Below are positions 1 to 64,000 of a stretch of DNA of 64,000 nt, piece by piece. Made by a program: the position numbers and the translations under genes. A model generated the notes under the pieces. The model had not been told where the DNA came from. It saw nothing but the letters and a program-made list of their open reading frames with translations, and ran no database searches. The stretch is from Prevotella sp. Lineage in GTDB: Bacteria; Bacteroidota; Bacteroidia; Bacteroidales; Bacteroidaceae. The stretch spans positions 1 through 64,000 of the forward strand of contig JAFRRN010000036.1 of assembly GCA_017428055.1 (NCBI GenBank). The letters are read 5' to 3'. Position 1 is the stretch's first letter. Each line of letters starts with the position of its first letter.

Positions 1-15
1 GCTACTTTTTAGGAG

Positions 16-98
16 TGGGTGGTGATGGATTCGAACCACCGAAGTCGAAAGACAACAGATTTACAGTCTGCCCCATTTGGCCACTCTGGAAACCACCC
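16..98 (-). tRNA. tRNA-Tyr (anticodon GTA)
   Basis: Read on the minus strand, the acceptor arm GGGTGGT (98-92) pairs with ACCACCC (23-17), followed by discriminator A. The anticodon loop ctGTAaa gives Tyr, the T-arm contains GGTTCGAATCC, and the extra-long variable arm is as expected for bacterial tRNA-Tyr. CCA is not encoded. It lies 49 nt downstream of tRNA-Thr, so both are probably cut from one transcript that continues off the left edge. Confidence 0.95.
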
Positions 99-147
99 AT
101 TTGTTTATGCAACTTATTTTCTTCAACTCCCAAGCTCGCTTGCTTTG

Positions 148-221
148 AGCCTCTTGTCGGATTCGAACCAACGACCCCGAGATTACAAATCACGTGCTCT
201 GGCCAACTGAGCTAAAGAGGC
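148..221 (-). tRNA. tRNA-Thr (anticodon TGT)
   Basis: On the minus strand the acceptor arm GCCTCTT (221-215) pairs with AAGAGGC (155-149), followed by discriminator T. The D-arm is AGCTCAGTTGGCCAGAGC, the anticodon loop ttTGTaa gives Thr, and the T-arm is GGTTCGAATCC. It is the first tRNA after a clear promoter at 273-303. Thr-Tyr tRNA clusters next to hpf/xerC/rpsU are typical of Bacteroidales, usually leading towards tuf/secE/nusG beyond this window. Confidence 0.95.
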
Positions 222-224
222 AAT

Positions 225-303
225 CTTTGCAGCCGTTAGGCTTCGCTTTTAAAACGTGTCGTAAAACGGCTGCAAAGATACTCATATTTTTTTAATCACC
301 AAA
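225..303 (-). promoter_or_regulatory. Promoter of the tRNA operon with an overlapping inverted repeat
   Basis: On the minus strand TTTG (303-300) and TATCTTTG (280-273) are separated by 19 bp, an ideal Bacteroidota promoter. A perfect 13-bp inverted repeat CTTTGCAGCCGTT (225-237) / AACGGCTGCAAAG (265-277) starts inside the -7 element and closes just before tRNA-Thr, so the nascent 5' leader would be a hairpin. Confidence 0.75.
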
Positions 304-320
304 ACTTTTTGGGGAAATTT

Positions 321-620
321 TCATCTGTTGCGAAGTTTTTCCTTGAATTTAGACAGTTGAACTTTCATAGCATCAACACATTGGTCGATACTTTCCTCAA
401 AAGTATCGCAAGTCTTCTCTACGTAGAGTGTGTTCCCAGGAACGGTCACGGCGAGACTCGCCTCTTTGTTCAAGGCGGTAGCAGGCTTGACTATCTTTAG
501 CAGAACCTCCACCTTCTGCACATCTTCAAATGATTTTTCCAACTTGGCGGTCTTTTTCTCAATGAACGCCTGTAACTTCTCGGTTGCGTCGAAATGAATC
601 GACTGAATCTTAAGTTCCAT
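321..620 (-). CDS. hpf: Ribosome hibernation-promoting factor, HPF/RaiA short form
   Basis: A 99-residue protein of the HPF/YfiA family, which binds the 30S decoding centre and silences or dimerises 70S ribosomes in stationary phase. It starts MELKIQSIHFDATEKL and has the family's beta-alpha-beta-beta-beta-alpha pattern, with a basic helix around EKKTAKLEK and the LNKEASLAVTVPG strand segment. The length fits the short form without the C-terminal dimerisation domain. It is 23 nt downstream of the recombinase gene, so it is probably the last gene of an rpsU-xerC-hpf operon. Family assignment is firm; the precise cellular effect is inferred. Confidence 0.9.
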   Translation of the reverse strand: MELKIQSIHFDATEKLQAFIEKKTAKLEKSFEDVQKVEVLLKIVKPATALNKEASLAVTVPGNTLYVEKTCDTFEESIDQCVDAMKVQLSKFKEKLRNR

Positions 621-643
621 AGTTTCCTCCTTTTTTAATAAGG

Positions 644-1531
644 TTAAGCCCTTGGATGGGCGTTAGAATATGTTTTCTTCAATTGTTCAAAAGTCGTATG
701 GGTATATATTTCCGTAGTGGCGAGGCTCTCATGTCCTAATAGTTTCCTTACACTTTCCAACCCAGCATCATGATTAAGCATGGCAGTAGCAAATGTGTGT
801 CGTAGTACATGGGGTGACTTCTTTTTCATGGTAGTAACCAAAGAAAGATGCTTTTTCACCTCGTTCCTAATTTGGAAATGTTTCATCCGCTCACCATTCT
901 CTGAGACAAACAAGGCAGCCCCCTTCCTTTCTACATATTTATCTCGCTGCTCAATATATCTTTTTACAGCCTTAACCATCTCACTTCCTATTGGAATGAG
1001 TCGATATTTATCCCTCTTACCATGTACTTTTATTTCCAAATGGTCAAAATCGACGGAAGAGTCATCCAGTGAGGCAAGTTCTGCCAATCGCATTCCCGTC
1101 TCGTAGAACAATAATATAATGGTACGCGCGCGAACATCGTTAAAGCAATCCTTATTCCATTGAATGTCATCTATGAGTCGATCCATCTCTGTTTCGCGCA
1201 AATATTGGGGCAAAGGTTTCTTATCCTTGGGTCCTTTAATGGTATGGGCAGGGTCAGAAGCCACGAAATGTCTTGACAGGGCATAACGATAAAAGGAACG
1301 CAGCGCACTCAATCGTCGATTGATTGTTGTTGCCGTATTCCCTTTGTCCATCATGCTTTCCATCCACTCACGTATAATGTCAGCGTCGATGTTTTCCCAT
1401 GTTAATCCATCGATATGAAGATTTTTAAAGAAAGATTCAAAAGCCCGAAGATCTTCCTCATAGCTTTTCACACTTAACGGCGAGCGATTTCGCTCATACC
1501 GCAAATACTCCAAAAACCTATCAATCATCAT
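644..1531 (-). CDS. xerC: Tyrosine recombinase XerC/XerD family
   Basis: A site-specific tyrosine recombinase, expected to resolve chromosome dimers at dif with a partner Xer protein. The N-terminal SAM-like core-binding domain (about residues 3-90) is followed by the catalytic domain with Arg in TGMRLAEL, Lys in VHGKRDKYR, the HxxR box in HVLRHTFAT, His in GHESLATT and the nucleophile Tyr in EIYTH. I place the start at the ATG at 1531 (MMIDRFLEYL) because Xer proteins usually begin just before this motif; an in-frame ATG at 1561 would add a basic, non-conserved tail. It lies between rpsU and hpf. XerC versus XerD cannot be settled from sequence alone. Confidence 0.88.
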   Translation of the reverse strand: MMIDRFLEYLRYERNRSPLSVKSYEEDLRAFESFFKNLHIDGLTWENIDADIIREWMESMMDKGNTATTINRRLSALRSFYRYALSRHFVASDPAHTIKGPKDKKPLPQYLRETEMDRLIDDIQWNKDCFNDVRARTIILLFYETGMRLAELASLDDSSVDFDHLEIKVHGKRDKYRLIPIGSEMVKAVKRYIEQRDKYVERKGAALFVSENGERMKHFQIRNEVKKHLSLVTTMKKKSPHVLRHTFATAMLNHDAGLESVRKLLGHESLATTEIYTHTTFEQLKKTYSNAHPRA

Positions 1532-1605
1532 TCGTTGCTTCCTTCGTTTGGTTTTCGGCAACGAAAATACGAATTTTTATTTAAACCGCCAAATTTTTGG
1601 GAGGA

Positions 1606-1797
1606 TTATTCTTCGCTATCACGTAGTTTCTGTACATAGATAGCATGTTCCATCTTCAGCCTTTTCAAGACAGAAGGCTTGTTGTATTGCTGACGCTTAC
1701 GCAATTCTTTCACAACACCAGTCTTCTCAAATTTTCTCTTGAACTTCTTTAAGGCTCTCTCAATGTTCTCGCCATCTTTAACGGGTACGATAATCAT
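1606..1797 (-). CDS. rpsU: 30S ribosomal protein S21
   Basis: A 63-residue small-subunit protein starting MIIVPVKDGENIERALKKFKRKFEKTG, the S21 signature, with the basic helix KELRKRQQYNKPSVLKRLK. S21 contacts the 3' end of 16S rRNA and in Bacteroidota is implicated in handling of the anti-Shine-Dalgarno sequence. It is the promoter-proximal gene of the rpsU-xerC-hpf group. A promoter is visible upstream at 1861-1891. Confidence 0.95.
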   Translation of the reverse strand: MIIVPVKDGENIERALKKFKRKFEKTGVVKELRKRQQYNKPSVLKRLKMEHAIYVQKLRDSEE

Positions 1798-1860
1798 GTT
1801 TTATAATTTATTTTTTTGTTAAACTTATTGTCCTTTTGTCATTTCTACATTAAGCGGATG

Positions 1861-1891
1861 CAAAATTACATCTATTTTAGTAAAAAAACAA
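1861..1891 (-). promoter_or_regulatory. Promoter of rpsU-xerC-hpf
   Basis: On the minus strand TTG (1891-1889) and TAATTTTG (1868-1861) are separated by 20 bp, in a very AT-rich stretch 64 nt upstream of the rpsU start. Confidence 0.65.
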
Positions 1892-1985
1892 GTTTTTTGC
1901 TTTTTTTTATCAAAAAATATGAATATCCTAATCTTATTTTTTGCTTATCTACATCTTTCCATAAGTTATTTTGTTATTAACATTG

Positions 1986-2016
1986 TTGTTTAAATAACGA
2001 AAAATGATTACCTTTG
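1986..2016 (+). promoter_or_regulatory. Promoter of the PL11 lyase gene
   Basis: TTG (1986-1988) and TACCTTTG (2009-2016) are separated by 20 bp and precede the ATG at 2081 by about 65 nt. The presence of this promoter argues against an earlier GTG start at 2021, which would leave essentially no leader. Confidence 0.7.
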
Positions 2017-2080
2017 CATCGTGAAACAGCTTTTTGCTTTTTATAAAAACATTAGACAAATTACTTTTAAACATCAAAAC

Positions 2081-5000
2081 ATGAAAAAAGCAATTTTTAT
2101 GATGCTCTTCATGGCAGTTTCCGTAATTTCTTTTGGGCAAACCAAACTTGAATTATCACAGGCGACTGCCAACGGAGATTGGACGTTTACCAATGGATGC
2201 AGCATCAGCAACGAGTCTGGGAAGAGCTATTCGACGGGGTACGACGGCACCGTCAAGTATTCCGCCGGAGTCACTTACACTATCCACATCCCCTCTGGCA
2301 TCAACATCGTGCGCGTCCTCATCGAGGGTTATGACAACTATGACACGACCGATGCTTACCTGAGCGTCTTGGGAAACATGACGTTTGATGCGAACAGCTA
2401 CGTATTCCCACAGAAGACGAGCGACGGAACAATCACGAAGAGTTACACCATCGACCTCGACACACCCGCCACCGGAACACTGGCTTTCAGGGCAGACGGT
2501 AGGCAGGTTTGCTGGAAAATCACGCTCTTTGACTATGCCTATACGCCAGGCGTGACATACATCACCCCAGAGAACCAGATGGAAGAACTGAATCGGGGGG
2601 TCGTGGTGTTACCCGCTAAATCAGGCACCGGACAGTTTGTGAGCTGGCGATTCCTCGGCACGGAGAACTTCAAGTCCACGACCTTTGACCTCTTGCGCGA
2701 CGGCGCAGTCGTCGCTTCCGACATCTCAGGGGCAACATGCTACACCGATGCGCAAGGCAGCACGACGAGCAGATACCAAGTGGTGACAAAGGTCAACGGC
2801 AAGGAGACGGATGTCACTAATGCCGTCACCTCGTGGGGCAAGGAATATCTCGCCCTCAAATTGAATCGTCCCAGCAGCATCTATACCCCTAACGACATAT
2901 CCGTGGGCGACATCGATGGCGACGGGCAATATGAGTTATTCGTGAAATGGGATCCGTCCGACTCCAAGGACAACTCCCAAAGCGGCAAGACAAGTAATGT
3001 CTACATCGACTGCTATCGCCTCGACGGTACCCTCGTCTGGCGCGTTGACCTCGGTTCGAACATCCGTGCGGGGGCGCATTACACACAATTCATGGTATAC
3101 GACTTCAATGGCGACGGCAAGGCGGAGATGATTTGCAAGACCGCACCAGGGTCAAAGGACGGCCAAGGAAACTATGTCAGTGCTGCCGCAGACGACAGCA
3201 ACATAAAGTCTACCGATAATGCCACCGCCTATCGCAATTCAAAGGGCTATATCCTCAGCGGTCCAGAATACCTCACGGTATTTGATGGCAAGACGGGGAC
3301 AGCCATCCACACCATTTGGTATAACCCTAACCGAGGGGGCACGTTCAACGCCACGGCATCCTATCCAAGCAGTTCCAACTTCTGGGGAGACAGCTATGCA
3401 AACCGCAGCGAGCGGTATCTGGCGTGTGTGGCATACCTCGATGGACCGTCAAGCAACCCCTCCGTCGTCATGTGCCGTGGCTATTACACCCGCGCATACG
3501 TTTGGGCAGTGGACTTCAACGGATCGAAACTGGTACATAAATGGCTCCATGCCAGCGTGAGCAATAGCAGTGTGGAGCATTATGATGCCAACTGGAACAA
3601 GACGACCAAGACATATAGCTCCAACACGAGCGGCAAAGGAAGCCTCTATACCCTTTATGGAAACGGCAACCACAACCTCTCAGTAGGAGACGTTGACGGC
3701 GATGGATGCGACGAGATCATCTGGGGAAGCGGTGCTGTGGATAACGACGGGCAACTGCTTTATAGCGTAGGTTACGGTCATGGCGATGCCATACACCTTG
3801 CCGACTTCGACCCCGACCGCTTCGGGCTGGAACTTTTTGACGTACATGAGGAGAATGTTAATCCCTACGGAGGCGACTTGCACGACGCCGCCACGGGCGA
3901 GGTGCTCTATTCATTCACTGCCAGCGGTGACACAGGACGCGGCATGGCTGCCGACGTGGATGCCGACAACAGGGGCGGGGAGTTCTGGTCGTCGGCGAGC
4001 GGTGATGTACGCGCTGTGGACGGAACGACCATCAGCACCAGCCGACCGTCGCAATGTATGAGGATTTATTGGGATGGCGATCTGCAGGACGAGCTCTTTG
4101 ACGGTCATTACGACTCGTCCACAGGCAAGTGCAGCCCCGCCGTTGAGAAATGGAACACATCCAAGAAGAAAGCAAGCACCTATAAGAGCTTCACTGACAT
4201 CGGCAACTCACAGACCTGCAACACCACTAAGGCAACGCCCAATCTCATTGCTGACCTCTTCGGAGACTGGCGCGAGGAAATCATTATGTGGGACTATTCC
4301 GACGGTTGCACCATCAACATCTTCTCCACCAACGAGGAGACGGAATACCGTATACCCACCCTCATGCACGACCATGTATATCGGATGGGCATCGCCTGGC
4401 AGAACGTAGCATACAACCAACCCGCACATGTGGGCTACTACCCACCTGCCTACGTGGAATATCTTGCCACAACCAAGCCCTTGGAGGACAATTCCGAGGA
4501 GATGGAGACCGTCACGGGAACCATCACGCTGCCCTTCTACGACGGCAACACGGACTTTGCCATCATCTATGCGAATGAGGTGAAAGGGAAAGTAACTGCC
4601 TCTGTTACATTAGGTAACGCTTTGGGATGCAGTGGCAAACGATATGTCAATGGCGCACCATTCAACGAGATCAGCACGACCGAGGCGAATGCCAGCAGCG
4701 GGAGTGATGCCAACGCCCTAACCATTCGCATCACAACGACGGTCGAAAACGCCACATTCCGACCCACCGCCATCTCATTCAACGCCTGCAAGATAGGCAC
4801 CAACGGCGGCACATTTGACCTCGCCCTCGACGGGAAAAGTCTCTATGCCAATGAGGCTCCCAACAGAAACAATGAGGCAAATGGCTACTATTCAAGTTAC
4901 AACAAGACTCTCTCGTCCAAGGATGGCACGGAACACGAATTTGTATTCAATCTCTACAATTACAACTACGATAAAGTATTCGGACTGGGTAGCATCGTCA

Positions 5001-5215
5001 TTACAGGAGAGTTGACCGCTCCAGTCAGCATCCTCATAGGCGATGTAAACAGAGATGGACTGGTAAACGTCACCGACGTGGTGTGCCTCGTCAACTACAT
5101 CTTGACATCCGATGCCTCGAACATCGACCTTGAAGCGGCGGACGTGAACGGAGATGGTTCCATCAATATTACCGATACGGTGGCATTAACCAACCTCATC
5201 CTTTCGATGGATTGA
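2081..5215 (+). CDS. Secreted rhamnogalacturonan lyase, PL11 family, with dockerin-like C-terminus
   Basis: A 1044-residue exported enzyme predicted to cleave rhamnogalacturonan I of pectin by beta-elimination. Residues 1-20 are a signal peptide (MKKAIFMMLFMAVSVISFGQ). About 20-152 is a beta-sandwich, probably carbohydrate-binding. The PL11 region runs from about 165 to 805 with the family hallmarks GVVVLPAKSGTGQFVSWRFLG, repeated GDIDGDGQYELFVKWD/DFNGDGKAEM calcium motifs, HNLSVGDVDGDGCDEI and DLFGDWREEI. About 810-977 is a second accessory module, and 981-1044 holds two dockerin-type DVNxDGxVNxTD repeats. It is followed by two thioredoxin-fold genes on the same strand. Family call is firm; exact substrate preference is inferred. 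No cohesin is visible in the window. Confidence 0.88.
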   Translation: MKKAIFMMLFMAVSVISFGQTKLELSQATANGDWTFTNGCSISNESGKSYSTGYDGTVKYSAGVTYTIHIPSGINIVRVLIEGYDNYDTTDAYLSVLGNMTFDANSYVFPQKTSDGTITKSYTIDLDTPATGTLAFRADGRQVCWKITLFDYAYTPGVTYITPENQMEELNRGVVVLPAKSGTGQFVSWRFLGTENFKSTTFDLLRDGAVVASDISGATCYTDAQGSTTSRYQVVTKVNGKETDVTNAVTSWGKEYLALKLNRPSSIYTPNDISVGDIDGDGQYELFVKWDPSDSKDNSQSGKTSNVYIDCYRLDGTLVWRVDLGSNIRAGAHYTQFMVYDFNGDGKAEMICKTAPGSKDGQGNYVSAAADDSNIKSTDNATAYRNSKGYILSGPEYLTVFDGKTGTAIHTIWYNPNRGGTFNATASYPSSSNFWGDSYANRSERYLACVAYLDGPSSNPSVVMCRGYYTRAYVWAVDFNGSKLVHKWLHASVSNSSVEHYDANWNKTTKTYSSNTSGKGSLYTLYGNGNHNLSVGDVDGDGCDEIIWGSGAVDNDGQLLYSVGYGHGDAIHLADFDPDRFGLELFDVHEENVNPYGGDLHDAATGEVLYSFTASGDTGRGMAADVDADNRGGEFWSSASGDVRAVDGTTISTSRPSQCMRIYWDGDLQDELFDGHYDSSTGKCSPAVEKWNTSKKKASTYKSFTDIGNSQTCNTTKATPNLIADLFGDWREEIIMWDYSDGCTINIFSTNEETEYRIPTLMHDHVYRMGIAWQNVAYNQPAHVGYYPPAYVEYLATTKPLEDNSEEMETVTGTITLPFYDGNTDFAIIYANEVKGKVTASVTLGNALGCSGKRYVNGAPFNEISTTEANASSGSDANALTIRITTTVENATFRPTAISFNACKIGTNGGTFDLALDGKSLYANEAPNRNNEANGYYSSYNKTLSSKDGTEHEFVFNLYNYNYDKVFGLGSIVITGELTAPVSILIGDVNRDGLVNVTDVVCLVNYILTSDASNIDLEAADVNGDGSINITDTVALTNLILSMD

Positions 5216-5258
5216 TGAAAAGGGAAATCCCATCAAAGAATAGTGTGTTCAAGAAGAC

Positions 5259-6029
5259 ATGAGACAGTTTAAACTACTTATCATTCTAATTGCATTACTT
5301 CCACTTGCAGCATCTGCGCAGGAAGAGTGCATCGACACAGTAATCCCGAAATTCCTCTCCAACGGTTATTTCTTTCGCGAAATGCCCCAGTTACCCGATG
5401 GCGAGAAGACTATGACACGGCTGAAAGACAAAGAGGGCAACAGCGTCACTGTTATCAACGTAAATGCCACTTTGCCTAAGTCAGTCATACGTAAGGCCAT
5501 CCCGCGCGAACAGGTACACAACGCCAACCAGTTCTTGGATGGTCTCAATATGATGGCCACGATGACCACGTTAACCCAGGCAGGCGTGAAAGCAGATGGC
5601 ACGTTCTATTCACCCAAAGAGGGTGAGCCTTTTCCAACATTCTCCGAAAAGGATATAGAAGGACGTATATGGACTAACGACAGCGTGAAAGGCCGCGTCA
5701 TGGTACTCAATCTGTGGTACTCTGGCTGCGGTCCCTGCCGTGCCGAAATGCCCATCCTTTCAGAGTGGAAGGAACAGCTGCCCAAGGTTATGTTCTTTTC
5801 TGCCACCTATCACGATGCAGAGACTGCTAAACGTATCACTGACAAGCATCACTTTACGTGGACACATTTCATTGAGGCTAAGGGCATGATGTCATGGATT
5901 GGCACCGAGGGCTTTCCACTCACCATCGTTGTCGACAAGAAAGGCATCGTACGCCACGCCGTCCATGGAACCAACGAGGCGAAACGTGAGGAACTGCTAC
6001 AAATTATCAAGGAGGTAGAGACAGAATGA
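5259..6029 (+). CDS. TlpA-like periplasmic thioredoxin-fold protein
   Basis: A 256-residue protein with a signal peptide (MRQFKLLIILIALLPLAASA) and a C-terminal TlpA/AhpC-TSA-like domain (about 120-255). The redox motif WYSGCGPCRAEMPIL carries CGPC, and the fold ends with the cis-Pro segment GTEGFPLTIVVDKKG. The N-terminal 110 residues match nothing I recognise. It lies 43 nt after the lyase gene and overlaps the next gene by ATGA (6026-6029), so the two thioredoxin-like proteins are translationally coupled. The likely role is disulfide handling or thiol redox in the envelope; the partner is unknown. Confidence 0.8.
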   Translation: MRQFKLLIILIALLPLAASAQEECIDTVIPKFLSNGYFFREMPQLPDGEKTMTRLKDKEGNSVTVINVNATLPKSVIRKAIPREQVHNANQFLDGLNMMATMTTLTQAGVKADGTFYSPKEGEPFPTFSEKDIEGRIWTNDSVKGRVMVLNLWYSGCGPCRAEMPILSEWKEQLPKVMFFSATYHDAETAKRITDKHHFTWTHFIEAKGMMSWIGTEGFPLTIVVDKKGIVRHAVHGTNEAKREELLQIIKEVETE

Positions 6030-7135
6030 AACACCAAAAACACTTCAGACAACTCTTATCCCTGCTGGCCATGCTGTCGGCAGGGACCATTTCATTTGCA
6101 CAAAATGAAACGAAAGCCTATCAAGTAAGCGGCATCGTGCCAGAAGGTATAAGCAAGATTTATATCTACAGAAGTTCAGGATTAGGTTCTCGCGAATTAC
6201 TGGACAGTGCGACCATCAAGGATGGCCATTTCGCAATGAGCGGCATACAACCTACACACGACCTTCTTTCTTTAGGTTCGGGCGCAATGAGCATCCAGTT
6301 CTTCAACGATGGCGTACCCCTGACGATGGATTTTGTGAAGGACTCTTTATCCGCCTCACAACTAAATGAGAGATTCTGTCATTACTGCAAAGAGGAGACA
6401 CTTTTTACAGACGAATTCTATCGGCTGTTCATCGCTACCAAACAAACAAACGACGAGGCAAAGAAAAAGGAATTGGAACAACAGATTGCAGCCAATCAAG
6501 AAGCAATGAATGAACATGCAAGATCTATTATCCACAGCAATCTTGACAATGTGATAGCCGCCTATTATCTGGAAACCGTCAACGACTATATGGATTACGA
6601 GGAATTGGCTTCTTTACTTGACAGTACGGCATACTATTATAATCATCCTCTATTGACCGAGGCCAAAGCCCGATTGCAGATGCTTCGTAGACGGCAGATA
6701 GGCAAGACTATCAACGATGACGTAGTCTTGCAATCACCAGACGGGAAGCAACACCGGTTGAGTGAATGGTGCGGACACGGGAAGTATGTACTTATTGACT
6801 TTTGGGCAAGTTGGTGTGGCCCTTGCCGTATGGAGATGCCCAATGTCATTCAGAATTACGAGCGTTTCCGTGGCAAAGGTCTCGAAGTGATAGCCGTCTC
6901 GATAGACGACAGGAAAGATGCCTGGAAACGTGGCATCAAGAGTTTTGACACCCCATTCATACAACTCTCCGAACTGCAAGGTCGCAAATCCCGCCTTTGT
7001 AGCATTTATGGTATCAACACCATACCCGCAAATCTCCTGATTGACCCTCGTGGGATAATTATCGCTGCCGACTTGCGAGGGAAGTCACTGACATGGAGAC
7101 TTGAAAACATATTCGAAGACAATTTGGAAAGGTGA
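6026..7135 (+). CDS. DUF4369-type thiol-disulfide oxidoreductase
   Basis: A 369-residue exported protein: signal peptide to about residue 26 (TISFAQ), a DUF4369-like beta domain (about 30-130, YQVSGIVPEGISKIYIYRSSG... LLDSATIKDGHFAMSG), a helical segment rich in Lys/Glu, then a TlpA-type thioredoxin domain (about 230-365) with DFWASWCGPCRMEMPNV (CGPC) and NTIPANLLIDPRG at the cis-Pro loop. This architecture is very common in Bacteroidales, usually lipid- or membrane-anchored; here I see no lipobox Cys. It starts inside the stop codon of the preceding thioredoxin gene. Confidence 0.83.
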   Translation: MKHQKHFRQLLSLLAMLSAGTISFAQNETKAYQVSGIVPEGISKIYIYRSSGLGSRELLDSATIKDGHFAMSGIQPTHDLLSLGSGAMSIQFFNDGVPLTMDFVKDSLSASQLNERFCHYCKEETLFTDEFYRLFIATKQTNDEAKKKELEQQIAANQEAMNEHARSIIHSNLDNVIAAYYLETVNDYMDYEELASLLDSTAYYYNHPLLTEAKARLQMLRRRQIGKTINDDVVLQSPDGKQHRLSEWCGHGKYVLIDFWASWCGPCRMEMPNVIQNYERFRGKGLEVIAVSIDDRKDAWKRGIKSFDTPFIQLSELQGRKSRLCSIYGINTIPANLLIDPRGIIIAADLRGKSLTWRLENIFEDNLER

Positions 7136-7178
7136 TTCAACCTCACTAAATGTTCCGTTCCATCAATAAATAAAAGTA

Positions 7179-8093
7179 CTATTTTTTGCGGTTTGACAGA
7201 TACAACCCAACCAATATCATCAGCGACCCCATAATAAAATAAGGTGTGATTTTCTCATTGAGTATCCACGCCGCAAAGATGATGGTGGTGATTGGGTTGA
7301 CATACACATAATTGGTGACAACCATCGCTCCGAGTTGTCCAAGTGCCCAATTCCACACCACGAAACACACAAGGGATGCCACGATGCCGAGAAACAACAG
7401 GTTGAAAAGAAGCGTTGGATTTAATAGCATAGACACATCGGGGACGTGAGGGTCATAGAGATAATACGGCAAAATCGTCAATAAACCATAGAAGAACACC
7501 TTACGTGTGATGAAAAAGGCACTATATCGACCAGCCACATATTTCATCAAGAGACTGTAAACCGCCCAGCAGAGACAGGCACAAAAAGCCAACGAATCGC
7601 CTAAAGGCGACAAGCGCAGCACGAAGTGACCATTGAGAACCACCGCCACCATACCCACGAATGCCAGGATGGCACCAATGGCTTGCGCCGTGGAGAGTCT
7701 CGTCCCCTTGACAAAGAGGCGGAAAAGGATGGTCGTGAACAGGGGGCATGAGCATACAATGAGCGACACATTGGTGGCGGTTCCAAAGCGCAACGCCTCG
7801 TTCTCCGTGAAGAAATAAGCCGATCCACCCGTCACTCCCAATGCCAACATCAGCATTTCATCCATCCAACTATCGGCAAACCACCGGAAACGCCCTTGAT
7901 GACCTACCATCGAAGGGAAAGCGAGCGACAATGCAACTATCAGCATATATGCCAATGCAAAACGCAAAGTGAAGATCTGGACGGGCGTAATACCATTCAA
8001 AATCAAAACCTTCGTGGAGATAAACGTCGTACCCCATACGGCTGCGGTAACAAATGCCGTGACATGGGCGAGGATGTTCGTGTTGCGTCGCAT
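7179..8093 (-). CDS. EamA/DMT-superfamily transporter
   Basis: A 304-residue inner-membrane protein with about ten hydrophobic segments and two EamA halves. The first contains AAVWGTTFISTKVLI and the second AFCACLCWAVYSLLMKY; it ends YLSNRKK. DMT proteins of this type export amino acids or other small metabolites; the substrate cannot be read from sequence. I prefer the ATG at 8093 over the upstream one at 8108, because a TACTTTTG -7 element (8105-8098) lies between them and would start the transcript at or next to 8093. It is convergent with the thioredoxin genes and sits just beyond the terminator of the pectinesterase gene. Confidence 0.82.
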   Translation of the reverse strand: MRRNTNILAHVTAFVTAAVWGTTFISTKVLILNGITPVQIFTLRFALAYMLIVALSLAFPSMVGHQGRFRWFADSWMDEMLMLALGVTGGSAYFFTENEALRFGTATNVSLIVCSCPLFTTILFRLFVKGTRLSTAQAIGAILAFVGMVAVVLNGHFVLRLSPLGDSLAFCACLCWAVYSLLMKYVAGRYSAFFITRKVFFYGLLTILPYYLYDPHVPDVSMLLNPTLLFNLLFLGIVASLVCFVVWNWALGQLGAMVVTNYVYVNPITTIIFAAWILNEKITPYFIMGSLMILVGLYLSNRKK

Positions 8094-8097
8094 GGCG

Positions 8098-8125
8098 CAA
8101 AAGTACAAAAAAATCTACAAACAAA
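8098..8125 (-). promoter_or_regulatory. Promoter of the DMT transporter gene (near-leaderless)
   Basis: TACTTTTG on the minus strand (8105-8098) with TTTG at 8125-8122, a spacing of 16 bp, shorter than usual. The expected start site, 4-7 nt downstream of the box, coincides with the ATG at 8093. Confidence 0.55.
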
Positions 8126-8165
8126 AAAGCTTCCCCCATGATTTGCTCACGGGAGAAGCTTTTTG
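8124..8165 (-). terminator. Intrinsic terminator of the 8184-13481 gene
   Basis: On the minus strand the arms AAAAAGCTTC and GAAGCTTTTT are extended by CCC/GGG pairs and followed by a T run. It lies 19 nt after the stop codon of the large pectinesterase gene and its A-rich 5' arm overlaps the promoter region of the DMT gene. Confidence 0.8.
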
Positions 8166-8183
8166 ATGATATAATCACTAAAA

Positions 8184-11100
8184 TTACTTAATCACAACTT
8201 TCTTGCCATTCTGGATATAAACACCCTTCGTAGCTTTCTTCACGCGGATACCGTGGAGGTTGTACATCTCGCCGTTGGCAGCATCTGCCTCTGCTTGGTT
8301 GATGCCATCGACGAAGCCACCATCCTCGCTTACCTCCTTATTTGCGATGTTAATGCCAGCGAAGTTGAATGCCAACATAGCTGCACTGTTGCCCGTGTGG
8401 CTCTTGAAATATGCACGGTAAGCTGCAACGCGATTGCCACCAGCCGCCTTCTTGAACTTGGCAGCACCAGCAACATAGTCACCGTTCTTCACGATGGCGT
8501 TATTCTTGCCAAAGTCAGTGTATGTGCCGACGAAACTGAAGTTGTCATCGCTGACGGTCAAGTCGTTTGCCTCAACAATCGTCTTGTTCTCGAAGACAGG
8601 AAGTGAAATGTCTTCGCCTTCGATGATGACTGCGTAAGGTACATTGGCTTCCATATCTGACATCTCCTGGAAATTGAGCGTGTAAACGCCGTCGTCCTCT
8701 GTCGTACCCGTATAGGCAAGCACGTAGGTAGCACCAATCTCTTCCTTTGAGGTCTCGAAAGGCAACACGAGGGTATTCAAGCCACTATACAACGTACGCT
8801 CGTATGTCACGGTAGCGTAGGTGCCAGCGGCAGGAGCCTCGGTGTCGGTGTCTGACAATGTAATGCCAGCATCGACAACGATAGGTTCGATAGCCTTGCT
8901 CAATCCACCAAACTCATTGGCTGCTTGGACTTTGTATTCTGCCCCATCGACATAGTCGTATGAGGTTTCGGTGGTAAAGTCAATCACTTCGCCGTCTTTG
9001 GTTATTACGTAACAGATGGCGTATGGAACAGCACTCCACATGAGTTTAGCATTAATAATCTTAACTTCTGGAGCATCACAAGCCTCACACTTCAAATCTG
9101 GTTGCCAGTTATCATCGCCACCCATCACATTCTTGATGGTGTATTGCGCAGCCTCCTCGTCCGTGAGGTAGTTCTTCACATTGAACTTCTCAACTTTTTC
9201 GCCAGTATTACTGTCAATATAGTAATAGTATGTCTCACGCTGTGAGAGGTCTACGGGGTTGCCATTAGCATCCACGGTGTTGTAGTCCGCCCAGAGAGCG
9301 GGCAGTCCGCCCATGGTATTGTACCAGCCCTTGGCGGGGATATTGACGAATGTCTGCGTGTTGATGAATACGGTCTTCGGCTCATCGTGCCAAGGACGTC
9401 CAAACCATACGTCTGTAACGTTGATACCTGGACGCGGACGAATGATGTTGTTCATGAACACATAGCCCCACTTCGTATCAGCGGTGTGGCGCGGTGCCAC
9501 GATGTAGCCACCTGACGGACGGTTAATCTGCAATGTGTCGCCATCGAGATAGACATTGCCACCGTTGTAGATGAAGTCAACAGCACCCTCAATGAGCGAG
9601 TTCTTGATGTAGTGGCGGTTTTTCTGTGTAGAGGTGGTAATCCATGTATCTTGATAGCTAAGCAGTGCCACGTTGTTAAGCACTACACGGTCAGCTTGTG
9701 TATTCAAAGCGAGAGCTTGCGGGCCAGCCAATTGCTCGTAGCCATAGCTATTCTCAATGGTGAGGCTCTCGAAGAAGGCATCAGCTCCCTTTACTACGAC
9801 CGTTGCGCCTGGATCTACTGGATAGGCATTGTCTCCACCACTCAAACGGTTGTCAAGGATGACCGCCTTGTTGCGTTCCTGACCGATAAGGTGTAGGTTA
9901 GGCTTGTTGGCTGGCATGTCAACATGCTCGCTGTAACGACCGTTCTTGATGAAGATGAGCCAAGGCTTGGCAGCTCCAACGGGAGCAGCATCAATGGCAG
10001 CCTGTACTGTTTGATACACGGGGATGCCGGAGATTTCAGTAGTTGTGGTAGCACCAGCATCGACCACGGCATCATAGAGACGCATCTCAGGTTGTTGACG
10101 TTCCATTGTGGTGAAGTTGAGGGTCACGGCATCCACAGCATTGCCACTACGGCTCACGATAACACCTTCGGGCATGGTGAAAGTATACGGTGTGCCATAC
10201 TTCAGACCACTGTAACGGAAGATGGCAGTCTTGCCAGAGATAATCGGTGCGATTTCCTCTCCGTCGAGAGACGCATAGCCCTGTCCTGCTTTAATCTTGT
10301 TATCGAAGGTTAGGATGATGCTGCCGTTGGCACTCACGTCATCTGCACCTTCTGTCGGGGTGGTACTTACGAGTGTTGCTGTTTGCTCAGAGCCACCCAT
10401 CTGGTCGGCCAGCACGAAGATCTCGGCAATGGAGGTACCATCGTAGTCGCTGGTTACACCAATCTTATCACTGGTGCGGTCGGGCATCCAGCGAATCCAT
10501 ACGCGCTGCTGGTCATTGGCATCCTCAGGCAATGCAAACTCCTTTGGACCATCCCATCCGCGTGCCGGCGGGTTGAAGGTACCGATGGTAGTGAAAGTCT
10601 CACCATCGATGGAATATTGTACGTTATTAACAGAATATGTGTTATAGTCATCGCCAAGGCAACTGCTAATAATCAAATTCTCATAGCCCTTCGAAGAGAA
10701 TGAGATTTCCCAGTACCATTCCTCGGAGAGATATTTCCAGATGCGGGCAGCATACTTGCCATTCTCCAACCCATTGCCAATGCCACGTGTCAACCAACTG
10801 CTGGTGGTGCCGTCGGCTTGTCTAACGGTCAGCATTCCCGCATTGTCACTTTCAGCCTTGTAGTCGGCAGCGCGGTCGCGTGAAGGTTGGTCATAGTAGA
10901 GGTCCCAACCCACGATGTAATCGACTGCGGAGAAGTTGGCGGTGACATTCTTTTCGCCTGTCATCTTCAGTTCGCATTCTTGGTCTGTACCCTGTGCATC
11001 ACCTTCCCAGCCTGTGAAAGTCAAAATGCGATTATTGATGGCTGTGAGTTTCACGTAGGTTCCCTCCTCATAATAGTGTACGCCATCCACTACATTGCCA

Positions 11101-13481
11101 GTCGGCGTGTACTGCACGAGGTTGTCATTCACTCCCTCTGAACGGGTCAGGTTCAACGCATAGACATTGTTCTTGGTGTAAGTGGCGATGAGGGTGGTGT
11201 TCTCACTGATCTCGAAGCTATAGGGATTAGCTGTTGATACCGTCTCGCCCTGCTCATTGACCCATGCAGCGAAGTGATAACCGAAGTTCTCGGTGGCAGA
11301 GACGGTGATCTGTGTGCCCTCGTCAAACTCATTATCGGCAGGATTGGTCGATACCTTACCGGCACCCTCTGTGCCGAGGCCCACATTGAGTGTATAAGCG
11401 GAAACAGCCTCGATGGCACCCTCCACGTCGGCGGTGAACACAACGTCGCTGAACGCATACTGCTTGTTGGTGGCGAGTCCACGGATATAGATCTTCACCT
11501 CAATGATGTCATCGCTTGAGGGAATGTTTGTCAAGTCATAGCTATAGGCGGTGTAGTAAGGACTCTCCTTCACTAACTGCGGACGCTCATTCGTCGCCAA
11601 TTCATAACGTTGTTCTCCACTGAAAGCCACCACATCGAAGTTACCGCCATTGGTACCCACACGGCTGGCATGGAAAGCAAAGCTCTTCGGGGTAACGGTG
11701 AGACCCTTTTTGGGTTTCATGGTGAAGGTGATGGCGTTACCATCCTCTTGACTTCCAGCCTGCTCGGTGGGTTGGAACATGGTTTCCAAGATTCCGCCAT
11801 CGCTACGTGTGCCGTTCATTACGAGTTTGTCGCCCACGGTCATCTCTGCCACGCTGAACACTCCCTCTTTCACAGCCTGTGCTGTGGTAGCACTTGCGGC
11901 TCCCTCCTTCAAAGGCCATGTCAATGTGAAGTCCTGTTCGTTGACAACTTCACTAACAGGGGCGGCTGCCACCACGGCATTCACCTTGATATAATTAAGA
12001 TTCCAATTGGAAGCAAAGCCGTTACCGGCGATGAGGCGCAGGATGACTTTCTCCTTGTTGGCGGCAGAGAGTTGTACAGTATTGTCCTTATAGAGCCACC
12101 AGTTACCCATGGTCTCAAAGGCTCCGGCATCGAACCAGGTCTGGCCGCCGTCGGTGGAGACAACAGCCTCAAGCGTAGCCACGGCATTGGCACCGTAAGC
12201 GCAAGCGAAATCGACAGTTACATCCTTATAACCTACCGTGGAGAATTGGATCTCATAATAGGCATTGTGTTGCGAGGCATCGGTATAGTCGCTAATGTCA
12301 TTGGCTGTATTATTCTCCATGCGCAACACATGATTCTGATAGCCGTCGCAAAGCTGCCAATAGCGGTTCTCGCTCCAAGCGGTCAAGACGAAGTCGTCAG
12401 CATTGCCCATCTGGCTGTCGGGACGGATAATGGGAGCGGGCGACTGGTTGAACCATGTGGCAGAAACGCCAGTCCAATCGCCGCCATTCGGTGTATATAC
12501 ATTCTCAACCACATCATAGCCTTGCTCGATGTTCCAGTTGGCAAGCGTGACAGCGGTACCTTCGGGCAGTGCTGCCTCATCGAAAGTTGCCACGATGTCC
12601 GTAGCGGCATTGATGGTAACAGCATAAGGATTCTCTGTAGAGAGCGTGTTGCCTTCAGCATCTGTCCAAGCAGCGAATGTGTAGCCCAAGTTGGCAGTAG
12701 CAGTAAGTGCCACCTCTGTGCCAACTTCATACTCTGTTCCCGACGGGTCGCGAGTGATGCTGCCAGTCCCTGAGGGCGAAACGCTGGTTGTGAGTGCATA
12801 CATATCGACAAACGTCGTAGAAGCCACACCATTGATGGTCAGGTAATCCAAATTCCAGTTCGATGAGAAATCATTGCCAAAGATGAGACGCACGATGACC
12901 TGCTCCTTGTTCTGTGCTGAAATATTCAACGTGCCTACATCATAAATCCACCATCCGCTGGCGGTGGTGTAAGTTCCTGCTGTAGCCCATGTCTGACCGC
13001 CATCCACTGACACCACTGCGTTCAGCGTGGCATTAGCATTGCCGCCGTAACTACAAGCCAGTTCCATTTGAATATCTTTGTAGCCCGTAGTGGGGAATCT
13101 TACCTCGTAGTAGTTGTTGTGTTGCGAGGGGTCAGTGAGATCGGTAATGGCGTTAGCCTCAGTATCATTCACGATACGAAACACCTGATTGTTGTAACCC
13201 GTGGTGATAGCCCAATAGCGGGCTGTCTTCCCAGTAAGGGTGTAGTCAGCCGCATCGCCCACTGCCTCGTTAGCCACGATAGTGGGCTGTCCGTCCTTGA
13301 ACCACTTGGTTGACACTTCGGTCCAACCATCGGCGTTTGGAGTGTAGACACCATCCGCCACGGTATAACCTGTGTCGAAGGTCCACTTTGCCAATTGTGT
13401 GCTCTCTTGTGCCAAAGTAATGGTTGGCATGAGCGCAAACAACGCAATGATTAATTGTGATAAAATTGATTTGTTTTGCAT
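8184..13481 (-). CDS. Giant secreted multidomain pectinesterase (CE8)
   Basis: 1765 residues with a signal peptide (ends TITLAQ). In order: a beta-sandwich module (about 28-220), an InlB-type repeat (225-300), a second copy of the sandwich (310-515), a module at 520-700, two more InlB-like repeats (705-850), a further sandwich, a Big_5 Ig-like domain (1037-1130), the CE8 pectin methylesterase domain (about 1150-1415), and a C-terminal region (1534-1765) nearly identical to that of the next gene. CE8 residues are intact: GPQALAL, SYQDTW (Gln, catalytic Asp), AVDFIYNGG (second Asp), FGRPWHD (Arg, Trp). The tail YNLHGIRV...GVYIQNGKKVVIK resembles a sorting signal. Predicted to demethylate pectin outside the cell. 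Confidence 0.85.
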   Translation of the reverse strand: MQNKSILSQLIIALFALMPTITLAQESTQLAKWTFDTGYTVADGVYTPNADGWTEVSTKWFKDGQPTIVANEAVGDAADYTLTGKTARYWAITTGYNNQVFRIVNDTEANAITDLTDPSQHNNYYEVRFPTTGYKDIQMELACSYGGNANATLNAVVSVDGGQTWATAGTYTTASGWWIYDVGTLNISAQNKEQVIVRLIFGNDFSSNWNLDYLTINGVASTTFVDMYALTTSVSPSGTGSITRDPSGTEYEVGTEVALTATANLGYTFAAWTDAEGNTLSTENPYAVTINAATDIVATFDEAALPEGTAVTLANWNIEQGYDVVENVYTPNGGDWTGVSATWFNQSPAPIIRPDSQMGNADDFVLTAWSENRYWQLCDGYQNHVLRMENNTANDISDYTDASQHNAYYEIQFSTVGYKDVTVDFACAYGANAVATLEAVVSTDGGQTWFDAGAFETMGNWWLYKDNTVQLSAANKEKVILRLIAGNGFASNWNLNYIKVNAVVAAAPVSEVVNEQDFTLTWPLKEGAASATTAQAVKEGVFSVAEMTVGDKLVMNGTRSDGGILETMFQPTEQAGSQEDGNAITFTMKPKKGLTVTPKSFAFHASRVGTNGGNFDVVAFSGEQRYELATNERPQLVKESPYYTAYSYDLTNIPSSDDIIEVKIYIRGLATNKQYAFSDVVFTADVEGAIEAVSAYTLNVGLGTEGAGKVSTNPADNEFDEGTQITVSATENFGYHFAAWVNEQGETVSTANPYSFEISENTTLIATYTKNNVYALNLTRSEGVNDNLVQYTPTGNVVDGVHYYEEGTYVKLTAINNRILTFTGWEGDAQGTDQECELKMTGEKNVTANFSAVDYIVGWDLYYDQPSRDRAADYKAESDNAGMLTVRQADGTTSSWLTRGIGNGLENGKYAARIWKYLSEEWYWEISFSSKGYENLIISSCLGDDYNTYSVNNVQYSIDGETFTTIGTFNPPARGWDGPKEFALPEDANDQQRVWIRWMPDRTSDKIGVTSDYDGTSIAEIFVLADQMGGSEQTATLVSTTPTEGADDVSANGSIILTFDNKIKAGQGYASLDGEEIAPIISGKTAIFRYSGLKYGTPYTFTMPEGVIVSRSGNAVDAVTLNFTTMERQQPEMRLYDAVVDAGATTTTEISGIPVYQTVQAAIDAAPVGAAKPWLIFIKNGRYSEHVDMPANKPNLHLIGQERNKAVILDNRLSGGDNAYPVDPGATVVVKGADAFFESLTIENSYGYEQLAGPQALALNTQADRVVLNNVALLSYQDTWITTSTQKNRHYIKNSLIEGAVDFIYNGGNVYLDGDTLQINRPSGGYIVAPRHTADTKWGYVFMNNIIRPRPGINVTDVWFGRPWHDEPKTVFINTQTFVNIPAKGWYNTMGGLPALWADYNTVDANGNPVDLSQRETYYYYIDSNTGEKVEKFNVKNYLTDEEAAQYTIKNVMGGDDNWQPDLKCEACDAPEVKIINAKLMWSAVPYAICYVITKDGEVIDFTTETSYDYVDGAEYKVQAANEFGGLSKAIEPIVVDAGITLSDTDTEAPAAGTYATVTYERTLYSGLNTLVLPFETSKEEIGATYVLAYTGTTEDDGVYTLNFQEMSDMEANVPYAVIIEGEDISLPVFENKTIVEANDLTVSDDNFSFVGTYTDFGKNNAIVKNGDYVAGAAKFKKAAGGNRVAAYRAYFKSHTGNSAAMLAFNFAGINIANKEVSEDGGFVDGINQAEADAANGEMYNLHGIRVKKATKGVYIQNGKKVVIK
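8776..8849. repeat. 74-bp tract identical to 14368-14441
   Basis: This stretch is base-for-base the same as 14368-14441 in the neighbouring paralogue, including synonymous positions, whereas the flanking shared region differs at many third codon positions. Confidence 0.85.
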
Positions 13482-13507
13482 AATGTTATTGAATAAAAAA
13501 TGTGTGA

Positions 13508-13515
13508 CAAAAGTA
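13508..13515 (-). promoter_or_regulatory. -7 element of the 8184-13481 pectinesterase gene
   Basis: TACTTTTG on the minus strand, 27 nt upstream of the ATG at 13481. No convincing TTG is seen at the expected -33 spacing. Confidence 0.5.
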
Positions 13516-13687
13516 CATAATTATTCACATGACATTCTCCATAATTGTTTCATATAGGGGGAAAACTGATGCAAATCTCTCATTTTGGTTCAAAAAAAGG
13601 TGTTGCTGACATTTTTTTACCCCTCCTTTGCCAATGGGTTAATTCTTCAACATGCCAGTCTGATGATTTCCATAAAACAAAAAAGTT

Positions 13688-13728
13688 CCAGCCATACAGA
13701 ACACCTAACGGCATTTCTGTATGGCTGG
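13688..13728 (-). terminator. Intrinsic terminator of the 13776-19307 gene
   Basis: A perfect 14-bp stem CCAGCCATACAGAA (13688-13701) / TTCTGTATGGCTGG (13715-13728), followed on the minus strand by AACTTTTTTG. It separates the two pectinesterase genes into independent transcripts. Confidence 0.88.
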
Positions 13729-13775
13729 CCATCTTTTGCTTTGACCAATCGGTCAAAATCAGATAATCCTAAAGA

Positions 13776-16700
13776 TTATTTGACAACGACTTTCTTGCCA
13801 TTCTGGATGTAAACACCCTTGGTGGCATTCTTGACACGGATGCCTTGCAAGTTGTAGATCTCACTCTCGGCAGCATTGACACTATTCAGGTCGATGCCAT
13901 CAACGAAACCTCCGTCCTCACTGACAACCTTCTCCTCCAAGACGATGCCGGCGAAGTTGAACGCCACCATGACCGCACTATTACCAGTGTGGTTCTTGAA
14001 GTAAGCACGGTAAGCAGCGACACGGTTTCCACCGGCGGCCTTCTTGAACTTTGACGCGCCAGCAACATAGTCGCCGTTCTTTACGATGGCGTTATTCTTA
14101 CCAAAGTCGGTGTATGTACCGACAAAGCTGAAGTTGTCATCACTGACGGTCAAGTCATTGGCCTCTACCACTGTCTTGTTCTCAAAGACAGGAAGAGAGA
14201 TATCGTCACCTTCGATGATAATGGCGTATGGAACATTGGCTTCCAAATCTGATACCTCTTGGAAGTTAAGAGTGTAAACGCCATCATCCTCTGTCGTTCC
14301 TGTATAGGCAAGCACGTAAGTAGCATTGATTTCTTCCCTGGTGGTCTCGAATGGCAATACGAGGGTGTTCAAGCCACTATACAACGTACGCTCGTATGTC
14401 ACGGTAGCGTAGGTGCCAGCGGCAGGAGCCTCGGTGTCGGTATCTGCCAAGACAATACCAGCCTCGGTAACGACAGCCTCGGTAGCCTCGCCAAGACCAC
14501 CCATCTCGTTAGCGGCACGGACAGCATACGTTGCCGTAGCATCGTCAACCTCGTAGGTAGGCTCGGTGGTGAAGTCGATTACGCTGCCATCTTTCACGAT
14601 AGCCCAGCAATAGACATAGTTGCTGTTGTCCCAAGTCAAGGTGTTGCCACTGAGAATGACATTCTGCGGAGCGGAAGCCTGCTCTGTGTAATAGGTAGGA
14701 TCCCAGTCTCCGTACATGTTGGTCATGTCAGAAGCCTCGGCAGCCTCGGCAGCCGTCAGCACGGGATCGTTGGCATGGCCATCGCCGAAGGTCGTCTTAC
14801 GGCCGCTCAGGTCAACAACCGTGCCGTTGCTCAACAGGGTAGAGTTATACTCAGCGAAGCGCTTGGGCCAGCCATTGCTCATCTCCGACCATCCGATGGC
14901 CGATGGTGCATACTGCATCTTGGTGTTGATCCATAGGGCGCTGGGCGTACCCTGTCCCCACGGACGGCCAAGCGTGTACTTGCCGTTGAGGCTGCTGCTC
15001 TCGCAATAGATGGTACAGTTATTGAACACATAGCCATACTTGACGCACTTGGACGGCACGGCGATGTAGCCACCCGTGTTCATGCAGACCTGGATGTCGC
15101 ACTCATTGAAGTAGATGTCGCCCTTACCACAGAGGAAATCGGTGCGTCCGCGCAACAGGCCGCCCTCGAAGTAATAGAGGCCATTGTCGTTGTTGGAGGT
15201 CCAAGTGTCTTGGTAACCCCACAGCTTCACGTTCTTATAGATGTTCTTCTTACCCTTGTCTTGCACGGCGATGTTGCGTCCGAGGGCATCATCAATACCG
15301 CTCTTCACGGTCACATCTTGGAAGTAGAGGCCTTCGGCACTGCTCTGAATCTGTAGCACGTCGCTCTTGCCGATGCCATCATACACGCTCGTCGTGCCGT
15401 AGATGCCAGCGTATGTGGCAGCGCCATCGGGCAGGTTGGTGATGATCACGCCATCGCGGCTCTCTCCATCAAACGAAATGTTGGATGCGGATATCTTCGT
15501 GTAAGGAGCGGGATAGGTGTTTCCATCGTCACTATTGATGGTCTCGGTGGTGTTCAACGGCAATGCGTATGTGCCATTGTACAGGAAGATGCGGTAACGC
15601 ACATTCTTGTCGCTTCGGCTGTTAGCGGCATTGATGGCTGCCACGAGGTCATCGGTGGTCTTCACATAGTAGTCATACAAGCCCTTCTCGATAGCGGGAC
15701 GGGTCATTGTGCTGAACGTAATGGTGATAGGCTCTGCCAGGAAGTTCTCCGTCAGGTCGCTCACACTGTTGGCGGGCAACGTGAAGGTGTACTCCGTGGA
15801 GTATTCCAGTCCCTTGTATTCAAACATGATGGTCTTGCCGCTGACGGTACCTGTCAGTTCCTGGCCATTGAGCGTAGCGACAGCACCATCAGCCAAACTC
15901 ACCTTCTCGTCGAAGGTCAACACAATCTTGCCATTGGCAGAAGCGTTGTCGGCACCCTCCTCGGGAACGGAGGACACCAATACGGGAGCAATACCATCGT
16001 TCACCAATTCCTCCGTACCTGTGATGAATACCATGGCAACGGAGTTTCCGTCGTTGGCTGATGCCGTACCCTTCACCTCCGAGTCATAGTCGGGAATCAT
16101 GCGGATGTAGAGGGCAGCTTGGTTGTTGACATCCTCGGGAAGTGTTCCTTCGTAATGGCAAACAGCCTTGGCACCCGTCAGCGTAATGCTGCCATTGGTT
16201 GTCCAGTTCTCGCCATCAGTAGAATAATCCACATTATATACCGTATAGGAATTGTAGTTATAGAGCATGTCAAACTGCACCTTGATGTTGGTGAATGCCT
16301 CGGCATTGACCTTGGTCTGCCAGTAATAGTGACCCACGTCGCCATTGCTGCTTCCCGTACGCCAGTTGACAGCGGCACCCTTCATCGACTCATAGCCGCC
16401 AGCAGCCTCGGTACTCTTGTCGAGCCAGCCAGAGGTGGTCGTGCCATCGGTGAGTGAGAAGGCGCTTGCCTCGTTCTCTGTAGAATAGAAGTCTGCCACG
16501 CGACCATTGTTGCCGCTCTTGTAGAAGTCCCATCCGGCGATGATGTCCTCCTGTGAATATACGGCGGTGATCTCCTTGTCACCGTCCATCTTCAAAGTCA
16601 TCTCGCTGTTGGTCGTGCCATCGCTCCAGTTGTTGAATGTCACAAGGCCTTCATAACTATTAGCGGTAAGGGTCACGTAAGTACCTTCCTCATACATCAC

Positions 16701-19307
16701 CTTGCCATCCACCACCGTTCCTGCGGGGTTCACCTGCACCATGTAGTCATTGGTGCCGTCAACCGACAGGTTCAAAGCGTAGGTGTTCACTGCCACGAAG
16801 TTGGCGGTCAACACGGCATCGGCATCGATAGTATACTTGAACTTGGCATCGGTAGACACCTCGTTGCCCTCGCCATCAGTCCAGTTCACAAAGTCGTAAC
16901 CGAAGTTCTCGGTGGCGGTCAATGTCACCTCCGACCCTGCCTCATACTCAGCAGTCTTAGGATAGACGGTCACCGTACCACCCTCCTCAGGGCTTGCCGT
17001 AGCGGTGAATGTATAGGTAGCGACCTCCTCTATCGTGCCACTTACCTCGCCACTGATGATGACATTGCCAATGCAGATGTTCTTGGTGTTCGCGCAATTG
17101 GAGATATAGAAACGGAAGGTGAACTCCTCTGCCGAGCCGGCATTGATGTCATGGCTATGAATCAGCTGGGCGGTTGATGAGTTTGCGCCATTGTTGCGGA
17201 GCAAGTCTTGCTTGGCATCCACCGTCGTGATGCTGCTCTCCGTACCGTCCATCGTGTAGCTCCATGAATAGGTGGCACCGTCGGTACCCACCTTCACGGC
17301 GGCGTAGGACACATTCGTCGGCTTGAACTTGATGCCCTTGGCGGGTTTCACGCGATACTCAATCATCACACCCTCCACATTGCCGGCGTTGGAAGTGGCA
17401 GGCGTATATTTCACCATCGGCGTGTCGAAGTAGGTTGCCTCGGCTACTGCCAAGTCGCTGCCCACGCTCACCGTGGCGGAAGAGATGGCTGAAGCCAAGT
17501 CCTCTGATACCGTTCCGCTCTCCTCATTGCCCACGGGCCATGTGATGTCGCCCTCTGCCTCAATGGTAGTGGCTGCGCTGACGGTCTCTCCTGTGATATT
17601 GACATTGCCGATGCAGATGTTCTTGGTGTTCGCACAATTGGAGATATAGATGCGGAACGTAAACACCTTGGCGGCATCGACATCGATGTCATGGCTGTGG
17701 ATCAGCTGGGCGGTCGATGCATTTGAGCCATTGTTGCGGAGCAGGTCTTGCTTGGCATCCACCGTCGTGATGGCACTCTCCACGCCATCCACGGTATAGC
17801 TCCATGAATAGGTGGCATTGTCCGTACCCACCTTCACGGCGGCGTAGGACACATTCGTCGGCTTGAACTTGTTGCTGCCCGAGGCCTGCACACGGTATTC
17901 GATCATCACATCCTCCACGTTACCGGCATTGGAAGTGGTAGGCGTGTATTTCACCATCGGCGTGTCGAAGTAGGTTGCCCCATCCACTGTCAATCCACTA
18001 CCCACGCTTACCGTGGCACTACCGATGCTGCCGACGATGCTCTCGTCAATGTCACCGCTCTCCTCGTTACCGACAGCCCATGTAATCGTGCCTTCCGCTG
18101 ACTCCGTGGAGCCGCCACTTTGCACAACAGGCAATACCGTCTGGATATAACGGTAGTAGGAACCGTCGCCAATGACCACATCAATGGTCTCGGTGCTGCT
18201 CAGCACCGTATAGCTGATGGTCGTACCTGATGTGTAGTCACTCTGTCCATCTATGGTCGTGGTCGAAATGTCACTGAATGCCTGCATCGAGACGACGGCA
18301 TCCTTGCACGAGGGAATCGTGAATGTCGTCCCATTGTTCATCTGCGCCCAGTCGTTCCAACCGCTATTGTTGATCTTACCGGGGCTTGTGCTGAAGTCAA
18401 GCTTCACATCGATGGTCTCACCATTCACAGTTGCTTGTGTTACCCAAACGCCCGTGACATTCTGGAATTGCACGGTAGGCGCACCATTTTGGCGTTGAAA
18501 ATCAAACTTCAAGGTGACGGCTTCTGTGCGGTCTGCCAATGTCACGCTGTTCTCCGTGAATACCGGGGTGAGCGTCACATCAGCCTCTGGCGTGACAGTT
18601 TCACCGGCCGCATACGTGTTTGTGCCATCGGTCCATCCCGTCAGCGTGTAACCCTCCTTGTAAAGGGTGAAGTTGGCGGGAACGGTAAACGATTCCCCGG
18701 CAACGAGTTCGCCAGCCGCAGGCACGATGCCCTCGGCAGTCTCATCACCAAGCGAGAATGTGTAGGTGTACTTCGTAACCACCTCTTCCACAGCCTCCAC
18801 GGCAACGTATGGACAATAGCCCATGCCGGAAATGGTCAGTGTCGTGGCATCTCCCGTGTAATAAAGCTCATCCACGTTGGAACGGTCGTTCTTCCAACAT
18901 GCGGGTGAAGACGGTGTCTTCGACACGACGGTCTCACCATTGCTGTTCTTCACCGTAATGGTGTTAGTGCTGTAAGTACACTGCCCGACGGTAATTTTCA
19001 CATTACCTTCGACAGGCACCACTACAGTTAATCCTGTGCAGCCATGATCACTGTGGTAAGTACCACTGACTGTGGCAACGACCGACTCGTCATCGGCCTC
19101 CACGCGGCTGACAGTCCCATCCTCTGCCACCGCCACTCCAAAGGAGACAGCCGTGCCTTGCACTTGCTCCTCGCTGGTCAAGATCGTACCAGTTTGGTTG
19201 TTCACAATGACACTAAAGTCCTTGAAATCAGCGGCCTCAGCAGTTTGCGTCATCCCTAACATCATTAGGAATGACCAGACGAAAAGCCTGAAATGCTTTT
19301 TGGTCAT
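13776..19307 (-). CDS. Giant secreted multidomain pectinesterase-like protein (CE8)
   Basis: 1843 residues with a signal peptide (ends QTAEA). It carries InlB-type repeats near 190-260, two tandem 180-residue modules (about 397-757), further InlB-like repeats (about 760-930), a beta-sandwich, a Big_5 domain, a CE8 domain (about 1215-1502) and the C-terminal region shared with 8184-13481, ending GVYIQNGKKVVVK. CE8 motifs GYQDTW, GRTDFLCG and LGRPWG are present, but where most CE8 proteins have the oxyanion-hole Gln (QAVAL type) this one reads LGRNIAVQD, so that Gln looks replaced by Arg. It may have altered or reduced activity. It has its own promoter and terminator. Confidence 0.82.
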   Translation of the reverse strand: MTKKHFRLFVWSFLMMLGMTQTAEAADFKDFSVIVNNQTGTILTSEEQVQGTAVSFGVAVAEDGTVSRVEADDESVVATVSGTYHSDHGCTGLTVVVPVEGNVKITVGQCTYSTNTITVKNSNGETVVSKTPSSPACWKNDRSNVDELYYTGDATTLTISGMGYCPYVAVEAVEEVVTKYTYTFSLGDETAEGIVPAAGELVAGESFTVPANFTLYKEGYTLTGWTDGTNTYAAGETVTPEADVTLTPVFTENSVTLADRTEAVTLKFDFQRQNGAPTVQFQNVTGVWVTQATVNGETIDVKLDFSTSPGKINNSGWNDWAQMNNGTTFTIPSCKDAVVSMQAFSDISTTTIDGQSDYTSGTTISYTVLSSTETIDVVIGDGSYYRYIQTVLPVVQSGGSTESAEGTITWAVGNEESGDIDESIVGSIGSATVSVGSGLTVDGATYFDTPMVKYTPTTSNAGNVEDVMIEYRVQASGSNKFKPTNVSYAAVKVGTDNATYSWSYTVDGVESAITTVDAKQDLLRNNGSNASTAQLIHSHDIDVDAAKVFTFRIYISNCANTKNICIGNVNITGETVSAATTIEAEGDITWPVGNEESGTVSEDLASAISSATVSVGSDLAVAEATYFDTPMVKYTPATSNAGNVEGVMIEYRVKPAKGIKFKPTNVSYAAVKVGTDGATYSWSYTMDGTESSITTVDAKQDLLRNNGANSSTAQLIHSHDINAGSAEEFTFRFYISNCANTKNICIGNVIISGEVSGTIEEVATYTFTATASPEEGGTVTVYPKTAEYEAGSEVTLTATENFGYDFVNWTDGEGNEVSTDAKFKYTIDADAVLTANFVAVNTYALNLSVDGTNDYMVQVNPAGTVVDGKVMYEEGTYVTLTANSYEGLVTFNNWSDGTTNSEMTLKMDGDKEITAVYSQEDIIAGWDFYKSGNNGRVADFYSTENEASAFSLTDGTTTSGWLDKSTEAAGGYESMKGAAVNWRTGSSNGDVGHYYWQTKVNAEAFTNIKVQFDMLYNYNSYTVYNVDYSTDGENWTTNGSITLTGAKAVCHYEGTLPEDVNNQAALYIRMIPDYDSEVKGTASANDGNSVAMVFITGTEELVNDGIAPVLVSSVPEEGADNASANGKIVLTFDEKVSLADGAVATLNGQELTGTVSGKTIMFEYKGLEYSTEYTFTLPANSVSDLTENFLAEPITITFSTMTRPAIEKGLYDYYVKTTDDLVAAINAANSRSDKNVRYRIFLYNGTYALPLNTTETINSDDGNTYPAPYTKISASNISFDGESRDGVIITNLPDGAATYAGIYGTTSVYDGIGKSDVLQIQSSAEGLYFQDVTVKSGIDDALGRNIAVQDKGKKNIYKNVKLWGYQDTWTSNNDNGLYYFEGGLLRGRTDFLCGKGDIYFNECDIQVCMNTGGYIAVPSKCVKYGYVFNNCTIYCESSSLNGKYTLGRPWGQGTPSALWINTKMQYAPSAIGWSEMSNGWPKRFAEYNSTLLSNGTVVDLSGRKTTFGDGHANDPVLTAAEAAEASDMTNMYGDWDPTYYTEQASAPQNVILSGNTLTWDNSNYVYCWAIVKDGSVIDFTTEPTYEVDDATATYAVRAANEMGGLGEATEAVVTEAGIVLADTDTEAPAAGTYATVTYERTLYSGLNTLVLPFETTREEINATYVLAYTGTTEDDGVYTLNFQEVSDLEANVPYAIIIEGDDISLPVFENKTVVEANDLTVSDDNFSFVGTYTDFGKNNAIVKNGDYVAGASKFKKAAGGNRVAAYRAYFKNHTGNSAVMVAFNFAGIVLEEKVVSEDGGFVDGIDLNSVNAAESEIYNLQGIRVKNATKGVYIQNGKKVVVK
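14368..14441. repeat. 74-bp tract identical to 8776-8849
   Basis: Partner of the identical tract in the neighbouring pectinesterase gene; see that entry. Falls in the region encoding the shared C-terminal domain (DTEAPAAGTYATVTYERTL). Confidence 0.85.
17035..18114. repeat. Two tandem 540-bp coding repeats
   Basis: Corresponding landmarks recur exactly 540 bp (180 codons) apart, e.g. the segment encoding YFDTPMVKYTP at 17401-17440 and again at 17941-17980. Both copies encode ATYSWSYT, TVDAKQDLLRNNG and SNCANTKNICIGNV, with scattered substitutions. Boundaries are approximate. Confidence 0.85.
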
Positions 19308-19368
19308 AAATGATTTGTTTTTAGTTAATAAAATAAATTGAATGAAATAATTGTTTCGATTTCGTTTA

Positions 19369-19376
19369 CAAATATA
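19369..19376 (-). promoter_or_regulatory. -7 element of the 13776-19307 gene
   Basis: TATATTTG on the minus strand, 62 nt upstream of the ATG at 19307. The -33 element is not clear. Confidence 0.5.
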
Positions 19377-19430
19377 AACAAAACATTTGAATGATGTTAA
19401 AAACCGCCGTTGGAGTTTAGCAAATCTTAA

Positions 19431-19444
19431 CGTAAACGTTTACG
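19431..19444. promoter_or_regulatory. Candidate LacI-type operator
   Basis: CGTAAACGTTTACG is a perfect 14-bp palindrome with a central CG, the shape of LacI/GalR-family operators. It lies about 55 bp upstream of the -7 element of the pectinesterase gene and 40 bp beyond the terminator of the aromatic operon. No regulator gene of that family is in the window. Confidence 0.45.
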
Positions 19445-19483
19445 AAAGGATTGATGGAAATGCCATATAACAACAAACAACAA

Positions 19484-19519
19484 AGAATCCAATGCTGTTT
19501 TTTCACAACATCGGATTCT
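19484..19519 (-). terminator. Terminator of the aromatic amino-acid operon
   Basis: On the minus strand the arms AGAATCCGATGTTG and CAGCATTGGATTCT form a 14-bp stem with G-U pairs, followed by a T-rich tail (TTGTTGTTTGTTG). It begins 16 nt after the tyrA stop codon. Confidence 0.6.
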
Positions 19520-19534
19520 CTGTTTGACATTTTA

Positions 19535-20329
19535 CTATCGGTTAATCTCTATATCGCGCCTCACGTTGTCGCGGATTTTCTTCAAATAACCCTTCATGCC
19601 GTCGGCATCCTTGTTGTCGATGATTTCAAGGAGTTCCTTCAATTCCGTGCGGATTTGGCTCACTTGGTCGTGGGTATAGGGGTTGAAGAGGATTTCCTGC
19701 AAGAGGTAATCATCCTCGTTGAGCACTCCCTTGGCGATGCGCATGTGGCGTTTGAACGTTGTGCCGGGCGCATCCTGGTGCTTCATCACGGCGGCAAAAA
19801 CGAAAGTGGAGACGAAAGGAATGCTCAAAGAGTACGCCACCGTCTTGTCATGCTCGTCAAACGAATACTCATAGATGTGGAGCCCCAGGTTCTGATAGAG
19901 GTCCTTGAAGAACAGCCGCCCGATGAAATCGCCCTCATTGATGATGATGGCATTCTCCTCGGAGAGTTGGTTGAGGTTGGCAAACGTCGGTCCAAACATG
20001 GGGTGTGAAGAGGCATAGCGCATCCCCGTTGACTCGTAAAACTCCTTCAATCCCGTTTTCACCGACGAGATGTCGGTAATGATACAGTCTTTCGGGAGAT
20101 GGGGAATCACCTCCTTGAATGCGGGAATCGTGTATTTGACCGTCACGGCGTTGATGACCAACTCGGGCTTGAAGTCCCGTATCTCACCAAGTTCGGTAAA
20201 CCGTTGGCAGTTATAGGTGAAGCGCATCCGCTTGGGATCCTTCTCAAATACCGCCACTTCATGCTCGAAACTCAGCAGGTCGATGAAGAACGACCCCATC
20301 TTCCCTGCGCCCATCACTAATATTTTCAT
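19535..20329 (-). CDS. tyrA: Prephenate dehydrogenase
   Basis: 264 residues. The N-terminal Rossmann domain begins MKILVMGAGKMGSFF (GxGxxG) and the helical C-terminal domain carries the TyrA pattern. ITDISSVKTG, SSHPMFGPTF and the His in DEHDKTVAYSLSIPF are the family landmarks for prephenate and NAD(P)+ binding. It oxidatively decarboxylates prephenate to 4-hydroxyphenylpyruvate for tyrosine. It is the last gene of the pheA-aminotransferase-aroF/CM-tyrA operon, separated from the DAHP synthase by a palindromic repeat. There is no ACT domain, so feedback by Tyr is unlikely through this protein. Confidence 0.88.
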   Translation of the reverse strand: MKILVMGAGKMGSFFIDLLSFEHEVAVFEKDPKRMRFTYNCQRFTELGEIRDFKPELVINAVTVKYTIPAFKEVIPHLPKDCIITDISSVKTGLKEFYESTGMRYASSHPMFGPTFANLNQLSEENAIIINEGDFIGRLFFKDLYQNLGLHIYEYSFDEHDKTVAYSLSIPFVSTFVFAAVMKHQDAPGTTFKRHMRIAKGVLNEDDYLLQEILFNPYTHDQVSQIRTELKELLEIIDNKDADGMKGYLKKIRDNVRRDIEINR

Positions 20330-20344
20330 CCTTTTATATTATTA

Positions 20345-20452
20345 AAGGAGTGCAGGAGTGTCAAGGAGTTTAGGAGTTCAGACATTAGTCCTCTTTATGA
20401 AAAGGTAATGTCTGAACTCCTTGAACTCCTAAACTTCTGAACTCCCAAAATC
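20345..20452. repeat. Palindromic repeat, AGGAGTTCAGACA family, copy A
   Basis: AGGAGTTCAGACATTA (20372-20387) is the exact reverse complement of TAATGTCTGAACTCCT (20406-20421), flanked on both sides by degenerate GGAGT(T)T / AACTCC units. It sits between tyrA and the DAHP synthase gene, inside the operon. Related copies lie at 23914-23990 and in the 3' end of rnfB. Confidence 0.85.
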
Positions 20453-20459
20453 ATTCTCT

Positions 20460-21524
20460 CTACTGATTAACAATCTCTATCTGCTGCCTGACACTCTCCT
20501 CATGGATATGCTCAAACACTTGGGCGACAAAAGAGGGAGCCATGCCACACAACGACCCTTGCGCACCGCGCTTTTCGAGAATCTCGTTGTAACGATTGGT
20601 TTGTAACACCGTCATGTTGTGTTCCTTCTTATACTGGCCGATTTCGCGGCAGACGCGCATCCGTTTCGCCAACAAGTCCATCAACTGGTTATCCAATTCG
20701 TCTATCTGGTGGCGCAGCTGCGTGATGCCCTCCGTGGAGATCTTCTCGTCGCGGATGACCAACAGGCTGAGGATATAGTCCAACACATCGGGAGTGACCT
20801 GTTGCTTGGCATCGCTCCATGCCTTGTCGGGCTCGCAATGGCTCTCCACGATCAACCCGTCGAAGCCCAAGTCCATCGCCTGTTGGCAAAGCGGTGCCAC
20901 CAACTCACGACGGCCTCCGATGTGGCTGGGGTCACAAATGATGGGCAGTTCGGGATAACGTCGGCGCAACTCGATGGGAATCTGCCACATGGGAAGGTTG
21001 CGGTAAATCTTTTTGTCATACGAGGAGAACCCACGATGAATGGCTCCCAATCGCTTGACTCTCGCTTGATTGATTCGCTCCAAGGCACCAATCCACAACT
21101 CTATATCGGGATTGACGGGGTTTTTAACGAACACGGGAACGTCCACGCCCTGCAACGCATCAGCCAATGCCTGCACGGCAAACGGGTTGGCAGTCGTGCG
21201 GGCACCCACCCACAAGATGTCTATGCCATATTTCAAGGCTAACTCTACATGCTCGGGAGTGGCAACCTCCGTGGCTACCATCATCCCCGTCTCCTTCTTC
21301 ACCCGCTGCATCCAGGGCAGGGCTTTCTCGCCATTCCCCTCAAAACCGCCGGGCTTGGTGCGTGGTTTCCATACCCCTGCGCGGAAGTTATGGCAACCCT
21401 TCATCCTCAGTTCGAGGGCGGTTTTCATCACTTGCTCTTCCGTTTCCGCACTACAGGGTCCTGCGATGACGAAAGGGCGTTCATTGTCACTCGGCAATTT
21501 CAAAGGTTCTAATTCCAGTTCCAT
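20460..21524 (-). CDS. Bifunctional DAHP synthase / chorismate mutase
   Basis: 354 residues joining two shikimate-pathway activities. Residues 1-255 are a type I (KDPG-aldolase-like) DAHP synthase: FVIAGPCSAET, NFRAGVWKPRTKPGGFEG, KNPVNPDIELWIGALE, GAIHRGFSSYDK and CDPSHIGGRRE supply PEP, erythrose-4-phosphate and metal ligands. Residues 265-345 are an AroQ-type chorismate mutase helix bundle: LRHQIDELDNQLMDLLAKRMRVCREIGQYKKEH. The DAHP-synthase-CM fusion is common in Bacteroidota and lets prephenate act as a feedback signal in related enzymes. It starts 7 nt after the aminotransferase stop. Often annotated aroF or aroA(G)-type. Confidence 0.9.
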   Translation of the reverse strand: MELELEPLKLPSDNERPFVIAGPCSAETEEQVMKTALELRMKGCHNFRAGVWKPRTKPGGFEGNGEKALPWMQRVKKETGMMVATEVATPEHVELALKYGIDILWVGARTTANPFAVQALADALQGVDVPVFVKNPVNPDIELWIGALERINQARVKRLGAIHRGFSSYDKKIYRNLPMWQIPIELRRRYPELPIICDPSHIGGRRELVAPLCQQAMDLGFDGLIVESHCEPDKAWSDAKQQVTPDVLDYILSLLVIRDEKISTEGITQLRHQIDELDNQLMDLLAKRMRVCREIGQYKKEHNMTVLQTNRYNEILEKRGAQGSLCGMAPSFVAQVFEHIHEESVRQQIEIVNQ

Positions 21525-21531
21525 ATATCCT

Positions 21532-22698
21532 TTATTGTTTCATTGTTTTGATTCTGTTGAGAGCCTCGCATATCTTCTCCTCCTTCGCACATAGGCTGAT
21601 GCGGATATACCGTTCACCATTCGTGCCAAAGATAAACCCTGGCGTGATGAATACCCGCGCCTCATGCAGCACTCGCTCTGTCAAGTCCTCCACGTTATTA
21701 TATTTCTCGGGGATTTTTCCCCAGAGGAACATACCCACTTGATTGGGGTCAAACGTGCAGCCCAACACCTCCATGATTTGCTCCGCGATGTTCCTTCTGC
21801 GGCGGTACACTTGGATATTCGCCTCACGGTGCCATTCCAACGTGTTCGTGTTGTAAGCCTCGGCTGCCGCCAACTGTATGCCACGGAACGTACCGCTGTC
21901 GATGTTGCTCTTCACCTTCAATATCCACGAGATGAATTGGGCATTGGTAGCGCACAGCCCCACGCGCCAGCCAGGCATGTTATGGCTCTTCGACATCGAG
22001 TTGAACTCAATGCAACAGTCCTTCGCGCCCTCCACTTGGAGCAGCGACATGGGGTGTTCGTTGAGGATGAACGAATAGGGATTGTCATTGACGACAACAA
22101 TATCATGGGCCTTGGCAAAGGCAACGAGCCGCTCGTATGTCTCCATCCGCGCATTGCCACCCGTAGGCATATTGGGGTAGTTGGTCCACATCAACTTCAC
22201 GCCCGACAGGTCCATCTGTTCCAACTCGTCGAAGTCGGGTTGCCAACCGTTATCCTCGCGCAAATTGTAATTGACGATTGTCGCACCAAGGATTTTACTC
22301 AACGATGTGTAGGTGGGATAGCCGGGGTTGGGAACCAACACCTTGTCGCCAGGGTTGCAGAACGCCAACGTCACATGCAGAATGCCCTCCTTGCTACCAA
22401 TCAAGGGTTGTAACTCTGTCTTTGGGTCGAGTTCCACGCCATACCATTTTCGGTAAAAGTTCGCCATTGCCTGTCGCAATTCGGCTGTACCCATCGTCGG
22501 CTGGTAGCCATGGGCATCGGCGCGGCGGGCCACCTCGCAAAGTTTCTCCACCGTCTGCGGCGACGGCGGCATGTCGGGGCTGCCTATGGCGAGGCTGATG
22601 ATGTCTTTTCCCTCGGCATTGAGCCTTGCCACTTCCTTCAGTTTCCTACTGAAATAATATTCACTCACTAAGTTGAGCCTGTCTGCTGGTTGTATCAT
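21532..22698 (-). CDS. PLP-dependent aminotransferase (class I/II, probably aromatic)
   Basis: 388 residues of the fold-type I aminotransferase family. The PLP lysine lies in FNSMSKSHNMPGWRVG; NPGYPTY, the Asn/Pro segment TNYPNMPTGGNA, the Asp/Tyr pair in VVNDNPYSF and the substrate-binding Arg in RYIRISLC are present. Its position between prephenate dehydratase and DAHP synthase-CM implies a role in the final transamination of phenylpyruvate and hydroxyphenylpyruvate, although sequence alone also fits aspartate or LL-diaminopimelate-type relatives. It is separated from pheA by an 89-nt gap filled with CTTATAGGA-type repeats. Confidence 0.85.
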   Translation of the reverse strand: MIQPADRLNLVSEYYFSRKLKEVARLNAEGKDIISLAIGSPDMPPSPQTVEKLCEVARRADAHGYQPTMGTAELRQAMANFYRKWYGVELDPKTELQPLIGSKEGILHVTLAFCNPGDKVLVPNPGYPTYTSLSKILGATIVNYNLREDNGWQPDFDELEQMDLSGVKLMWTNYPNMPTGGNARMETYERLVAFAKAHDIVVVNDNPYSFILNEHPMSLLQVEGAKDCCIEFNSMSKSHNMPGWRVGLCATNAQFISWILKVKSNIDSGTFRGIQLAAAEAYNTNTLEWHREANIQVYRRRRNIAEQIMEVLGCTFDPNQVGMFLWGKIPEKYNNVEDLTERVLHEARVFITPGFIFGTNGERYIRISLCAKEEKICEALNRIKTMKQ

Positions 22699-22715
22699 TT
22701 TTTATCATTTATGAG

Positions 22716-22779
22716 GTTATAGGACTTATAGGGCATATAGGACTTATAAGACTTATAGGTCTTATAGGACTTATAAGAT
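22716..22779. repeat. Iterated CTTATAGGA / CTTATAAG repeat
   Basis: A run of degenerate units (GGACTTATA, GACTTATAAG, ACTTATAGGTC) that are mutually inverted, so the transcript between pheA and the aminotransferase gene can fold back on itself. It fills most of the 89-nt gap. Confidence 0.8.
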
Positions 22780-22787
22780 AGTAAGGC

Positions 22788-23618
22788 TTATGCTCCTTTG
22801 TATTCTCCTAATATTTTAAGTTCACGAGTTAAAGGGATAATGGCATCTATGCTCTGCCTATATCTGATTAAATTATTGTAAGTAACATCCACATAGAACA
22901 AGTATTCCCATTCATGCCCTATCACGGGAAGTGACTGTATCTTTGTCAAGTTAATGCTATAGAACGACAAGATGGTAAGAACCTTCGAAAGGCTGCCCTC
23001 CTCATGGGGAACGAGAAACACCAGGCTCGACTTGTCTGCCTTGTCCAAAGGACGGAGGAAGTCGGCTTTCTGGGGGGTAGAGACCACAAGGAAGCGGGTG
23101 AAATTATGCTTGTTGTCCTCGATATGGTCCTCCAACACCTTCATGCCGTACATCTCCGCCGCCGAGGAATGGCAGATGGCAGCCCACCCACGGCATCGGT
23201 TCTTGCTGATATACTCCGCCGAGCCAGCCGTGTCTTCCGCCTCCACCGCCTTCAGGTCGGGATGGTTGACAAGGAATCCGCGGCATTGCATCAACGCCAC
23301 GGGATGTGAATGCACCTCCTGGATGGTGTCCCAGTCGTCCTCGGGTAGGCAACAGATGCAATGCTCAATATGCAACTTATGCTCCCCCACGATGGTTACT
23401 CCCGAGGCACGCAACAACTCATAGTTGTGCAATAGCGACCCCGCGATGGTGTTCTCTATGGCAAGCATCCCGATGACCGTCGGGTCGCGCTTGATATTCT
23501 CAAACACCTCCTCAAACGTGGAGCAACAAATGACCTGTACTTGCTCGCCTTCGTAATACTGGCGAGCGGCAATGTCGTGAAACGACCCAAGCATTCCTTG
23601 AATGGCAATTCTCTTCAT
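22788..23618 (-). CDS. pheA: Prephenate dehydratase with C-terminal ACT domain
   Basis: 276 residues from the ATG at 23618 (MKRIAIQGMLGSFHD). The catalytic domain (about 1-180) includes GSFHDIAA, LAIENTIAGSLLHNYELL and a TRF motif equivalent in NFTRFLVV. The C-terminal ACT domain (about 195-275, SSLVFLVPHEEGSLSKVLTIL... INLTKIQSLPV) contains the GAL/ESRP-like Phe-binding region in variant form, consistent with feedback inhibition by Phe. It converts prephenate to phenylpyruvate. An in-frame ATG at 23654 lies inside the terminator hairpin and is not the start. It is the first gene of the aromatic operon, directly behind the attenuator. Confidence 0.9.
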   Translation of the reverse strand: MKRIAIQGMLGSFHDIAARQYYEGEQVQVICCSTFEEVFENIKRDPTVIGMLAIENTIAGSLLHNYELLRASGVTIVGEHKLHIEHCICCLPEDDWDTIQEVHSHPVALMQCRGFLVNHPDLKAVEAEDTAGSAEYISKNRCRGWAAICHSSAAEMYGMKVLEDHIEDNKHNFTRFLVVSTPQKADFLRPLDKADKSSLVFLVPHEEGSLSKVLTILSFYSINLTKIQSLPVIGHEWEYLFYVDVTYNNLIRYRQSIDAIIPLTRELKILGEYKGA

Positions 23619-23633
23619 CTTCTCATCTATATG

Positions 23634-23664
23634 AAAAAACGGCCCTGCTTTCATGCGGGACCGT
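23634..23664 (-). terminator. Attenuator terminator of the pheA operon
   Basis: On the minus strand ACGGTCCCGC (23664-23655) pairs with GCAGGGCCGT (23648-23639), with a short loop, and runs into T6. It lies 33 nt after the leader-peptide stop codon and 16 nt before pheA, so it acts in the leader rather than at an operon end. Its 5' arm contains TCCCGC, complementary to GCGGGA inside the leader-peptide gene (23714-23709). Confidence 0.85.
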
Positions 23665-23696
23665 CTTGTATATTTTATCTCTCCATTGGTCGAAAA

Positions 23697-23774
23697 TTAC
23701 ACGCAACCTCCCGCTTCACAGTTCCCTGCAAAGTAAAAATAAAAGTAAAAGAAAGATGCGCTTATATGATTCAT
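23697..23774 (-). CDS. Phe/Tyr-rich leader peptide of the aromatic operon
   Basis: A 25-codon reading frame: MNHISASFFYFYFYF followed by AGNCEAGGCV and TAA. Eight consecutive residues are Phe or Tyr (FFYFYFYF: five Phe, three Tyr), which is what classical ribosome-stalling leader peptides look like. It starts about 25 nt downstream of the predicted transcription start (-7 box TACTTTTG, 23811-23804) and ends before an intrinsic terminator. GCGGGA, encoding part of Glu20-Ala21-Gly22, can pair with the 5' arm of that terminator, giving an antiterminator when a ribosome stalls on the Phe/Tyr codons. The reading is mine from the sequence; there is no expression evidence here. Confidence 0.85.
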   Translation of the reverse strand: MNHISASFFYFYFYFAGNCEAGGCV

Positions 23775-23803
23775 GTCTGTTACCAAAATCTCAAATTCGG
23801 TTG

Positions 23804-23811
23804 CAAAAGTA
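23804..23811 (-). promoter_or_regulatory. -7 element of the pheA operon
   Basis: TACTTTTG on the minus strand; start expected near 23799, giving a leader RNA of about 180 nt that contains the leader peptide and the attenuator. Confidence 0.65.
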
Positions 23812-23855
23812 CAAAGAATTATTGAATATCAGCATTAAAATGTAACTAAATGCCG

Positions 23856-23871
23856 CCATTTAACATTTTTT
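23856..23871. repeat. 16-mer shared with the large structured repeat
   Basis: CCATTTAACATTTTTT also occurs in both copies of the structured repeat (near 41456 and 60327). The rest of the element is not recognisable here, so this may be a remnant or a coincidence of AT-rich sequence. Confidence 0.4.
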
Positions 23872-23913
23872 GAGAGTTCATCAAGCAAAAGATTCCTATG
23901 GGTATTAGAAGTT

Positions 23914-23990
23914 GGTGAGTGCAGACATGGGCCTTTCTATAGGAAGACTATTGTCTGAACTCCTTGAAACTCCTGAACTCCTGCACTCCC
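23914..23990. repeat. Palindromic repeat, AGGAGTTCAGACA family, copy B
   Basis: Contains TTGTCTGAACTCCTTGAAACTCCTGAACTCCTGCACTCCC as iterated AACTCCT units, with a degenerate opposite arm GTGAGTGCAGACAT. It lies directly after the stop codon of the TPR gene and may serve as its 3' hairpin. Confidence 0.75.
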
Positions 23991-23993
23991 CAA

Positions 23994-24884
23994 TCACCCC
24001 AAACCGAATGGGTTGCTGTTGCGATAGGCCTGCTCCACCTGCCGTCCAATATCTTCTTTCCCCTCGGCGGAATATTCGCCAGTGACTTCATCCATCCCCT
24101 CTGGGTTGAGTTCCAGGTAACTCCGCATGTCCGCCTCGGCACCCTCCTTGTCGCCTATGGCGAGCCTCACCGCGCCCCGCTCCTTGAACGCGACGGCATG
24201 GAAGGGGTTGGCCTTGACCACCTGGTCATAATATTCGACGGCTTTCTCGTGGTTTCCCTTGCGCTCCTCGATGCGGGCGCTGAGCATCAGCACCTCCTCG
24301 ACACCCGAGGAATGGTCGTCAAGCCACTTGGCATCCTCGTCGGCACTCTCCACGTCGCCCATCTCCAAGAGCATCTCGCCACGCAACAGGCGGGCATCGC
24401 CATTGTCCTCGCGCATGGTGATGGCACGGGTGAGCATCGCCACGGCATTCACCAAGTCGCCCCTACCGATGCAAGCACGGGCATACAGCACCATGAGCAT
24501 GGGGTTATCCTTGTCTACCAGCATCGCCCGCTCGCACAGTTCCTCCATGCGGTCGTAGTCTTCGAGCATATAGGCGACATCGGTCATGCGCACCAACAAT
24601 TGCACATTCTCCGGCTCGGCCTCCGCCAACTGCTGCAATTGGTCGTAGGCTTCCTCTAATCGGTTGACATGAATCAACGCCTGGGAGAGGTAATCTCTCA
24701 CCTCCAAGTCGTCCTGCATCTCCAAGGCCCGCGTGAATAGTTCCACGGCATGCGCCGACTCGCCCAACCGCAATGCCTTCACGCCATCGTATTTCAACAC
24801 GTCGAAGTTTCTCGACTCCTCCTCTTTCTTCTTCTCCTCGGGTGTCTCCACCTTCCCGTTGAACAATGATTTCAAAAATCCCAT
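23994..24884 (-). CDS. Tetratricopeptide-repeat protein
   Basis: 296 residues. A short N-terminal segment MGFLKSLFNGKVETPEEKKKEEES with a charged stretch is followed from about residue 30 to 265 by six or more TPR-like helical pairs, e.g. GESAHAVELFTRALEMQDD, EEAYDQLQQLAEAEPEN, NHEKAVEYYDQVVKANPFHAVAFKERGAVRLAIGD and AEADMRSYLELNPEG. There is no signal peptide or clear membrane span, so it is likely cytoplasmic and a protein-protein scaffold. The C-terminus ends with a motif NSNPFGLG. It has its own promoter and is transcribed away from the OMP gene. No enzymatic domain is visible. Confidence 0.8.
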   Translation of the reverse strand: MGFLKSLFNGKVETPEEKKKEEESRNFDVLKYDGVKALRLGESAHAVELFTRALEMQDDLEVRDYLSQALIHVNRLEEAYDQLQQLAEAEPENVQLLVRMTDVAYMLEDYDRMEELCERAMLVDKDNPMLMVLYARACIGRGDLVNAVAMLTRAITMREDNGDARLLRGEMLLEMGDVESADEDAKWLDDHSSGVEEVLMLSARIEERKGNHEKAVEYYDQVVKANPFHAVAFKERGAVRLAIGDKEGAEADMRSYLELNPEGMDEVTGEYSAEGKEDIGRQVEQAYRNSNPFGLG

Positions 24885-24943
24885 GGTGATATAAATATGA
24901 ATATGGTATAGACCTAATTTTGGTGTCGTTCTTTTTCCGACTG

Positions 24944-24951
24944 CAAAAATA
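24944..24951 (-). promoter_or_regulatory. -7 element of the TPR gene
   Basis: TATTTTTG on the minus strand, 60 nt upstream of the ATG at 24884. Confidence 0.5.
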
Positions 24952-25054
24952 CACTTTTTTCTGGAAAAAACACGCTAATCGAATAATAAACACAGAAAAA
25001 GCCATGGGCAAGGAAGAATGGACAAAAGCGACCGCGAAGCGTCGTTCCACTTTC

Positions 25055-25115
25055 GTCCAAGCATGTTGGACGAGTCGTCCAAAGGGCTTGGACGGGCCGT
25101 CCAACATGCTTGGAC
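25055..25115. repeat. 61-bp compound palindrome (CGTCCAA units)
   Basis: GTCCAAGCATGTTGGACG (25055-25072) is the perfect reverse complement of CGTCCAACATGCTTGGAC (25098-25115). The interior holds further inverted units CGTCCAA / CTTGGACG. It lies between two divergently transcribed genes (start codons at 24884 and 25237), so it is not a terminator. The rest of this 352-bp gap holds only the two promoters. Confidence 0.88.
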
Positions 25116-25225
25116 AGCCGGCAAACAATAGGGTAATTGGCCGTGAAGTATGCCAAATGGCATTAAAATATCTAAAAGCAAGCAGATTTAACGATAAATT
25201 AACACCATGCTAACGAATTAAACCG

Positions 25226-25233
25226 TACCTTTG
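25226..25233 (+). promoter_or_regulatory. -7 element of the OMP-like gene (near-leaderless)
   Basis: TACCTTTG ends only 3 nt before the first ATG (25237-25239) and 6 nt before the second (25240-25242), so the transcript would begin at or next to the start codon. Confidence 0.6.
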
Positions 25234-25236
25234 CAG

Positions 25237-25941
25237 ATGATGAAGAAAACACTCATATTATTCTTGGCAGCCCTCACCTTGGGAATCGGACGGGGATGGG
25301 GGCAAGAAGAAACCGCTCCATTTGCCATCGAAGAGCCGACAATTACCACGGGCGAGGATGCTGACTCGTCTCTCTATCGCCTCAACCTGCCCACCTACAA
25401 TACTTACGGGCACGTGGAACACATCGGTCTCTACCCCATGCACCTCGGCGGACTCTATGACTGGGACCTCCACGAGGGGCTGAACGTGAGCCTCGGGGCA
25501 TCGGTGTTCGCGCAATTCGGCAAACACGCGCGGCGCGGGGCGGGGTTCTCACAGAACCTCTCTGCCATCTATGCCGTGCCGTTGACCGACAAGCTGTCGT
25601 TCTCTTTGGGTGGTTATCTGTACAACATGAACTGGCAAAAAGATGCCTATCGCAACGCGGGGCTTACCGCAACGATAGGCTATCGGTTTAACGAGCATTG
25701 GGAAGGGTTCCTCTATGCACAGAAAAGTCTCACGCACAACATACCCATGTATGGCTTTTATCCTACCCGCTGGGCGATGGGAGGCATCTATTGCGACCCC
25801 TTCGATGCGGCCTACATGGGTGCCGCAGACCGCATCGGAGCGGGATTTCGCTATTATTTCAACCCTACATTTAGTGTCGAGGTGAGTTTTGAACGGATTT
25901 CCTACAACTCACCGTTCCGTCCTCCCATGTCTCGCGAATGA
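25237..25941 (+). CDS. Putative outer-membrane beta-barrel protein
   Basis: 234 residues from ATG at 25237 (MMKKTLILFLAALTLGIG); the second Met at 25240 is also possible. After the signal peptide (cleavage near WGQEE) the protein has alternating amphipathic strands rich in aromatic and Gly residues: GLNVSLGASVFAQFG, GFSQNLSAIYAVPL, LSFSLGGYLYNMNW, GLTATIGYRFNEHWEGFLYAQ, RIGAGFRYYFNPTFSVEVSFERISY. This suggests a small beta-barrel of about eight to ten strands. No named family recognised. Its last 71 bp overlap tail-to-tail with the pectate lyase gene on the other strand. Confidence 0.7.
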   Translation: MMKKTLILFLAALTLGIGRGWGQEETAPFAIEEPTITTGEDADSSLYRLNLPTYNTYGHVEHIGLYPMHLGGLYDWDLHEGLNVSLGASVFAQFGKHARRGAGFSQNLSAIYAVPLTDKLSFSLGGYLYNMNWQKDAYRNAGLTATIGYRFNEHWEGFLYAQKSLTHNIPMYGFYPTRWAMGGIYCDPFDAAYMGAADRIGAGFRYYFNPTFSVEVSFERISYNSPFRPPMSRE

Positions 25942-28900
25942 TATATATCCCGCTGGCGGAACGCGATACCTGGCGGCCATCGACGGTGAAATACTGGCGG
26001 GAAACCACCTTTTCCTTTCCATTTGACATACTCTTGATGGTGCTAACGGCATCAACGGCGGAGGCGATGTCGCCCAACACGCCATGTTCGCTGACGGCTT
26101 GCACGGTAACATGTTGGCTGCCGTCCCAAGCACAATGGGTGTCAGTGGTGATGGTTGCCACGCCATCGACTACCACGAGGAAACACTTGGCGTATCCCGT
26201 TCCATCACTCCATGAGAGCGCATTATCACTCACAAGCAGTTGGGGAGCGGGCAAGATGTATGCCGTCCAATTGGCATCCCACCCGTCAGTGCCGCGCAAC
26301 ACATTGTCAATCGTATAGTTCGAAGCCTCCAAGGGGGTGAGTCGTGCCTTGCTGCCGCCCTTGGCAACGCCATCGACGGTGAATGATGTCTTGCGCTGTG
26401 AGAGGTCTACGGCGTTCCCATCGGCATCCATCGTGTTGTATTCCGCCATCTGGAGAGGGTATGTCCCCATGTCTTGCCATCCTTCATTGGGAATGGTGAC
26501 ACCTTGTGTCAATCGGGTATTGATGAACGACACCTTGGGATTGTCCTTCCAAGGGCGACCGAGGTGTGTCTTCGTGTTTGCCGATGCGGCGGTGATGACG
26601 GCATCGCGGAACACGTAACCATATACGGCACGCTCGTGGGCGGGGGCGGTGATGACATTCGACGTGCGCAACACGTGCAGCGTATCGCTGTCGAAAAACA
26701 CCTCGCCATCGCCATAGACGAAGTCGGTAGTACCCGATATCTTACAGTTGCGCACAATGTGTCGCTGGCCGGTCTTGCCCGTGCGATAAGTGTCTTGCCA
26801 TCCCTCGAGGTTGCAACTCGTGAGACTGATGCGGTCGGCCTTGGTGTAGAGAGCCAATGCCTGTCCCTCGTTAATACGGGTGTTGCGCAGGGTGAGGTTG
26901 TCAAACGACACATCCGCCGCCGTCACGTTGACCGTGGATGCCTTGTCCACGCCCCCGCCATCGGCATTGGTCTTATCCCACGAGAGGATGGTATTCGCCT
27001 TGTTCTGTCCCGTGAGGTGTACATGAGGCTTGTCAATCTGTACATGTCCCTCGTATGTACCTGCCTTGATAAATATATAATAAGGTGTAACGCCGTCGGC
27101 ATGGTCTACAGCCTCTTGGACTGTCTGGTAGTCTCCCGTGCCATCCTTGGCAACGATGGCATTGAACATGTCCATTGCCACCACGGGCTGGTGCTTGGTA
27201 TAGCGGGTGCCGTCGATGATGCCGTCAGCCACGCCATTGAGGAACACCTCCAAGTTGGAATAGCCACTCTCCGTCAGCCGTACGCCGTCGGCAGCATCGT
27301 TTGGGTTCAATCCCACCTCCAACTCGTAGGCATCGGGCAGGCCGTCGCCGTCGCTATCGACCACACGGCAGTCGGTCTCGTCCATTTGCAAACGGGGATA
27401 ACAGGTGACATCGACCTCTTGACCCGTCGCCTCATCGAGAGCCACAAGGTCGTCATGCGCCGAAAGGGTAATGTCGTTGGGCGAGTCGATGATGCCATAC
27501 TTACCCAATGTGCCGCCATATTGCGGGTCTCTCGTGCCGGCAGCCTCTGCCAACAGGCGGGTATCAGTCTCATCATAACGCGGCAAGGACGCTCCCGCCC
27601 GCTGCACGACAGTCTGGTAAGCCTCATCGGCGGTCTCGGTGTTCACGCCACTCGACAGTGTCTGCGACTGCAAGATGTACTGATTATACGTAGCTTGCGA
27701 GTTTCCCACCTCTTCCAAATTGATGGCTTTGTAGGAGGCATCGCTTGTGAAGCCATAGAGATTGTCGGCGTTCACCCTTTCGAGGACAGTCTTATCCCAA
27801 TTGGAATTGGTGGGACGCCATTTGCCATCGACCTCAAACTTGTTGCCACTTAGGTACCATTGCCCCACACCATTGCTGCTCGACGCACCCACAAACCACC
27901 GTTGACCAGTGACACGTTGCTTGGTGGCGGGTCCCGGACGGAAATAGTTGTTAATCATATAAGTACGGTTATAGCCGTTGCAGCTCGCGTCGTTCTCCCC
28001 TCCATAGATGCTGTTGCGCTTGCCCCAGTTGAAGATGACATTGTTGATGAACTCATTATCCACGTGTCGGTCATTGGTGCTGGCACGGACACCGTTGAAT
28101 CGGGGCGAGCGGCTGTTACAATTTGAGAACAGGCAATGGTGCAACGTGCCATGCTCCCCACCCCATTGGGTAGCGTAGGAGCGCGACCCCTTGACATTCT
28201 TGGAGTAATATAGCCCTTCCGAGAAGATACACCATTGGACGGTAGTCGAGTCGGTGTCGTACAAAGTGAGATTCTCTTCCATCGACCAGGTGAACGAGCA
28301 ATGGTCGTAAATGACATGGTGTGTGTTCTCCGTATCGACACACGACATGCTGCCATTGGGGAGGTCTCCAGCACGGAAGCGGATATGGCGCACGATAGTA
28401 TTGGGCTGGCAGAGCTTGATTTGGTACCCTGCGATGCAGATGCCTCCCCCCGGTGCCGTCTGCCCGGCTATCGTCACGTTGGGGTGGCTGGCAGAGAGAC
28501 GGGAGGTGAGATAGATGGTTCCGCTTACCTTGAACAAGATGGTGCGGGGGGTATCATCCCCCGTGCGCAACGCCCAACGCAGCGTTCCTTCTACAAGATT
28601 GTTATCGGAACAGTCGTCCAAACGGGTGACATAATACACCTTTGAGCCGCGTCCGTCAATGGCGCGTCCGCCCGTGGTAAAACGTCCCCACCCCTCTGCA
28701 CCAGGGAATGCCACGAGGTCTGGGCGGTAATTTTCCAATGCCGTGAAGACAGCATAGACGGCACAATCTTCCGTGACGGTAAAACGATACTGTGCATTTG
28801 CCGAAAGCGTCTCGCCGTTGCCATCTTCCCAATGGCTGAATTGATAGCCCTTTTTGGGTGTGGCAGTAAAGGTGACGGTCGTTCCATAATTGAACTTACG

Positions 28901-29953
28901 GCCGCCATCGACGACGGTACCCTCGGGACTCACCTTCACCGTTCCCATGCCTTGGCAAGCAGGACTGATGAAACCGATAACTGTATTGGCGGGCTGGGCA
29001 GCAAACTGGGCTATGATCTCCGTGTCACTTTCCAAGGTAAACGTATGGGGATTGTCGGTTGCCACCAGATTGCCACCGATATACCACCCCTCGAAAGCAT
29101 AGCCGGCGTATGCGGTAGCCGTGGCGGTGAAGTCCGTTCCCTTCAAAATGGTCGTGCTGGAAGGTGAAACACTTCCCGCCCCAGAGGGGTTGACCGTCAC
29201 CGTCGCCGTTACCTCATTGCTTGCTCCTGTGGTAAAATAAAACCCATAAAGCCCCACTTGGCTTCTCGGATTGAACACGTAATAGCTCTTTCCCGCCTCC
29301 ACGGGGAATGTGATATAGCCGAGCGCGGGGCGGTTTTGTGTGCCGCTGTTGGTGTGTTGGATGATGTAGTCGTCTGGCATCGTTCCCCTGACCATAGCAC
29401 CAAAGCCATTGTTCTGGTAATAAAACTCCACGCCGATGTCTTGGTTCTCCAACTCCATGATGGTCGACTCCTCCACGATATACAATGGGTGGTTGCCCTT
29501 GTTGATATAGACACCCATCTTCATCATGCCCGAAGCCTTGGCCATCACTTTCAAATACATGCCATGAAGGGGCAACTTCCCACAGCCCACCGACCACGGC
29601 TTGGCATTCGGGTCGTCACGCCACGAGCGGCCATTGTCAGTCTCTTGCCAATAGCCGCCCGCATCCTCCACGTATGGATTGCCCATGCCCTTGAGGCATC
29701 CCGTGAATTTAGGTGAGCAATCGTCCGTATTTAAGGCGATGTTCTCAGTGACATCGAGCAGCCAAGGGTTCTTGCCGTCCTCGATGTCTTTCTCATTCAA
29801 GACGGAGGCTATCTGCAACGTGATGCTCTTCGTTGCATCAATGGTTTGCTCTGCCGTTGCCAAATCGGTCACGGATGCCGCCTCCCAAATCTCTTGTGCC
29901 TGTGTTAATGATGCCCATAGCATCATTAACACGACCCATAATCCTTTCTTCAT
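25871..29953 (-). CDS. Secreted pectate lyase (PL1) - pectinesterase (CE8) fusion
   Basis: 1360 residues from ATG at 29953 (MKKGLWVVLMMLWASLTQAQ signal). N-terminal uncharacterised module (about 25-245), two InlB-type repeats (about 248-408), a PL1 pectate lyase beta-helix (about 410-820; FPGAEGWGRFTTGGR, DHCSFTWSMEENL, SRSPRFNG), a calcium-binding DSDGDGLPDAYE repeat (about 866), then a CE8 pectin methylesterase (about 930-1240) with QALAL, GWQDTY, GTTDFVYGDG and LGRPWKD. One protein thus both demethylates pectin and cleaves the resulting polygalacturonate. The C-terminus has a GIYII element but continues 20 residues past it. It starts 50 bp after copA with no clear promoter, so it may be co-transcribed with it. 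Confidence 0.88.
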   Translation of the reverse strand: MKKGLWVVLMMLWASLTQAQEIWEAASVTDLATAEQTIDATKSITLQIASVLNEKDIEDGKNPWLLDVTENIALNTDDCSPKFTGCLKGMGNPYVEDAGGYWQETDNGRSWRDDPNAKPWSVGCGKLPLHGMYLKVMAKASGMMKMGVYINKGNHPLYIVEESTIMELENQDIGVEFYYQNNGFGAMVRGTMPDDYIIQHTNSGTQNRPALGYITFPVEAGKSYYVFNPRSQVGLYGFYFTTGASNEVTATVTVNPSGAGSVSPSSTTILKGTDFTATATAYAGYAFEGWYIGGNLVATDNPHTFTLESDTEIIAQFAAQPANTVIGFISPACQGMGTVKVSPEGTVVDGGRKFNYGTTVTFTATPKKGYQFSHWEDGNGETLSANAQYRFTVTEDCAVYAVFTALENYRPDLVAFPGAEGWGRFTTGGRAIDGRGSKVYYVTRLDDCSDNNLVEGTLRWALRTGDDTPRTILFKVSGTIYLTSRLSASHPNVTIAGQTAPGGGICIAGYQIKLCQPNTIVRHIRFRAGDLPNGSMSCVDTENTHHVIYDHCSFTWSMEENLTLYDTDSTTVQWCIFSEGLYYSKNVKGSRSYATQWGGEHGTLHHCLFSNCNSRSPRFNGVRASTNDRHVDNEFINNVIFNWGKRNSIYGGENDASCNGYNRTYMINNYFRPGPATKQRVTGQRWFVGASSSNGVGQWYLSGNKFEVDGKWRPTNSNWDKTVLERVNADNLYGFTSDASYKAINLEEVGNSQATYNQYILQSQTLSSGVNTETADEAYQTVVQRAGASLPRYDETDTRLLAEAAGTRDPQYGGTLGKYGIIDSPNDITLSAHDDLVALDEATGQEVDVTCYPRLQMDETDCRVVDSDGDGLPDAYELEVGLNPNDAADGVRLTESGYSNLEVFLNGVADGIIDGTRYTKHQPVVAMDMFNAIVAKDGTGDYQTVQEAVDHADGVTPYYIFIKAGTYEGHVQIDKPHVHLTGQNKANTILSWDKTNADGGGVDKASTVNVTAADVSFDNLTLRNTRINEGQALALYTKADRISLTSCNLEGWQDTYRTGKTGQRHIVRNCKISGTTDFVYGDGEVFFDSDTLHVLRTSNVITAPAHERAVYGYVFRDAVITAASANTKTHLGRPWKDNPKVSFINTRLTQGVTIPNEGWQDMGTYPLQMAEYNTMDADGNAVDLSQRKTSFTVDGVAKGGSKARLTPLEASNYTIDNVLRGTDGWDANWTAYILPAPQLLVSDNALSWSDGTGYAKCFLVVVDGVATITTDTHCAWDGSQHVTVQAVSEHGVLGDIASAVDAVSTIKSMSNGKEKVVSRQYFTVDGRQVSRSASGIYIIRETWEDGTVSCRKSVQNSPRH

Positions 29954-30003
29954 AAGTTGTGATTTGTTATTGATTTGTTTGTTCGTTTGTATTGGAAAGA
30001 CGC

Positions 30004-31959
30004 TCACCATGCATCTTTGTAACCATTCAACCGCAGGCTGTTCAGCACGACGCTGACACTCGACAACGCCATCAACGCACTCGCCCACATCGGCGTGATT
30101 TGGAAATCGATGCCGAAAGCGTAGGGCAACCCTGCCGCCAGCGGTATGCATACCATATTATATATAAAAGCCCAGAAGAGGTTTTGATGGATCATTGACA
30201 CCGTGCGGCGCGATAATGACACGGCATCGGGCAGGGCACGGAGGTCGTTGCCCATCAACGTGACCTGCGCCACGTCCATCGCCACGTCCGTTCCCGTACC
30301 GATGGCAATGCTCACATCGGCGGTGGCAAGGGCTTGGGAGTCGTTGATGCCGTCGCCAACCATCGCCACGACCTTGCCTTCTTGTTGCAACGAGCGCACA
30401 AGGTTCTCCTTATCCTGCGGCTTGACATGATTTTGTTGGTTATGTAGGGGCGGATACGCTGATCCGCCCCTACAACAATGGATGATGCCTGCCTTTTTTG
30501 CCCAATATGCCGCTGCATCCTCGCGGTCGCCGCTTATCATATAGACCTCGATACCGTACTTTTGGCGCAACGCAGACATCGCCTCCTCGGCATGGGGTTT
30601 GAGTGTTTCCCGCTCCTCGTATGGCAAATCGTCGGCTTTGGTGAAGTCTATGTCTTGGTTGGGGATGGTCAGCGTACCCGTCTTGTCGATAACGAGAGCA
30701 TTGACTTTACGTAATAATTCAATGGCAGTGGCATCCTTGACGAGGATATTGTGTTCTGCCGCCTTGCCAATACCCACCATCAACGCCGTGGGAGTGGCGA
30801 GTCCCATCGCGCAAGGACAGGCAATGACCAATACGGCTACGGCAGAGACGATGGCATGAGGCAATGCCCCGTCGCCCCCAACAGTCATCCAGATGATGAA
30901 AGTGAGTAAGGAGAGTGCCGCCACCGTGGGTACAAATATCATGGAAAGACGGTCTACCACCCGCTGCACGGGGGCTTTCGACCCTTGTGCCTGTTGCACC
31001 ATGCGGATGATTTGTGCCAAGGCGGTCTGCTCGCCTACCTGTGTAGTGCGAAACCGCAACGTGCCTTGTTGCAACACGGTGCCAGCCAACACCTTGGCAA
31101 AGCGTTTCTTCAACACGGGCGTAGGCTCGCCCGTAATCATCGACTCGTCGACGTATGCCCCCTCGGCGGACATGAAACTGTTTGCCCAAGTCACCATGCC
31201 ATCCACGGGAATCCTTTCCCCTGCCCTTACTTCCAACACGTCGCCCACGGCGATAGTGGACAATGGCACTTCTTGTAGGGGCGGATACGCTGATCCGCCC
31301 CTACTATCCTTCACAATCCTTGCCGTCTTGGGGCGCAGTCCCATCAACGTGCGGATGGAAGAGGCGGTGGCTCGCTTTGCCCTTTCCTCCAAAAACCTAC
31401 CCAAGAGGACGAAGGCGATAATCATCACCGACGCGTCGAAATACACGGGCGTGTCAATTTGCATGATTGTCACCACGGCACTATAACCAAAGGAGACGGC
31501 GGTGGAGAAACAGACGAGCGTGTCCATGCTCGCCATGCCATGCCTTAACTGTTTCCATGCGTTGACATAGAACGACTTTCCACAGGTCAAGATGCTTGCC
31601 AAGGAGAGAGCCAAGGCGAGTTGCGCCCCATCCTTCATGAAGTTTCCCACCACCATCACCAACACGGCAAACACCCATGCCAGCAAGGTCTTGCGCCCCA
31701 GCAACGTATATTCGCGACGCTCAATCTCCGCCACGGAGCGGTCTTGCTCTATCACCAAGTCGAAGCCGATGCCATTGACCGCCTCCTTCATCTGTTGCAG
31801 GGAGATGACAGAAGGGTCGTATTCCACCAACGCCGACCGCGATGCCAGCGACACGCTCGCCTTCTTGACACCTTCCAACGAATTGAGTTTCTTTTCCACA
31901 TGGGCAGAGCAAGACGAGCAAGCCATGCCCACGACGGGGATTGTGATCTTTGTTTCCAT
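30004..31959 (-). CDS. copA: Heavy-metal (copper-type) P1B-ATPase with two in-frame palindromic insertions
   Basis: 651 residues, membrane pump for monovalent copper. N-terminal HMA domain with GMACSSCSAHVEKK (CxxC), A-domain TGE in MITGEPTP, transmembrane CPC (about 380), phosphorylation site DKTGTLT (about 424), GDGIND (about 534), and MSS-like C-terminal helix (ALMALSSVSVVLNSLRL). Only about 50 residues separate DKTGTLT from the ISGDRED box and no HP nucleotide-binding motif is seen, so the N-domain looks strongly reduced. Two identical RGGSAYPPL segments (about 219 and 497) are encoded by copies of one palindrome. A -7 element TATATTTG lies at 32013-32006. Confidence 0.85.
   Translation of the reverse strand: METKITIPVVGMACSSCSAHVEKKLNSLEGVKKASVSLASRSALVEYDPSVISLQQMKEAVNGIGFDLVIEQDRSVAEIERREYTLLGRKTLLAWVFAVLVMVVGNFMKDGAQLALALSLASILTCGKSFYVNAWKQLRHGMASMDTLVCFSTAVSFGYSAVVTIMQIDTPVYFDASVMIIAFVLLGRFLEERAKRATASSIRTLMGLRPKTARIVKDSRGGSAYPPLQEVPLSTIAVGDVLEVRAGERIPVDGMVTWANSFMSAEGAYVDESMITGEPTPVLKKRFAKVLAGTVLQQGTLRFRTTQVGEQTALAQIIRMVQQAQGSKAPVQRVVDRLSMIFVPTVAALSLLTFIIWMTVGGDGALPHAIVSAVAVLVIACPCAMGLATPTALMVGIGKAAEHNILVKDATAIELLRKVNALVIDKTGTLTIPNQDIDFTKADDLPYEERETLKPHAEEAMSALRQKYGIEVYMISGDREDAAAYWAKKAGIIHCCRGGSAYPPLHNQQNHVKPQDKENLVRSLQQEGKVVAMVGDGINDSQALATADVSIAIGTGTDVAMDVAQVTLMGNDLRALPDAVSLSRRTVSMIHQNLFWAFIYNMVCIPLAAGLPYAFGIDFQITPMWASALMALSSVSVVLNSLRLNGYKDAW
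30443..30474. repeat. REP-like palindrome inside copA, copy 1
   Basis: Arms TGTAGGGGCGGAT and ATCCGCCCCTACA (13 bp, perfect) around the loop ACGCTG. Read in the copA frame it encodes CRGGSAYPPLH, between KAGIIHC and the PQDKENLV segment of the P-domain. Confidence 0.95.
31274..31304. repeat. REP-like palindrome inside copA, copy 2
   Basis: The same palindrome in the same orientation and reading frame as 30443-30474, identical over 31 nt. It encodes SRGGSAYPPLQ in the actuator domain, between TARIVKDS and EVPLSTIAVGD, at a position that is normally a short surface loop. Confidence 0.95.
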
Positions 31960-32005
31960 CTTTACCTATTGTTTCTTTCGGAAGACTTAATTGATTCCAG
32001 ACATG

Positions 32006-32013
32006 CAAATATA
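32006..32013 (-). promoter_or_regulatory. -7 element of copA
   Basis: TATATTTG on the minus strand, 47 nt upstream of the ATG at 31959. The region is shared with the divergent glnA promoter. Confidence 0.55.
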
Positions 32014-32042
32014 CGTCTTTTTTTAGCAAAAACGGTAGATTG

Positions 32043-32074
32043 TTTGGGCAATTCATTATTTTTGAGTACATTTG
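32043..32074 (+). promoter_or_regulatory. Promoter of the glutamine synthetase gene
   Basis: TTTG (32043-32046) and TACATTTG (32067-32074) are separated by 20 bp; the start codon is at 32114, leaving a leader of about 35 nt. Confidence 0.7.
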
Positions 32075-32113
32075 TGGGATAATCGAGCAAACTTAAACAA
32101 CAAACAACAAAAC

Positions 32114-33622
32114 ATGGAAAATGAAAAACTGGCGTTGAACGCCAACCCCGTGGTGGCTTACCTGCAAAAAGAGCCACGAGACTTCACGAAGGAAGACATC
32201 ATCAAATTCATCCGCGACAACGAGATCCGCATGGTCAACTTCATGTATCCCGGCGGCGACGGCAAACTGAAGACCCTTAATTTCGTCATCAGCGACCAAG
32301 ACTACCTACGCACCATCTTGACATGCGGCGAGCGCGTGGACGGCTCCAGCCTCTTCTCATTCATCGAGGCAAGCTCCAGCGACCTATACGTCATGCCGCG
32401 CTTCTCCACCGCTTTTGTCGATCCCTTCTCTGACATCCCTACCCTATGCCTATTATGTTCGTTCTTCGACAAGGACGGCAACCCGCTGGCATCGTCGCCC
32501 GAACAGACGCTGCGTCGCGCCGCCGAGGCGTTCAGGCAGGCCACGGGCATGGAATACGAGGCGATGGGCGAGCTGGAATATTATGTCATCCAAGCCACAG
32601 AGAATGTCTATCCTGCCGTCGACCAACGCGGATACCACGAGAGTGCGCCCTATGCAAAGACCAACGACTTCCGCGCCACGTGCATGTACTATATCGCACA
32701 GACGGGCGGACAAATTAAGTACGGACATTCAGAGGTTGGCAACTTCGAGCAGAACGGCCTCACCTACGAACAGAATGAGATTGAGTTCCTGCCCGTGCCC
32801 GTATGCGATGCCGCCGACCAACTATTGGTTGCCAAGTGGGTTATCCGCAACCTCGCCTGGCGCAAGGGGCTGAACGTGACGTTTGCACCGAAAATCACGA
32901 CGGGAAAGGCGGGCAGCGGACTCCACGTTCACATGCGCATCACCAAGGACGGACAGAACCAAATGCTGGGCAGCGACGGCACATTGAGCGACACGGCACG
33001 GCGAGCCATCGCGGGAATGATGGAAATGGCACCGAGCATCACCGCCTTCGGCAACAAGAACCCCACCAGTTACTTCCGCCTTGTGCCACACCAGGAGGCT
33101 CCTACCAACGTATGCTGGGGCGACCGCAACCGCTCCGTCCTCGTCCGCGTGCCCCTCGGATGGACGGCACAGGCAGACATGTGCCGCAGTGCCAATCCGT
33201 TGGAGACTCCCGTGGCATTCGATACCACGCAGAAACAGACCGTCGAGATGCGCTCGCCCGACGGCTCTGCCGACATCCATCAATTGTTGGCGGGTCTGTG
33301 CGTTGCCTGTCGCCACGGCTTTGAGATGGAGAATGCCTTGGAGGTTGCCGCCCGCAACTATGTGGATGTCAACATCCATGATGCCGCCAACGCCGACAAA
33401 CTTGCCACATTGGCACAGTTGCCCGACTCCTGCGTCGCCTCCGCCGACTGTTTGGAGAGGCAACGCGCGGTGTATGAGGAGCAAGGAGTGTTCAGCGCAA
33501 CGATGATTGACGGCATCATCCGACAGCTCCGCGCCTTCGACGACCGAACCCTGCGGGCAGACATCGCCGATGACCAGGAGAAGATAGCCCGCCTCGTCGA
33601 GACTTTCTTCCATTGCGGATAG
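32114..33622 (+). CDS. glnA: Glutamine synthetase, type I-like
   Basis: 502 residues from ATG at 32114 (MENEKLALNANPVVAYLQKE). It catalyses ATP-dependent ammonia assimilation onto glutamate. Family landmarks: the beta-grasp N-domain (FMYPGGDGKLKTLNFVIS), metal/glutamate site GELEYYVIQ, NEIEFLPVPV, GSGLHVHMRI (ATP-binding HxH), NPTSYFRLVPHQEAP and the RxP/RSVLVRVP substrate site, and MRSPDGSADIHQLLAG. The length fits GSI rather than the 700-residue GSIII also typical of Bacteroidales. I do not see a clear adenylylation-loop Tyr match. Divergent from copA. Confidence 0.85.
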   Translation: MENEKLALNANPVVAYLQKEPRDFTKEDIIKFIRDNEIRMVNFMYPGGDGKLKTLNFVISDQDYLRTILTCGERVDGSSLFSFIEASSSDLYVMPRFSTAFVDPFSDIPTLCLLCSFFDKDGNPLASSPEQTLRRAAEAFRQATGMEYEAMGELEYYVIQATENVYPAVDQRGYHESAPYAKTNDFRATCMYYIAQTGGQIKYGHSEVGNFEQNGLTYEQNEIEFLPVPVCDAADQLLVAKWVIRNLAWRKGLNVTFAPKITTGKAGSGLHVHMRITKDGQNQMLGSDGTLSDTARRAIAGMMEMAPSITAFGNKNPTSYFRLVPHQEAPTNVCWGDRNRSVLVRVPLGWTAQADMCRSANPLETPVAFDTTQKQTVEMRSPDGSADIHQLLAGLCVACRHGFEMENALEVAARNYVDVNIHDAANADKLATLAQLPDSCVASADCLERQRAVYEEQGVFSATMIDGIIRQLRAFDDRTLRADIADDQEKIARLVETFFHCG

Positions 33623-33647
33623 CCTTACGAACACTATAACTTTGTAA

Positions 33648-33733
33648 GAACGAACACGAATAACACGAATCTAACGAATAAGCCACATACACTTTTTTCG
33701 CATTCGTGTTATTCGAGTTATTCGTGTTCGTTC
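33648..33733. repeat. Inverted repeat of iterated ACGAATA units downstream of glnA
   Basis: GAACGAACACGAATAAC (33648-33664) is the perfect reverse complement of 33717-33733; inside are further CACGAAT / ATTCGTG and CGAATA / TATTCG units. It starts 25 nt after the glnA stop and could end its transcript, but there is no clean T run directly after the stem. Confidence 0.85.
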
Positions 33734-33806
33734 ATATATATTATTGGTTGGAAAAACACAAAATATCATCAAGATTAAATTCACATTTGTTTTTTGGGCT
33801 TTTTCC

Positions 33807-33837
33807 TTGCACAGTAAGGGAAAAATGCGTATATTTG
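33807..33837 (+). promoter_or_regulatory. Promoter of the 6S-like RNA
   Basis: TTG (33807-33809) and TATATTTG (33830-33837) are separated by 20 bp, with no sizeable reading frame starting downstream. Confidence 0.7.
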
Positions 33838-33841
33838 CAGT

Positions 33842-34075
33842 CGGTTTGGGAGAGGAAGCCCAGACCTTCATGCATTAGCTGATTATTTCGCACTTACCGA
33901 AAAGACCTGAGAAACCTGTTTGGAATAGTTCGATTTAAGAAGCAAAGGGAAAGACCTTTGAAGGTGTTCCCTCCGCACAATGGCTATGCACACGCTTTGG
34001 CGTGGTAGCATTTCTTATTTGTGCGGTGGGGTTCCAATTTCTCAGGTCTGCCCCTTAGGTAAGTGCATAAGAGTG
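33842..34075 (+). ncRNA. Rod-shaped small RNA, probably 6S RNA
   Basis: A strong promoter is followed by a sequence that folds into one long rod. GCACTTACC (33890-33898) pairs with 34058-34066; AGACCTGAGAAA (33903-33914) with 34038-34049; TTGGAA (33920-33925) with 34032-34037; CCGCACAA (33973-33980) with 34019-34026. The last stem is capped by a CACGC/GCGTG hairpin. The 5' strand between the second and third stem groups (about 33926-33972) is unpaired with the other side except for a local AGGGAA...TTCCCT hairpin, giving the large central bubble expected of 6S RNA, which binds housekeeping RNA polymerase. A small 5' hairpin (GGTTTGGG/CCCAGACC) precedes the rod. Identity rests on shape and size only. 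Confidence 0.6.
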
Positions 34076-34116
34076 GCCACGCCATTCTTCATGCCCTTCT
34101 GTTACACATGCAAATT

Positions 34117-34145
34117 GCGGGCGAACACGCAGATTCGCCCCTACA
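34117..34145. repeat. Degenerate REP-like palindrome
   Basis: GCGGGCGAA and TTCGCCCCTACA arms around CACGCAGA resemble the copA palindromes (GTAGGGGCG..CGCCCCTAC) in reverse orientation. It lies in the otherwise gene-free stretch 33623-34369, which also holds the glnA inverted repeat, the 6S-like RNA and the promoter of the next gene. Confidence 0.6.
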
Positions 34146-34256
34146 GGCTCACCAAAGCACCGTCATCCCGTGAAAAAAGTTGAGACGTTTGACCACGAAT
34201 TTCAGACAAATGACTACGAGTATGGGGCGAATAACCACAAAGGGCGAAATGTGCGG

Positions 34257-34286
34257 TTGCACAGATGGGCGGCATTCACTAATTTT
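34257..34286 (+). promoter_or_regulatory. Promoter of the 34370-37320 operon
   Basis: TTG (34257-34259) and TAATTTTG (34279-34286) are separated by 19 bp; leader about 80 nt. Confidence 0.7.
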
Positions 34287-34369
34287 GCAGACAGATTTTC
34301 ATTTCAAACAAACCATTATTTCAAACTTTAGAAGTTGCGCACGACACGGATTCCAAGTGCAAAAAAACA

Positions 34370-35302
34370 ATGAGAAAACAAATCTTGACATTGGCTTGCC
34401 TGTTGATGGCAACCATGGGTGTGAACGCACAAATCAGCAAGGTCGCCCTGCAACACCGGGGCGAGGTGACACTCTATGACACCGACCAAATTCAGCTTGC
34501 CATTGACAACTCTGTGGATGGAGATACCATTTTCCTTAACGAAGGAGAGTTTCCAGGGTTTACTGTCAATAAGAAGATTGCCGTGATTGGAAAGGGAAAT
34601 GGAGAAACGAAAGTAACAAGTAACATCACTATAGCCATTCCAAACTCACCAACGCTAACGGCAAGGGTGTTGGATGGATTAAATTTAATCAACAGCTCTA
34701 ATATAATAGTATCTAATGCCGTCAATTCACTTGTCATTCGGAAATGTCAATTCTATCAAATTAGTTTTACAGGAGTAGTTGATAAAGTGTTAATTGATAG
34801 ATGTTATATCAATAGCTACATTAGCCTTTCCTCCAATGTTGTTGGTATGGATATTGTTAATTCAAGAATCATTTACGGTCTGAGATCAAATGCATATACA
34901 CCTAGTGCCGTCAATATTATTAATTGTTTTGTTGGAAATGGTACTTATTCATCCGTTTATAACGAATCTAATGCTACCTTTATCAATTCAATAGTATATA
35001 ATTATCACGATGGCAGTGACCACTTAGGTACTGGCTGTAATTACGTAAAATGTGCCGTGGTAAATCAAAATTATGGTATTTATCAAAATTGTTGGAATGT
35101 TTATAGTACCGTTTCTTCATACACTAAAGACCAATTAGCTCGCGATGGTTATCTTGGAACTGACGAGACTGTTATTGGTATGTATGGTGGCCCCACCCCC
35201 TACACCCTCGTCAGCACCGCCCCAAAGATTACCGACTACACCTTGAAGGTAGATACCGGCGAGAAGAAGTTGAACGTGAACGTGAAAGTAACCCCGCAAT
35301 AA
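34370..35302 (+). CDS. Secreted right-handed beta-helix protein
   Basis: 310 residues with a signal peptide (MRKQILTLACLLMATMGVNAQ). The body has short irregular repeats of beta-helix coils: TIFLNEGEFPGFTVNKKIAVIGKG, NSLVIRKCQFYQISF, DKVLIDRCYINSYISL, VGMDIVNSRIIYG, VNIINCFVGNG, ATFINSIVYNY. This matches the pectate-lyase-like superfamily without recognisable catalytic residues. The base composition of the middle (34560-35150) is visibly more AT-rich than its flanks and than the following gene, which may reflect a different origin of this segment. It is the first gene of a three-gene operon; 9 nt separate it from the next. Confidence 0.75.
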   Translation: MRKQILTLACLLMATMGVNAQISKVALQHRGEVTLYDTDQIQLAIDNSVDGDTIFLNEGEFPGFTVNKKIAVIGKGNGETKVTSNITIAIPNSPTLTARVLDGLNLINSSNIIVSNAVNSLVIRKCQFYQISFTGVVDKVLIDRCYINSYISLSSNVVGMDIVNSRIIYGLRSNAYTPSAVNIINCFVGNGTYSSVYNESNATFINSIVYNYHDGSDHLGTGCNYVKCAVVNQNYGIYQNCWNVYSTVSSYTKDQLARDGYLGTDETVIGMYGGPTPYTLVSTAPKITDYTLKVDTGEKKLNVNVKVTPQ

Positions 35303-35311
35303 CCATTCGAT

Positions 35312-37108
35312 ATGCTCAAACGAACATTGAATCTTTTGCTGCTCATCGGCATGGGGATGGTGGCGCAGGCGCAAGGCGAGGTGGAGACACCCGTGGTGGA
35401 GCCTGCCGACAGCTCCGTGTGGCAATATGAGTACTGGATTGATTCGGATTATGCTGGGCATACGGCGGTGGATGTGTGGGAACCGATAGAATACGACGCG
35501 GACAGCGTGGAGATAGAGAAAGGCGCGAGAGACATTGCCTTCAGCCTCGACGTGAGCGACTTGGCGCAAGGAATCCACTTCCTCAACTATCGTGCCAACA
35601 TGCACGACGAGTGGAGCAGCATTGGCCGCTACATCTTTTACCTTCCCGCCACCGACCCCAAGAGTGCCAAGATTACCGAATATCAATATTGGATAGACAA
35701 CAACTCCGCCAACAAGAGCGTGAGGCGCACGTCAAGCACTACGTTCACCTTCACGCCTCCAGGCATCAACATCGCCTACTTGAAGACGGGCGTACATTAT
35801 TTTAATTTACGCGCACGTAACAATCATGGCGAATGGAGTTCGCTGGCAAGGCTGTTGTTCTATAAGCCCGACCTACCCGTTGACTCTGCCGAAATCACGG
35901 AATACGAGTACTGGATCGATGATGACTATGCCTCGCATGTGACCGACTCCGCCACGTTGGAGAATGAGTACATCGCCACGGTGGACATCAGCGAGTTGCC
36001 CGTGGGCATCCACTTCTTCAACTTCCGTGCGAAGAACTCCAACAAGGAGCGCAGTGCCATCAAGCGCATGATCTTCTACATTCCCGAGATGGAAGACCCG
36101 GATGCCGAATTGAAGGAATACGAGTATTGGATTGACGACGACTATACGTTGCACCACACGGAAGCCGCCAACGACGGGGAGTTCATTGCCACGTTGGACA
36201 TCAGCGACCTGTCGGTGGGTGTGCATTACTTCAACTTCCGCGCGAAGAACACCAACGATACATGGAGCAGCCTGGCACGACTGATATTCTACAACCCCGA
36301 AATGGAAGACACCACCGCCTCGATGAAGGAATTTGAGTATTGGCTCGACAACAACTATGCCGAGCGGACGAACCTCGACACAGACAATGGCGACTTCGTG
36401 GCACGGGTGGACATCAGCCAGTTGTCGGAGGGTGCGCACTACTTCAACTTCCGTGCGAAGAACACCAACGAGGTATGGAGCGCGTTGCTATGCTTGGAGT
36501 TCAACCGTCCTGACGAAGAGGTGGGTCCGGAGCCTGAACGCAATGATACCATCATCGTGCCGGAGGAAGGCTGGCGCACCTACGCATCGGACGATGCGCT
36601 TGACCTGTCGCACATCCGCGCCTACATCATTGCCAGCTACGACGGCGACATGGTGTATCTGTCGCGCGTGACGGTGGTGCCTCCCGGCACGGGTCTCGTC
36701 ATCAAGGAGGATGCCGGCACCTACGTTGTTCCCGTGGTGAGCAACAACAGTTACGTGGTGAACATGCTCAAGGGCGTGACCGTGAACACCACCGTCTATC
36801 CGACGGAAGGTTCCTTCACCAACTTCCTCTTGGGCAAGGGCAACCGTGGCGTGGGCTTCTATCGCGTGAAACAAGCAGGGACATTGGCTGCCAAACATGC
36901 CTACCTACGCTTGCCCACCGATGTATTGGTCAGCTCGGCGAAATTCTACCGCTTGGTGTTCGACGACCAACCTACCGACATCGACGGCGTGGAGACACAA
37001 GTGGAGGACGACGAGTCCTACTATGACCTGCAAGGCCGCCGCTATGAGAGCAAGCCCACCGTACGTGGCGTGTACATGCACAACGGCAGAAAGGTGGTGG
37101 TGAAATGA
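35312..37108 (+). CDS. Secreted five-repeat protein with C-terminal sorting-type tail
   Basis: 598 residues; signal peptide ends MVAQAQ. Five tandem repeats of roughly 70-85 residues each start with E/Q-Y-x-Y-W-[IL]-D-x-x-x (QYEYWIDSDY, EYQYWIDNNS, EYEYWIDDDY, EYEYWIDDDY, EFEYWLDNNY) and end with H-[YF]-[FL]-N-[FY]-R-A-[KR]...WSSLARLIFY. Residues about 410-550 form a non-repeat beta domain, and the C-terminus is YDLQGRRYESKPTVRGVYMHNGRKVVVK-like (tail shared with four other proteins here). I know no named function. The stop codon overlaps the start of the next small gene, so they are co-translated. Confidence 0.8.
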   Translation: MLKRTLNLLLLIGMGMVAQAQGEVETPVVEPADSSVWQYEYWIDSDYAGHTAVDVWEPIEYDADSVEIEKGARDIAFSLDVSDLAQGIHFLNYRANMHDEWSSIGRYIFYLPATDPKSAKITEYQYWIDNNSANKSVRRTSSTTFTFTPPGINIAYLKTGVHYFNLRARNNHGEWSSLARLLFYKPDLPVDSAEITEYEYWIDDDYASHVTDSATLENEYIATVDISELPVGIHFFNFRAKNSNKERSAIKRMIFYIPEMEDPDAELKEYEYWIDDDYTLHHTEAANDGEFIATLDISDLSVGVHYFNFRAKNTNDTWSSLARLIFYNPEMEDTTASMKEFEYWLDNNYAERTNLDTDNGDFVARVDISQLSEGAHYFNFRAKNTNEVWSALLCLEFNRPDEEVGPEPERNDTIIVPEEGWRTYASDDALDLSHIRAYIIASYDGDMVYLSRVTVVPPGTGLVIKEDAGTYVVPVVSNNSYVVNMLKGVTVNTTVYPTEGSFTNFLLGKGNRGVGFYRVKQAGTLAAKHAYLRLPTDVLVSSAKFYRLVFDDQPTDIDGVETQVEDDESYYDLQGRRYESKPTVRGVYMHNGRKVVVK

Positions 37109-37320
37109 TGACAACTCGTCAATATTCAACAGGTATGAACGAGCGCAACCAATATCACACCCCGCAAATCGTCGTCATCGACATCTATAGCGACGAGATG
37201 ATGCAAGACTTCGTACCCTATTCAGAGACGGAAGTCGTAGACTTACCCATCGACACCGACCCCAACGACGGCATCCGTCCCGAGGATGCCTTGGGTAAGG
37301 AAGGCAGCATTTGGGATTAA
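37105..37320 (+). CDS. Small acidic protein, operon partner of the five-repeat protein
   Basis: 71 residues (or 61 from the Met at 37135, MNERNQYHTPQIVVIDIYSDE). The pattern is TPQIVVIDIYSDEMMQDF, then an acidic, Asp/Pro-rich linker, and a C-terminal GKEGSIWD. It overlaps the previous gene by 4 nt (ATGA-type). A protein of the same pattern (PAISVKVITTRR... NVWED) follows the subtilase gene at 53688-53891. No signal peptide and no known domain. Function unknown; it may assist or modify its partner. Confidence 0.65.
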   Translation: MMTTRQYSTGMNERNQYHTPQIVVIDIYSDEMMQDFVPYSETEVVDLPIDTDPNDGIRPEDALGKEGSIWD

Positions 37321-37400
37321 TGCTTAATTCTTAATGCTTAATTCTTAATGCTTTGGCGCAAGCCCTATTAAGCATTAAGAATTAAGCATTAAGCATTCTT
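37321..37400. repeat. Iterated GCTTAATTCTTAAT palindrome, copy 1
   Basis: CTTAATTCTTAATGCTT is the reverse complement of AAGCATTAAGAATTAAG across a short loop (TGGCGCAAGCCCTATT); several phase-shifted pairings are possible. It follows the 37105-37320 gene and also supplies the stop codon of the minus-strand gene 37389-37652. Confidence 0.88.
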
Positions 37401-37652
37401 ATGGCTTCGCCTATACCTTATAGCAAAATATAAGCACAAGAGCAATGCCACCAGCACGATGACAAATGTCCAAAGGAATTCAGGCGGAGTATCCATCGCC
37501 GTCTCAGCAACGTCATTCATTGTTAAAGAATCTACAACATCAAACTCAGCTGAGACATCAATGGTCTCAGGAACATCATGAATGGTTGTTGGATTTATAT
37601 CCTCACCCCATAAATCCTCCCTTCTTATAGGAGCTATATCTAACAATTGCAT
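37389..37652 (-). CDS. Small membrane protein with C-terminal transmembrane segment
   Basis: 87 residues: an acidic N-terminal part (IAPIRREDLWGEDINPTTIHDVPETIDVS...), then PPEFLWTFVIVLVALLLCLYFAIRYRRSHKNA, one membrane helix with a basic cytoplasmic end. The last codons and stop lie in the flanking GCTTAATTC repeat, and the region just before the start codon is also repeat. I see no TAnnTTTG promoter. It could be a genuine short gene bracketed by repeats; function unknown. Confidence 0.5.
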   Translation of the reverse strand: MQLLDIAPIRREDLWGEDINPTTIHDVPETIDVSAEFDVVDSLTMNDVAETAMDTPPEFLWTFVIVLVALLLCLYFAIRYRRSHKNA

Positions 37653-37692
37653 TTTTTAATTCTTAATTCTTAATGCTTAATGCTTAATTGGC
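37653..37692. repeat. Iterated GCTTAATTCTTAAT repeat, copy 2
   Basis: TTAATTCTTAATTCTTAATGCTTAATGCTTAATTGGC, the same units as 37321-37400, ending with a similar GGCTTGCGTCAAAGC segment. Together the two copies bracket gene 37389-37652. Confidence 0.85.
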
Positions 37693-37725
37693 TTGCGTCA
37701 AAGCATTGAACATTTTGTTTAGGAT

Positions 37726-39057
37726 TTATAAATATCTGAATTGATTAATCACAAATATCACAACAAGAATCAGCAACACACCCGTGAGGAAACTGATAAG
37801 ATTGCAAAACAGGCTATAGGCAAATGCCTGTTTGAAATTCCCCACTAACCACCGATAACAGAGAGCCTCCACGAAGACAATCAGCACCTCTGCCCCCAAC
37901 AGACACACGATACCCTCAGGGTAATTGAGAAGAGACAAGTTTAAAGGTACATTGGTAAACGTATTAATGAGGAATGAAGAAAAAAGCACCTTTTTCCTTC
38001 TCTCTCCCAAAAGTCGCAAAACACCATATTCTATCAAGATGGTGGCTATCAAGGGAATCCAAACGAAGAGGGTAAATTCCATAGAAGAGAGCGACAGGCC
38101 ACTCCTATTCACAAGATCGACCAAATGACCCAAAATCAATGCGGCAGCAAGAAGCCCGAAGGCAAAACCCTCCCTTCCTTTCAACAAGACATTAGCCCAA
38201 TACAAAGTAACGGGCATCGTACAATTGATGGCGAATAATCCCAACAACAGGAACAACCAGAATGTATTTCCCAGCACATAACATACAAGTACGACAAGAA
38301 GGATGACAACTACAGTTTTCAAGATGCCAATGCCCTTTGCTATCCATCCTCCCGCTACCTTTCCCAGCATCGACACGATGCCTATCGCCACAATGCCCAT
38401 GCCCTCCATATTCAAACCATCTGAAAAATCTTCTGACAGATAAGCCCGCAATACCACAAAAACCATGACGGCAAGCATCAACTGCCATATCACATTCTGG
38501 CTAAAAGCAGCCCCCTCTATGGGAGCGGGAGACTGATGTGTCTTTTCGTCAAGATGGAGAAAGGCTATCCCCAACAAACAGATTGACAGAAGAAAGAAAT
38601 ACACCAACAACCACGAATGGAAAAAGATACCGACAGTCAAGCCGACTGCCCCAGGAGCCACGAACACACCCAACGCACGGATGTCGTTCCCTGTCTTGAC
38701 GGCCACCTGTTTGCCTCCCCATACATGAAACATGGAATTACCCATCCCTAACAAAGAAGCGACGAAAAAGGTCCCTAAATAAGAAGCCCTTGGAGTGAAG
38801 AACACTGAAAGAGCTAACATCACCATTGACCATAGCAACATCCAGTGTTTCTGCCCCATCTTGTCAACAAAGAAACCCGTAACGGGCTGCGTCAAGAAAG
38901 CAAAGACATTGTAAGTGAGAACCATGCCAATGAATGAGTGTCGCGTCATTTCGTCCGCCATCAAGTAGACGCAACACAAACACAAGGCATCTACAAGGAA
39001 ATGCAACACGGAGGCAATCCCCACCATCAATGACACTTTATTCATCTCTTCACGCAT
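37726..39057 (-). CDS. MFS-type membrane transporter
   Basis: 443 residues from ATG at 39057 (MREEMNKVSLMVGIASVLHFLVDALC), with about twelve hydrophobic segments in two halves and a short cytoplasmic loop with the MFS A-motif-like GFFVDKMGQKHWM near residue 75. The second half includes LLGKVAGGWIAKGIGI. Substrate unknown; the pattern recalls the fosmidomycin-resistance/NarK-like sugar-or-drug transporters only loosely. An upstream ATG (39141) would extend through the promoter (-7 TAAATTTG at 39077-39070) and is rejected. Divergent from the helicase gene. Confidence 0.75.
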   Translation of the reverse strand: MREEMNKVSLMVGIASVLHFLVDALCLCCVYLMADEMTRHSFIGMVLTYNVFAFLTQPVTGFFVDKMGQKHWMLLWSMVMLALSVFFTPRASYLGTFFVASLLGMGNSMFHVWGGKQVAVKTGNDIRALGVFVAPGAVGLTVGIFFHSWLLVYFFLLSICLLGIAFLHLDEKTHQSPAPIEGAAFSQNVIWQLMLAVMVFVVLRAYLSEDFSDGLNMEGMGIVAIGIVSMLGKVAGGWIAKGIGILKTVVVILLVVLVCYVLGNTFWLFLLLGLFAINCTMPVTLYWANVLLKGREGFAFGLLAAALILGHLVDLVNRSGLSLSSMEFTLFVWIPLIATILIEYGVLRLLGERRKKVLFSSFLINTFTNVPLNLSLLNYPEGIVCLLGAEVLIVFVEALCYRWLVGNFKQAFAYSLFCNLISFLTGVLLILVVIFVINQFRYL

Positions 39058-39069
39058 AGATCGATCGTG

Positions 39070-39077
39070 CAAATTTA
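39070..39077 (-). promoter_or_regulatory. -7 element of the MFS transporter gene
   Basis: TAAATTTG on the minus strand; expected start about 7 nt upstream of the ATG at 39057, so nearly leaderless. Confidence 0.55.
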
Positions 39078-39097
39078 CACAAATTTTCTGTTTATCG

Positions 39098-39129
39098 TTT
39101 GTACAGACAAAAGAAATGAAGTATTTTTG
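39098..39129 (+). promoter_or_regulatory. Promoter of the helicase gene
   Basis: TTTG (39098-39101) and TATTTTTG (39122-39129), spacing 20 bp. It is divergent from the MFS promoter within 60 bp. A five-codon frame (ATG AAA AAA GGA ATA TAA, 39152-39169) lies in the leader. Confidence 0.7.
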
Positions 39130-39171
39130 CACCACAGACAATCATCATGCTATGAAAAAAGGAATATAAGA

Positions 39172-41334
39172 ATGGAAAAGAACACTGAATTGAGACAGGC
39201 ATGGGACTTCGTGGAACACACGGGGCGCAGCATATTCTTGACAGGAAAGGCGGGAACGGGTAAGACTACGTTCCTGAAGACCGTGATGGAACGGTCGAAG
39301 AAACGGGCTATCGTGGTGGCACCCACGGGCGTGGCGGCAATCAATGCGGGTGGTGTCACCATCCATTCATTCTTCCAACTGCCCCTTTCTCCCTTCGTCC
39401 CCAACGCCCAAATCAAGGACAAGTACGAATTTAACCGCAACAAGCGGAAGATCATCGCATCATTGGACCTTCTCATCATCGACGAGATCTCGATGGTACG
39501 CGCCGACCTCTTGGACGCCATCGACTCCGTGCTGCGCCGCTTCCGCGACCGTTACCATCCCTTTGGAGGCGTGCAACTGCTGATGATTGGCGACTTAGGG
39601 CAGTTGACCCCCGTCGTCACGCCCGAGGACGAGCGCATCCTGTCGCCTTTTTATGACACTCCCTACTTCTTCGGTTCCAAGGCGTTGGCGCAGATCGAGT
39701 ACGTCACCATCCAGTTGACCCACATCTATCGCCAGCAAGACAAGGTTTTTCTCGACATCCTCAATGAAGTGAGGGAGGGAAACACCACGCCCGAGACATT
39801 GGCAAGGCTCAACAGCAGGTGCATACCATCGTTCATCCCCGCACCCGAAGAAGGATATATCCGCCTGACGACACACAACCACCTCGCCAATTCCTATAAC
39901 GAGAATGAGCTCAGGAAACTGCAAAAGAAGTCGCATTACTACAAGGCGGAAGTCAAGGGGACGTTTCCCGAATACCTCTACCCCACCCAAGAGACGCTCG
40001 AACTGAAGGAGGGGGCGCAGGTGATGTTCGTGAAAAACGACCCCTCTGCCGACCACCTATATTATAATGGGCGCATCGGGCGCGTTACATCCCTCGACCA
40101 GGACTGCATTACGGTACGTTGCCAAGGCGACGAGGAGGACATCGAGGTCATGCCTTTGGAATGGGAGAACGCCCATTACACGCTCAACAACACGACGCGA
40201 GAGATCGAGACGGAGGTGCAGGGCGTGTTCCGCCAATACCCACTGCGCCTCGCCTGGGCGATTACCATCCACAAGAGCCAAGGCCTGACATTCGACCATG
40301 CCATCATCGACGCCAACCTGTCGTTTGCCCCAGGGCAGGTGTATGTGGCATTGAGCCGCTGCCGCACGTTGGAAGGCATGGTGTTGGCAACGCCCATCAC
40401 GCCCCATGCCATCATCAACGATGAACGTGTGGACACCTACATCATCCACCAAGAGCAAGAAGCGCAGAGGAGCATCGAGCAGTTGCCCTTGCTCAAGGAG
40501 GAATACTTCCGCCATTTGTTGCTCGAACTGTATGACTTCCATGCCATCCTCTACCAACAAGAGAGCATGGTGAGGGTGTTCACCGAGTTCTTCTACCATA
40601 GCTACGCACAATTGGAACTCATGCACAAGCAAGCCTTGGAGGACATGAGGCGCGACATCATCCTCATCGCCAGCAAGTGGATGGTGAAGATCAAGCAGAT
40701 GCCCACCGACCATCTCCACGACGAGGCATTCCTCCAACGGGTGCAAAAGAGCGCGGAATACTTCGATAAGAAGTTGGAAGAGCTATTTGCCAAGCCTCTC
40801 CAACTAACAAAAGAGGTTAAGACAAACAACAAGGAGGCGATGAAACGGTTGGGAAACGTCTTGGCAGACTTCCGCCAAGCCTACCTCTCCCGGCGTTTCC
40901 TGTTGGTGAAAATCTCCGAAGAGCCGTTCTCCATCCCCTATTACCTACAAGCCAAACAAATGTCGATGCTCGATGCCTTGGACGAGAAAGCCCTCAAGAA
41001 GAAAAAGGAAAAGAAGGCAGCAGAGCCCAAGAAGGCGAAGGAAAAGACTTGGGAAACATCGTTCCACCTGTACCAACAAGGGTTGACACCAACACAAATC
41101 GCCAAGCAACGGGATCTTACCGTTGGCACGATCTTCAACCACTTGGCCCGCTATGTTAAGTCAGGGGCCATTCCCATCGACAAACTCGTGCCCGAAGAGA
41201 AACTACACGCCATCGAACAAGCCATCCAAAAGGTTGGATATGACCAAAACACCACCGTCATCAAGGAGCATTGTCCCGAAGACGTGACCTATGACGACAT
41301 CCGTCTCGTGCTGAAAATCATGTTGGAAAAATAA
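39172..41334 (+). CDS. Pif1/RecD-like SF1 helicase with C-terminal helix-turn-helix
   Basis: 720 residues from ATG at 39172 (MEKNTELRQAWDFVEHTGRS). SF1B motifs in order: Walker A FLTGKAGTGKTTFL, Ia VVAPTGVAAINAGGVTIHSFF, Walker B LLIIDEISMVRADLLD, motif III LLMIGDLGQLTPV, the UvrD-like C-terminal motif AWAITIHKSQGLTFDHAIID and VYVALSRCR. After about residue 430 there is a helical region, a Lys-rich linker (KKKKEKKAAEPKKAKEK) and a helix-turn-helix domain (LTPTQIAKQRDLTVGTIFNHLARYV, about 645-690). Expected to unwind DNA 5'-3' in repair or replication-fork processing. Common in Bacteroidales. Confidence 0.88.
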   Translation: MEKNTELRQAWDFVEHTGRSIFLTGKAGTGKTTFLKTVMERSKKRAIVVAPTGVAAINAGGVTIHSFFQLPLSPFVPNAQIKDKYEFNRNKRKIIASLDLLIIDEISMVRADLLDAIDSVLRRFRDRYHPFGGVQLLMIGDLGQLTPVVTPEDERILSPFYDTPYFFGSKALAQIEYVTIQLTHIYRQQDKVFLDILNEVREGNTTPETLARLNSRCIPSFIPAPEEGYIRLTTHNHLANSYNENELRKLQKKSHYYKAEVKGTFPEYLYPTQETLELKEGAQVMFVKNDPSADHLYYNGRIGRVTSLDQDCITVRCQGDEEDIEVMPLEWENAHYTLNNTTREIETEVQGVFRQYPLRLAWAITIHKSQGLTFDHAIIDANLSFAPGQVYVALSRCRTLEGMVLATPITPHAIINDERVDTYIIHQEQEAQRSIEQLPLLKEEYFRHLLLELYDFHAILYQQESMVRVFTEFFYHSYAQLELMHKQALEDMRRDIILIASKWMVKIKQMPTDHLHDEAFLQRVQKSAEYFDKKLEELFAKPLQLTKEVKTNNKEAMKRLGNVLADFRQAYLSRRFLLVKISEEPFSIPYYLQAKQMSMLDALDEKALKKKKEKKAAEPKKAKEKTWETSFHLYQQGLTPTQIAKQRDLTVGTIFNHLARYVKSGAIPIDKLVPEEKLHAIEQAIQKVGYDQNTTVIKEHCPEDVTYDDIRLVLKIMLEK

Positions 41335-41340
41335 TCTTTT

Positions 41341-41735
41341 TGATTGAAAAAAACGGACAAAAAGACTCTCGGCAAAAAACATGAAATAGACTCGCTGGGG
41401 ATTACCAGATAGTCCGGATATTCCGGAAAATCTGGATAATCCTGACAAAATCATCCATTTAACATTTTTTCTGTGGCATCCGTCGGCGATGGATGCCACA
41501 TTCGTCACCCATAAACGTGGCATCTATCAGCCGCGGAGGTATCAGAAATAATGTTAAAATGCCACATTTATCGCCATAGAAAAACGCGTCAAAAAGCCAA
41601 TTCGTTGATAATGAGCGCATTACGATAACCGCCACCATTGCGTTATTTGCGACCAAAAGTCTTTTCGTTTGGAAAACCGCCCTTCATTTGCGCCCGTTTC
41701 GTGATAAAAAATTGACAAATCCCCTCACTTCAAAA
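41341..41735 (+). repeat. Large structured intergenic repeat, copy 1
   Basis: Shares a core (about 41450-41580) with 60320-60455, nearly identical over about 125 nt, and weaker similarity on both sides. Contained pairs: GTGGCATCC/GGATGCCAC, GATGCCAC/GTGGCATC, TTTAACATT/AATGTTAAA and GTGGCAT/ATGCCAC. With this, the gap 41335-41866 holds the repeat and a promoter only. Confidence 0.85.
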
Positions 41736-41815
41736 ACACAGCATCAATACAGTCCATGAATCGTTTTTTATCGAAAAAAGAACAAAACCGTAACTATATA
41801 TGAAAAAAAAAGAAG

Positions 41816-41823
41816 TATCTTTG
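41816..41823 (+). promoter_or_regulatory. -7 element of the C10 protease gene
   Basis: TATCTTTG, 43 nt upstream of the ATG at 41867. No good TTG at -33. Confidence 0.5.
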
Positions 41824-41866
41824 CATATTGAACACAATAACTGATAACCCATCAAAGAAAAGAGTC

Positions 41867-44800
41867 ATGAAAACTAACTGTTATCTTAAAGCCTGTTTGT
41901 TCCTGATCATCGGGACATTGGCTACAATCCAACCAACATTCTCAACACCCATCACGCGCCAACAGGCGCAAAAGAATGTCAGCGAGTTTCTCCAAGGCAA
42001 GGGCGTAAACGTGAAACGCCTATCCATGCGCCACGCCCCCATGTCGCAAGAGGAGGAAAATGCCCCTTACTATGTCTTCAACATCGGTGATGACAATGGA
42101 TTTGTCATTGCCGCCGGCGACGACCGCGCATATTCCATCTTGGGATATTCCGATAGCGGGCATCTCGACACGGACAGTATGCCCGACGGGATGAAATACA
42201 TGCTTGACTTCTATGCACAACAGATTGCCGCCGCCCCCGAGACGGCAGGCTCCGTTAAGAAGAAAGCCGCAACATCCTATCCTGCCGTCGAACCCATGCT
42301 TACCACAACATGGCACCAAACTTATCCCTACAATGCTAATTGCCCTTTGGAAAATGGGAAGAGGTGTGTGACAGGCTGCGTGGCAACGGCGATGGCACAG
42401 GTGATGTATTATCATCGTAAGAAATCAACCGACAAAGTATTAAAAAGGATTCCAAGTTACAATATTGGTTATTATCATGGAAGTACTTATGAGCAAAAGA
42501 TGCATGTAAATGCAGTTCCTAAAGGCTCTCCCATTGACTGGGATAACATGCTTGACGACTACAAAAATCAAGACTACACAGAAGAGCAGGCGCAAGCTGT
42601 TGCTAATCTTATGCTATTTTGCGGGACCTCATTAGGCATGTCGTATGGGTATTCCAGTTCATCGACTTATACATCATATATTGCCAATGCCTTATATGAA
42701 TATTTTAATTATAAAAAACCTGATTACATCAAACGGGAATACTATTCTGACAAGAAATGGGAGGATATAATTTGCGATAATCTGACAAAAGGATATCCTG
42801 TTATTTATGGTGCAAGTTACCATTGCTTCGTCATTGATGGATATGACGGCAATGGCTATGTGCATGTCAATTGGGGTTGGGGCGGAAATTCTGACGACTA
42901 TTTCATATTGAGTGCCGTGGAAGGAAGCGGTGACACACCTTTAGATGGATTCACAAGAAACCAAGGGGCAATCATCTATGCAGAACCTGACGAGTCTTCA
43001 TTGGAAGCAATGAACCTATCAATACGGAGTAATAGCGTCGTCGAAAACATTTCATCCCTTAATTTTATCCCGATTGAAATCGATATGGAGGTCAAAAACG
43101 CCTCTGGCGAATCTAATAGCTATTGTGTGGGGTTCATGCCGAGTTTGGACGGAGAAAACCTTCCGTGGTTCGATGAGGTAGCCAATAATTTAGTCAATAT
43201 ACCTATTCATGAAAACAGAACCTTGACACGCAATTATTCCATCCCAACTAACCTGAAGCAAGGTTTATATAAATTGGTGCCCTGTTATTCCAATAGCGAA
43301 ACATTAACGGATGATTCGCATAAACTTAGCAATGGATTTTCATACATCTCAATGGTGATTAAAGATGACAAAGCGTCTTTTTATATAGGAGACCCTATTT
43401 TAGGCGGTGACATTGTCACATTTGAGGACGAAAGAGTTAAGGAAGTCTGTATCGACAATTGGGATTACAACGGCGATGGGGAGCTGAGTACGGAAGAACT
43501 GGCTTGCGTAACGCAACTGGGGCATTTCGGAGGAGGAGGAATGATGAAATCGTTTAATGAACTCCGATACTTTACAGGACTGACATCTATTGGACGCGAA
43601 GCTTTCTATTATGCAAGAAATCTGGAATCCGTCATCATTCCAGAAAACGTGACAAGCATTGAGTATGCAGCATTTAAATCTACCAAGTTAAGCTCTATCA
43701 TCATCCCTGAAAACGTGACAACAATTGGACATAGTGCTTTTATGGATTCAAGACTTAGTTCTATTATCATTCCAGAAAGCGTGACAACGATTGAATATGG
43801 TGCTTTTAGTGAAACGAAACTTAGCTCCATTAACATCCCTAAGAATGTCAGGAGTGTCTCGTCGGGTGCTTTTATAGGAACACCGCTTCAGTCTATTACC
43901 GTCGATGAGGACAACCCATGGTATGACTCCAGAAACGACTGCAACGCCATCGTAGAGACATCCTCAAACGCACTTGTCGTGGGTTGCCAGAATACGGTTA
44001 TCCCCGAAGACATATTGGTGATTGAAAGCAACGCATTCAACGGATGTTCAAACCTCAAGTCCATCACCATTCCCGAAAGCGTAACCCAAATAAAAGATGT
44101 CGCTTTCAAAGCCACTGGGCTTTATTCCATCTCGATTCCCAAGAACGTGAAATCCATCGGATATGGTGCGTTTTCATATACTTCTTTATCATCTATCGAG
44201 GTCAATCCCGACAACCCCTGGTATGACTCCCGATATGATTGCAATGCCATTATCAAGACTGCCACCAATGAACTTATTGCAGGATGCCGAAACACCATTG
44301 TTCCAGATGATGTCAAGACAGTTGGCATGAGTGCCTTTGAAGGGATGAAAGGATTATCACACATCGAACTACCAATCAGCGTGGAGAGCATCGGGAGTCA
44401 AGCTTTTAGGGAATCGGACATCAGTTCCATAGAGATATGGGGAGTGAATGATTGGTTTTATAGTTGGGGAGTTTTTTATGATTGCGACAACCTCACTTCT
44501 ATACAAGTCAATATAGCTAAACCTTCTTATGACATTTTTGATGACGATTCTCCTTTTGACTATCATAGTTATAATGCCACGCTTTATGTTCCCATAGGAA
44601 GCAAGGCTGCATACGAAAGTGCTCAAGTCTGGCGGAATTTCTCCAACATCGTCGAGAAAGAAGACATCGTGGAATTTGAAGATGACCAAGTGAAACAGAT
44701 CTGCGTGGACAACTGGGATATCAGCGGCGACGGAGAGGTGAGTAGGTATGAATTGAGCCAAGTGAAAGATTTGAATCACGCCTTTGCATATTTTAGCCAT

Positions 44801-45739
44801 CAGTCCACCGATTATCCCAACCCTCCTGATGAAGATGGACCTATGGAGGTTAGAAAAAAAGAAAGCCCCGAATTATATGAAAATGTATTCCGCGAACTGA
44901 AATATTTCACGGGCTTGACATCCATCGACGATTATGAATTTGAAGGTTCTGATATTTGGGATGTTGACTTCCCGGAGAATCTGACCAAGATAGGAGATTA
45001 TGCGTTTGAAAAACTGGAGTGGATTTACATTCCAACACATGTTGAAAGCATCGGACACAAGGCTTTCGGCAATCATTTGACCGGTATTTCAGTCAGTCCC
45101 TACAACAAGTGGTACGACTCACGAAACTATTGCAATGCCCTTATAGAGACCGCCACCAACACATTGATTCAAGGTACTAATTATACGGTCATTCCCGACG
45201 ATATCGAAATCATCGGAGAAAGCGCTTTTGAGAGTTGTGATTTATATTCCATCATCATTCCCGACGGTGTCAAGATTATCGGAAACAGTGCTTTTGAGTA
45301 TTGTTCTTTAAGCTCCATCACCATTCCGAAGAGCGTGAGGGAGATAGGCAGTTATGCTTTTACTTGCGATTTATTTAGTGTAAAAGTGAATTGGTATCAA
45401 CCCATAGAAATCAATGAAAATGTGTTCTATGGTCTATGGAATAGGTATTCAACATATAATTCCGCCACGCTCTATGTGCCACGAGGCACCAAGGCTGCAT
45501 ATCAGGCTGCTACGGGATGGAAGCGATTCAGTAAGATTGAGGAATACGGCTCATTGGCGGGTGACGTGAATGGCGACGGGGTGGTAAATATTACCGACGT
45601 GACGATGACCGTCAACCATGTCCTCGGCAATCATTCGGAATCATTTGACGAGACGGTGGCAGACATGAATGACGATGGAAAGATCAACATTTCAGACGTG
45701 TCACTCATCGTTGGTGTCGTTTTAAATGGACAACAATGA
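41867..45739 (+). CDS. Secreted C10 (streptopain-type) protease - BspA-type LRR - dockerin fusion
   Basis: 1290 residues from ATG at 41867. Signal peptide to about 32, a pro-region (Inhibitor_I69-like: ITRQQAQKNVSEFLQGK), then a C10 cysteine-peptidase domain (about 140-370): catalytic Cys171 in TGCVATAMAQ, His319 in GASYHCFVIDGYDG, and VNWGWGG. Two EF-like segments (VCIDNWDYNGDGELS, ICVDNWDISGDGEVS) each introduce a block of type-5 leucine-rich repeats (about 560-930 and 1010-1225; LTSIGREAFYY, SIIIPENVTTIGHSAF). The C-terminus (1229-1290) has two dockerin-type repeats (GDVNGDGVVNITDV, ADMNDDGKINISDV). It lacks the VVVK tail of the other secreted proteins. Predicted surface protease with adhesion repeats. 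Confidence 0.85.
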   Translation: MKTNCYLKACLFLIIGTLATIQPTFSTPITRQQAQKNVSEFLQGKGVNVKRLSMRHAPMSQEEENAPYYVFNIGDDNGFVIAAGDDRAYSILGYSDSGHLDTDSMPDGMKYMLDFYAQQIAAAPETAGSVKKKAATSYPAVEPMLTTTWHQTYPYNANCPLENGKRCVTGCVATAMAQVMYYHRKKSTDKVLKRIPSYNIGYYHGSTYEQKMHVNAVPKGSPIDWDNMLDDYKNQDYTEEQAQAVANLMLFCGTSLGMSYGYSSSSTYTSYIANALYEYFNYKKPDYIKREYYSDKKWEDIICDNLTKGYPVIYGASYHCFVIDGYDGNGYVHVNWGWGGNSDDYFILSAVEGSGDTPLDGFTRNQGAIIYAEPDESSLEAMNLSIRSNSVVENISSLNFIPIEIDMEVKNASGESNSYCVGFMPSLDGENLPWFDEVANNLVNIPIHENRTLTRNYSIPTNLKQGLYKLVPCYSNSETLTDDSHKLSNGFSYISMVIKDDKASFYIGDPILGGDIVTFEDERVKEVCIDNWDYNGDGELSTEELACVTQLGHFGGGGMMKSFNELRYFTGLTSIGREAFYYARNLESVIIPENVTSIEYAAFKSTKLSSIIIPENVTTIGHSAFMDSRLSSIIIPESVTTIEYGAFSETKLSSINIPKNVRSVSSGAFIGTPLQSITVDEDNPWYDSRNDCNAIVETSSNALVVGCQNTVIPEDILVIESNAFNGCSNLKSITIPESVTQIKDVAFKATGLYSISIPKNVKSIGYGAFSYTSLSSIEVNPDNPWYDSRYDCNAIIKTATNELIAGCRNTIVPDDVKTVGMSAFEGMKGLSHIELPISVESIGSQAFRESDISSIEIWGVNDWFYSWGVFYDCDNLTSIQVNIAKPSYDIFDDDSPFDYHSYNATLYVPIGSKAAYESAQVWRNFSNIVEKEDIVEFEDDQVKQICVDNWDISGDGEVSRYELSQVKDLNHAFAYFSHQSTDYPNPPDEDGPMEVRKKESPELYENVFRELKYFTGLTSIDDYEFEGSDIWDVDFPENLTKIGDYAFEKLEWIYIPTHVESIGHKAFGNHLTGISVSPYNKWYDSRNYCNALIETATNTLIQGTNYTVIPDDIEIIGESAFESCDLYSIIIPDGVKIIGNSAFEYCSLSSITIPKSVREIGSYAFTCDLFSVKVNWYQPIEINENVFYGLWNRYSTYNSATLYVPRGTKAAYQAATGWKRFSKIEEYGSLAGDVNGDGVVNITDVTMTVNHVLGNHSESFDETVADMNDDGKINISDVSLIVGVVLNGQQ

Positions 45740-45768
45740 TGTAGCCAAACTACTGATTCATGAAACGA

Positions 45769-45803
45769 GTGGAGAATATGTCGGAACTTGGCATATTCTC
45801 CAC
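45769..45803. terminator. Hairpin between convergent protease and panE genes
   Basis: Perfect 12-bp stem GTGGAGAATATG (45769-45780) / CATATTCTCCAC (45792-45803) with an 11-nt loop. The tail has no long T run on either strand, so termination is plausible but not certain. Confidence 0.6.
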
Positions 45804-45849
45804 TTATCAACAAGTAAAGGTTGTTGTTTGTCAATCATACTTTCGTTAA

Positions 45850-46755
45850 TCATTGTTCTGACAGAAAGCGCAACTCGGCTTCTAGCATTTCCAACTTGGG
45901 CATGGGGAAGCCCGCCTGGCGGGCGATTTCGATGGGGCGGGTATAGATGTAATGGATTTCCAATGGGCGATGGAAGTCATAATCGAGGCGCATGGAGGGC
46001 GAATAGGGTGTCATCTCGTCGGTCATCTGCATCATCAGGTCAACGAAAGACTCGTCCAGGTTGTTCACACCGAGGCATTGGGCAGCCCCCACCACCTCCA
46101 TCATCTGCTCGCGGATGAGCCGTCGGGTGGCAGGATGCTTGAGCAAGAGGTCGGTCTGGGTGTGCAGGGCTACGGTCATCCCATTGAAGGGCATGTTCCA
46201 TACCGCCTTTTTCCATCGCGCCTCCATATACTCCACCAATCCCGCCTTGATGCCCGCATGGTTGAACTCGTCGACGAGACGGTGCATCTTGGCATCGTCC
46301 TTACACGAGTAGTTGCCGAAATTGATATGGCCATAGCATTGGTGGTTGACCCTCCCCGGCTCCGTCTTGGCAGAGCAGATGAATGCCAGTCCCGCCGCCA
46401 GGGCGACCTCGGGGAACAACCGCTGCACGTCTTCCTCCACGCCGATGCCGTTCTGTATCAGCACCACCAACGAGTCTTTCTGCAACAAAGGTGGAAGCAA
46501 GTCGCGAAGAAGATGGTTGTTGATGGACTTCAGGCATACCAGCACCACGTCGCAAGGGGGCATCTCTGCCGTTGACTGATACACATAGGGTTGGTCAAGA
46601 TGGAACGAGCCGTCGCAGGAGTCAATCTGCATTCCATACTGTTTCACATATTCATAATCACGATGCAACAAGAAATGCACCTCTTGTCCATCATTCGCCA
46701 ACTTCCCTCCATAGAAGCCGCCTATCGCGCCCGTACCGATTATTCCGTATCTCAT
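45850..46755 (-). CDS. panE: 2-dehydropantoate 2-reductase (ketopantoate reductase)
   Basis: 301 residues from ATG at 46755 (MRYGIIGTGAIGGFYGGKLA, GxGxxG for NADPH). The ApbA/PanE landmarks are present: CLKSINNHLLRDLLPPL, QNGIGVEED, catalytic Lys in ARWKKAVWNMPFNG, and the C-terminal helical domain with DSSPSM-like YSPSMRLDYDFHRPLEIHYI. It reduces ketopantoate to pantoate in pantothenate/CoA synthesis. An earlier ATG at 46848 would cross the promoter (TATCTTTG at 46788-46781). Divergent from the rnf operon. Confidence 0.87.
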   Translation of the reverse strand: MRYGIIGTGAIGGFYGGKLANDGQEVHFLLHRDYEYVKQYGMQIDSCDGSFHLDQPYVYQSTAEMPPCDVVLVCLKSINNHLLRDLLPPLLQKDSLVVLIQNGIGVEEDVQRLFPEVALAAGLAFICSAKTEPGRVNHQCYGHINFGNYSCKDDAKMHRLVDEFNHAGIKAGLVEYMEARWKKAVWNMPFNGMTVALHTQTDLLLKHPATRRLIREQMMEVVGAAQCLGVNNLDESFVDLMMQMTDEMTPYSPSMRLDYDFHRPLEIHYIYTRPIEIARQAGFPMPKLEMLEAELRFLSEQ

Positions 46756-46780
46756 CGTTTTCCTTGTTTTTTCAACGGCG

Positions 46781-46788
46781 CAAAGATA
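46781..46788 (-). promoter_or_regulatory. -7 element of panE
   Basis: TATCTTTG on the minus strand, 26 nt from the ATG at 46755. Confidence 0.6.
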
Positions 46789-46840
46789 CACATTTTGAAA
46801 ACGTTTTCGGACATTATTTCCAATTATTTTCTGTTTTTGC

Positions 46841-46871
46841 TTTGCCAATTGAAATTATAATGCTACTTTTG
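46841..46871 (+). promoter_or_regulatory. Promoter of the rseC-rnf operon
   Basis: TTTG (46841-46844) and TACTTTTG (46864-46871), spacing exactly 19 bp. The ATG is only 8 nt beyond the box, so the mRNA is nearly leaderless. Confidence 0.75.
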
Positions 46872-46879
46872 CGATTGCA

Positions 46880-47311
46880 ATGAGTAGCAAGATCAGTCAT
46901 TCCGGCATCATTGAATCAGTAGAGGACGGACACATTCGGGTGCGCATTCTCCAAGCGTCTGCATGTGGCTCATGCGCCGTGTCGCGCCATTGCCATGCGT
47001 CGGAGGCAAAGGAGAAGACCATCGATGTCTACCCTGCATCCAACACCCAACACCCAACACCCAACATGCAATGGAAGAAAGGCGACGCCGTGACCGTGGT
47101 GGCATCTACCCAAACGGGGGTCCGCGCCATCATCTTGGGGTTTGGCATCCCGTTCCTGTTGCTGCTCGCCGTGCTGTTTACCACGATGGGCTTGACGGGA
47201 AACGAGCCCGTTGCCGCCCTCGCGGCAGTCTTTTCACTCCTACCTTATTATATATTGCTCTATATGTTCAGGGACAAAGTGAAAGAGAAACTCACATTTT
47301 GGATTGAATAA
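46880..47311 (+). CDS. RseC/SoxR-reducing-system family protein
   Basis: 143 residues. The N-terminal domain has the RseC Cys pattern ASACGSCAVSRHCHASE, followed by KGDAVTVVASTQTG, and two transmembrane helices (AIILGFGIPFLLLLAVLFTTMGL, PVAALAAVFSLLPYYILLYMF). RseC proteins accompany rnf operons and in other bacteria act with Rnf in reducing SoxR or modulate sigma-E; here it is the first gene, 20 nt before rnfB. A run of CCAACAC units (about 47043-47066) encodes the extra residues SNTQHPTPNMQ between the two halves. Confidence 0.8.
   Translation: MSSKISHSGIIESVEDGHIRVRILQASACGSCAVSRHCHASEAKEKTIDVYPASNTQHPTPNMQWKKGDAVTVVASTQTGVRAIILGFGIPFLLLLAVLFTTMGLTGNEPVAALAAVFSLLPYYILLYMFRDKVKEKLTFWIE
47038..47066. 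repeat. In-frame CCAACAC heptamer repeat in rseC
   Basis: Three to four tandem copies of a 7-bp unit (CCAACAC) inside the coding sequence, encoding SNTQHPTPN in the loop before KKGDAVTVV. The unit is not a multiple of three, so a change of copy number would shift the frame unless three units change together. Confidence 0.85.
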
Positions 47312-47331
47312 CAAATCAAAATACAAACATT

Positions 47332-48315
47332 ATGAACTTTATTACGATTGCGGTCATCGTTCTTGGAAGCATTGCATTGATAGCGGCTTTGATATTATAT
47401 GCCGTTTCCAAGCGATTTGCCGTGCAAGAAGACCCACGCATTGGCCAGGTGACGGAACTACTCCCCGGTGCCAACTGCGGCGGTTGTGGCTTCCCGGGAT
47501 GCGGCGGTATGGCCGACGCGCTGGTGAAGGCAGCCGACAAGGGGTCGTTGGAGGGCTTGAACTGTCCCGTAGGCGGTGCCTCCGTGATGGGTCAGGTCGC
47601 CGATTTGTTGGGTATGGCCGTTGCCAATACCGAGCCCATGGTTGCCGTGGTGCGGTGCAATGGCACATGCGAGTTACGCCCCCGTGTGGCAGAATACGAC
47701 GGGCTGCGCACTTGTAACGCCATGAATGCCTGTAGCACGGGCGAGACCGGGTGCGGCTATGGTTGTTTAGGCTGCGGCGACTGCGTGGCGGCTTGTACGT
47801 TTGGAGCCATCAAGATGGACGAGGAAACGGGGCTGCCCGTTGTCGACGAGGAGAAATGCACGTCGTGTGGGGCTTGCGTCAAGGCTTGCCCGCGCCACAT
47901 CATCGAACTACGAAAGAAAGGACCTAAGGGCCGTCGCCTATGGGTCAGCTGCGTGAACAAGGAAAAGGGAGCGGTTGCCAAGAAGGCTTGCGCCGCCGCT
48001 TGCATCGGATGCGGCAAATGCACGAAGGAATGCAAGTTTGAGGCGATCATCGTGGAAAACAACGTGGCTTACATCGACTGGAAGAAGTGTAAGATTTGCC
48101 GCAAGTGCGAGGCAGTATGCCCCACGGGTGCCATTAAGAGCATCAACTTCCCAAAAAGGGAGTCCAAGGAGTTAAGTAGTTCCAGGAGTTCAGACAATAG
48201 CGTTCAATCGAATGAAACTAATGTCCGTACTCCTAAACTCCCTGAAACCCCTGAACTCCTAACAACAAGGAAAACAACCCCTAAACCCCAAGCAAATGAA
48301 ACTACAAACATTTAA
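47332..48315 (+). CDS. rnfB: Rnf complex subunit RnfB (ferredoxin-type Fe-S protein)
   Basis: 327 residues. One N-terminal membrane helix (FITIAVIVLGSIALIAALILYAV), the [4Fe-4S] domain CGGCGFPGCGGMADAL... NCPVGG, then several 4Fe-4S ferredoxin motifs (CGYGCLGCGDCVAAC, CTSCGACVKACP, CIGCGKCTKECK, CKICRKCEAVCP). RnfB receives electrons from ferredoxin for the ion-pumping Rnf complex. After about residue 272 the sequence is low-complexity (SKELSSSRSSDNS... TPKLPETPELL), because this DNA is a palindromic repeat of the AGGAGTTCAGACA family. The stop overlaps rnfC by 20 nt. Confidence 0.9.
   Translation: MNFITIAVIVLGSIALIAALILYAVSKRFAVQEDPRIGQVTELLPGANCGGCGFPGCGGMADALVKAADKGSLEGLNCPVGGASVMGQVADLLGMAVANTEPMVAVVRCNGTCELRPRVAEYDGLRTCNAMNACSTGETGCGYGCLGCGDCVAACTFGAIKMDEETGLPVVDEEKCTSCGACVKACPRHIIELRKKGPKGRRLWVSCVNKEKGAVAKKACAAACIGCGKCTKECKFEAIIVENNVAYIDWKKCKICRKCEAVCPTGAIKSINFPKRESKELSSSRSSDNSVQSNETNVRTPKLPETPELLTTRKTTPKPQANETTNI
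48161..48262. repeat. Palindromic repeat, AGGAGTTCAGACA family, copy C (inside rnfB)
   Basis: CCAGGAGTTCAGACAATA on the left and TAATGTCCGTACTCCT... CTGAACTCCT on the right, with further GGAGTT/AACTCC units. It codes for the last about 50 residues of RnfB, which therefore lack conservation with typical RnfB tails. Copies A and B lie at 20345-20452 and 23914-23990. Confidence 0.85.
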
Positions 48316-49648
48316 GATAGGCGGTGTACACCCCGAGGAGAACAAGCTCACATCGGACAAGGTAACCCAAGTTGCCGCATTGCCTACACAGGCGGTCTTC
48401 CCCTTGTCGCAACACATCGGCGCACCCGCCAAGCCCGTGGTGAAGAAAGGCGACAAGGTCAAGGTCGGAACGATGATTGCCGAGGCGGGAGGATTCGTGT
48501 CGGCACCTATTTACTCATCCGTGTCAGGCACCGTTTTCAAGATAGACGAGGCAATAGATGCCACGGGTTACCGCAAACCTGCCATCATCATCAACGTGGA
48601 AGGCGACGAATGGGAGGAAAGCATCGACCGCTCCGACAAGTTGGAGACATTGGCTGACCATCCCGAATTGACCCCCGAAGAGATCGTGGAGCGTATCAAG
48701 GTGGCGGGCATCACGGGCATGGGCGGTGCCGGGTTTCCCACTTTCATCAAGCTATGTCCACCTCCTACCGCCAAGGCGGAGTGCATCATCATCAACGGTG
48801 TGGAATGTGAGCCGTATATCACGGCAGACTTCCGCCTGATGATGGAACATGCTGATGAAATCCTTGTAGGCCTCGACCTACTGATGAAAGCCGCCAAGGT
48901 GGAAAAAGGATATATCGGCATCGAGGAGAATAAGCCCGAAGCCATCCAACTATTGACAGAAAAAACAGCCAATGACCCACGCATTGAAGTGGTGGCATTG
49001 GCACAGAAATACCCACAAGGAGGTGAGAAGCAATTGGTGGATGCCGTCATCAACCGGCAAGTACCCGCCCCTCCCGCCATCCCGGTGAACGTGGGAGCCA
49101 TCGTGCAAAACGTAGGGACAGCTTTCGCGGTCTATCAAGCCGTGATGAAACGCAAGCCTTTGTTTGAGCGTTACACCACGGTGACGGGCAAGAAAGTCAA
49201 GAGTCCCGGCAACTTCCTCGTCCGTATGGGAACGCCCATGCGCAACCTGATTGACGCTTGCGGTGGTATGCCCGAAGGCGACAACAAAGTATTGGCGGGT
49301 GGTCCGATGATGGGAAAAGCCCTCATGTCTATCGACGTGCCCGTCTGCAAGGGTACCAACTCCGTCACGATCCTCTCCGACGAAGACGCACACCGCAAGG
49401 CAGCGCAGCCCTGTATCCGCTGCGCCAAGTGCGTGAGTGCCTGTCCGATGGGCCTGGAGCCATACTTGCTCGCCGTCTTGTCGGAAAAGAAAATGTATGA
49501 ACGTGCCGAGGCGGAGGAAATCGTCTCATGTATCTCTTGCGGCTCATGCCAGTTCACCTGTCCTTCCCATCGTCCCATCCTTGACAACATCCTGCAAGGC
49601 AAGGCTGCCGTGATGGGTATTATCCGTGCTCGCAACGCTAAAAAGTAA
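48296..49648 (+). CDS. rnfC: Rnf complex subunit RnfC (NADH-binding Fe-S protein)
   Basis: 450 residues, peripheral subunit. It starts MKLQTFKIGGVHPEENK, has the biotinyl-like fold segment (KVGTMIAEAGGFVSAPIYSSVSGTV), the Complex1 51-kDa-like NADH/FMN region (GMGGAGFPTFIKL... IINGVECEPYITADFR), an SLBB domain (INVGAIVQNVGTAF... GKKVKSPGNFLVRMGTP), and two 4Fe-4S motifs (CIRCAKCVSACP, CISCGSCQFTCPSH). It oxidises or reduces NAD+/NADH at the cytoplasmic face. It overlaps rnfB by 20 nt and its stop abuts the rnfD start. Confidence 0.92.
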   Translation: MKLQTFKIGGVHPEENKLTSDKVTQVAALPTQAVFPLSQHIGAPAKPVVKKGDKVKVGTMIAEAGGFVSAPIYSSVSGTVFKIDEAIDATGYRKPAIIINVEGDEWEESIDRSDKLETLADHPELTPEEIVERIKVAGITGMGGAGFPTFIKLCPPPTAKAECIIINGVECEPYITADFRLMMEHADEILVGLDLLMKAAKVEKGYIGIEENKPEAIQLLTEKTANDPRIEVVALAQKYPQGGEKQLVDAVINRQVPAPPAIPVNVGAIVQNVGTAFAVYQAVMKRKPLFERYTTVTGKKVKSPGNFLVRMGTPMRNLIDACGGMPEGDNKVLAGGPMMGKALMSIDVPVCKGTNSVTILSDEDAHRKAAQPCIRCAKCVSACPMGLEPYLLAVLSEKKMYERAEAEEIVSCISCGSCQFTCPSHRPILDNILQGKAAVMGIIRARNAKK

Positions 49649-50671
49649 ATGTCTATGAATAAATTAGTAGTTTCACTATCGCCTCACGCTCACGGAGCGG
49701 ACAGCGTGGAAAGAAATATGTATGGCGTGATTATCGCCTTGCTCCCCGCCCTTCTCGTCTCATTCTATTTCTTCGGGCTTGGCTCCGTCGTGGTATGTCT
49801 CACGAGCGTTGCCGCCTGTATGTTCTTTGAATGGGCGATTACCAAATTCATGTTGAAGACACAACCCACACTCACCGACGGCTCCGCCATCGTGACAGGT
49901 CTCCTATTGGGCATGAACTTGCCCAGCAACTTCCCCATCTGGATGATTATCCTTGGCGCATTGGTTGCCATCGGCATCGGCAAGATGACATTCGGCGGAT
50001 TGGGATGCAATCCCTTTAACCCCGCCCTGGTGGGTCGTTGTTTCTTGCTTGTCAGCTTCCCCGCCGCCATGACATCATGGCCTGTGGCTGGTCAGTTGAC
50101 CAACTATATTGACGCAGAGACAGGTGCCACGCCGTTGAGCCTGATGAAGATGGCGATCAAGACAGGCGATGCCTCCGTGTTGGAAGGGTTGCCAAGCTCG
50201 CTCGACATGCTGCTTGGAAACACCGCCAACGGACTTGGTGCCGGCACGATTGGCGAGATTTGCGCCATCGCCTTGATCATCGGCCTGGTATACATGCTCT
50301 ACAAGAAGATCATCACATGGCATATTCCCATCTCCATCCTTGCGACGGTGTTCGTGTTCAGCGGGCTGCTTCACTTGGCAAGCCCCATCTATGCCAACCC
50401 CATCCAAGTAATCTTCAGCGGCGGATTGATGCTCGGTGCCATCTTCATGGCAACCGACTACGTGACATCCCCCATGACCCCGAAAGGCCAACTCATCTAT
50501 GGCGTGGCGATAGGATTCCTGACGGTGGTCATCCGCAACTGGGGAAGTTATCCCGAGGGAATGTCTTTTGCCATCCTCATCATGAATGCGTTTACGCCAT
50601 TGATTAACATGTACATCAAGCCAAAACGCTTTGGCGAGGTGCCAGCAACCAATAAGGAGGACAAGAAATGA
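49649..50671 (+). CDS. rnfD: Rnf complex subunit RnfD
   Basis: 340 residues with eight to ten membrane helices (GVIIALLPALLVSFYFF, GSAIVTGLLLGMNLP, IWMIILGALVAIGIGKMTFGGLGCNPFNPALVGR). NPALVGR and the ETGATPLSLMK segment (covalent FMN on Thr in related RnfD) are family landmarks. The start may be the ATG at 49649 (MSMNKLVVSL) or 49655 (MNKLVVSL); the second is more typical of homologues. It overlaps rnfG by ATGA at 50668-50671. Confidence 0.9.
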   Translation: MSMNKLVVSLSPHAHGADSVERNMYGVIIALLPALLVSFYFFGLGSVVVCLTSVAACMFFEWAITKFMLKTQPTLTDGSAIVTGLLLGMNLPSNFPIWMIILGALVAIGIGKMTFGGLGCNPFNPALVGRCFLLVSFPAAMTSWPVAGQLTNYIDAETGATPLSLMKMAIKTGDASVLEGLPSSLDMLLGNTANGLGAGTIGEICAIALIIGLVYMLYKKIITWHIPISILATVFVFSGLLHLASPIYANPIQVIFSGGLMLGAIFMATDYVTSPMTPKGQLIYGVAIGFLTVVIRNWGSYPEGMSFAILIMNAFTPLINMYIKPKRFGEVPATNKEDKK

Positions 50672-51294
50672 AGAAATTAGAATCATCATTGCTCAATATG
50701 ATATTGACGCTCGTGGGAGTAGCACTCGTCATGGGTGGCATTCTCGCCTGGGTGAACCATGTCACGGAAGGCCCTATCGCCCAACAGGCTGAGCAGATGC
50801 TCGCCGACGGCATCAAGGAAGTGATGGGGGGAGAGAAACTGACCGTCATTGCCAACGACACCATTGTCAAGGAGTTTGACGGCAAGGAATACACGTTCAT
50901 CGTCCACCACACACAAGACGGGCGCAAGCACAACCTCGGTGCGGCGGTAGAATCGACGACCCTCGGCTTTGCCGACAACGTGAAAGTGCTGGTGGGATTC
51001 AATCCCGAAGGCGAAATCCTCGGTTATACCATCCTGCAAAGCAGCGAGACGCCAGGGTTGGGTGCCAAGGCTGACAAGTGGTTCCAAGAGGGGCAAAAGG
51101 GAAACATCATCGGAAAGAGCCCTGCCTCCGCTCCCCTTCAGGTGAAGAAAGACGGTGGGGAAATCGATGCCATCACCGCATCCACCATCACATCACGTGC
51201 ATTCCTGAAAGCGGTGAACCAAGCTTACAGTGCTTACGCCAACAAAGAGGCAGACGCACAGAGTGGTGCATCCAAACAAGTTAAGAACTCATAA
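50668..51294 (+). CDS. rnfG: Rnf complex subunit RnfG
   Basis: 208 residues: one N-terminal helix (MILTLVGVALVMGGILAWVNHV) and a soluble FMN-binding domain. The segment IDAITASTITSRAFLKAVNQA contains the S/T-x-T flavin-attachment motif, in which Thr carries covalent FMN in related proteins. The C-terminal residues (NKEADAQSGASKQVKNS) are not conserved. Translationally coupled to rnfD. Confidence 0.9.
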   Translation: MKKLESSLLNMILTLVGVALVMGGILAWVNHVTEGPIAQQAEQMLADGIKEVMGGEKLTVIANDTIVKEFDGKEYTFIVHHTQDGRKHNLGAAVESTTLGFADNVKVLVGFNPEGEILGYTILQSSETPGLGAKADKWFQEGQKGNIIGKSPASAPLQVKKDGGEIDAITASTITSRAFLKAVNQAYSAYANKEADAQSGASKQVKNS

Positions 51295-51308
51295 ATCACT
51301 ATCGCATC

Positions 51309-51899
51309 ATGAACTATATCAAGATATTAAACAACGGCATCATCAAGGAGAACCCAACATTCGTTTTGCTCCTTGGAATGTGTCCCACGCTCGCCACGAC
51401 GACAAGTGCCATCAACGGCATGTCGATGGGACTTGCCACGATGGCGGTGCTGATTTGCACGAACTTCGTCATCTCTTGCATCAAGAGCATCACGCCCGAC
51501 AAGGTACGCATCCCCGTGTTCGTCGTGGTGATTGCCGCCTTCGTCACCGTCCTGCAAATGCTCATCAAGGCATACTTGCCCGACATCGACAAGAGCCTCG
51601 GCATCTTCATCCCCCTCATCGTGGTGAACTGCATCATCCTCGGACGGGCAGAGGCATTCGCTTGCAAGAACTCGCCTTTGGCAAGCATCTTCGACGGCAT
51701 GGGTATCGGTATCGGTTTCACCATGGCATTGACCCTCTTGGGAGCCGTCCGCGAGATCCTCGGCGCCGGCTCATGCTTCGGCTTCACAATGTTGCCAGAG
51801 AGCACCAACATCCTTCTCTTTGTCCTTCCTCCGGGAGCTTTCATCTCGTTGGGTTTCCTCATCGCCATCATGGATCGCCTCAATGGAAAAACCAAATAA
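51309..51899 (+). CDS. rnfE: Rnf complex subunit RnfE
   Basis: 196 residues, six membrane helices, RnfA/E-NqrD/E family. It starts MNYIKILNNGIIKENPTFVLLLGMCPTLATTTSAING, with CIKSITPDKVRIPVFVVVIA and VNCIILGRAEAFACKN (conserved Cys ligands for the intramembrane Fe-S site shared with RnfA). The spacing of 14 nt after rnfG and 10 nt before rnfA fits one operon. Confidence 0.92.
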   Translation: MNYIKILNNGIIKENPTFVLLLGMCPTLATTTSAINGMSMGLATMAVLICTNFVISCIKSITPDKVRIPVFVVVIAAFVTVLQMLIKAYLPDIDKSLGIFIPLIVVNCIILGRAEAFACKNSPLASIFDGMGIGIGFTMALTLLGAVREILGAGSCFGFTMLPESTNILLFVLPPGAFISLGFLIAIMDRLNGKTK

Positions 51900-51909
51900 C
51901 GCTTAGACT

Positions 51910-52512
51910 ATGGAATATATATTGATTTTCATCTCCGCGATATTCGTCAACAACATCGTCTTATCGCAATTCTTAGGCATCTGCCCATTCCTTGGCGTAT
52001 CGAAAAAGGTGGACACGGCATTGGGAATGAGTGCCGCCGTGGCATTCGTCATGACACTTGCCACCATCGTAACCTATCTTGTACAGGTGTACGTGTTAGA
52101 CCCCAACGGCTTGCAATACCTACAGACACTCGCTTTTATCCTCGTCATCGCATCATTGGTGCAGATGGTCGAGATCATCCTCAAGAAGGTTTCCCCCGCG
52201 TTATACCAAGCGTTAGGCATCTTCCTGCCATTGATTACGACCAACTGTGCCGTTTTAGGCGTTGCCATCCTGGTCATCCAAAAGGAGTTCTCACTCATTG
52301 AGAGCGTCGTCTATGCCTTCTCCACCGCCCTGGGCTTTGCCCTCGCGTTAGTGGTATTTTCGGGCATCCGCGAGCAATTGGAGTTGGTCAAGATCCCGAA
52401 AGGGATGCAAGGCATGGCCATTGTAATGGTCACGGCAGGCCTTCTCTCGTTGGCATTCATGGGATTTAGCGGTGTTGACGGAGGTTTAAGAACCTTGTTC
52501 GGATTGAATTAA
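51910..52512 (+). CDS. rnfA: Rnf complex subunit RnfA
   Basis: 200 residues, six membrane helices. Begins MEYILIFISAIFVNNIVLSQFLGICPFLGVSKKV with the conserved Cys, and contains LPLITTNCAVLGVAIL with the second Cys, as in RnfA/NqrE. Pairs with RnfE in the inverted-topology membrane core. Last gene of the rnf operon; galE follows 25 nt later on the same strand and may be read through. Confidence 0.92.
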   Translation: MEYILIFISAIFVNNIVLSQFLGICPFLGVSKKVDTALGMSAAVAFVMTLATIVTYLVQVYVLDPNGLQYLQTLAFILVIASLVQMVEIILKKVSPALYQALGIFLPLITTNCAVLGVAILVIQKEFSLIESVVYAFSTALGFALALVVFSGIREQLELVKIPKGMQGMAIVMVTAGLLSLAFMGFSGVDGGLRTLFGLN

Positions 52513-52537
52513 CTATCACCAATCATTTATTATCAAT

Positions 52538-53575
52538 ATGAAACAAACCATTCTTGTTACTGGAGGAACCGGGTTTATCGGTTCGCACACCACCGTCGAA
52601 CTGCAACAGGCAGGGTATGAAGTGGTCATCGTAGACAACCTATCTAACTCGAAGATAGAAGTAGTGGACGGCATCGAGAAAATCACCGGCATCCGTCCCG
52701 CATTTGAACAAGTGGACTTGCGCGACATGGAGGCAACAGAAGCCGTGTTCAAGAAATATCCCAAGATCTCGGGCATCATCCACTTCGCCGCATCCAAGGC
52801 GGTGGGCGAGAGCGTGGAGAAGCCCCTACTCTACTACCGCAACAACATCGTGTCGCTCATCAACCTCTTAGAACTGATGCCCAAATACGACGTGAAAGGC
52901 ATCATCTTCTCATCCAGCTGCACCGTTTACGGACAGCCTACACAAGAAAACCTGCCCGTCACGGAGGAGGCTCCCATCCAGAAAGCCCTCTCCCCATACG
53001 GCAACACCAAGCAGATCAACGAGGAAATCATCAGCGACTATATCCATAGCGGCGCACCTATCAAGTCGATTATCCTGCGCTACTTCAACCCTATCGGCGC
53101 ACACCCATCGGCATTGATTGGCGAATTGCCCAATGGCGTTCCCATGAACCTCATCCCGTTTGTCACGCAGACCGCCATCGGCATTCGCGGACAGCTCAAG
53201 ATCTTTGGCAACGATTACAACACGCCCGACGGCACCTGCATCCGCGACTACATCTATGTGGTAGACTTGGCGAAGGCGCATGTGGCAGCCATGGCCCGCG
53301 TACTTGACCAAGAGACCGACCCCATCGAGTACTTCAACATCGGCACAGGCCGTGGATTGAGTACCTTGGAGGTTGTTGAAGGATTCGAGAAGGCAACAGG
53401 TGTCAAGGTGAACTGGGCATACGCTCCACGCCGCGAGGGCGACATCGAGAAAGTCTGGGGCAACGTCGATAAGGCGAACAAGGTACTCGGATGGAAAGCT
53501 GACACCCCATTGGAGGATGTCCTTGCCAGTGCATGGAAATGGCAGGAGAAACTCCGTGAAGACGGAATCATGTAA
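52538..53575 (+). CDS. galE: UDP-glucose 4-epimerase
   Basis: 345 residues, extended SDR family. NAD-binding VTGGTGFIGSHT at the N-terminus, DNLSNS, SSSCTVYG and the catalytic Tyr-Lys pair in SPYGNTKQINEEI, then NPIGAHPSALIGE and RDYIYVVDLAKAHV. It interconverts UDP-glucose and UDP-galactose for envelope polysaccharides and galactose use. Its closeness to rnfA may be fortuitous co-transcription. It ends before two hairpins, of which the second (53638-53672) is a good plus-strand terminator. Confidence 0.92.
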   Translation: MKQTILVTGGTGFIGSHTTVELQQAGYEVVIVDNLSNSKIEVVDGIEKITGIRPAFEQVDLRDMEATEAVFKKYPKISGIIHFAASKAVGESVEKPLLYYRNNIVSLINLLELMPKYDVKGIIFSSSCTVYGQPTQENLPVTEEAPIQKALSPYGNTKQINEEIISDYIHSGAPIKSIILRYFNPIGAHPSALIGELPNGVPMNLIPFVTQTAIGIRGQLKIFGNDYNTPDGTCIRDYIYVVDLAKAHVAAMARVLDQETDPIEYFNIGTGRGLSTLEVVEGFEKATGVKVNWAYAPRREGDIEKVWGNVDKANKVLGWKADTPLEDVLASAWKWQEKLREDGIM

Positions 53576-53592
53576 ATTCAGCAGAAAAAAAA

Positions 53593-53618
53593 TACCCGCA
53601 AGGTTGCACCTACGGGTA
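53593..53618 (-). terminator. Terminator of the secreted-protease operon
   Basis: Stem TACCCG (53593-53598) / CGGGTA (53613-53618); on the minus strand it runs into T8. It follows the small gene 53688-53891 and overlaps the region read by galE. Confidence 0.65.
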
Positions 53619-53637
53619 ATTTTGTGTTTGTGTTGTC

Positions 53638-53672
53638 GTTATCCCTCGACGTGAGTCGGGGGATAACTTTTT
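53638..53672 (+). terminator. Terminator of galE
   Basis: Stem GTTATCCCTCGAC / GTCGGGGGATAAC (one G-T pair) with a 4-nt loop GTGA, followed by T5 on the plus strand. Confidence 0.85.
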
Positions 53673-53687
53673 CCACAAACATGAAGT

Positions 53688-53891
53688 TTAGTCCTCCCAG
53701 ACATTCATGGACCAAGGCTTCGCACCGCCTTCGTCGTCAGAACCGCCATGGTCTACATCAATATCAGGCTGGTTGGTCGTGGAAACATCCATCAAGTATC
53801 GACGGGTGGTTATTACTTTAACAGATATCGCAGGGGAAAAGTAACTGGACTTCCCATCACCTTCATATCGTTCGTTTCTCATCATGACCAT
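53688..53891 (-). CDS. Small acidic protein, operon partner of the subtilase
   Basis: 67 residues, MVMMRNERYEGDGKSSYFSPAISV, then VITTRRYLMDVSTTNQPDIDVDHGGSDDEGGAKPWSMNVWED. It begins 7 nt after the subtilase stop codon and ends with a Trp-acidic tail, the same plan as 37105-37320 (proline-hydrophobic segment, acidic linker, W-x-E-D / IWD end). No signal peptide or known domain. Translation start may be at 53891 or at the Met 9 nt later. Confidence 0.65.
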   Translation of the reverse strand: MVMMRNERYEGDGKSSYFSPAISVKVITTRRYLMDVSTTNQPDIDVDHGGSDDEGGAKPWSMNVWED

Positions 53892-53898
53892 TCTGGTA

Positions 53899-56784
53899 TC
53901 ATTTTACAACGAACTTCCTGCCTTTCACCACATTCACGCCTTGATATGGTTGGCCGAGGCGCTGCCCTCTCAGGTTATAGATTTGCCCGCCAAGCAGTTC
54001 GTCCACTTGCACGGCCTCAAGGCCTGTGAGCAGCTCCCCATCGAAATTGATGGACTTAATACGCAGGGCAGCGGAGTTTATGGCAGGTTCCTCGGCGCGT
54101 AAGTAGCAACGGAAAGCCCGTATCTTGTTCTCGCCAGTAGCCATCACCAATCCCCTCTCGCCTACGACATAATCACCATACTTGATGGGGGATTTTAATT
54201 CGTCGTTGTCATAATATACATACGATCCCACCATCGAATAGGCTCCATTGATGGGGTCTGGTAACACCATCTCGTCAGAAGGCAACACCTCCTTCTCATA
54301 AAACTCGAAGCCATCAACAGACCTGTTAAAATAAACAAGGTATGGGACATTGGCACGGAGCGTCGTCACCGAGTTGAAATTCACGGAGACACCTTCTTTT
54401 ACTACCTCTGTGCCCACGTATTCCATCGCCTTGACAGCATCAATTTCTGACAAGGTGACATCGAAAGGAAGGCAAATGGAGTTCCATTTCGTCGGCATCT
54501 TTCGAGGGAAAGAGACATAACGCTTGTCCTTGGATATCAACCCATACATGCCATCGGCATTCGTTTGCAACTCGTCCAACTGGTATGTGGTGATGTATCT
54601 CAACCCCTCCACGGCATCAATCTTGCCATTGGCACCAAACCGTTGCTCACCTTCGGCATCGGTGAAGGCATCATGGCGAGACGTGAGTCGTATCACCTCC
54701 TTGATGTCGTCAGACGATAACGTGGCATCAGCCTCCAACCATTCCGCCACGATTCCCGCCACGCAAGGCGCAGACATCGACGTGCCACTCATCGCCCCTA
54801 TCGGGTTTTGGTCGTCGTAGCCAAAGATATAATTGGCAGACTCATTATCGTCATTGTAATCAGCATCATCAAAACGGCCGCGATTGTATGCCGCCACCAC
54901 GCAAACACCCGGGGCGGAGACGGTAGGAAGCCGCCTTTGGGTTGGTCCATAGCCATCGGCCTGATAGCCAGAGAAGTATATCATCCCATCCATCGGGGAG
55001 AGCGTCTCATTCGTATAGGCATAACCATAGCCATCTGCTCCCACCCAAGACCTGTTGCCCACGTATGCTCCCACGGAGATGACATCAGGACTACAAGCCT
55101 CATTGGTGACACTACAGGAGTCTGACCCCGCCGTAAACGCCACGGGCTGGCCATCCAACGTGGCATCGACATGGGTATAAAGGGCATCACCCTTCACCAC
55201 CCAACTGTCTATCACCGTGCCTTCCCCATCGGAAAGCGGGAAGTAAGCCACGCCAATCTGGTAATAACCTTTCTGGTCATAGATACTACCGACGGACATC
55301 TGGTCAAATCCCCTACTCCAACAATAATACGGACGAACCAAAACATTATATTTACCATTGACAGCATCCTGCCCCACATACACAAAGACAGACCCAGATT
55401 GTTCCACATGGGCAAGACCAGTGGGTATGCTGGCAAAATAGAAGCCGAACAATCCACCTTTCGCTCCCTCTGTGTCGGCGTTGATCTTCGTATCAGTAGT
55501 CATGTCCTTCGACACCCAAACCACCTCGTTTGTCTTGGTATTGACAACATAGACACGTGCGCCCAACGGCACATTCGCCTTCCTTGCCCATGTATCCGTC
55601 GTCCAATTGGCAAGCATGTCGCTCGTATTGTAGTGATAGGAGATAAACTTCCCACTATTATAAGACAACTCGTCAGATGGCGGGCAGACAACAGACTGCA
55701 AGGGAGCGGCGGGGCTTGTCGCCGTTCCCCAGAGATAGACACCGTCCTGGGCATCCATCTCCGCATCGTTGCCGGCGGCAAAGACGATGACCTTGCCACG
55801 GTCGGAGTATTGGCGGCACACCTCGGCGAGGGCATCCGACCCATCGTGGGCACCTAACTGCCCTCCCATACTCACGTTGATGACGCATGGTTTACCCACG
55901 GCATCGGCATAGTCGCTGATGCCCTGGATGCAAGCAGCGATATTGGCATCGGTCAGCTCACCCCTCAAACCGCATAACACCAGTGAAGCATCGGGAGCCA
56001 TACCACCAAGATGAAACGTCTTCTGGGTGAACTGTTGACCATCAAAGTTGTATCCTTCAAAGTCGTAATCGGAACCTCCCGCAATGCTACTCGTATGCGA
56101 GCCATGGTTTTCCGACGTGTCATCGTAGCCGAATCCCATCACTTCGCCCTCACTATAGTCTCTCATCGAGGCGGTAGAGGGGTCATACACCATAGCCTTC
56201 CAGATACGAGAATAACCATTCTGCGACTTAAACATGTCATGGTCGAACTGTATTCCCGTGTCAATCATGCCCAAGATGACATCCGTCCCTTGGTATGCCT
56301 GTTGCAAGTTGTTCAACTTACGGGCATACTCACTGTATGTGATGGCATCCAAGGCATGGGTCTTCATGCGCATCTTGTCGGTCAATAAGTTCAATTTCTT
56401 GGCGACATTCACCTGCTTGACAAACCACAAAGACGCCACCATCTGCATCTTGTCAACGGGAATCATCGCCGTCACCAACTTATTGAATTTAGCGTCTATG
56501 CGCACGCCAAGCGATTCCAACGCCGCGTAATTGTCTGCATACAGGTGGATAAAGGCCTGTATCATCCGCACACCAGCCACATCCTTGGTATCTGCCACCA
56601 AGGTTGTACCGTCCTTCAACTGTTTCGACTGCACGTTCTCGGGCTTGCCAATCCCTTCGAGGAATATCTTGGTCGTGGTCGAAAACTTTTTTTGTGCCTC
56701 ACCTTGGGCATTGACTTCTTGTGAGGATATACCCATCAAAGCCACAAGCAGCCAGAATAATTGTCTATGGAGTATTGCTTTCAT
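53899..56784 (-). CDS. Secreted subtilisin-like serine protease (S8) with sorting-type tail
   Basis: 961 residues from ATG at 56784 (MKAILHRQLFWLLVALMGIS). After the signal peptide and a propeptide of about 140 residues comes the S8 domain: Asp in GMIDTGIQFDH (about 174), His in ENHGSHTSS (about 228), oxyanion-type FAAGNDAEMD, and Ser in GTSMSAPCVAG (about 666). The domain is long because a beta module is inserted between the Gly-Asn and Ser regions. The C-terminal 180 residues form a beta domain ending IYNLRGQRLGQPYQGVNVVKGRKFVVK-like. It follows the metallopeptidase gene by 33 nt. Predicted extracellular endopeptidase; substrate unknown. Confidence 0.85.
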   Translation of the reverse strand: MKAILHRQLFWLLVALMGISSQEVNAQGEAQKKFSTTTKIFLEGIGKPENVQSKQLKDGTTLVADTKDVAGVRMIQAFIHLYADNYAALESLGVRIDAKFNKLVTAMIPVDKMQMVASLWFVKQVNVAKKLNLLTDKMRMKTHALDAITYSEYARKLNNLQQAYQGTDVILGMIDTGIQFDHDMFKSQNGYSRIWKAMVYDPSTASMRDYSEGEVMGFGYDDTSENHGSHTSSIAGGSDYDFEGYNFDGQQFTQKTFHLGGMAPDASLVLCGLRGELTDANIAACIQGISDYADAVGKPCVINVSMGGQLGAHDGSDALAEVCRQYSDRGKVIVFAAGNDAEMDAQDGVYLWGTATSPAAPLQSVVCPPSDELSYNSGKFISYHYNTSDMLANWTTDTWARKANVPLGARVYVVNTKTNEVVWVSKDMTTDTKINADTEGAKGGLFGFYFASIPTGLAHVEQSGSVFVYVGQDAVNGKYNVLVRPYYCWSRGFDQMSVGSIYDQKGYYQIGVAYFPLSDGEGTVIDSWVVKGDALYTHVDATLDGQPVAFTAGSDSCSVTNEACSPDVISVGAYVGNRSWVGADGYGYAYTNETLSPMDGMIYFSGYQADGYGPTQRRLPTVSAPGVCVVAAYNRGRFDDADYNDDNESANYIFGYDDQNPIGAMSGTSMSAPCVAGIVAEWLEADATLSSDDIKEVIRLTSRHDAFTDAEGEQRFGANGKIDAVEGLRYITTYQLDELQTNADGMYGLISKDKRYVSFPRKMPTKWNSICLPFDVTLSEIDAVKAMEYVGTEVVKEGVSVNFNSVTTLRANVPYLVYFNRSVDGFEFYEKEVLPSDEMVLPDPINGAYSMVGSYVYYDNDELKSPIKYGDYVVGERGLVMATGENKIRAFRCYLRAEEPAINSAALRIKSINFDGELLTGLEAVQVDELLGGQIYNLRGQRLGQPYQGVNVVKGRKFVVK

Positions 56785-56817
56785 ATCACACATATTATAA
56801 TTACTTCAGTATTACCA

Positions 56818-59800
56818 TCATTTCACGACGACCTTCTTGCCGTTCACGATATGTATTCCCTTAGAGACGGGACTCACTTCCACGCCCGACAAACCATAAT
56901 GGCGGGCATCAGAGGGGCCAAATTCCATAACAGAAATCCCATCGACCACACCGGCATCATCTGATACGATGGTATCTCCGTCGTTCTCCCAAATATCATC
57001 TGGCACGTTGAAATTGCCAATCTTGGCAGCCGATGCCGTCATCTTCTTGATATACGCACGGAATCCACGCAGGGCATTGCCCCCATTGGCGGAAACCAAG
57101 CCAGCAGTATTGATGATATAGTCGCCACTGAGGATGGGCGATGTGGTGCGAGAGTAATAGGTCTGTGTGCCAATCATCGAATAGGCACCATTCACGAGGT
57201 CTTCCAACACATAACTTCCCAAGGGGTGGATGTCTTTGTCGGTAAAGACAAGATCCTCGGTGTTCGGACTTTCACACTTCACCATGTACGGCGTATTGGC
57301 TTGCAGGGTGTTCACAATGTCAAAGTCGGCTTGGTAGGTGTCAGTGCCAAACTGGGTCGTACCGATGTATTCCACGGCCTTCACCACACCCAGCTCGTCC
57401 AACGTCACGTCGATAGGCAGACAAATCGAGTTCCATCCTGTAGCGAAACGTCGGTTGTAAACAACTTTCCGGGCAACAACCGTTGGCGGCTCCGTGGTGG
57501 AATATTCATCCAAAAGGATGGTTCCGTCATACTCTACCCGCGAAACCTCGGCAGCGTTTGCCGTGGCGTTGTCGTCAAACGTGATATTGAAGATGAAATA
57601 GGCGGTGTACAGATAGCCGTTATTGTCCTTATAACGCAACGCCTCGCGGATGGTGCGGGTGTCGCCGTCGGCGTTCAGTCCGGGGAATTGCCCCACGGTG
57701 AACGTCATATCGGATGGGGTAAACTCTGCAAAGACATAACTATTGTTGTTCCAATTCGTCACGTCGCCATTGGCATCAAACCAATAGCCATAGCCGTTAG
57801 CCGTGTTCGTTTGCTCCACCAATGCCTCTGACGCATCGGCGGCATAGAACATCACCTGTTCCTCCGACGGTCCGGCGGCGGAATAATTCACGCAGTTGCT
57901 CACGATTTCAGCCTTCGTCAAGCCGAAAGCCTGGCTGATGACCGCCATAGCATTGTCGTCCACCGTGGCTGTCGCGCCACTATAATCCGTTGCGGGCTTC
58001 ATCGTGACATCGAATGTCACCCACACATGCTCCTTCTCCTTGTCCTCGGGCTCTATCGTGCCGCCGTAGTCGATGTCCGTACAGATGCCGGAATTGGTGC
58101 CGTCGGCATCAAACGTGATGTTGAAGACGAAATAGGCCGTCGCCTCGTTGCCGTCCGAATCCTTGTAACGCAGGGCTTGGCAGACCGTGCGGGTGTCGCC
58201 CGCGCTGTTCAAGTCGGGATATTGCCCAATAAAGAAATGTATATCCGACTTCGTGAACTCGGAGAAGACATAACTGTTGTTGCCCCAATTCGTCACGCCA
58301 CCCGTGGCATTGAACCAATGTCCGCCGTCGCCATTGGCGGTCGAACCATTCTCAATGAATGACATATCAGACGGATTCACCGCATAGAACATGACTTGGC
58401 CATTGGAGGGACCATTGGCAGACCATGACACCCACTTATCGGAGATGTCCGACGAGGATAATTGCAGGGCGGTACAGAACGTTGCCAAAGCCACGCCATT
58501 GACGGTCACGGTCGCTCCGGAATAGTCACTCGCGGGTTTGAGGGAGACATCGTAAGTCAACGTCACGTCCTGGATGTCGCGCCCGTCTAACGTCGGTGAC
58601 ACCTGTGCCGTGGCACGGGGGCCGATGTCCGTGTTGGTGAACTTCACCCGATAGGGCCATTGGTCGTCGTTGGTGACGCTTTCATCCCATTTGTGCTGGT
58701 AATACGACGAGGGCGTAGGTGCCACGACGAGCCACAATTGCTTCACGTTATTGGGCACGGTCATGGTGAAATTCTCCGTCACCTCGCCCGTTCCCGTGCA
58801 ATGGATGTTGCCATCGTCGAAATACTGGCGCGTACCATCGTTGAGCAATGCCACATACCCCGCACGGAAGCCGCGCGACGAGGCATTGCTCACGCTATTG
58901 TATTTGGTCACACCGGCCGAGGAATAGACCGTATTACCATCCAGATACTGGGCGGGGTCGCCGCTGGCGAGGGCGCCCCCCGGTGCCAATGCCGTCAGTG
59001 CCGTGGTAATCTGCGTTCCCGCTACCGGCACCTGGAGGGGGATGACATTGAATCCCGTCGCTTGCGGTGCACTGGCATACGCCACTTGGTAGCTGCCATC
59101 GGTCAACGGAACGTAGAAATAATTGAAGTTCCCAATATACGAATCGTTGCGATAGTTGACACAAGCATCCAAATCCCATGTCACGGCACGGAGGGCGAAC
59201 TCATAGTGCAACCGATACAAGTCGCTAACCGAGAGTCCCTTGAGGTCCATCAACACCTGGTTGAAGTCCTTGACCGTCGTCTCTGGATAGTTCCATACCT
59301 TGGCGACGGTTTGGATGTCATTATAATATTGGCATAGGTAAAACAGGAACATATACGCCTGGTAGCGGTGCCATTCGTGGGAGAAGGCATAATTGTGCGA
59401 CTTGGAGAAGACATCGTAGGTATAGCTCTCCGTGAAGATTTCCTCGGGATAAGACTGCAACGCCTGCCAGTTGGCGGTCGTCTCCCATATCGCCGCACCG
59501 TTGCCGACAGCACCGTGGAAGCCCGTCTGGCAAGAGGACACGGCACCGTGATTGGAGTCTTCTGCGTAACACATGTAATGGAACGAGTGGCCCACCTCGT
59601 GTGCCACCGCCGACCCCACGGGATGGCATGTGCTGGGACTGAGCCAAAGGGCGGAGATCTGGAAGTCATACCCACCACCGTAACATATCCAATCGGTGGT
59701 ATGATTGAGCAAGATCATGATCTTGTATTTCGACACATTTGACGTGGAGGGATCGACAAACCCCAGCGTGTTGCACTCCAACTGGTAGAAAGCCTCCGCC

Positions 59801-60093
59801 TTGGCGAGCAAGTCGTCAATGTCTACATAATACTCACTCGATGTTGAGAGTTGGTTAGGTGCCGTGCTGCCGTAGCCTTTGTCCCAATAAACGATGCAAT
59901 TGTCAGACTGCTTGCTTCTCGTTTCCGACCAAGTGTATTGGTTGGCGGTATCGGTCTTCTTGTAGAGCAACGTCTCATTTTCATTGAAGTTTTGCCATTC
60001 CACAGGGGTATACAATTGCTTGGTCTGCGCCGAGGAGGGCAAAGCCATCATCAGGAGAGCCGCTAAAAAGACTCCGAAATGTATCATTTTCAT
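56818..60093 (-). CDS. Secreted putative zinc metallopeptidase (DUF6055-like) with two DUF4859-like repeats
   Basis: 1091 residues; signal peptide MKMIHFGVFLAALLMMALPSSA. Residues about 30-330 contain the zinc motif AHEVGHSFHYM (HExxH, about 164) in a DUF6055-type region, with WETTANWQAL downstream as a possible third-ligand Glu region. Two similar beta modules of about 140-150 residues follow (LTYDVSLKPASDYSGATVTVNG... and VTFDVTMKPATDYSGATATVDD...), resembling DUF4859. The C-terminal domain (CLPIDVTLDELGVVKAVEYIG...) has a counterpart in the subtilase (CLPFDVTLSEIDAVKAMEYVG...) and ends YGLSGVEVSPVSKGIHIVNGKKVVVK-like. First gene of a three-gene protease operon. Peptidase activity is inferred from the motif. 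Confidence 0.75.
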   Translation of the reverse strand: MKMIHFGVFLAALLMMALPSSAQTKQLYTPVEWQNFNENETLLYKKTDTANQYTWSETRSKQSDNCIVYWDKGYGSTAPNQLSTSSEYYVDIDDLLAKAEAFYQLECNTLGFVDPSTSNVSKYKIMILLNHTTDWICYGGGYDFQISALWLSPSTCHPVGSAVAHEVGHSFHYMCYAEDSNHGAVSSCQTGFHGAVGNGAAIWETTANWQALQSYPEEIFTESYTYDVFSKSHNYAFSHEWHRYQAYMFLFYLCQYYNDIQTVAKVWNYPETTVKDFNQVLMDLKGLSVSDLYRLHYEFALRAVTWDLDACVNYRNDSYIGNFNYFYVPLTDGSYQVAYASAPQATGFNVIPLQVPVAGTQITTALTALAPGGALASGDPAQYLDGNTVYSSAGVTKYNSVSNASSRGFRAGYVALLNDGTRQYFDDGNIHCTGTGEVTENFTMTVPNNVKQLWLVVAPTPSSYYQHKWDESVTNDDQWPYRVKFTNTDIGPRATAQVSPTLDGRDIQDVTLTYDVSLKPASDYSGATVTVNGVALATFCTALQLSSSDISDKWVSWSANGPSNGQVMFYAVNPSDMSFIENGSTANGDGGHWFNATGGVTNWGNNSYVFSEFTKSDIHFFIGQYPDLNSAGDTRTVCQALRYKDSDGNEATAYFVFNITFDADGTNSGICTDIDYGGTIEPEDKEKEHVWVTFDVTMKPATDYSGATATVDDNAMAVISQAFGLTKAEIVSNCVNYSAAGPSEEQVMFYAADASEALVEQTNTANGYGYWFDANGDVTNWNNNSYVFAEFTPSDMTFTVGQFPGLNADGDTRTIREALRYKDNNGYLYTAYFIFNITFDDNATANAAEVSRVEYDGTILLDEYSTTEPPTVVARKVVYNRRFATGWNSICLPIDVTLDELGVVKAVEYIGTTQFGTDTYQADFDIVNTLQANTPYMVKCESPNTEDLVFTDKDIHPLGSYVLEDLVNGAYSMIGTQTYYSRTTSPILSGDYIINTAGLVSANGGNALRGFRAYIKKMTASAAKIGNFNVPDDIWENDGDTIVSDDAGVVDGISVMEFGPSDARHYGLSGVEVSPVSKGIHIVNGKKVVVK

Positions 60094-60134
60094 AGGCTTA
60101 TAGCTGATTAAACGACAATTTTATATTTTGTTGA

Positions 60135-60166
60135 CAAAAATACACCTTTTTTTTATTTCAGCCAAG
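60135..60166 (-). promoter_or_regulatory. Promoter of the secreted-protease operon
   Basis: TTG (60166-60164) and TATTTTTG (60142-60135) on the minus strand, spacing 21 bp; leader about 36 nt. Confidence 0.6.
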
Positions 60167-60194
60167 GCATAGGCAAAAAAAGTTCACATTTACA

Positions 60195-60600
60195 CGTCAA
60201 AACGGCCAAAACCTATGAAAAGTTCGGACAAAATGCCCCCCGCCAAAAAACGCGAAATAGAATGATTTGAGATGCCCGTGCATTCCGGAAAACCTGGATT
60301 TCCCGGAAAATCTGGGCAAAAACATCCATTTAACATTTTTTGGGCGGCATCCGTCGGCGGCGGATGCCACATCCGCCACCCATAAACGTGGCATCTATCA
60401 GCCGCGAAGGTATCAGAAATAATGTTAAAATGCCACATTTACGCCCATCGAAAAACATTCAAAAATCGCAAGACGTTGACATTCAGCACGTTACGCAAAA
60501 CGCTAAAAAACGCCGTTTTTACGCCCAAGGAGGAGGTTGGTGACAAATAACGCAGCCATTTGGCATGGTTTCGTGACTTTTTCTTGACAATCCTTCATCA
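60195..60600 (+). repeat. Large structured intergenic repeat, copy 2
   Basis: Same orientation as copy 1 (41341-41735), core about 60320-60455. The hairpins GGCATCC(G)/(C)GGATGCC, GATGCCAC/GTGGCATC and TTTAACATT/AATGTTAAA are kept. The rest of the gap 60094-60744 holds the protease promoter at one end and about 140 bp near rnhB in which I see nothing recognisable. Confidence 0.85.
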
Positions 60601-60744
60601 GCAGACAGTCACCTCAAGTGTCGTTTTGTGCCATATTCATTCACTTTTTCCCACAAAGCGTCAACTCTTTCAGACCTACACATTAAACGTTGCTTTACAA
60701 CAACGGTGTCATATAAATCGGCAGTTATGTAATGGAGTCGTGGT

Positions 60745-61359
60745 TTATTGAAAGTCAAGCTCCAACTCCTCATTGCCAAGGAGGTTGTAGGATTTCCGAT
60801 GGTATGGGGAAATGCCGTATTGACGGATGCCGTCACGGTGTTCCTTAGTGGGATAGCCCTTGTTGGTTTCCCAACCATAGAAAGGGTATTGTCGTGCCAA
60901 TTCGTCCATGTAATCATCACGGTAGGTCTTTGCCAGGATGCTGGCGGCGGCTATGCTTTGGTATTTTCCGTCGCCCTTGATGATGGTGGTGAAAGGAAGG
61001 TTTTGGTAAGGCTGGAATCGATTGCCGTCTACAATAATCGCCTCGGGACGGATGGCGAGCTGGTCCAAGGCGCGGTGCATGGCGAGGAACGAGGCGTTGA
61101 GAATGTTGATTTTGTCGATTTCATCGGGCGTGACAATGCCTATTGCCCATGCGAGGGCATCCTGTTGGATTTGCTCGCGCAGCAGGTTTCGCTGGCGGTG
61201 GGTCAGTTTCTTGGAGTCGTTGAGCGAAGGGTTGTCATAGTCAGGGGGCAGGATGACGGCGGCGGCAAATACACTTCCCGCCAAGCATCCACGCCCTGCC
61301 TCGTCGCAACCTGCCTCTATGAGGTCGGTGTAATAATGGGGTTTCAAGGGGGTATTCAT
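60745..61359 (-). CDS. rnhB: Ribonuclease HII
   Basis: 204 residues. The active-site signature [15 protein letters not shown] is at the N-terminus, with [19 protein letters not shown] (second Asp), and [21 protein letters not shown] with the last acidic residue. It cleaves RNA at RNA-DNA junctions, removing misincorporated ribonucleotides and primers. It is transcribed in the same direction as sufS and separated from it by an iterated repeat. Confidence 0.92.
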
Positions 61360-61361
61360 CT

Positions 61362-61441
61362 TATAGGCTTTTTAGGCTATCATAGGCAATCATAGGCTAT
61401 TCTATGATTACTATGATAATCTATGATTACTATGAAATCTA
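61362..61441. repeat. Iterated ATCATAGGC / CTATGATTA repeat
   Basis: Degenerate units TAGGCTATCATAGGCAATCATAGGC and CTATGATTACTATGATAATCTATGA are mutually complementary, filling almost the whole gap between rnhB and sufS. Confidence 0.8.
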
Positions 61442-61447
61442 TGATGA

Positions 61448-62665
61448 TTAGAACATGGTGGCTACTCGCTTGATGCCGGCGACCAGCGCATCCACCTCCT
61501 CCATCGTGTTGTATAGGGCGAAAGAAGCGCGGACGGTGCCTTGTATGCCGAGGCAGTCCATGAGTGGCTGGGCGCAATGATGCCCCGTGCGCACGGCAAT
61601 GCCGAGGCGGTCGAGCAACGTCCCCATATCAAGATGATGGATATTACGCACGAGGAAACTCACCACGGCATCCTTCTCGTCAGCCTCACCAAAAATGGCG
61701 ATTCCATCGACCGATTGGAGCTGTTCCATGCAATATCGGGTCAATTCGTGTTCATGGCGGGCGATATTGTCAAGCCCTATCCGCTCGATATAGTCAATCG
61801 CCGTGGCAAGACCGTGTGTGGCGACATAATCGGGTGTGCCAGCCTCAAACTTGAAAGGCAACCGCTCGAAGACGGTTTTCTCGAAACTGACGCTCTCAAT
61901 CATCTCTCCCCCACCCTGATATGGTGGCAGTTTCTCCAACCATTCCTCCTTGCCATAGAGTACACCCACGCCCGTGGGACCATACATCTTATGCCCGCTG
62001 AAGGCGAAGAAGTCGCAGTCCATGTCTTGCACGTCCACCTTGAAATGCGGCGCACTCTGCGCCCCGTCCACAAGGACGGGCACACCATGTTCGTGGGCAA
62101 CGCGGATGATGTCCTTCATGGGATTGACCGTACCCAAGACATTGCTCACATGGGCGATGCTGACGATGCACGTCTTCTCATTGAACAATTTAAGGTATTC
62201 GTCGAAAAGCAATTCTCCCTTGTCATTGATGGGGATGACACGGATGGCAATGCCTCGCTTTGCGGCTTGCAACTGCCATGGCACGATGTTGGAATGATGC
62301 TCCATGGTGGAGACAATCACCTCGTCGCCCTCGTGCATGAAGGCATCGCAAAACGACGAAACGACAAGGTTGATGCCCTCGGTGGTGCCACGGGTGAAGA
62401 TGACTTCCTCGGTCTTGGCGGCGTTGATAAACTTCCGCACCCGCTCTCGCGCCGCCTCGTGGAGGTCGGTGGCCTGCTGCGAGAGGTAATGGACGCCCCG
62501 ATGCACGTTGGCATTGGCATTGAGGTACTCGTCGCGCATGGCATCGAGGACGCATAGGGGCTTTTGCGTGGTGGCGGCGTTGTCGAGGTAGACGAGGGGC
62601 TTGCCATATACCTCTCTTGAGAGGATAGGGAAGTCTCGGCGAATCTGGGTGATATTATATTGCAT
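61448..62665 (-). CDS. sufS: Cysteine desulfurase SufS
   Basis: 405 residues from ATG at 62665 (MQYNITQIRRDFPILS). Type II cysteine desulfurase: PLVYLDNAATTQKP, HRGVHYLSQQ, PLP-binding His/Asp motif LVDGAQSAPH, PLP Lys in FSGHKMYGPTGVGVL, catalytic Cys in RTGHHCAQPLMDCLG. It mobilises sulfur from Cys for Fe-S assembly by the SUF system. An earlier in-frame ATG at 62755 would run through sufD's 3' end and a repeat and is rejected. Follows sufD with 62 nt between. Confidence 0.92.
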   Translation of the reverse strand: MQYNITQIRRDFPILSREVYGKPLVYLDNAATTQKPLCVLDAMRDEYLNANANVHRGVHYLSQQATDLHEAARERVRKFINAAKTEEVIFTRGTTEGINLVVSSFCDAFMHEGDEVIVSTMEHHSNIVPWQLQAAKRGIAIRVIPINDKGELLFDEYLKLFNEKTCIVSIAHVSNVLGTVNPMKDIIRVAHEHGVPVLVDGAQSAPHFKVDVQDMDCDFFAFSGHKMYGPTGVGVLYGKEEWLEKLPPYQGGGEMIESVSFEKTVFERLPFKFEAGTPDYVATHGLATAIDYIERIGLDNIARHEHELTRYCMEQLQSVDGIAIFGEADEKDAVVSFLVRNIHHLDMGTLLDRLGIAVRTGHHCAQPLMDCLGIQGTVRASFALYNTMEEVDALVAGIKRVATMF

Positions 62666-62720
62666 TGTTGATGGGATAAATGGGGTTGATGGGGTGAATG
62701 GGGTTGATGGGAGGATGGTG
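62666..62720. repeat. Iterated GGGGTTGATGGG repeat
   Basis: Tandem degenerate units GTTGATGGGATAAATGGG, GTTGATGGGGTGAATGGG, GTTGATGGGAGGATGG (18-bp period) between sufD and sufS, read on the plus strand. Confidence 0.8.
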
Positions 62721-62727
62721 ACGGGCA

Positions 62728-64000
62728 TTACTTGCAGAGCTTGCAGCCCTCGCATTTATTGAGCTCGCCACGGAAACGTTTATCGACAAGATAGCGCAGA
62801 CGGTCGCGAAGAGGCTCCATTCTTATCTGGTCGATGACCTCATTGACGAAGGCAAACTCCAACAGCAACTTCGCCTCGCGCTCGCTGATACCACGCTGGC
62901 GCATGTAGAACATGGCGGTATCATTGAGCTGTCCCACGGTGGAGCCATGCGAACACTTCACGTCGTCGGCATAAATCTCCAACATGGGCTGGGTGTACAT
63001 GCGGGACTCCTTGGTGACACAGATGTTTTGGTTGACCTCATCAGAGATGGTCTTTTGGGCATTTGGGCGAACCAACACCCGTCCTGCGAAAGCCCCGACG
63101 GCCTTCTCGTCAAGCACATATTTATATAACTCATGACTTGTACAATGGCCTACTTGGTGGTCGATAAGCGTATTGTTATCCACATGCTGTTCCTTGTCGG
63201 CTATCACGCAACCACAAAGGTTGCACTCCGCCCCTTCGCCCTTGAAAGCGAGGTTGGCTTGGTTACGTGTCAAGCCATTATGCAACGTGATGACATTGTG
63301 GTTCAGGCGGCTATTGGCTTCCTGTTGGATATACAGATTACTCACACGGACATTCTTGTAATGGGTCTCTTCCAAGCAGTACAGGTCGAGCGAGGCATTC
63401 TCGCCCACATACGCCTCTATCACCTGTGTCGCCAGGAAATGTCGGTCGTCGGCGGCATGGTCGCAAAAGAGCAACTTCACCTCCGCCCCTTGTTCCACGA
63501 TGATGAGGACACGGCGGTTGACCATCAAGTCTACATCGGATCGCAAGATGTTGATGACTTGTATTGCCTTATCCACCTTGACGTTCTTCGGGACATAGAC
63601 AAGCAACCCGTCTTGTGCCAACATCGTATTGAGAGCCGTGACGGCATCGTCTTCCACTGATGCTATCTGGGCATAAAACCGCTCGATGAAATGGGGATTT
63701 TTTGTGGAATAACCGCATAAGGAGTCGATGACGACACCCTCGGGAAGTTGGCTTTTGGGCAATGCCTTGTCGTAGAAAGCATCATTGAGGACGAAATAGA
63801 GCGACGTACTCAAATTGGGAACATCGCAACGGAAGGCATCATAAGGGTTGACGGGAATCGCCAAGCGGTTGAGGTTCAACCCGTAATCGGGCGCAAAGAC
63901 CTTCGACATGTCGGTGTACTTGTATCGCTCCACCTTGCGTGTGGGAAACCCTAACCGCTTGAAATGGGCAAAGGCATCGTCGCGGACAGCATTCATCACC
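62728..64000 (-). CDS. sufD: Fe-S cluster assembly protein SufD (5' end outside window)
   Basis: At least 423 residues visible, from VMNAVRDDAFAHFKRLGF to KCEGCKLCK. The beta-helix core and C-terminal helices of SufB/SufD are present (KNVRVSNLYIQQEANSRLNHNVITLHNGL, KCSHGSTVGQLNDTAMFYMRQRGISEREAKLLLEFAFVNEVID, with the conserved His). SufD forms the SufBC2D scaffold. Homologues begin about 25 residues further upstream, so the true start is probably beyond position 64000; ATG at 63996 is internal. Confidence 0.88.
   Translation of the reverse strand, partial: VMNAVRDDAFAHFKRLGFPTRKVERYKYTDMSKVFAPDYGLNLNRLAIPVNPYDAFRCDVPNLSTSLYFVLNDAFYDKALPKSQLPEGVVIDSLCGYSTKNPHFIERFYAQIASVEDDAVTALNTMLAQDGLLVYVPKNVKVDKAIQVINILRSDVDLMVNRRVLIIVEQGAEVKLLFCDHAADDRHFLATQVIEAYVGENASLDLYCLEETHYKNVRVSNLYIQQEANSRLNHNVITLHNGLTRNQANLAFKGEGAECNLCGCVIADKEQHVDNNTLIDHQVGHCTSHELYKYVLDEKAVGAFAGRVLVRPNAQKTISDEVNQNICVTKESRMYTQPMLEIYADDVKCSHGSTVGQLNDTAMFYMRQRGISEREAKLLLEFAFVNEVIDQIRMEPLRDRLRYLVDKRFRGELNKCEGCKLCK

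Follow-up and report, generated by a model that had tools for sequence, protein, structure and literature searches.

A predicted ribosome-mediated attenuator with phenylalanine and tyrosine control codons precedes the aromatic amino acid operon of Prevotella and many of its relatives

The pheA-aminotransferase-DAHP synthase/chorismate mutase-tyrA operon in the window, i.e. the whole stretch of 64,000 nucleotides of Prevotella sp. DNA that was analysed, is very probably controlled by a ribosome-mediated transcription attenuator, which would sense a shortage of charged tRNA-Phe and tRNA-Tyr. Read off the sequence of the minus strand, a -7 promoter box is followed by a leader open reading frame, an intrinsic terminator and pheA (Table 1). 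The original prediction had named exactly these elements, with a leader frame of 25 codons closed by TAA and a run of six T residues behind the terminator, and all of them were confirmed to the base. GCGGGA does lie in the leader frame after the phenylalanine and tyrosine codons, and it is complementary to TCCCGC in the 5' arm of the terminator. The interpretation of this arrangement as a Phe/Tyr stalling attenuator is supported at the level of comparative sequence analysis: leader, terminator and antiterminator pairing are kept far beyond Prevotella, and both the short frame and the pairing, on whose presence in relatives the original prediction had staked itself, were found to be conserved there.

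In the scheme that we propose, a ribosome would wait at the codons for FFYFYFYF when charged tRNA is low, covering the RNA to about 9 nt beyond the last control codon. GCGGGA, located 15 nt past that codon in the window, would stay free beyond the stalled ribosome and pair with TCCCGC before the 3' arm of the terminator is made, whereupon RNA polymerase would read through. A ribosome that has moved on to the stop codon would sit on GCGGGA, the terminator would form and transcription would end near position 23634. If the RNA carries no ribosome, pairing of the N-terminal codons with the bases that follow GCGGGA, as a protector helix, may tip the balance towards termination.

Table 1. Features of the leader region and the downstream operon, in window coordinates
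Feature	Position	Strand	Basis
-7 promoter box TACTTTTG (TAnnTTTG)	23804..23811	-	sequence
Leader ORF MNHISASFFYFYFYFAGNCEAGGCV, 25 codons + TAA (ATG 23774-23772, TAA 23699-23697)	23697..23774	-	sequence; kept in relatives
Control codons FFYFYFYF, predicted stall site	23730..23753	-	sequence; run composition in relatives
Segment 1 CGCATCTTTC, 5' strand of putative protector helix	23751..23760	-	ribosome-free fold, pair counts, duplex test
Segment 2 GGAGGTTGCG, 3' strand of putative protector helix	23702..23711	-	ribosome-free fold, pair counts, duplex test
Antiterminator 5' arm GCGGGA	23709..23714	-	sequence; pair counts; phylum-wide pairing
Antiterminator 3' arm TCCCGC, common to terminator 5' arm	23655..23660	-	sequence; pair counts
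Small hairpin P2, 5' strand GGTTG	23704..23708	-	pair counts
Small hairpin P2, 3' strand CGACC	23688..23692	-	pair counts
Predicted intrinsic terminator ACGGTCCCGC-ATGAAA-GCAGGGCCGT + T6 (ACGGTCCCGC 23664-23655, loop ATGAAA, GCAGGGCCGT 23648-23639, T6 23639-23634)	23634..23664	-	sequence; covarying pairs in relatives
pheA, prephenate dehydratase (ATG at 23618)	22788..23618	-	best NCBIfam match PRK11898, 186.7 bits, cut-off of 219 not reached
Aminotransferase (LL-DAP aminotransferase-like)	21532..22698	-	best match PRK09276, below cut-off
DAHP synthase fused to chorismate mutase	20460..21524	-	both domains matched, below cut-off
tyrA, prephenate dehydrogenase	19535..20329	-	matches weak but consistent, below cut-off

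The predicted terminator stem contains one C.A mismatch, has an energy of -15.6 kcal/mol in the window and leaves 15 nt between its T6 run and the pheA start codon. A second ATG, in frame with pheA, sits in the terminator loop (23652-23654), which is why the list of open reading frames begins pheA at 23654; gene finders may likewise add 12 codons to pheA and so extend it into the terminator. The operon proposed originally stands on NCBIfam matches below the cut-offs and on a gene order that is kept in relatives, since among Prevotellaceae loci with 3 kb of sequence pheA is followed by the aminotransferase and the DAHP synthase/chorismate mutase in 65/65 cases each and by tyrA in 63/65. With pheA, DAHP synthase/chorismate mutase and tyrA present, the amino acids predicted to be sensed are the products of the operon. 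The closest named relative is Prevotella sp. RGIG7572 (L039), whose PheA is 97% identical and whose leader is nearly identical. An interspersed repeat, GGAGTTCAGGAGTTTCAAGGAGTTCAG..., lies at approximately 23906-23999, 20347-20449 and 48158-48200, the first copy being upstream of the leader promoter and the second in the gap that separates the DAHP synthase gene from tyrA. The queried stretch matches 54 further places in the genome, of which 51 are this repeat, three of them within the window. Two tRNA genes are located on the minus strand at 16-98 and 148-221.

For comparison, pheA homologues were collected from 60 relatives (39 matched), 295 genomes of the order (139 matched), 296 genomes of the phylum (257 matched) and a collection of named genomes, from which 80 loci were kept. 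Upstream DNA was examined for 283 pheA loci, comprising all loci from the named genomes and part of the pheA matches found elsewhere, some of them chosen by us. L189 was excluded because its 76 bases are too short, L263 was counted with the class group instead of the phylum group, its genome G385 being listed as the same class, and three loci from other genera of the same family (L120, L122, L123) were tallied under other Bacteroidales. The Prevotellaceae set includes the window and holds some contigs twice among its 108 loci; 102 of its 107 leaders are distinct. Defined as an ATG-initiated frame of 8-60 codons with at least six Phe or Tyr codons within nine, a Phe/Tyr-rich leader precedes pheA in 246/283 loci, compared with 5/283 on the reverse strands and 0.2-1.5% in dinucleotide shuffles. 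It was found in 107/108 Prevotellaceae loci, 96/108 of other Bacteroidales, 38/42 of other orders of the class and 5/25 of other classes; by the same definition, no leader was apparent upstream of pheA in 12/108, 4/42 and 20/25 loci of the last three groups, respectively. Both phenylalanine and tyrosine occur in 262/268 runs. Residues within the run exchange between F and Y and sometimes with G, S or W, the F/Y content being kept, and the N- and C-termini of the peptides are variable.

In 104/105 Prevotellaceae loci the 70 nt ahead of the leader ATG contain the promoter motif TAnnTTTG, at a distance of 26-48 nt (5-95% range). Five of the same loci have the motif between 140 and 210 nt upstream, a control stretch that is shortened in a few cases. 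The phylum starts translation without Shine-Dalgarno sequences, and Shine-Dalgarno-like 4-mers precede the leader ATG in 5/267 leaders compared with 6/267 at a control position. Tryptophan codons were observed in 21/268 runs (e.g. FFGFWFYFFY; L214, L226, L227 and others), and such leaders possibly provide three-way aromatic sensing where the operon contains DAHP synthase. Two Phe/Tyr leaders in series precede pheA in 22/246 leader-bearing loci, each with its own terminator by our criterion in 18/22; the window has a single leader; the tandem loci are L128, L129, L133, L141, L142, L178 and 16 more, and their arm sequences mostly differ.

Downstream of the leaders, a terminator was found in 251/268 cases. 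Alignment A1, comprising the window and 54/61 references, revealed covariation of the terminator pairs in Prevotellaceae (18 two-sided cells). In the same alignment 91.9% of the cells in the antiterminator columns are paired, with five two-sided cells, as against at most 46.4% paired and up to seven two-sided cells in slid controls. A1 omits L047, L049, L056, L067, L070, L081 and L088, the core being changed in L047, L049 and L056, and its pair counts therefore lean towards the structures. Column counting within Prevotellaceae is low-powered since the arms hardly vary, so that wider sets were taken. In these, the stretch after the control codons was shuffled 100 times and paired with the 5' arm of the terminator for 241 of the 251 leaders with a terminator, ten being dropped because they offer too little room. 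The native pairing was equalled by at most five of 100 shuffles in 218/241 leaders and by none in 141. By group, 93/100 Prevotellaceae, 86/97 other Bacteroidales, 34/39 leaders from other orders and 5/5 from other classes fall into the former category. The pairing of the window itself is unexceptional, 16/100 shuffles being as good. Its GCGGGA/TCCCGC helix has 6 bp compared with a median of 11 in Prevotellaceae, for which reason read-through may be weaker in the window; many relatives have longer pairing, up to GTGAAGCGGGA/TCCCGCTTCAC and beyond.

The two arms also change together between lineages, for example as GCGGGA/TCCCGC, GGTGGGA/TCCCACC, GGCAGGA/TCCTGCC, CGAGACC/GGTCTCG and TGAGAACT/AGTTCTCA. 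A total of 152 distinct contiguous helices was recorded, a number that includes the same helix at several cut lengths and does not represent independent changes. For 220/237 leaders, pairing with the own terminator arm is better than the average over foreign arms. The own arm beats 95% of sampled foreign arms in only 83/237 leaders, probably because many arms carry a common CCCG core; when leaders from outside Prevotellaceae are compared among themselves, the figure is 71/141.

The geometry of the leaders is consistent with the proposed role of the ribosome. The median distance from the last Phe/Tyr codon to the start of the antiterminator helix is 10, 11, 10 and 9 nt for Prevotellaceae, other Bacteroidales, other orders and other classes, respectively, with 5-95% ranges of 8-15, 7-16, 7-14 and 6-17 nt; most helices start at 7-16 nt. 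A ribosome usually gives a toeprint about 15 nt away from the codon in its P site. When it waits at the last control codon, its edge should accordingly lie about 9 nt past this codon, and the helix begins where this edge is expected. A ribosome stalled in this position leaves 5 bp or more of the antiterminator helix free in 232/238 leaders. Once it has reached the stop codon, it covers 4 nt or more in 196/238, and five or more arm bases are still free in 74/238. When the bases under the footprint were masked and the RNA was folded up to, but without, the terminator 3' arm, the antiterminator reached a probability above 0.5 in 235/238 leaders with the stalled ribosome and in 33/238 with the ribosome at the stop codon; for the window, the same fold gave probabilities of 1.0 and 0.0, respectively. 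Once the complete transcript is allowed to equilibrate around the stalled ribosome, a probability above 0.5 is reached by the terminator in 180/238 leaders and by the antiterminator in 61; in the window, the terminator has a probability of 0.96. Because equilibrium favours the terminator, the model requires a kinetic switch that depends on the order of synthesis, a dependence that has been held for other attenuators too.

Codon content could be compared with gene content at 40 loci picked from our lists, six with Phe-only and 32 with mixed runs; two were set aside, L351 without a leader and unlinked, and L369 with its leader outside the stretch. Phenylalanine without tyrosine is found in 6/268 runs, which belong to three families (G247/G063, G053 and G073/G312/G252). 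At none of these six loci was an aminotransferase, a DAHP synthase or tyrA detected beside pheA in the stretch examined, which for one of them (L336) comprises 2.3 kb of downstream DNA. All 32 mixed runs precede operons with DAHP synthase, and tyrA lies within the stretch in 28/32. For five of the six genomes with Phe-only runs, tyrA is located on a different contig; the search of the sixth did not find it. A Phe/Tyr leader lies upstream of the split-off tyrA in only two of these five loci. In G053, an operon of tyrA and DAHP synthase/chorismate mutase, in which aroB-, aroD- and aroA-like genes were also recognized by eye, has its own tyrosine-rich leader, MNNTFGYYAFYYYFFYNN, with a terminator, and in G073 MAPVHTYYAWSFFFFYFQNKRGHAV (five Phe, three Tyr and one Trp) lies ahead of tyrA, likewise with a terminator. 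The stretches examined around tyrA in G312 (approximately 0.2 kb of upstream DNA), G063 and G247 showed no Phe/Tyr leader; tyrA is possibly not the first gene there. In the genus of the window, an RNA model (R1) built from A1, some rows of which come from genomes that were also searched with it, detected the element in 27/27 genomes with pheA and in one of nine without; at E values up to 1, its one site in the window's genome is the pheA leader. The single hit in a genome in which no pheA was found (G029, L328 on G029:C62) is a leader with terminator that directly precedes aminotransferase-DAHP synthase/chorismate mutase-tyrA. On the whole, the content of the runs fits that of the operons and argues for codon-by-codon sensing of charged tRNAs, predicted to serve the whole operon.

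The C-terminal sequence CEAGGCV of the leader peptide had been singled out in the original prediction as an extra oddity. The ending itself is real; its peculiarity is mostly a matter of RNA constraint. Core bases (GAAGCG or similar) are contained in the leader frame in 96 of 102 distinct Prevotellaceae leaders, mostly as a CEAGSCV-like ending, and they are read in another frame or interrupted by a stop in five (L011, L028, L033, L057 and L105); L056 has a leader without the core. In many other Bacteroidales the frame stops 9-12 nt beyond the run, either at the arm or immediately ahead of it. A role of CEAGGCV as a peptide was considered and rejected because reading frames shift over the conserved bases. 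Since the bases are kept while the frame shifts, the ending is for the most part a by-product, or protein shadow, of the RNA pairing segments.

These observations bear on two readings in which the peptide itself is what matters. TnaC, for which tryptophan is the ligand, is a short leader peptide of this kind. It provides the precedent for an arrest peptide (excerpted account in PMC8429421), and the leader described here is also short and its aromatic run conserved, so that a nascent chain together with free phenylalanine or tyrosine as ligand could be imagined to stall the ribosome and operate the same RNA switch. We regard this as very improbable: F and Y exchange freely, the termini vary and only F/Y content is kept, Phe-only runs accompany pheA genes that are set apart from the other genes, and ligand-induced arrest would amount to induction by excess, the wrong sign for a biosynthetic operon. 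It is scarcely credible that the run is part of a real small membrane protein whose gene is ended by the terminator, with pheA transcribed from its own promoter. The stretch is indeed aromatic and hydrophobic and the terminator lies directly 3' of the frame, but the five leaders with other frames or early stops over conserved RNA, the conserved antiterminator pairing and a codon content that tracks operon content all speak against a selected protein, and a separate pheA promoter would have to fit into the 15 nt between T6 and ATG.

What the RNA does in the absence of translation is a separate matter, on which attenuation could be real with read-through as its default state. The small hairpin P2, rather than the protector helix, would then be the alternative structure and would stack on the antiterminator. 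For this speaks that 78.9% of the P2 cells are paired in A1 with seven two-sided changes, a number reached by 5/500 shuffles, and that in partial transcripts without a ribosome the antiterminator exceeds 0.5 in 186/238 leaders as well as in the window. Most of the aligned relatives have AAGTTG/CAACTT as P2; in the lineage of the window, an A-U pair has been replaced by G-C. Against it, the protector columns are 75.5% paired, at most 5/100 shuffles of segment 1 form as good a duplex in 98/241 leaders, and the full window transcript without a ribosome gives one protector pair a probability of 0.88 compared with 0.09 for P2. A read-through default appears doubtful to us. The two-sided count of the protector (8) was itself reached in 37/500 shuffles, sliding the partners by +2 yielded 18 two-sided cells at 61.3% paired, and in the duplex test for the window 19/100 (segment 1) and 7/100 (segment 2) shuffles were as good. 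The by-eye reading of the protector helix as certain was dropped, as slid controls are richer in two-sided changes; we consider both the protector helix and hairpin P2 partly supported.

Beyond the window, it is likely that Prevotella and the other members of its class share an ancient aromatic attenuator, the code of which has been retuned to the genes it serves, with phenylalanine plus tyrosine and in some cases tryptophan codons before joint operons, phenylalanine codons before a lone pheA and tyrosine-rich runs before a split-off tyrA, sometimes in tandem. Since such a switch needs a ribosome close behind RNA polymerase, tight coupling of transcription and translation is predicted throughout the phylum. 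A family conserved across orders could serve as a natural reporter of this coupling in major gut bacteria, its sensor code being readable from the sequence and comparable with operon content, and truncated 5' RNAs before pheA should appear in transcriptome maps of Bacteroidota. The same genome contains a further attenuator-like leader 183-97 nt upstream of leuA (L295 on G000:C2), consisting of a promoter box, the Ile/Leu/Val-rich MTPIQQDILGIILQIRLQRAVGSVGVYL and a terminator, with CGGAAGTG complementary to CACTTCCG of the terminator 5' arm. Of 18 leuA loci examined, seven (L295, L382, L383, L385, L389, L390 and L391) combine a leader with a terminator and a partner of the GAAGTG type. Attenuation is not used for every amino acid operon, because in this genome no His leader was found directly before hisG (L173) and no Trp leader directly before trpE or the trpB-like gene ahead of trpE (L294).

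Ribosome-mediated attenuation is textbook knowledge in Proteobacteria, where the pheL attenuator of E. coli consists of a short Phe-rich leader frame, a terminator and an antiterminator with pheA downstream. The Prevotella element is alike in all four respects. It differs from pheL in its mixed Phe/Tyr run, in an operon that adds DAHP synthase and tyrA, in the phylum in which it occurs and in the rarity of Shine-Dalgarno-like 4-mers. Rfam Phe_leader (RF01859) is the top Rfam match and covers 23771-23634, nearly everything between the leader start and the end of the T-run, but at 19.2 bits (E value 0.68) the match stays below the gathering score of 55 and the element is not a member. Neither the search at gathering scores nor that of 23560-23860 at E values up to 10 yielded a family to which it belongs or a T-box. 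Of the PheL-type scheme put forward originally, the classical kind of mechanism is upheld, with the refinement that in this phylum the leaders belong to a separate family. The multivalent ilvGMEDA and thr attenuators of Proteobacteria likewise combine codons for several amino acids in one leader, the codons there being branched-chain and threonine codons.

In the literature that was searched, we found the family undescribed except for a hint from Flavobacterium; an earlier prediction for Bacteroidetes is possible (Lopatovskaya et al., 2010, doi 10.1134/S0026893310010164). The excerpted transcriptome account of Flavobacterium psychrophilum reports structured 5' regions before pheA and hisG and a conserved pheA 5' element, and mentions leader-peptide attenuation before amino acid operons; those excerpts give no leader sequence, Phe/Tyr code, pairing scheme or extent beyond Flavobacteriaceae (PMC9723704). 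Small open reading frames reminiscent of leader peptides are noted in excerpts of a B. thetaiotaomicron map (PMC7366714). For Salmonella mgtCBR, excerpts describe tandem attenuators with two leader frames before one operon (PMC3641672), similar to the serial leaders in relatives of Prevotella, where, in distinction from mgtCBR and from the single leader of the window, both are Phe/Tyr leaders. As predicted from these comparisons, the mechanism is of the classical ribosome-mediated kind, and the leaders form a family of their own outside Rfam Phe_leader.
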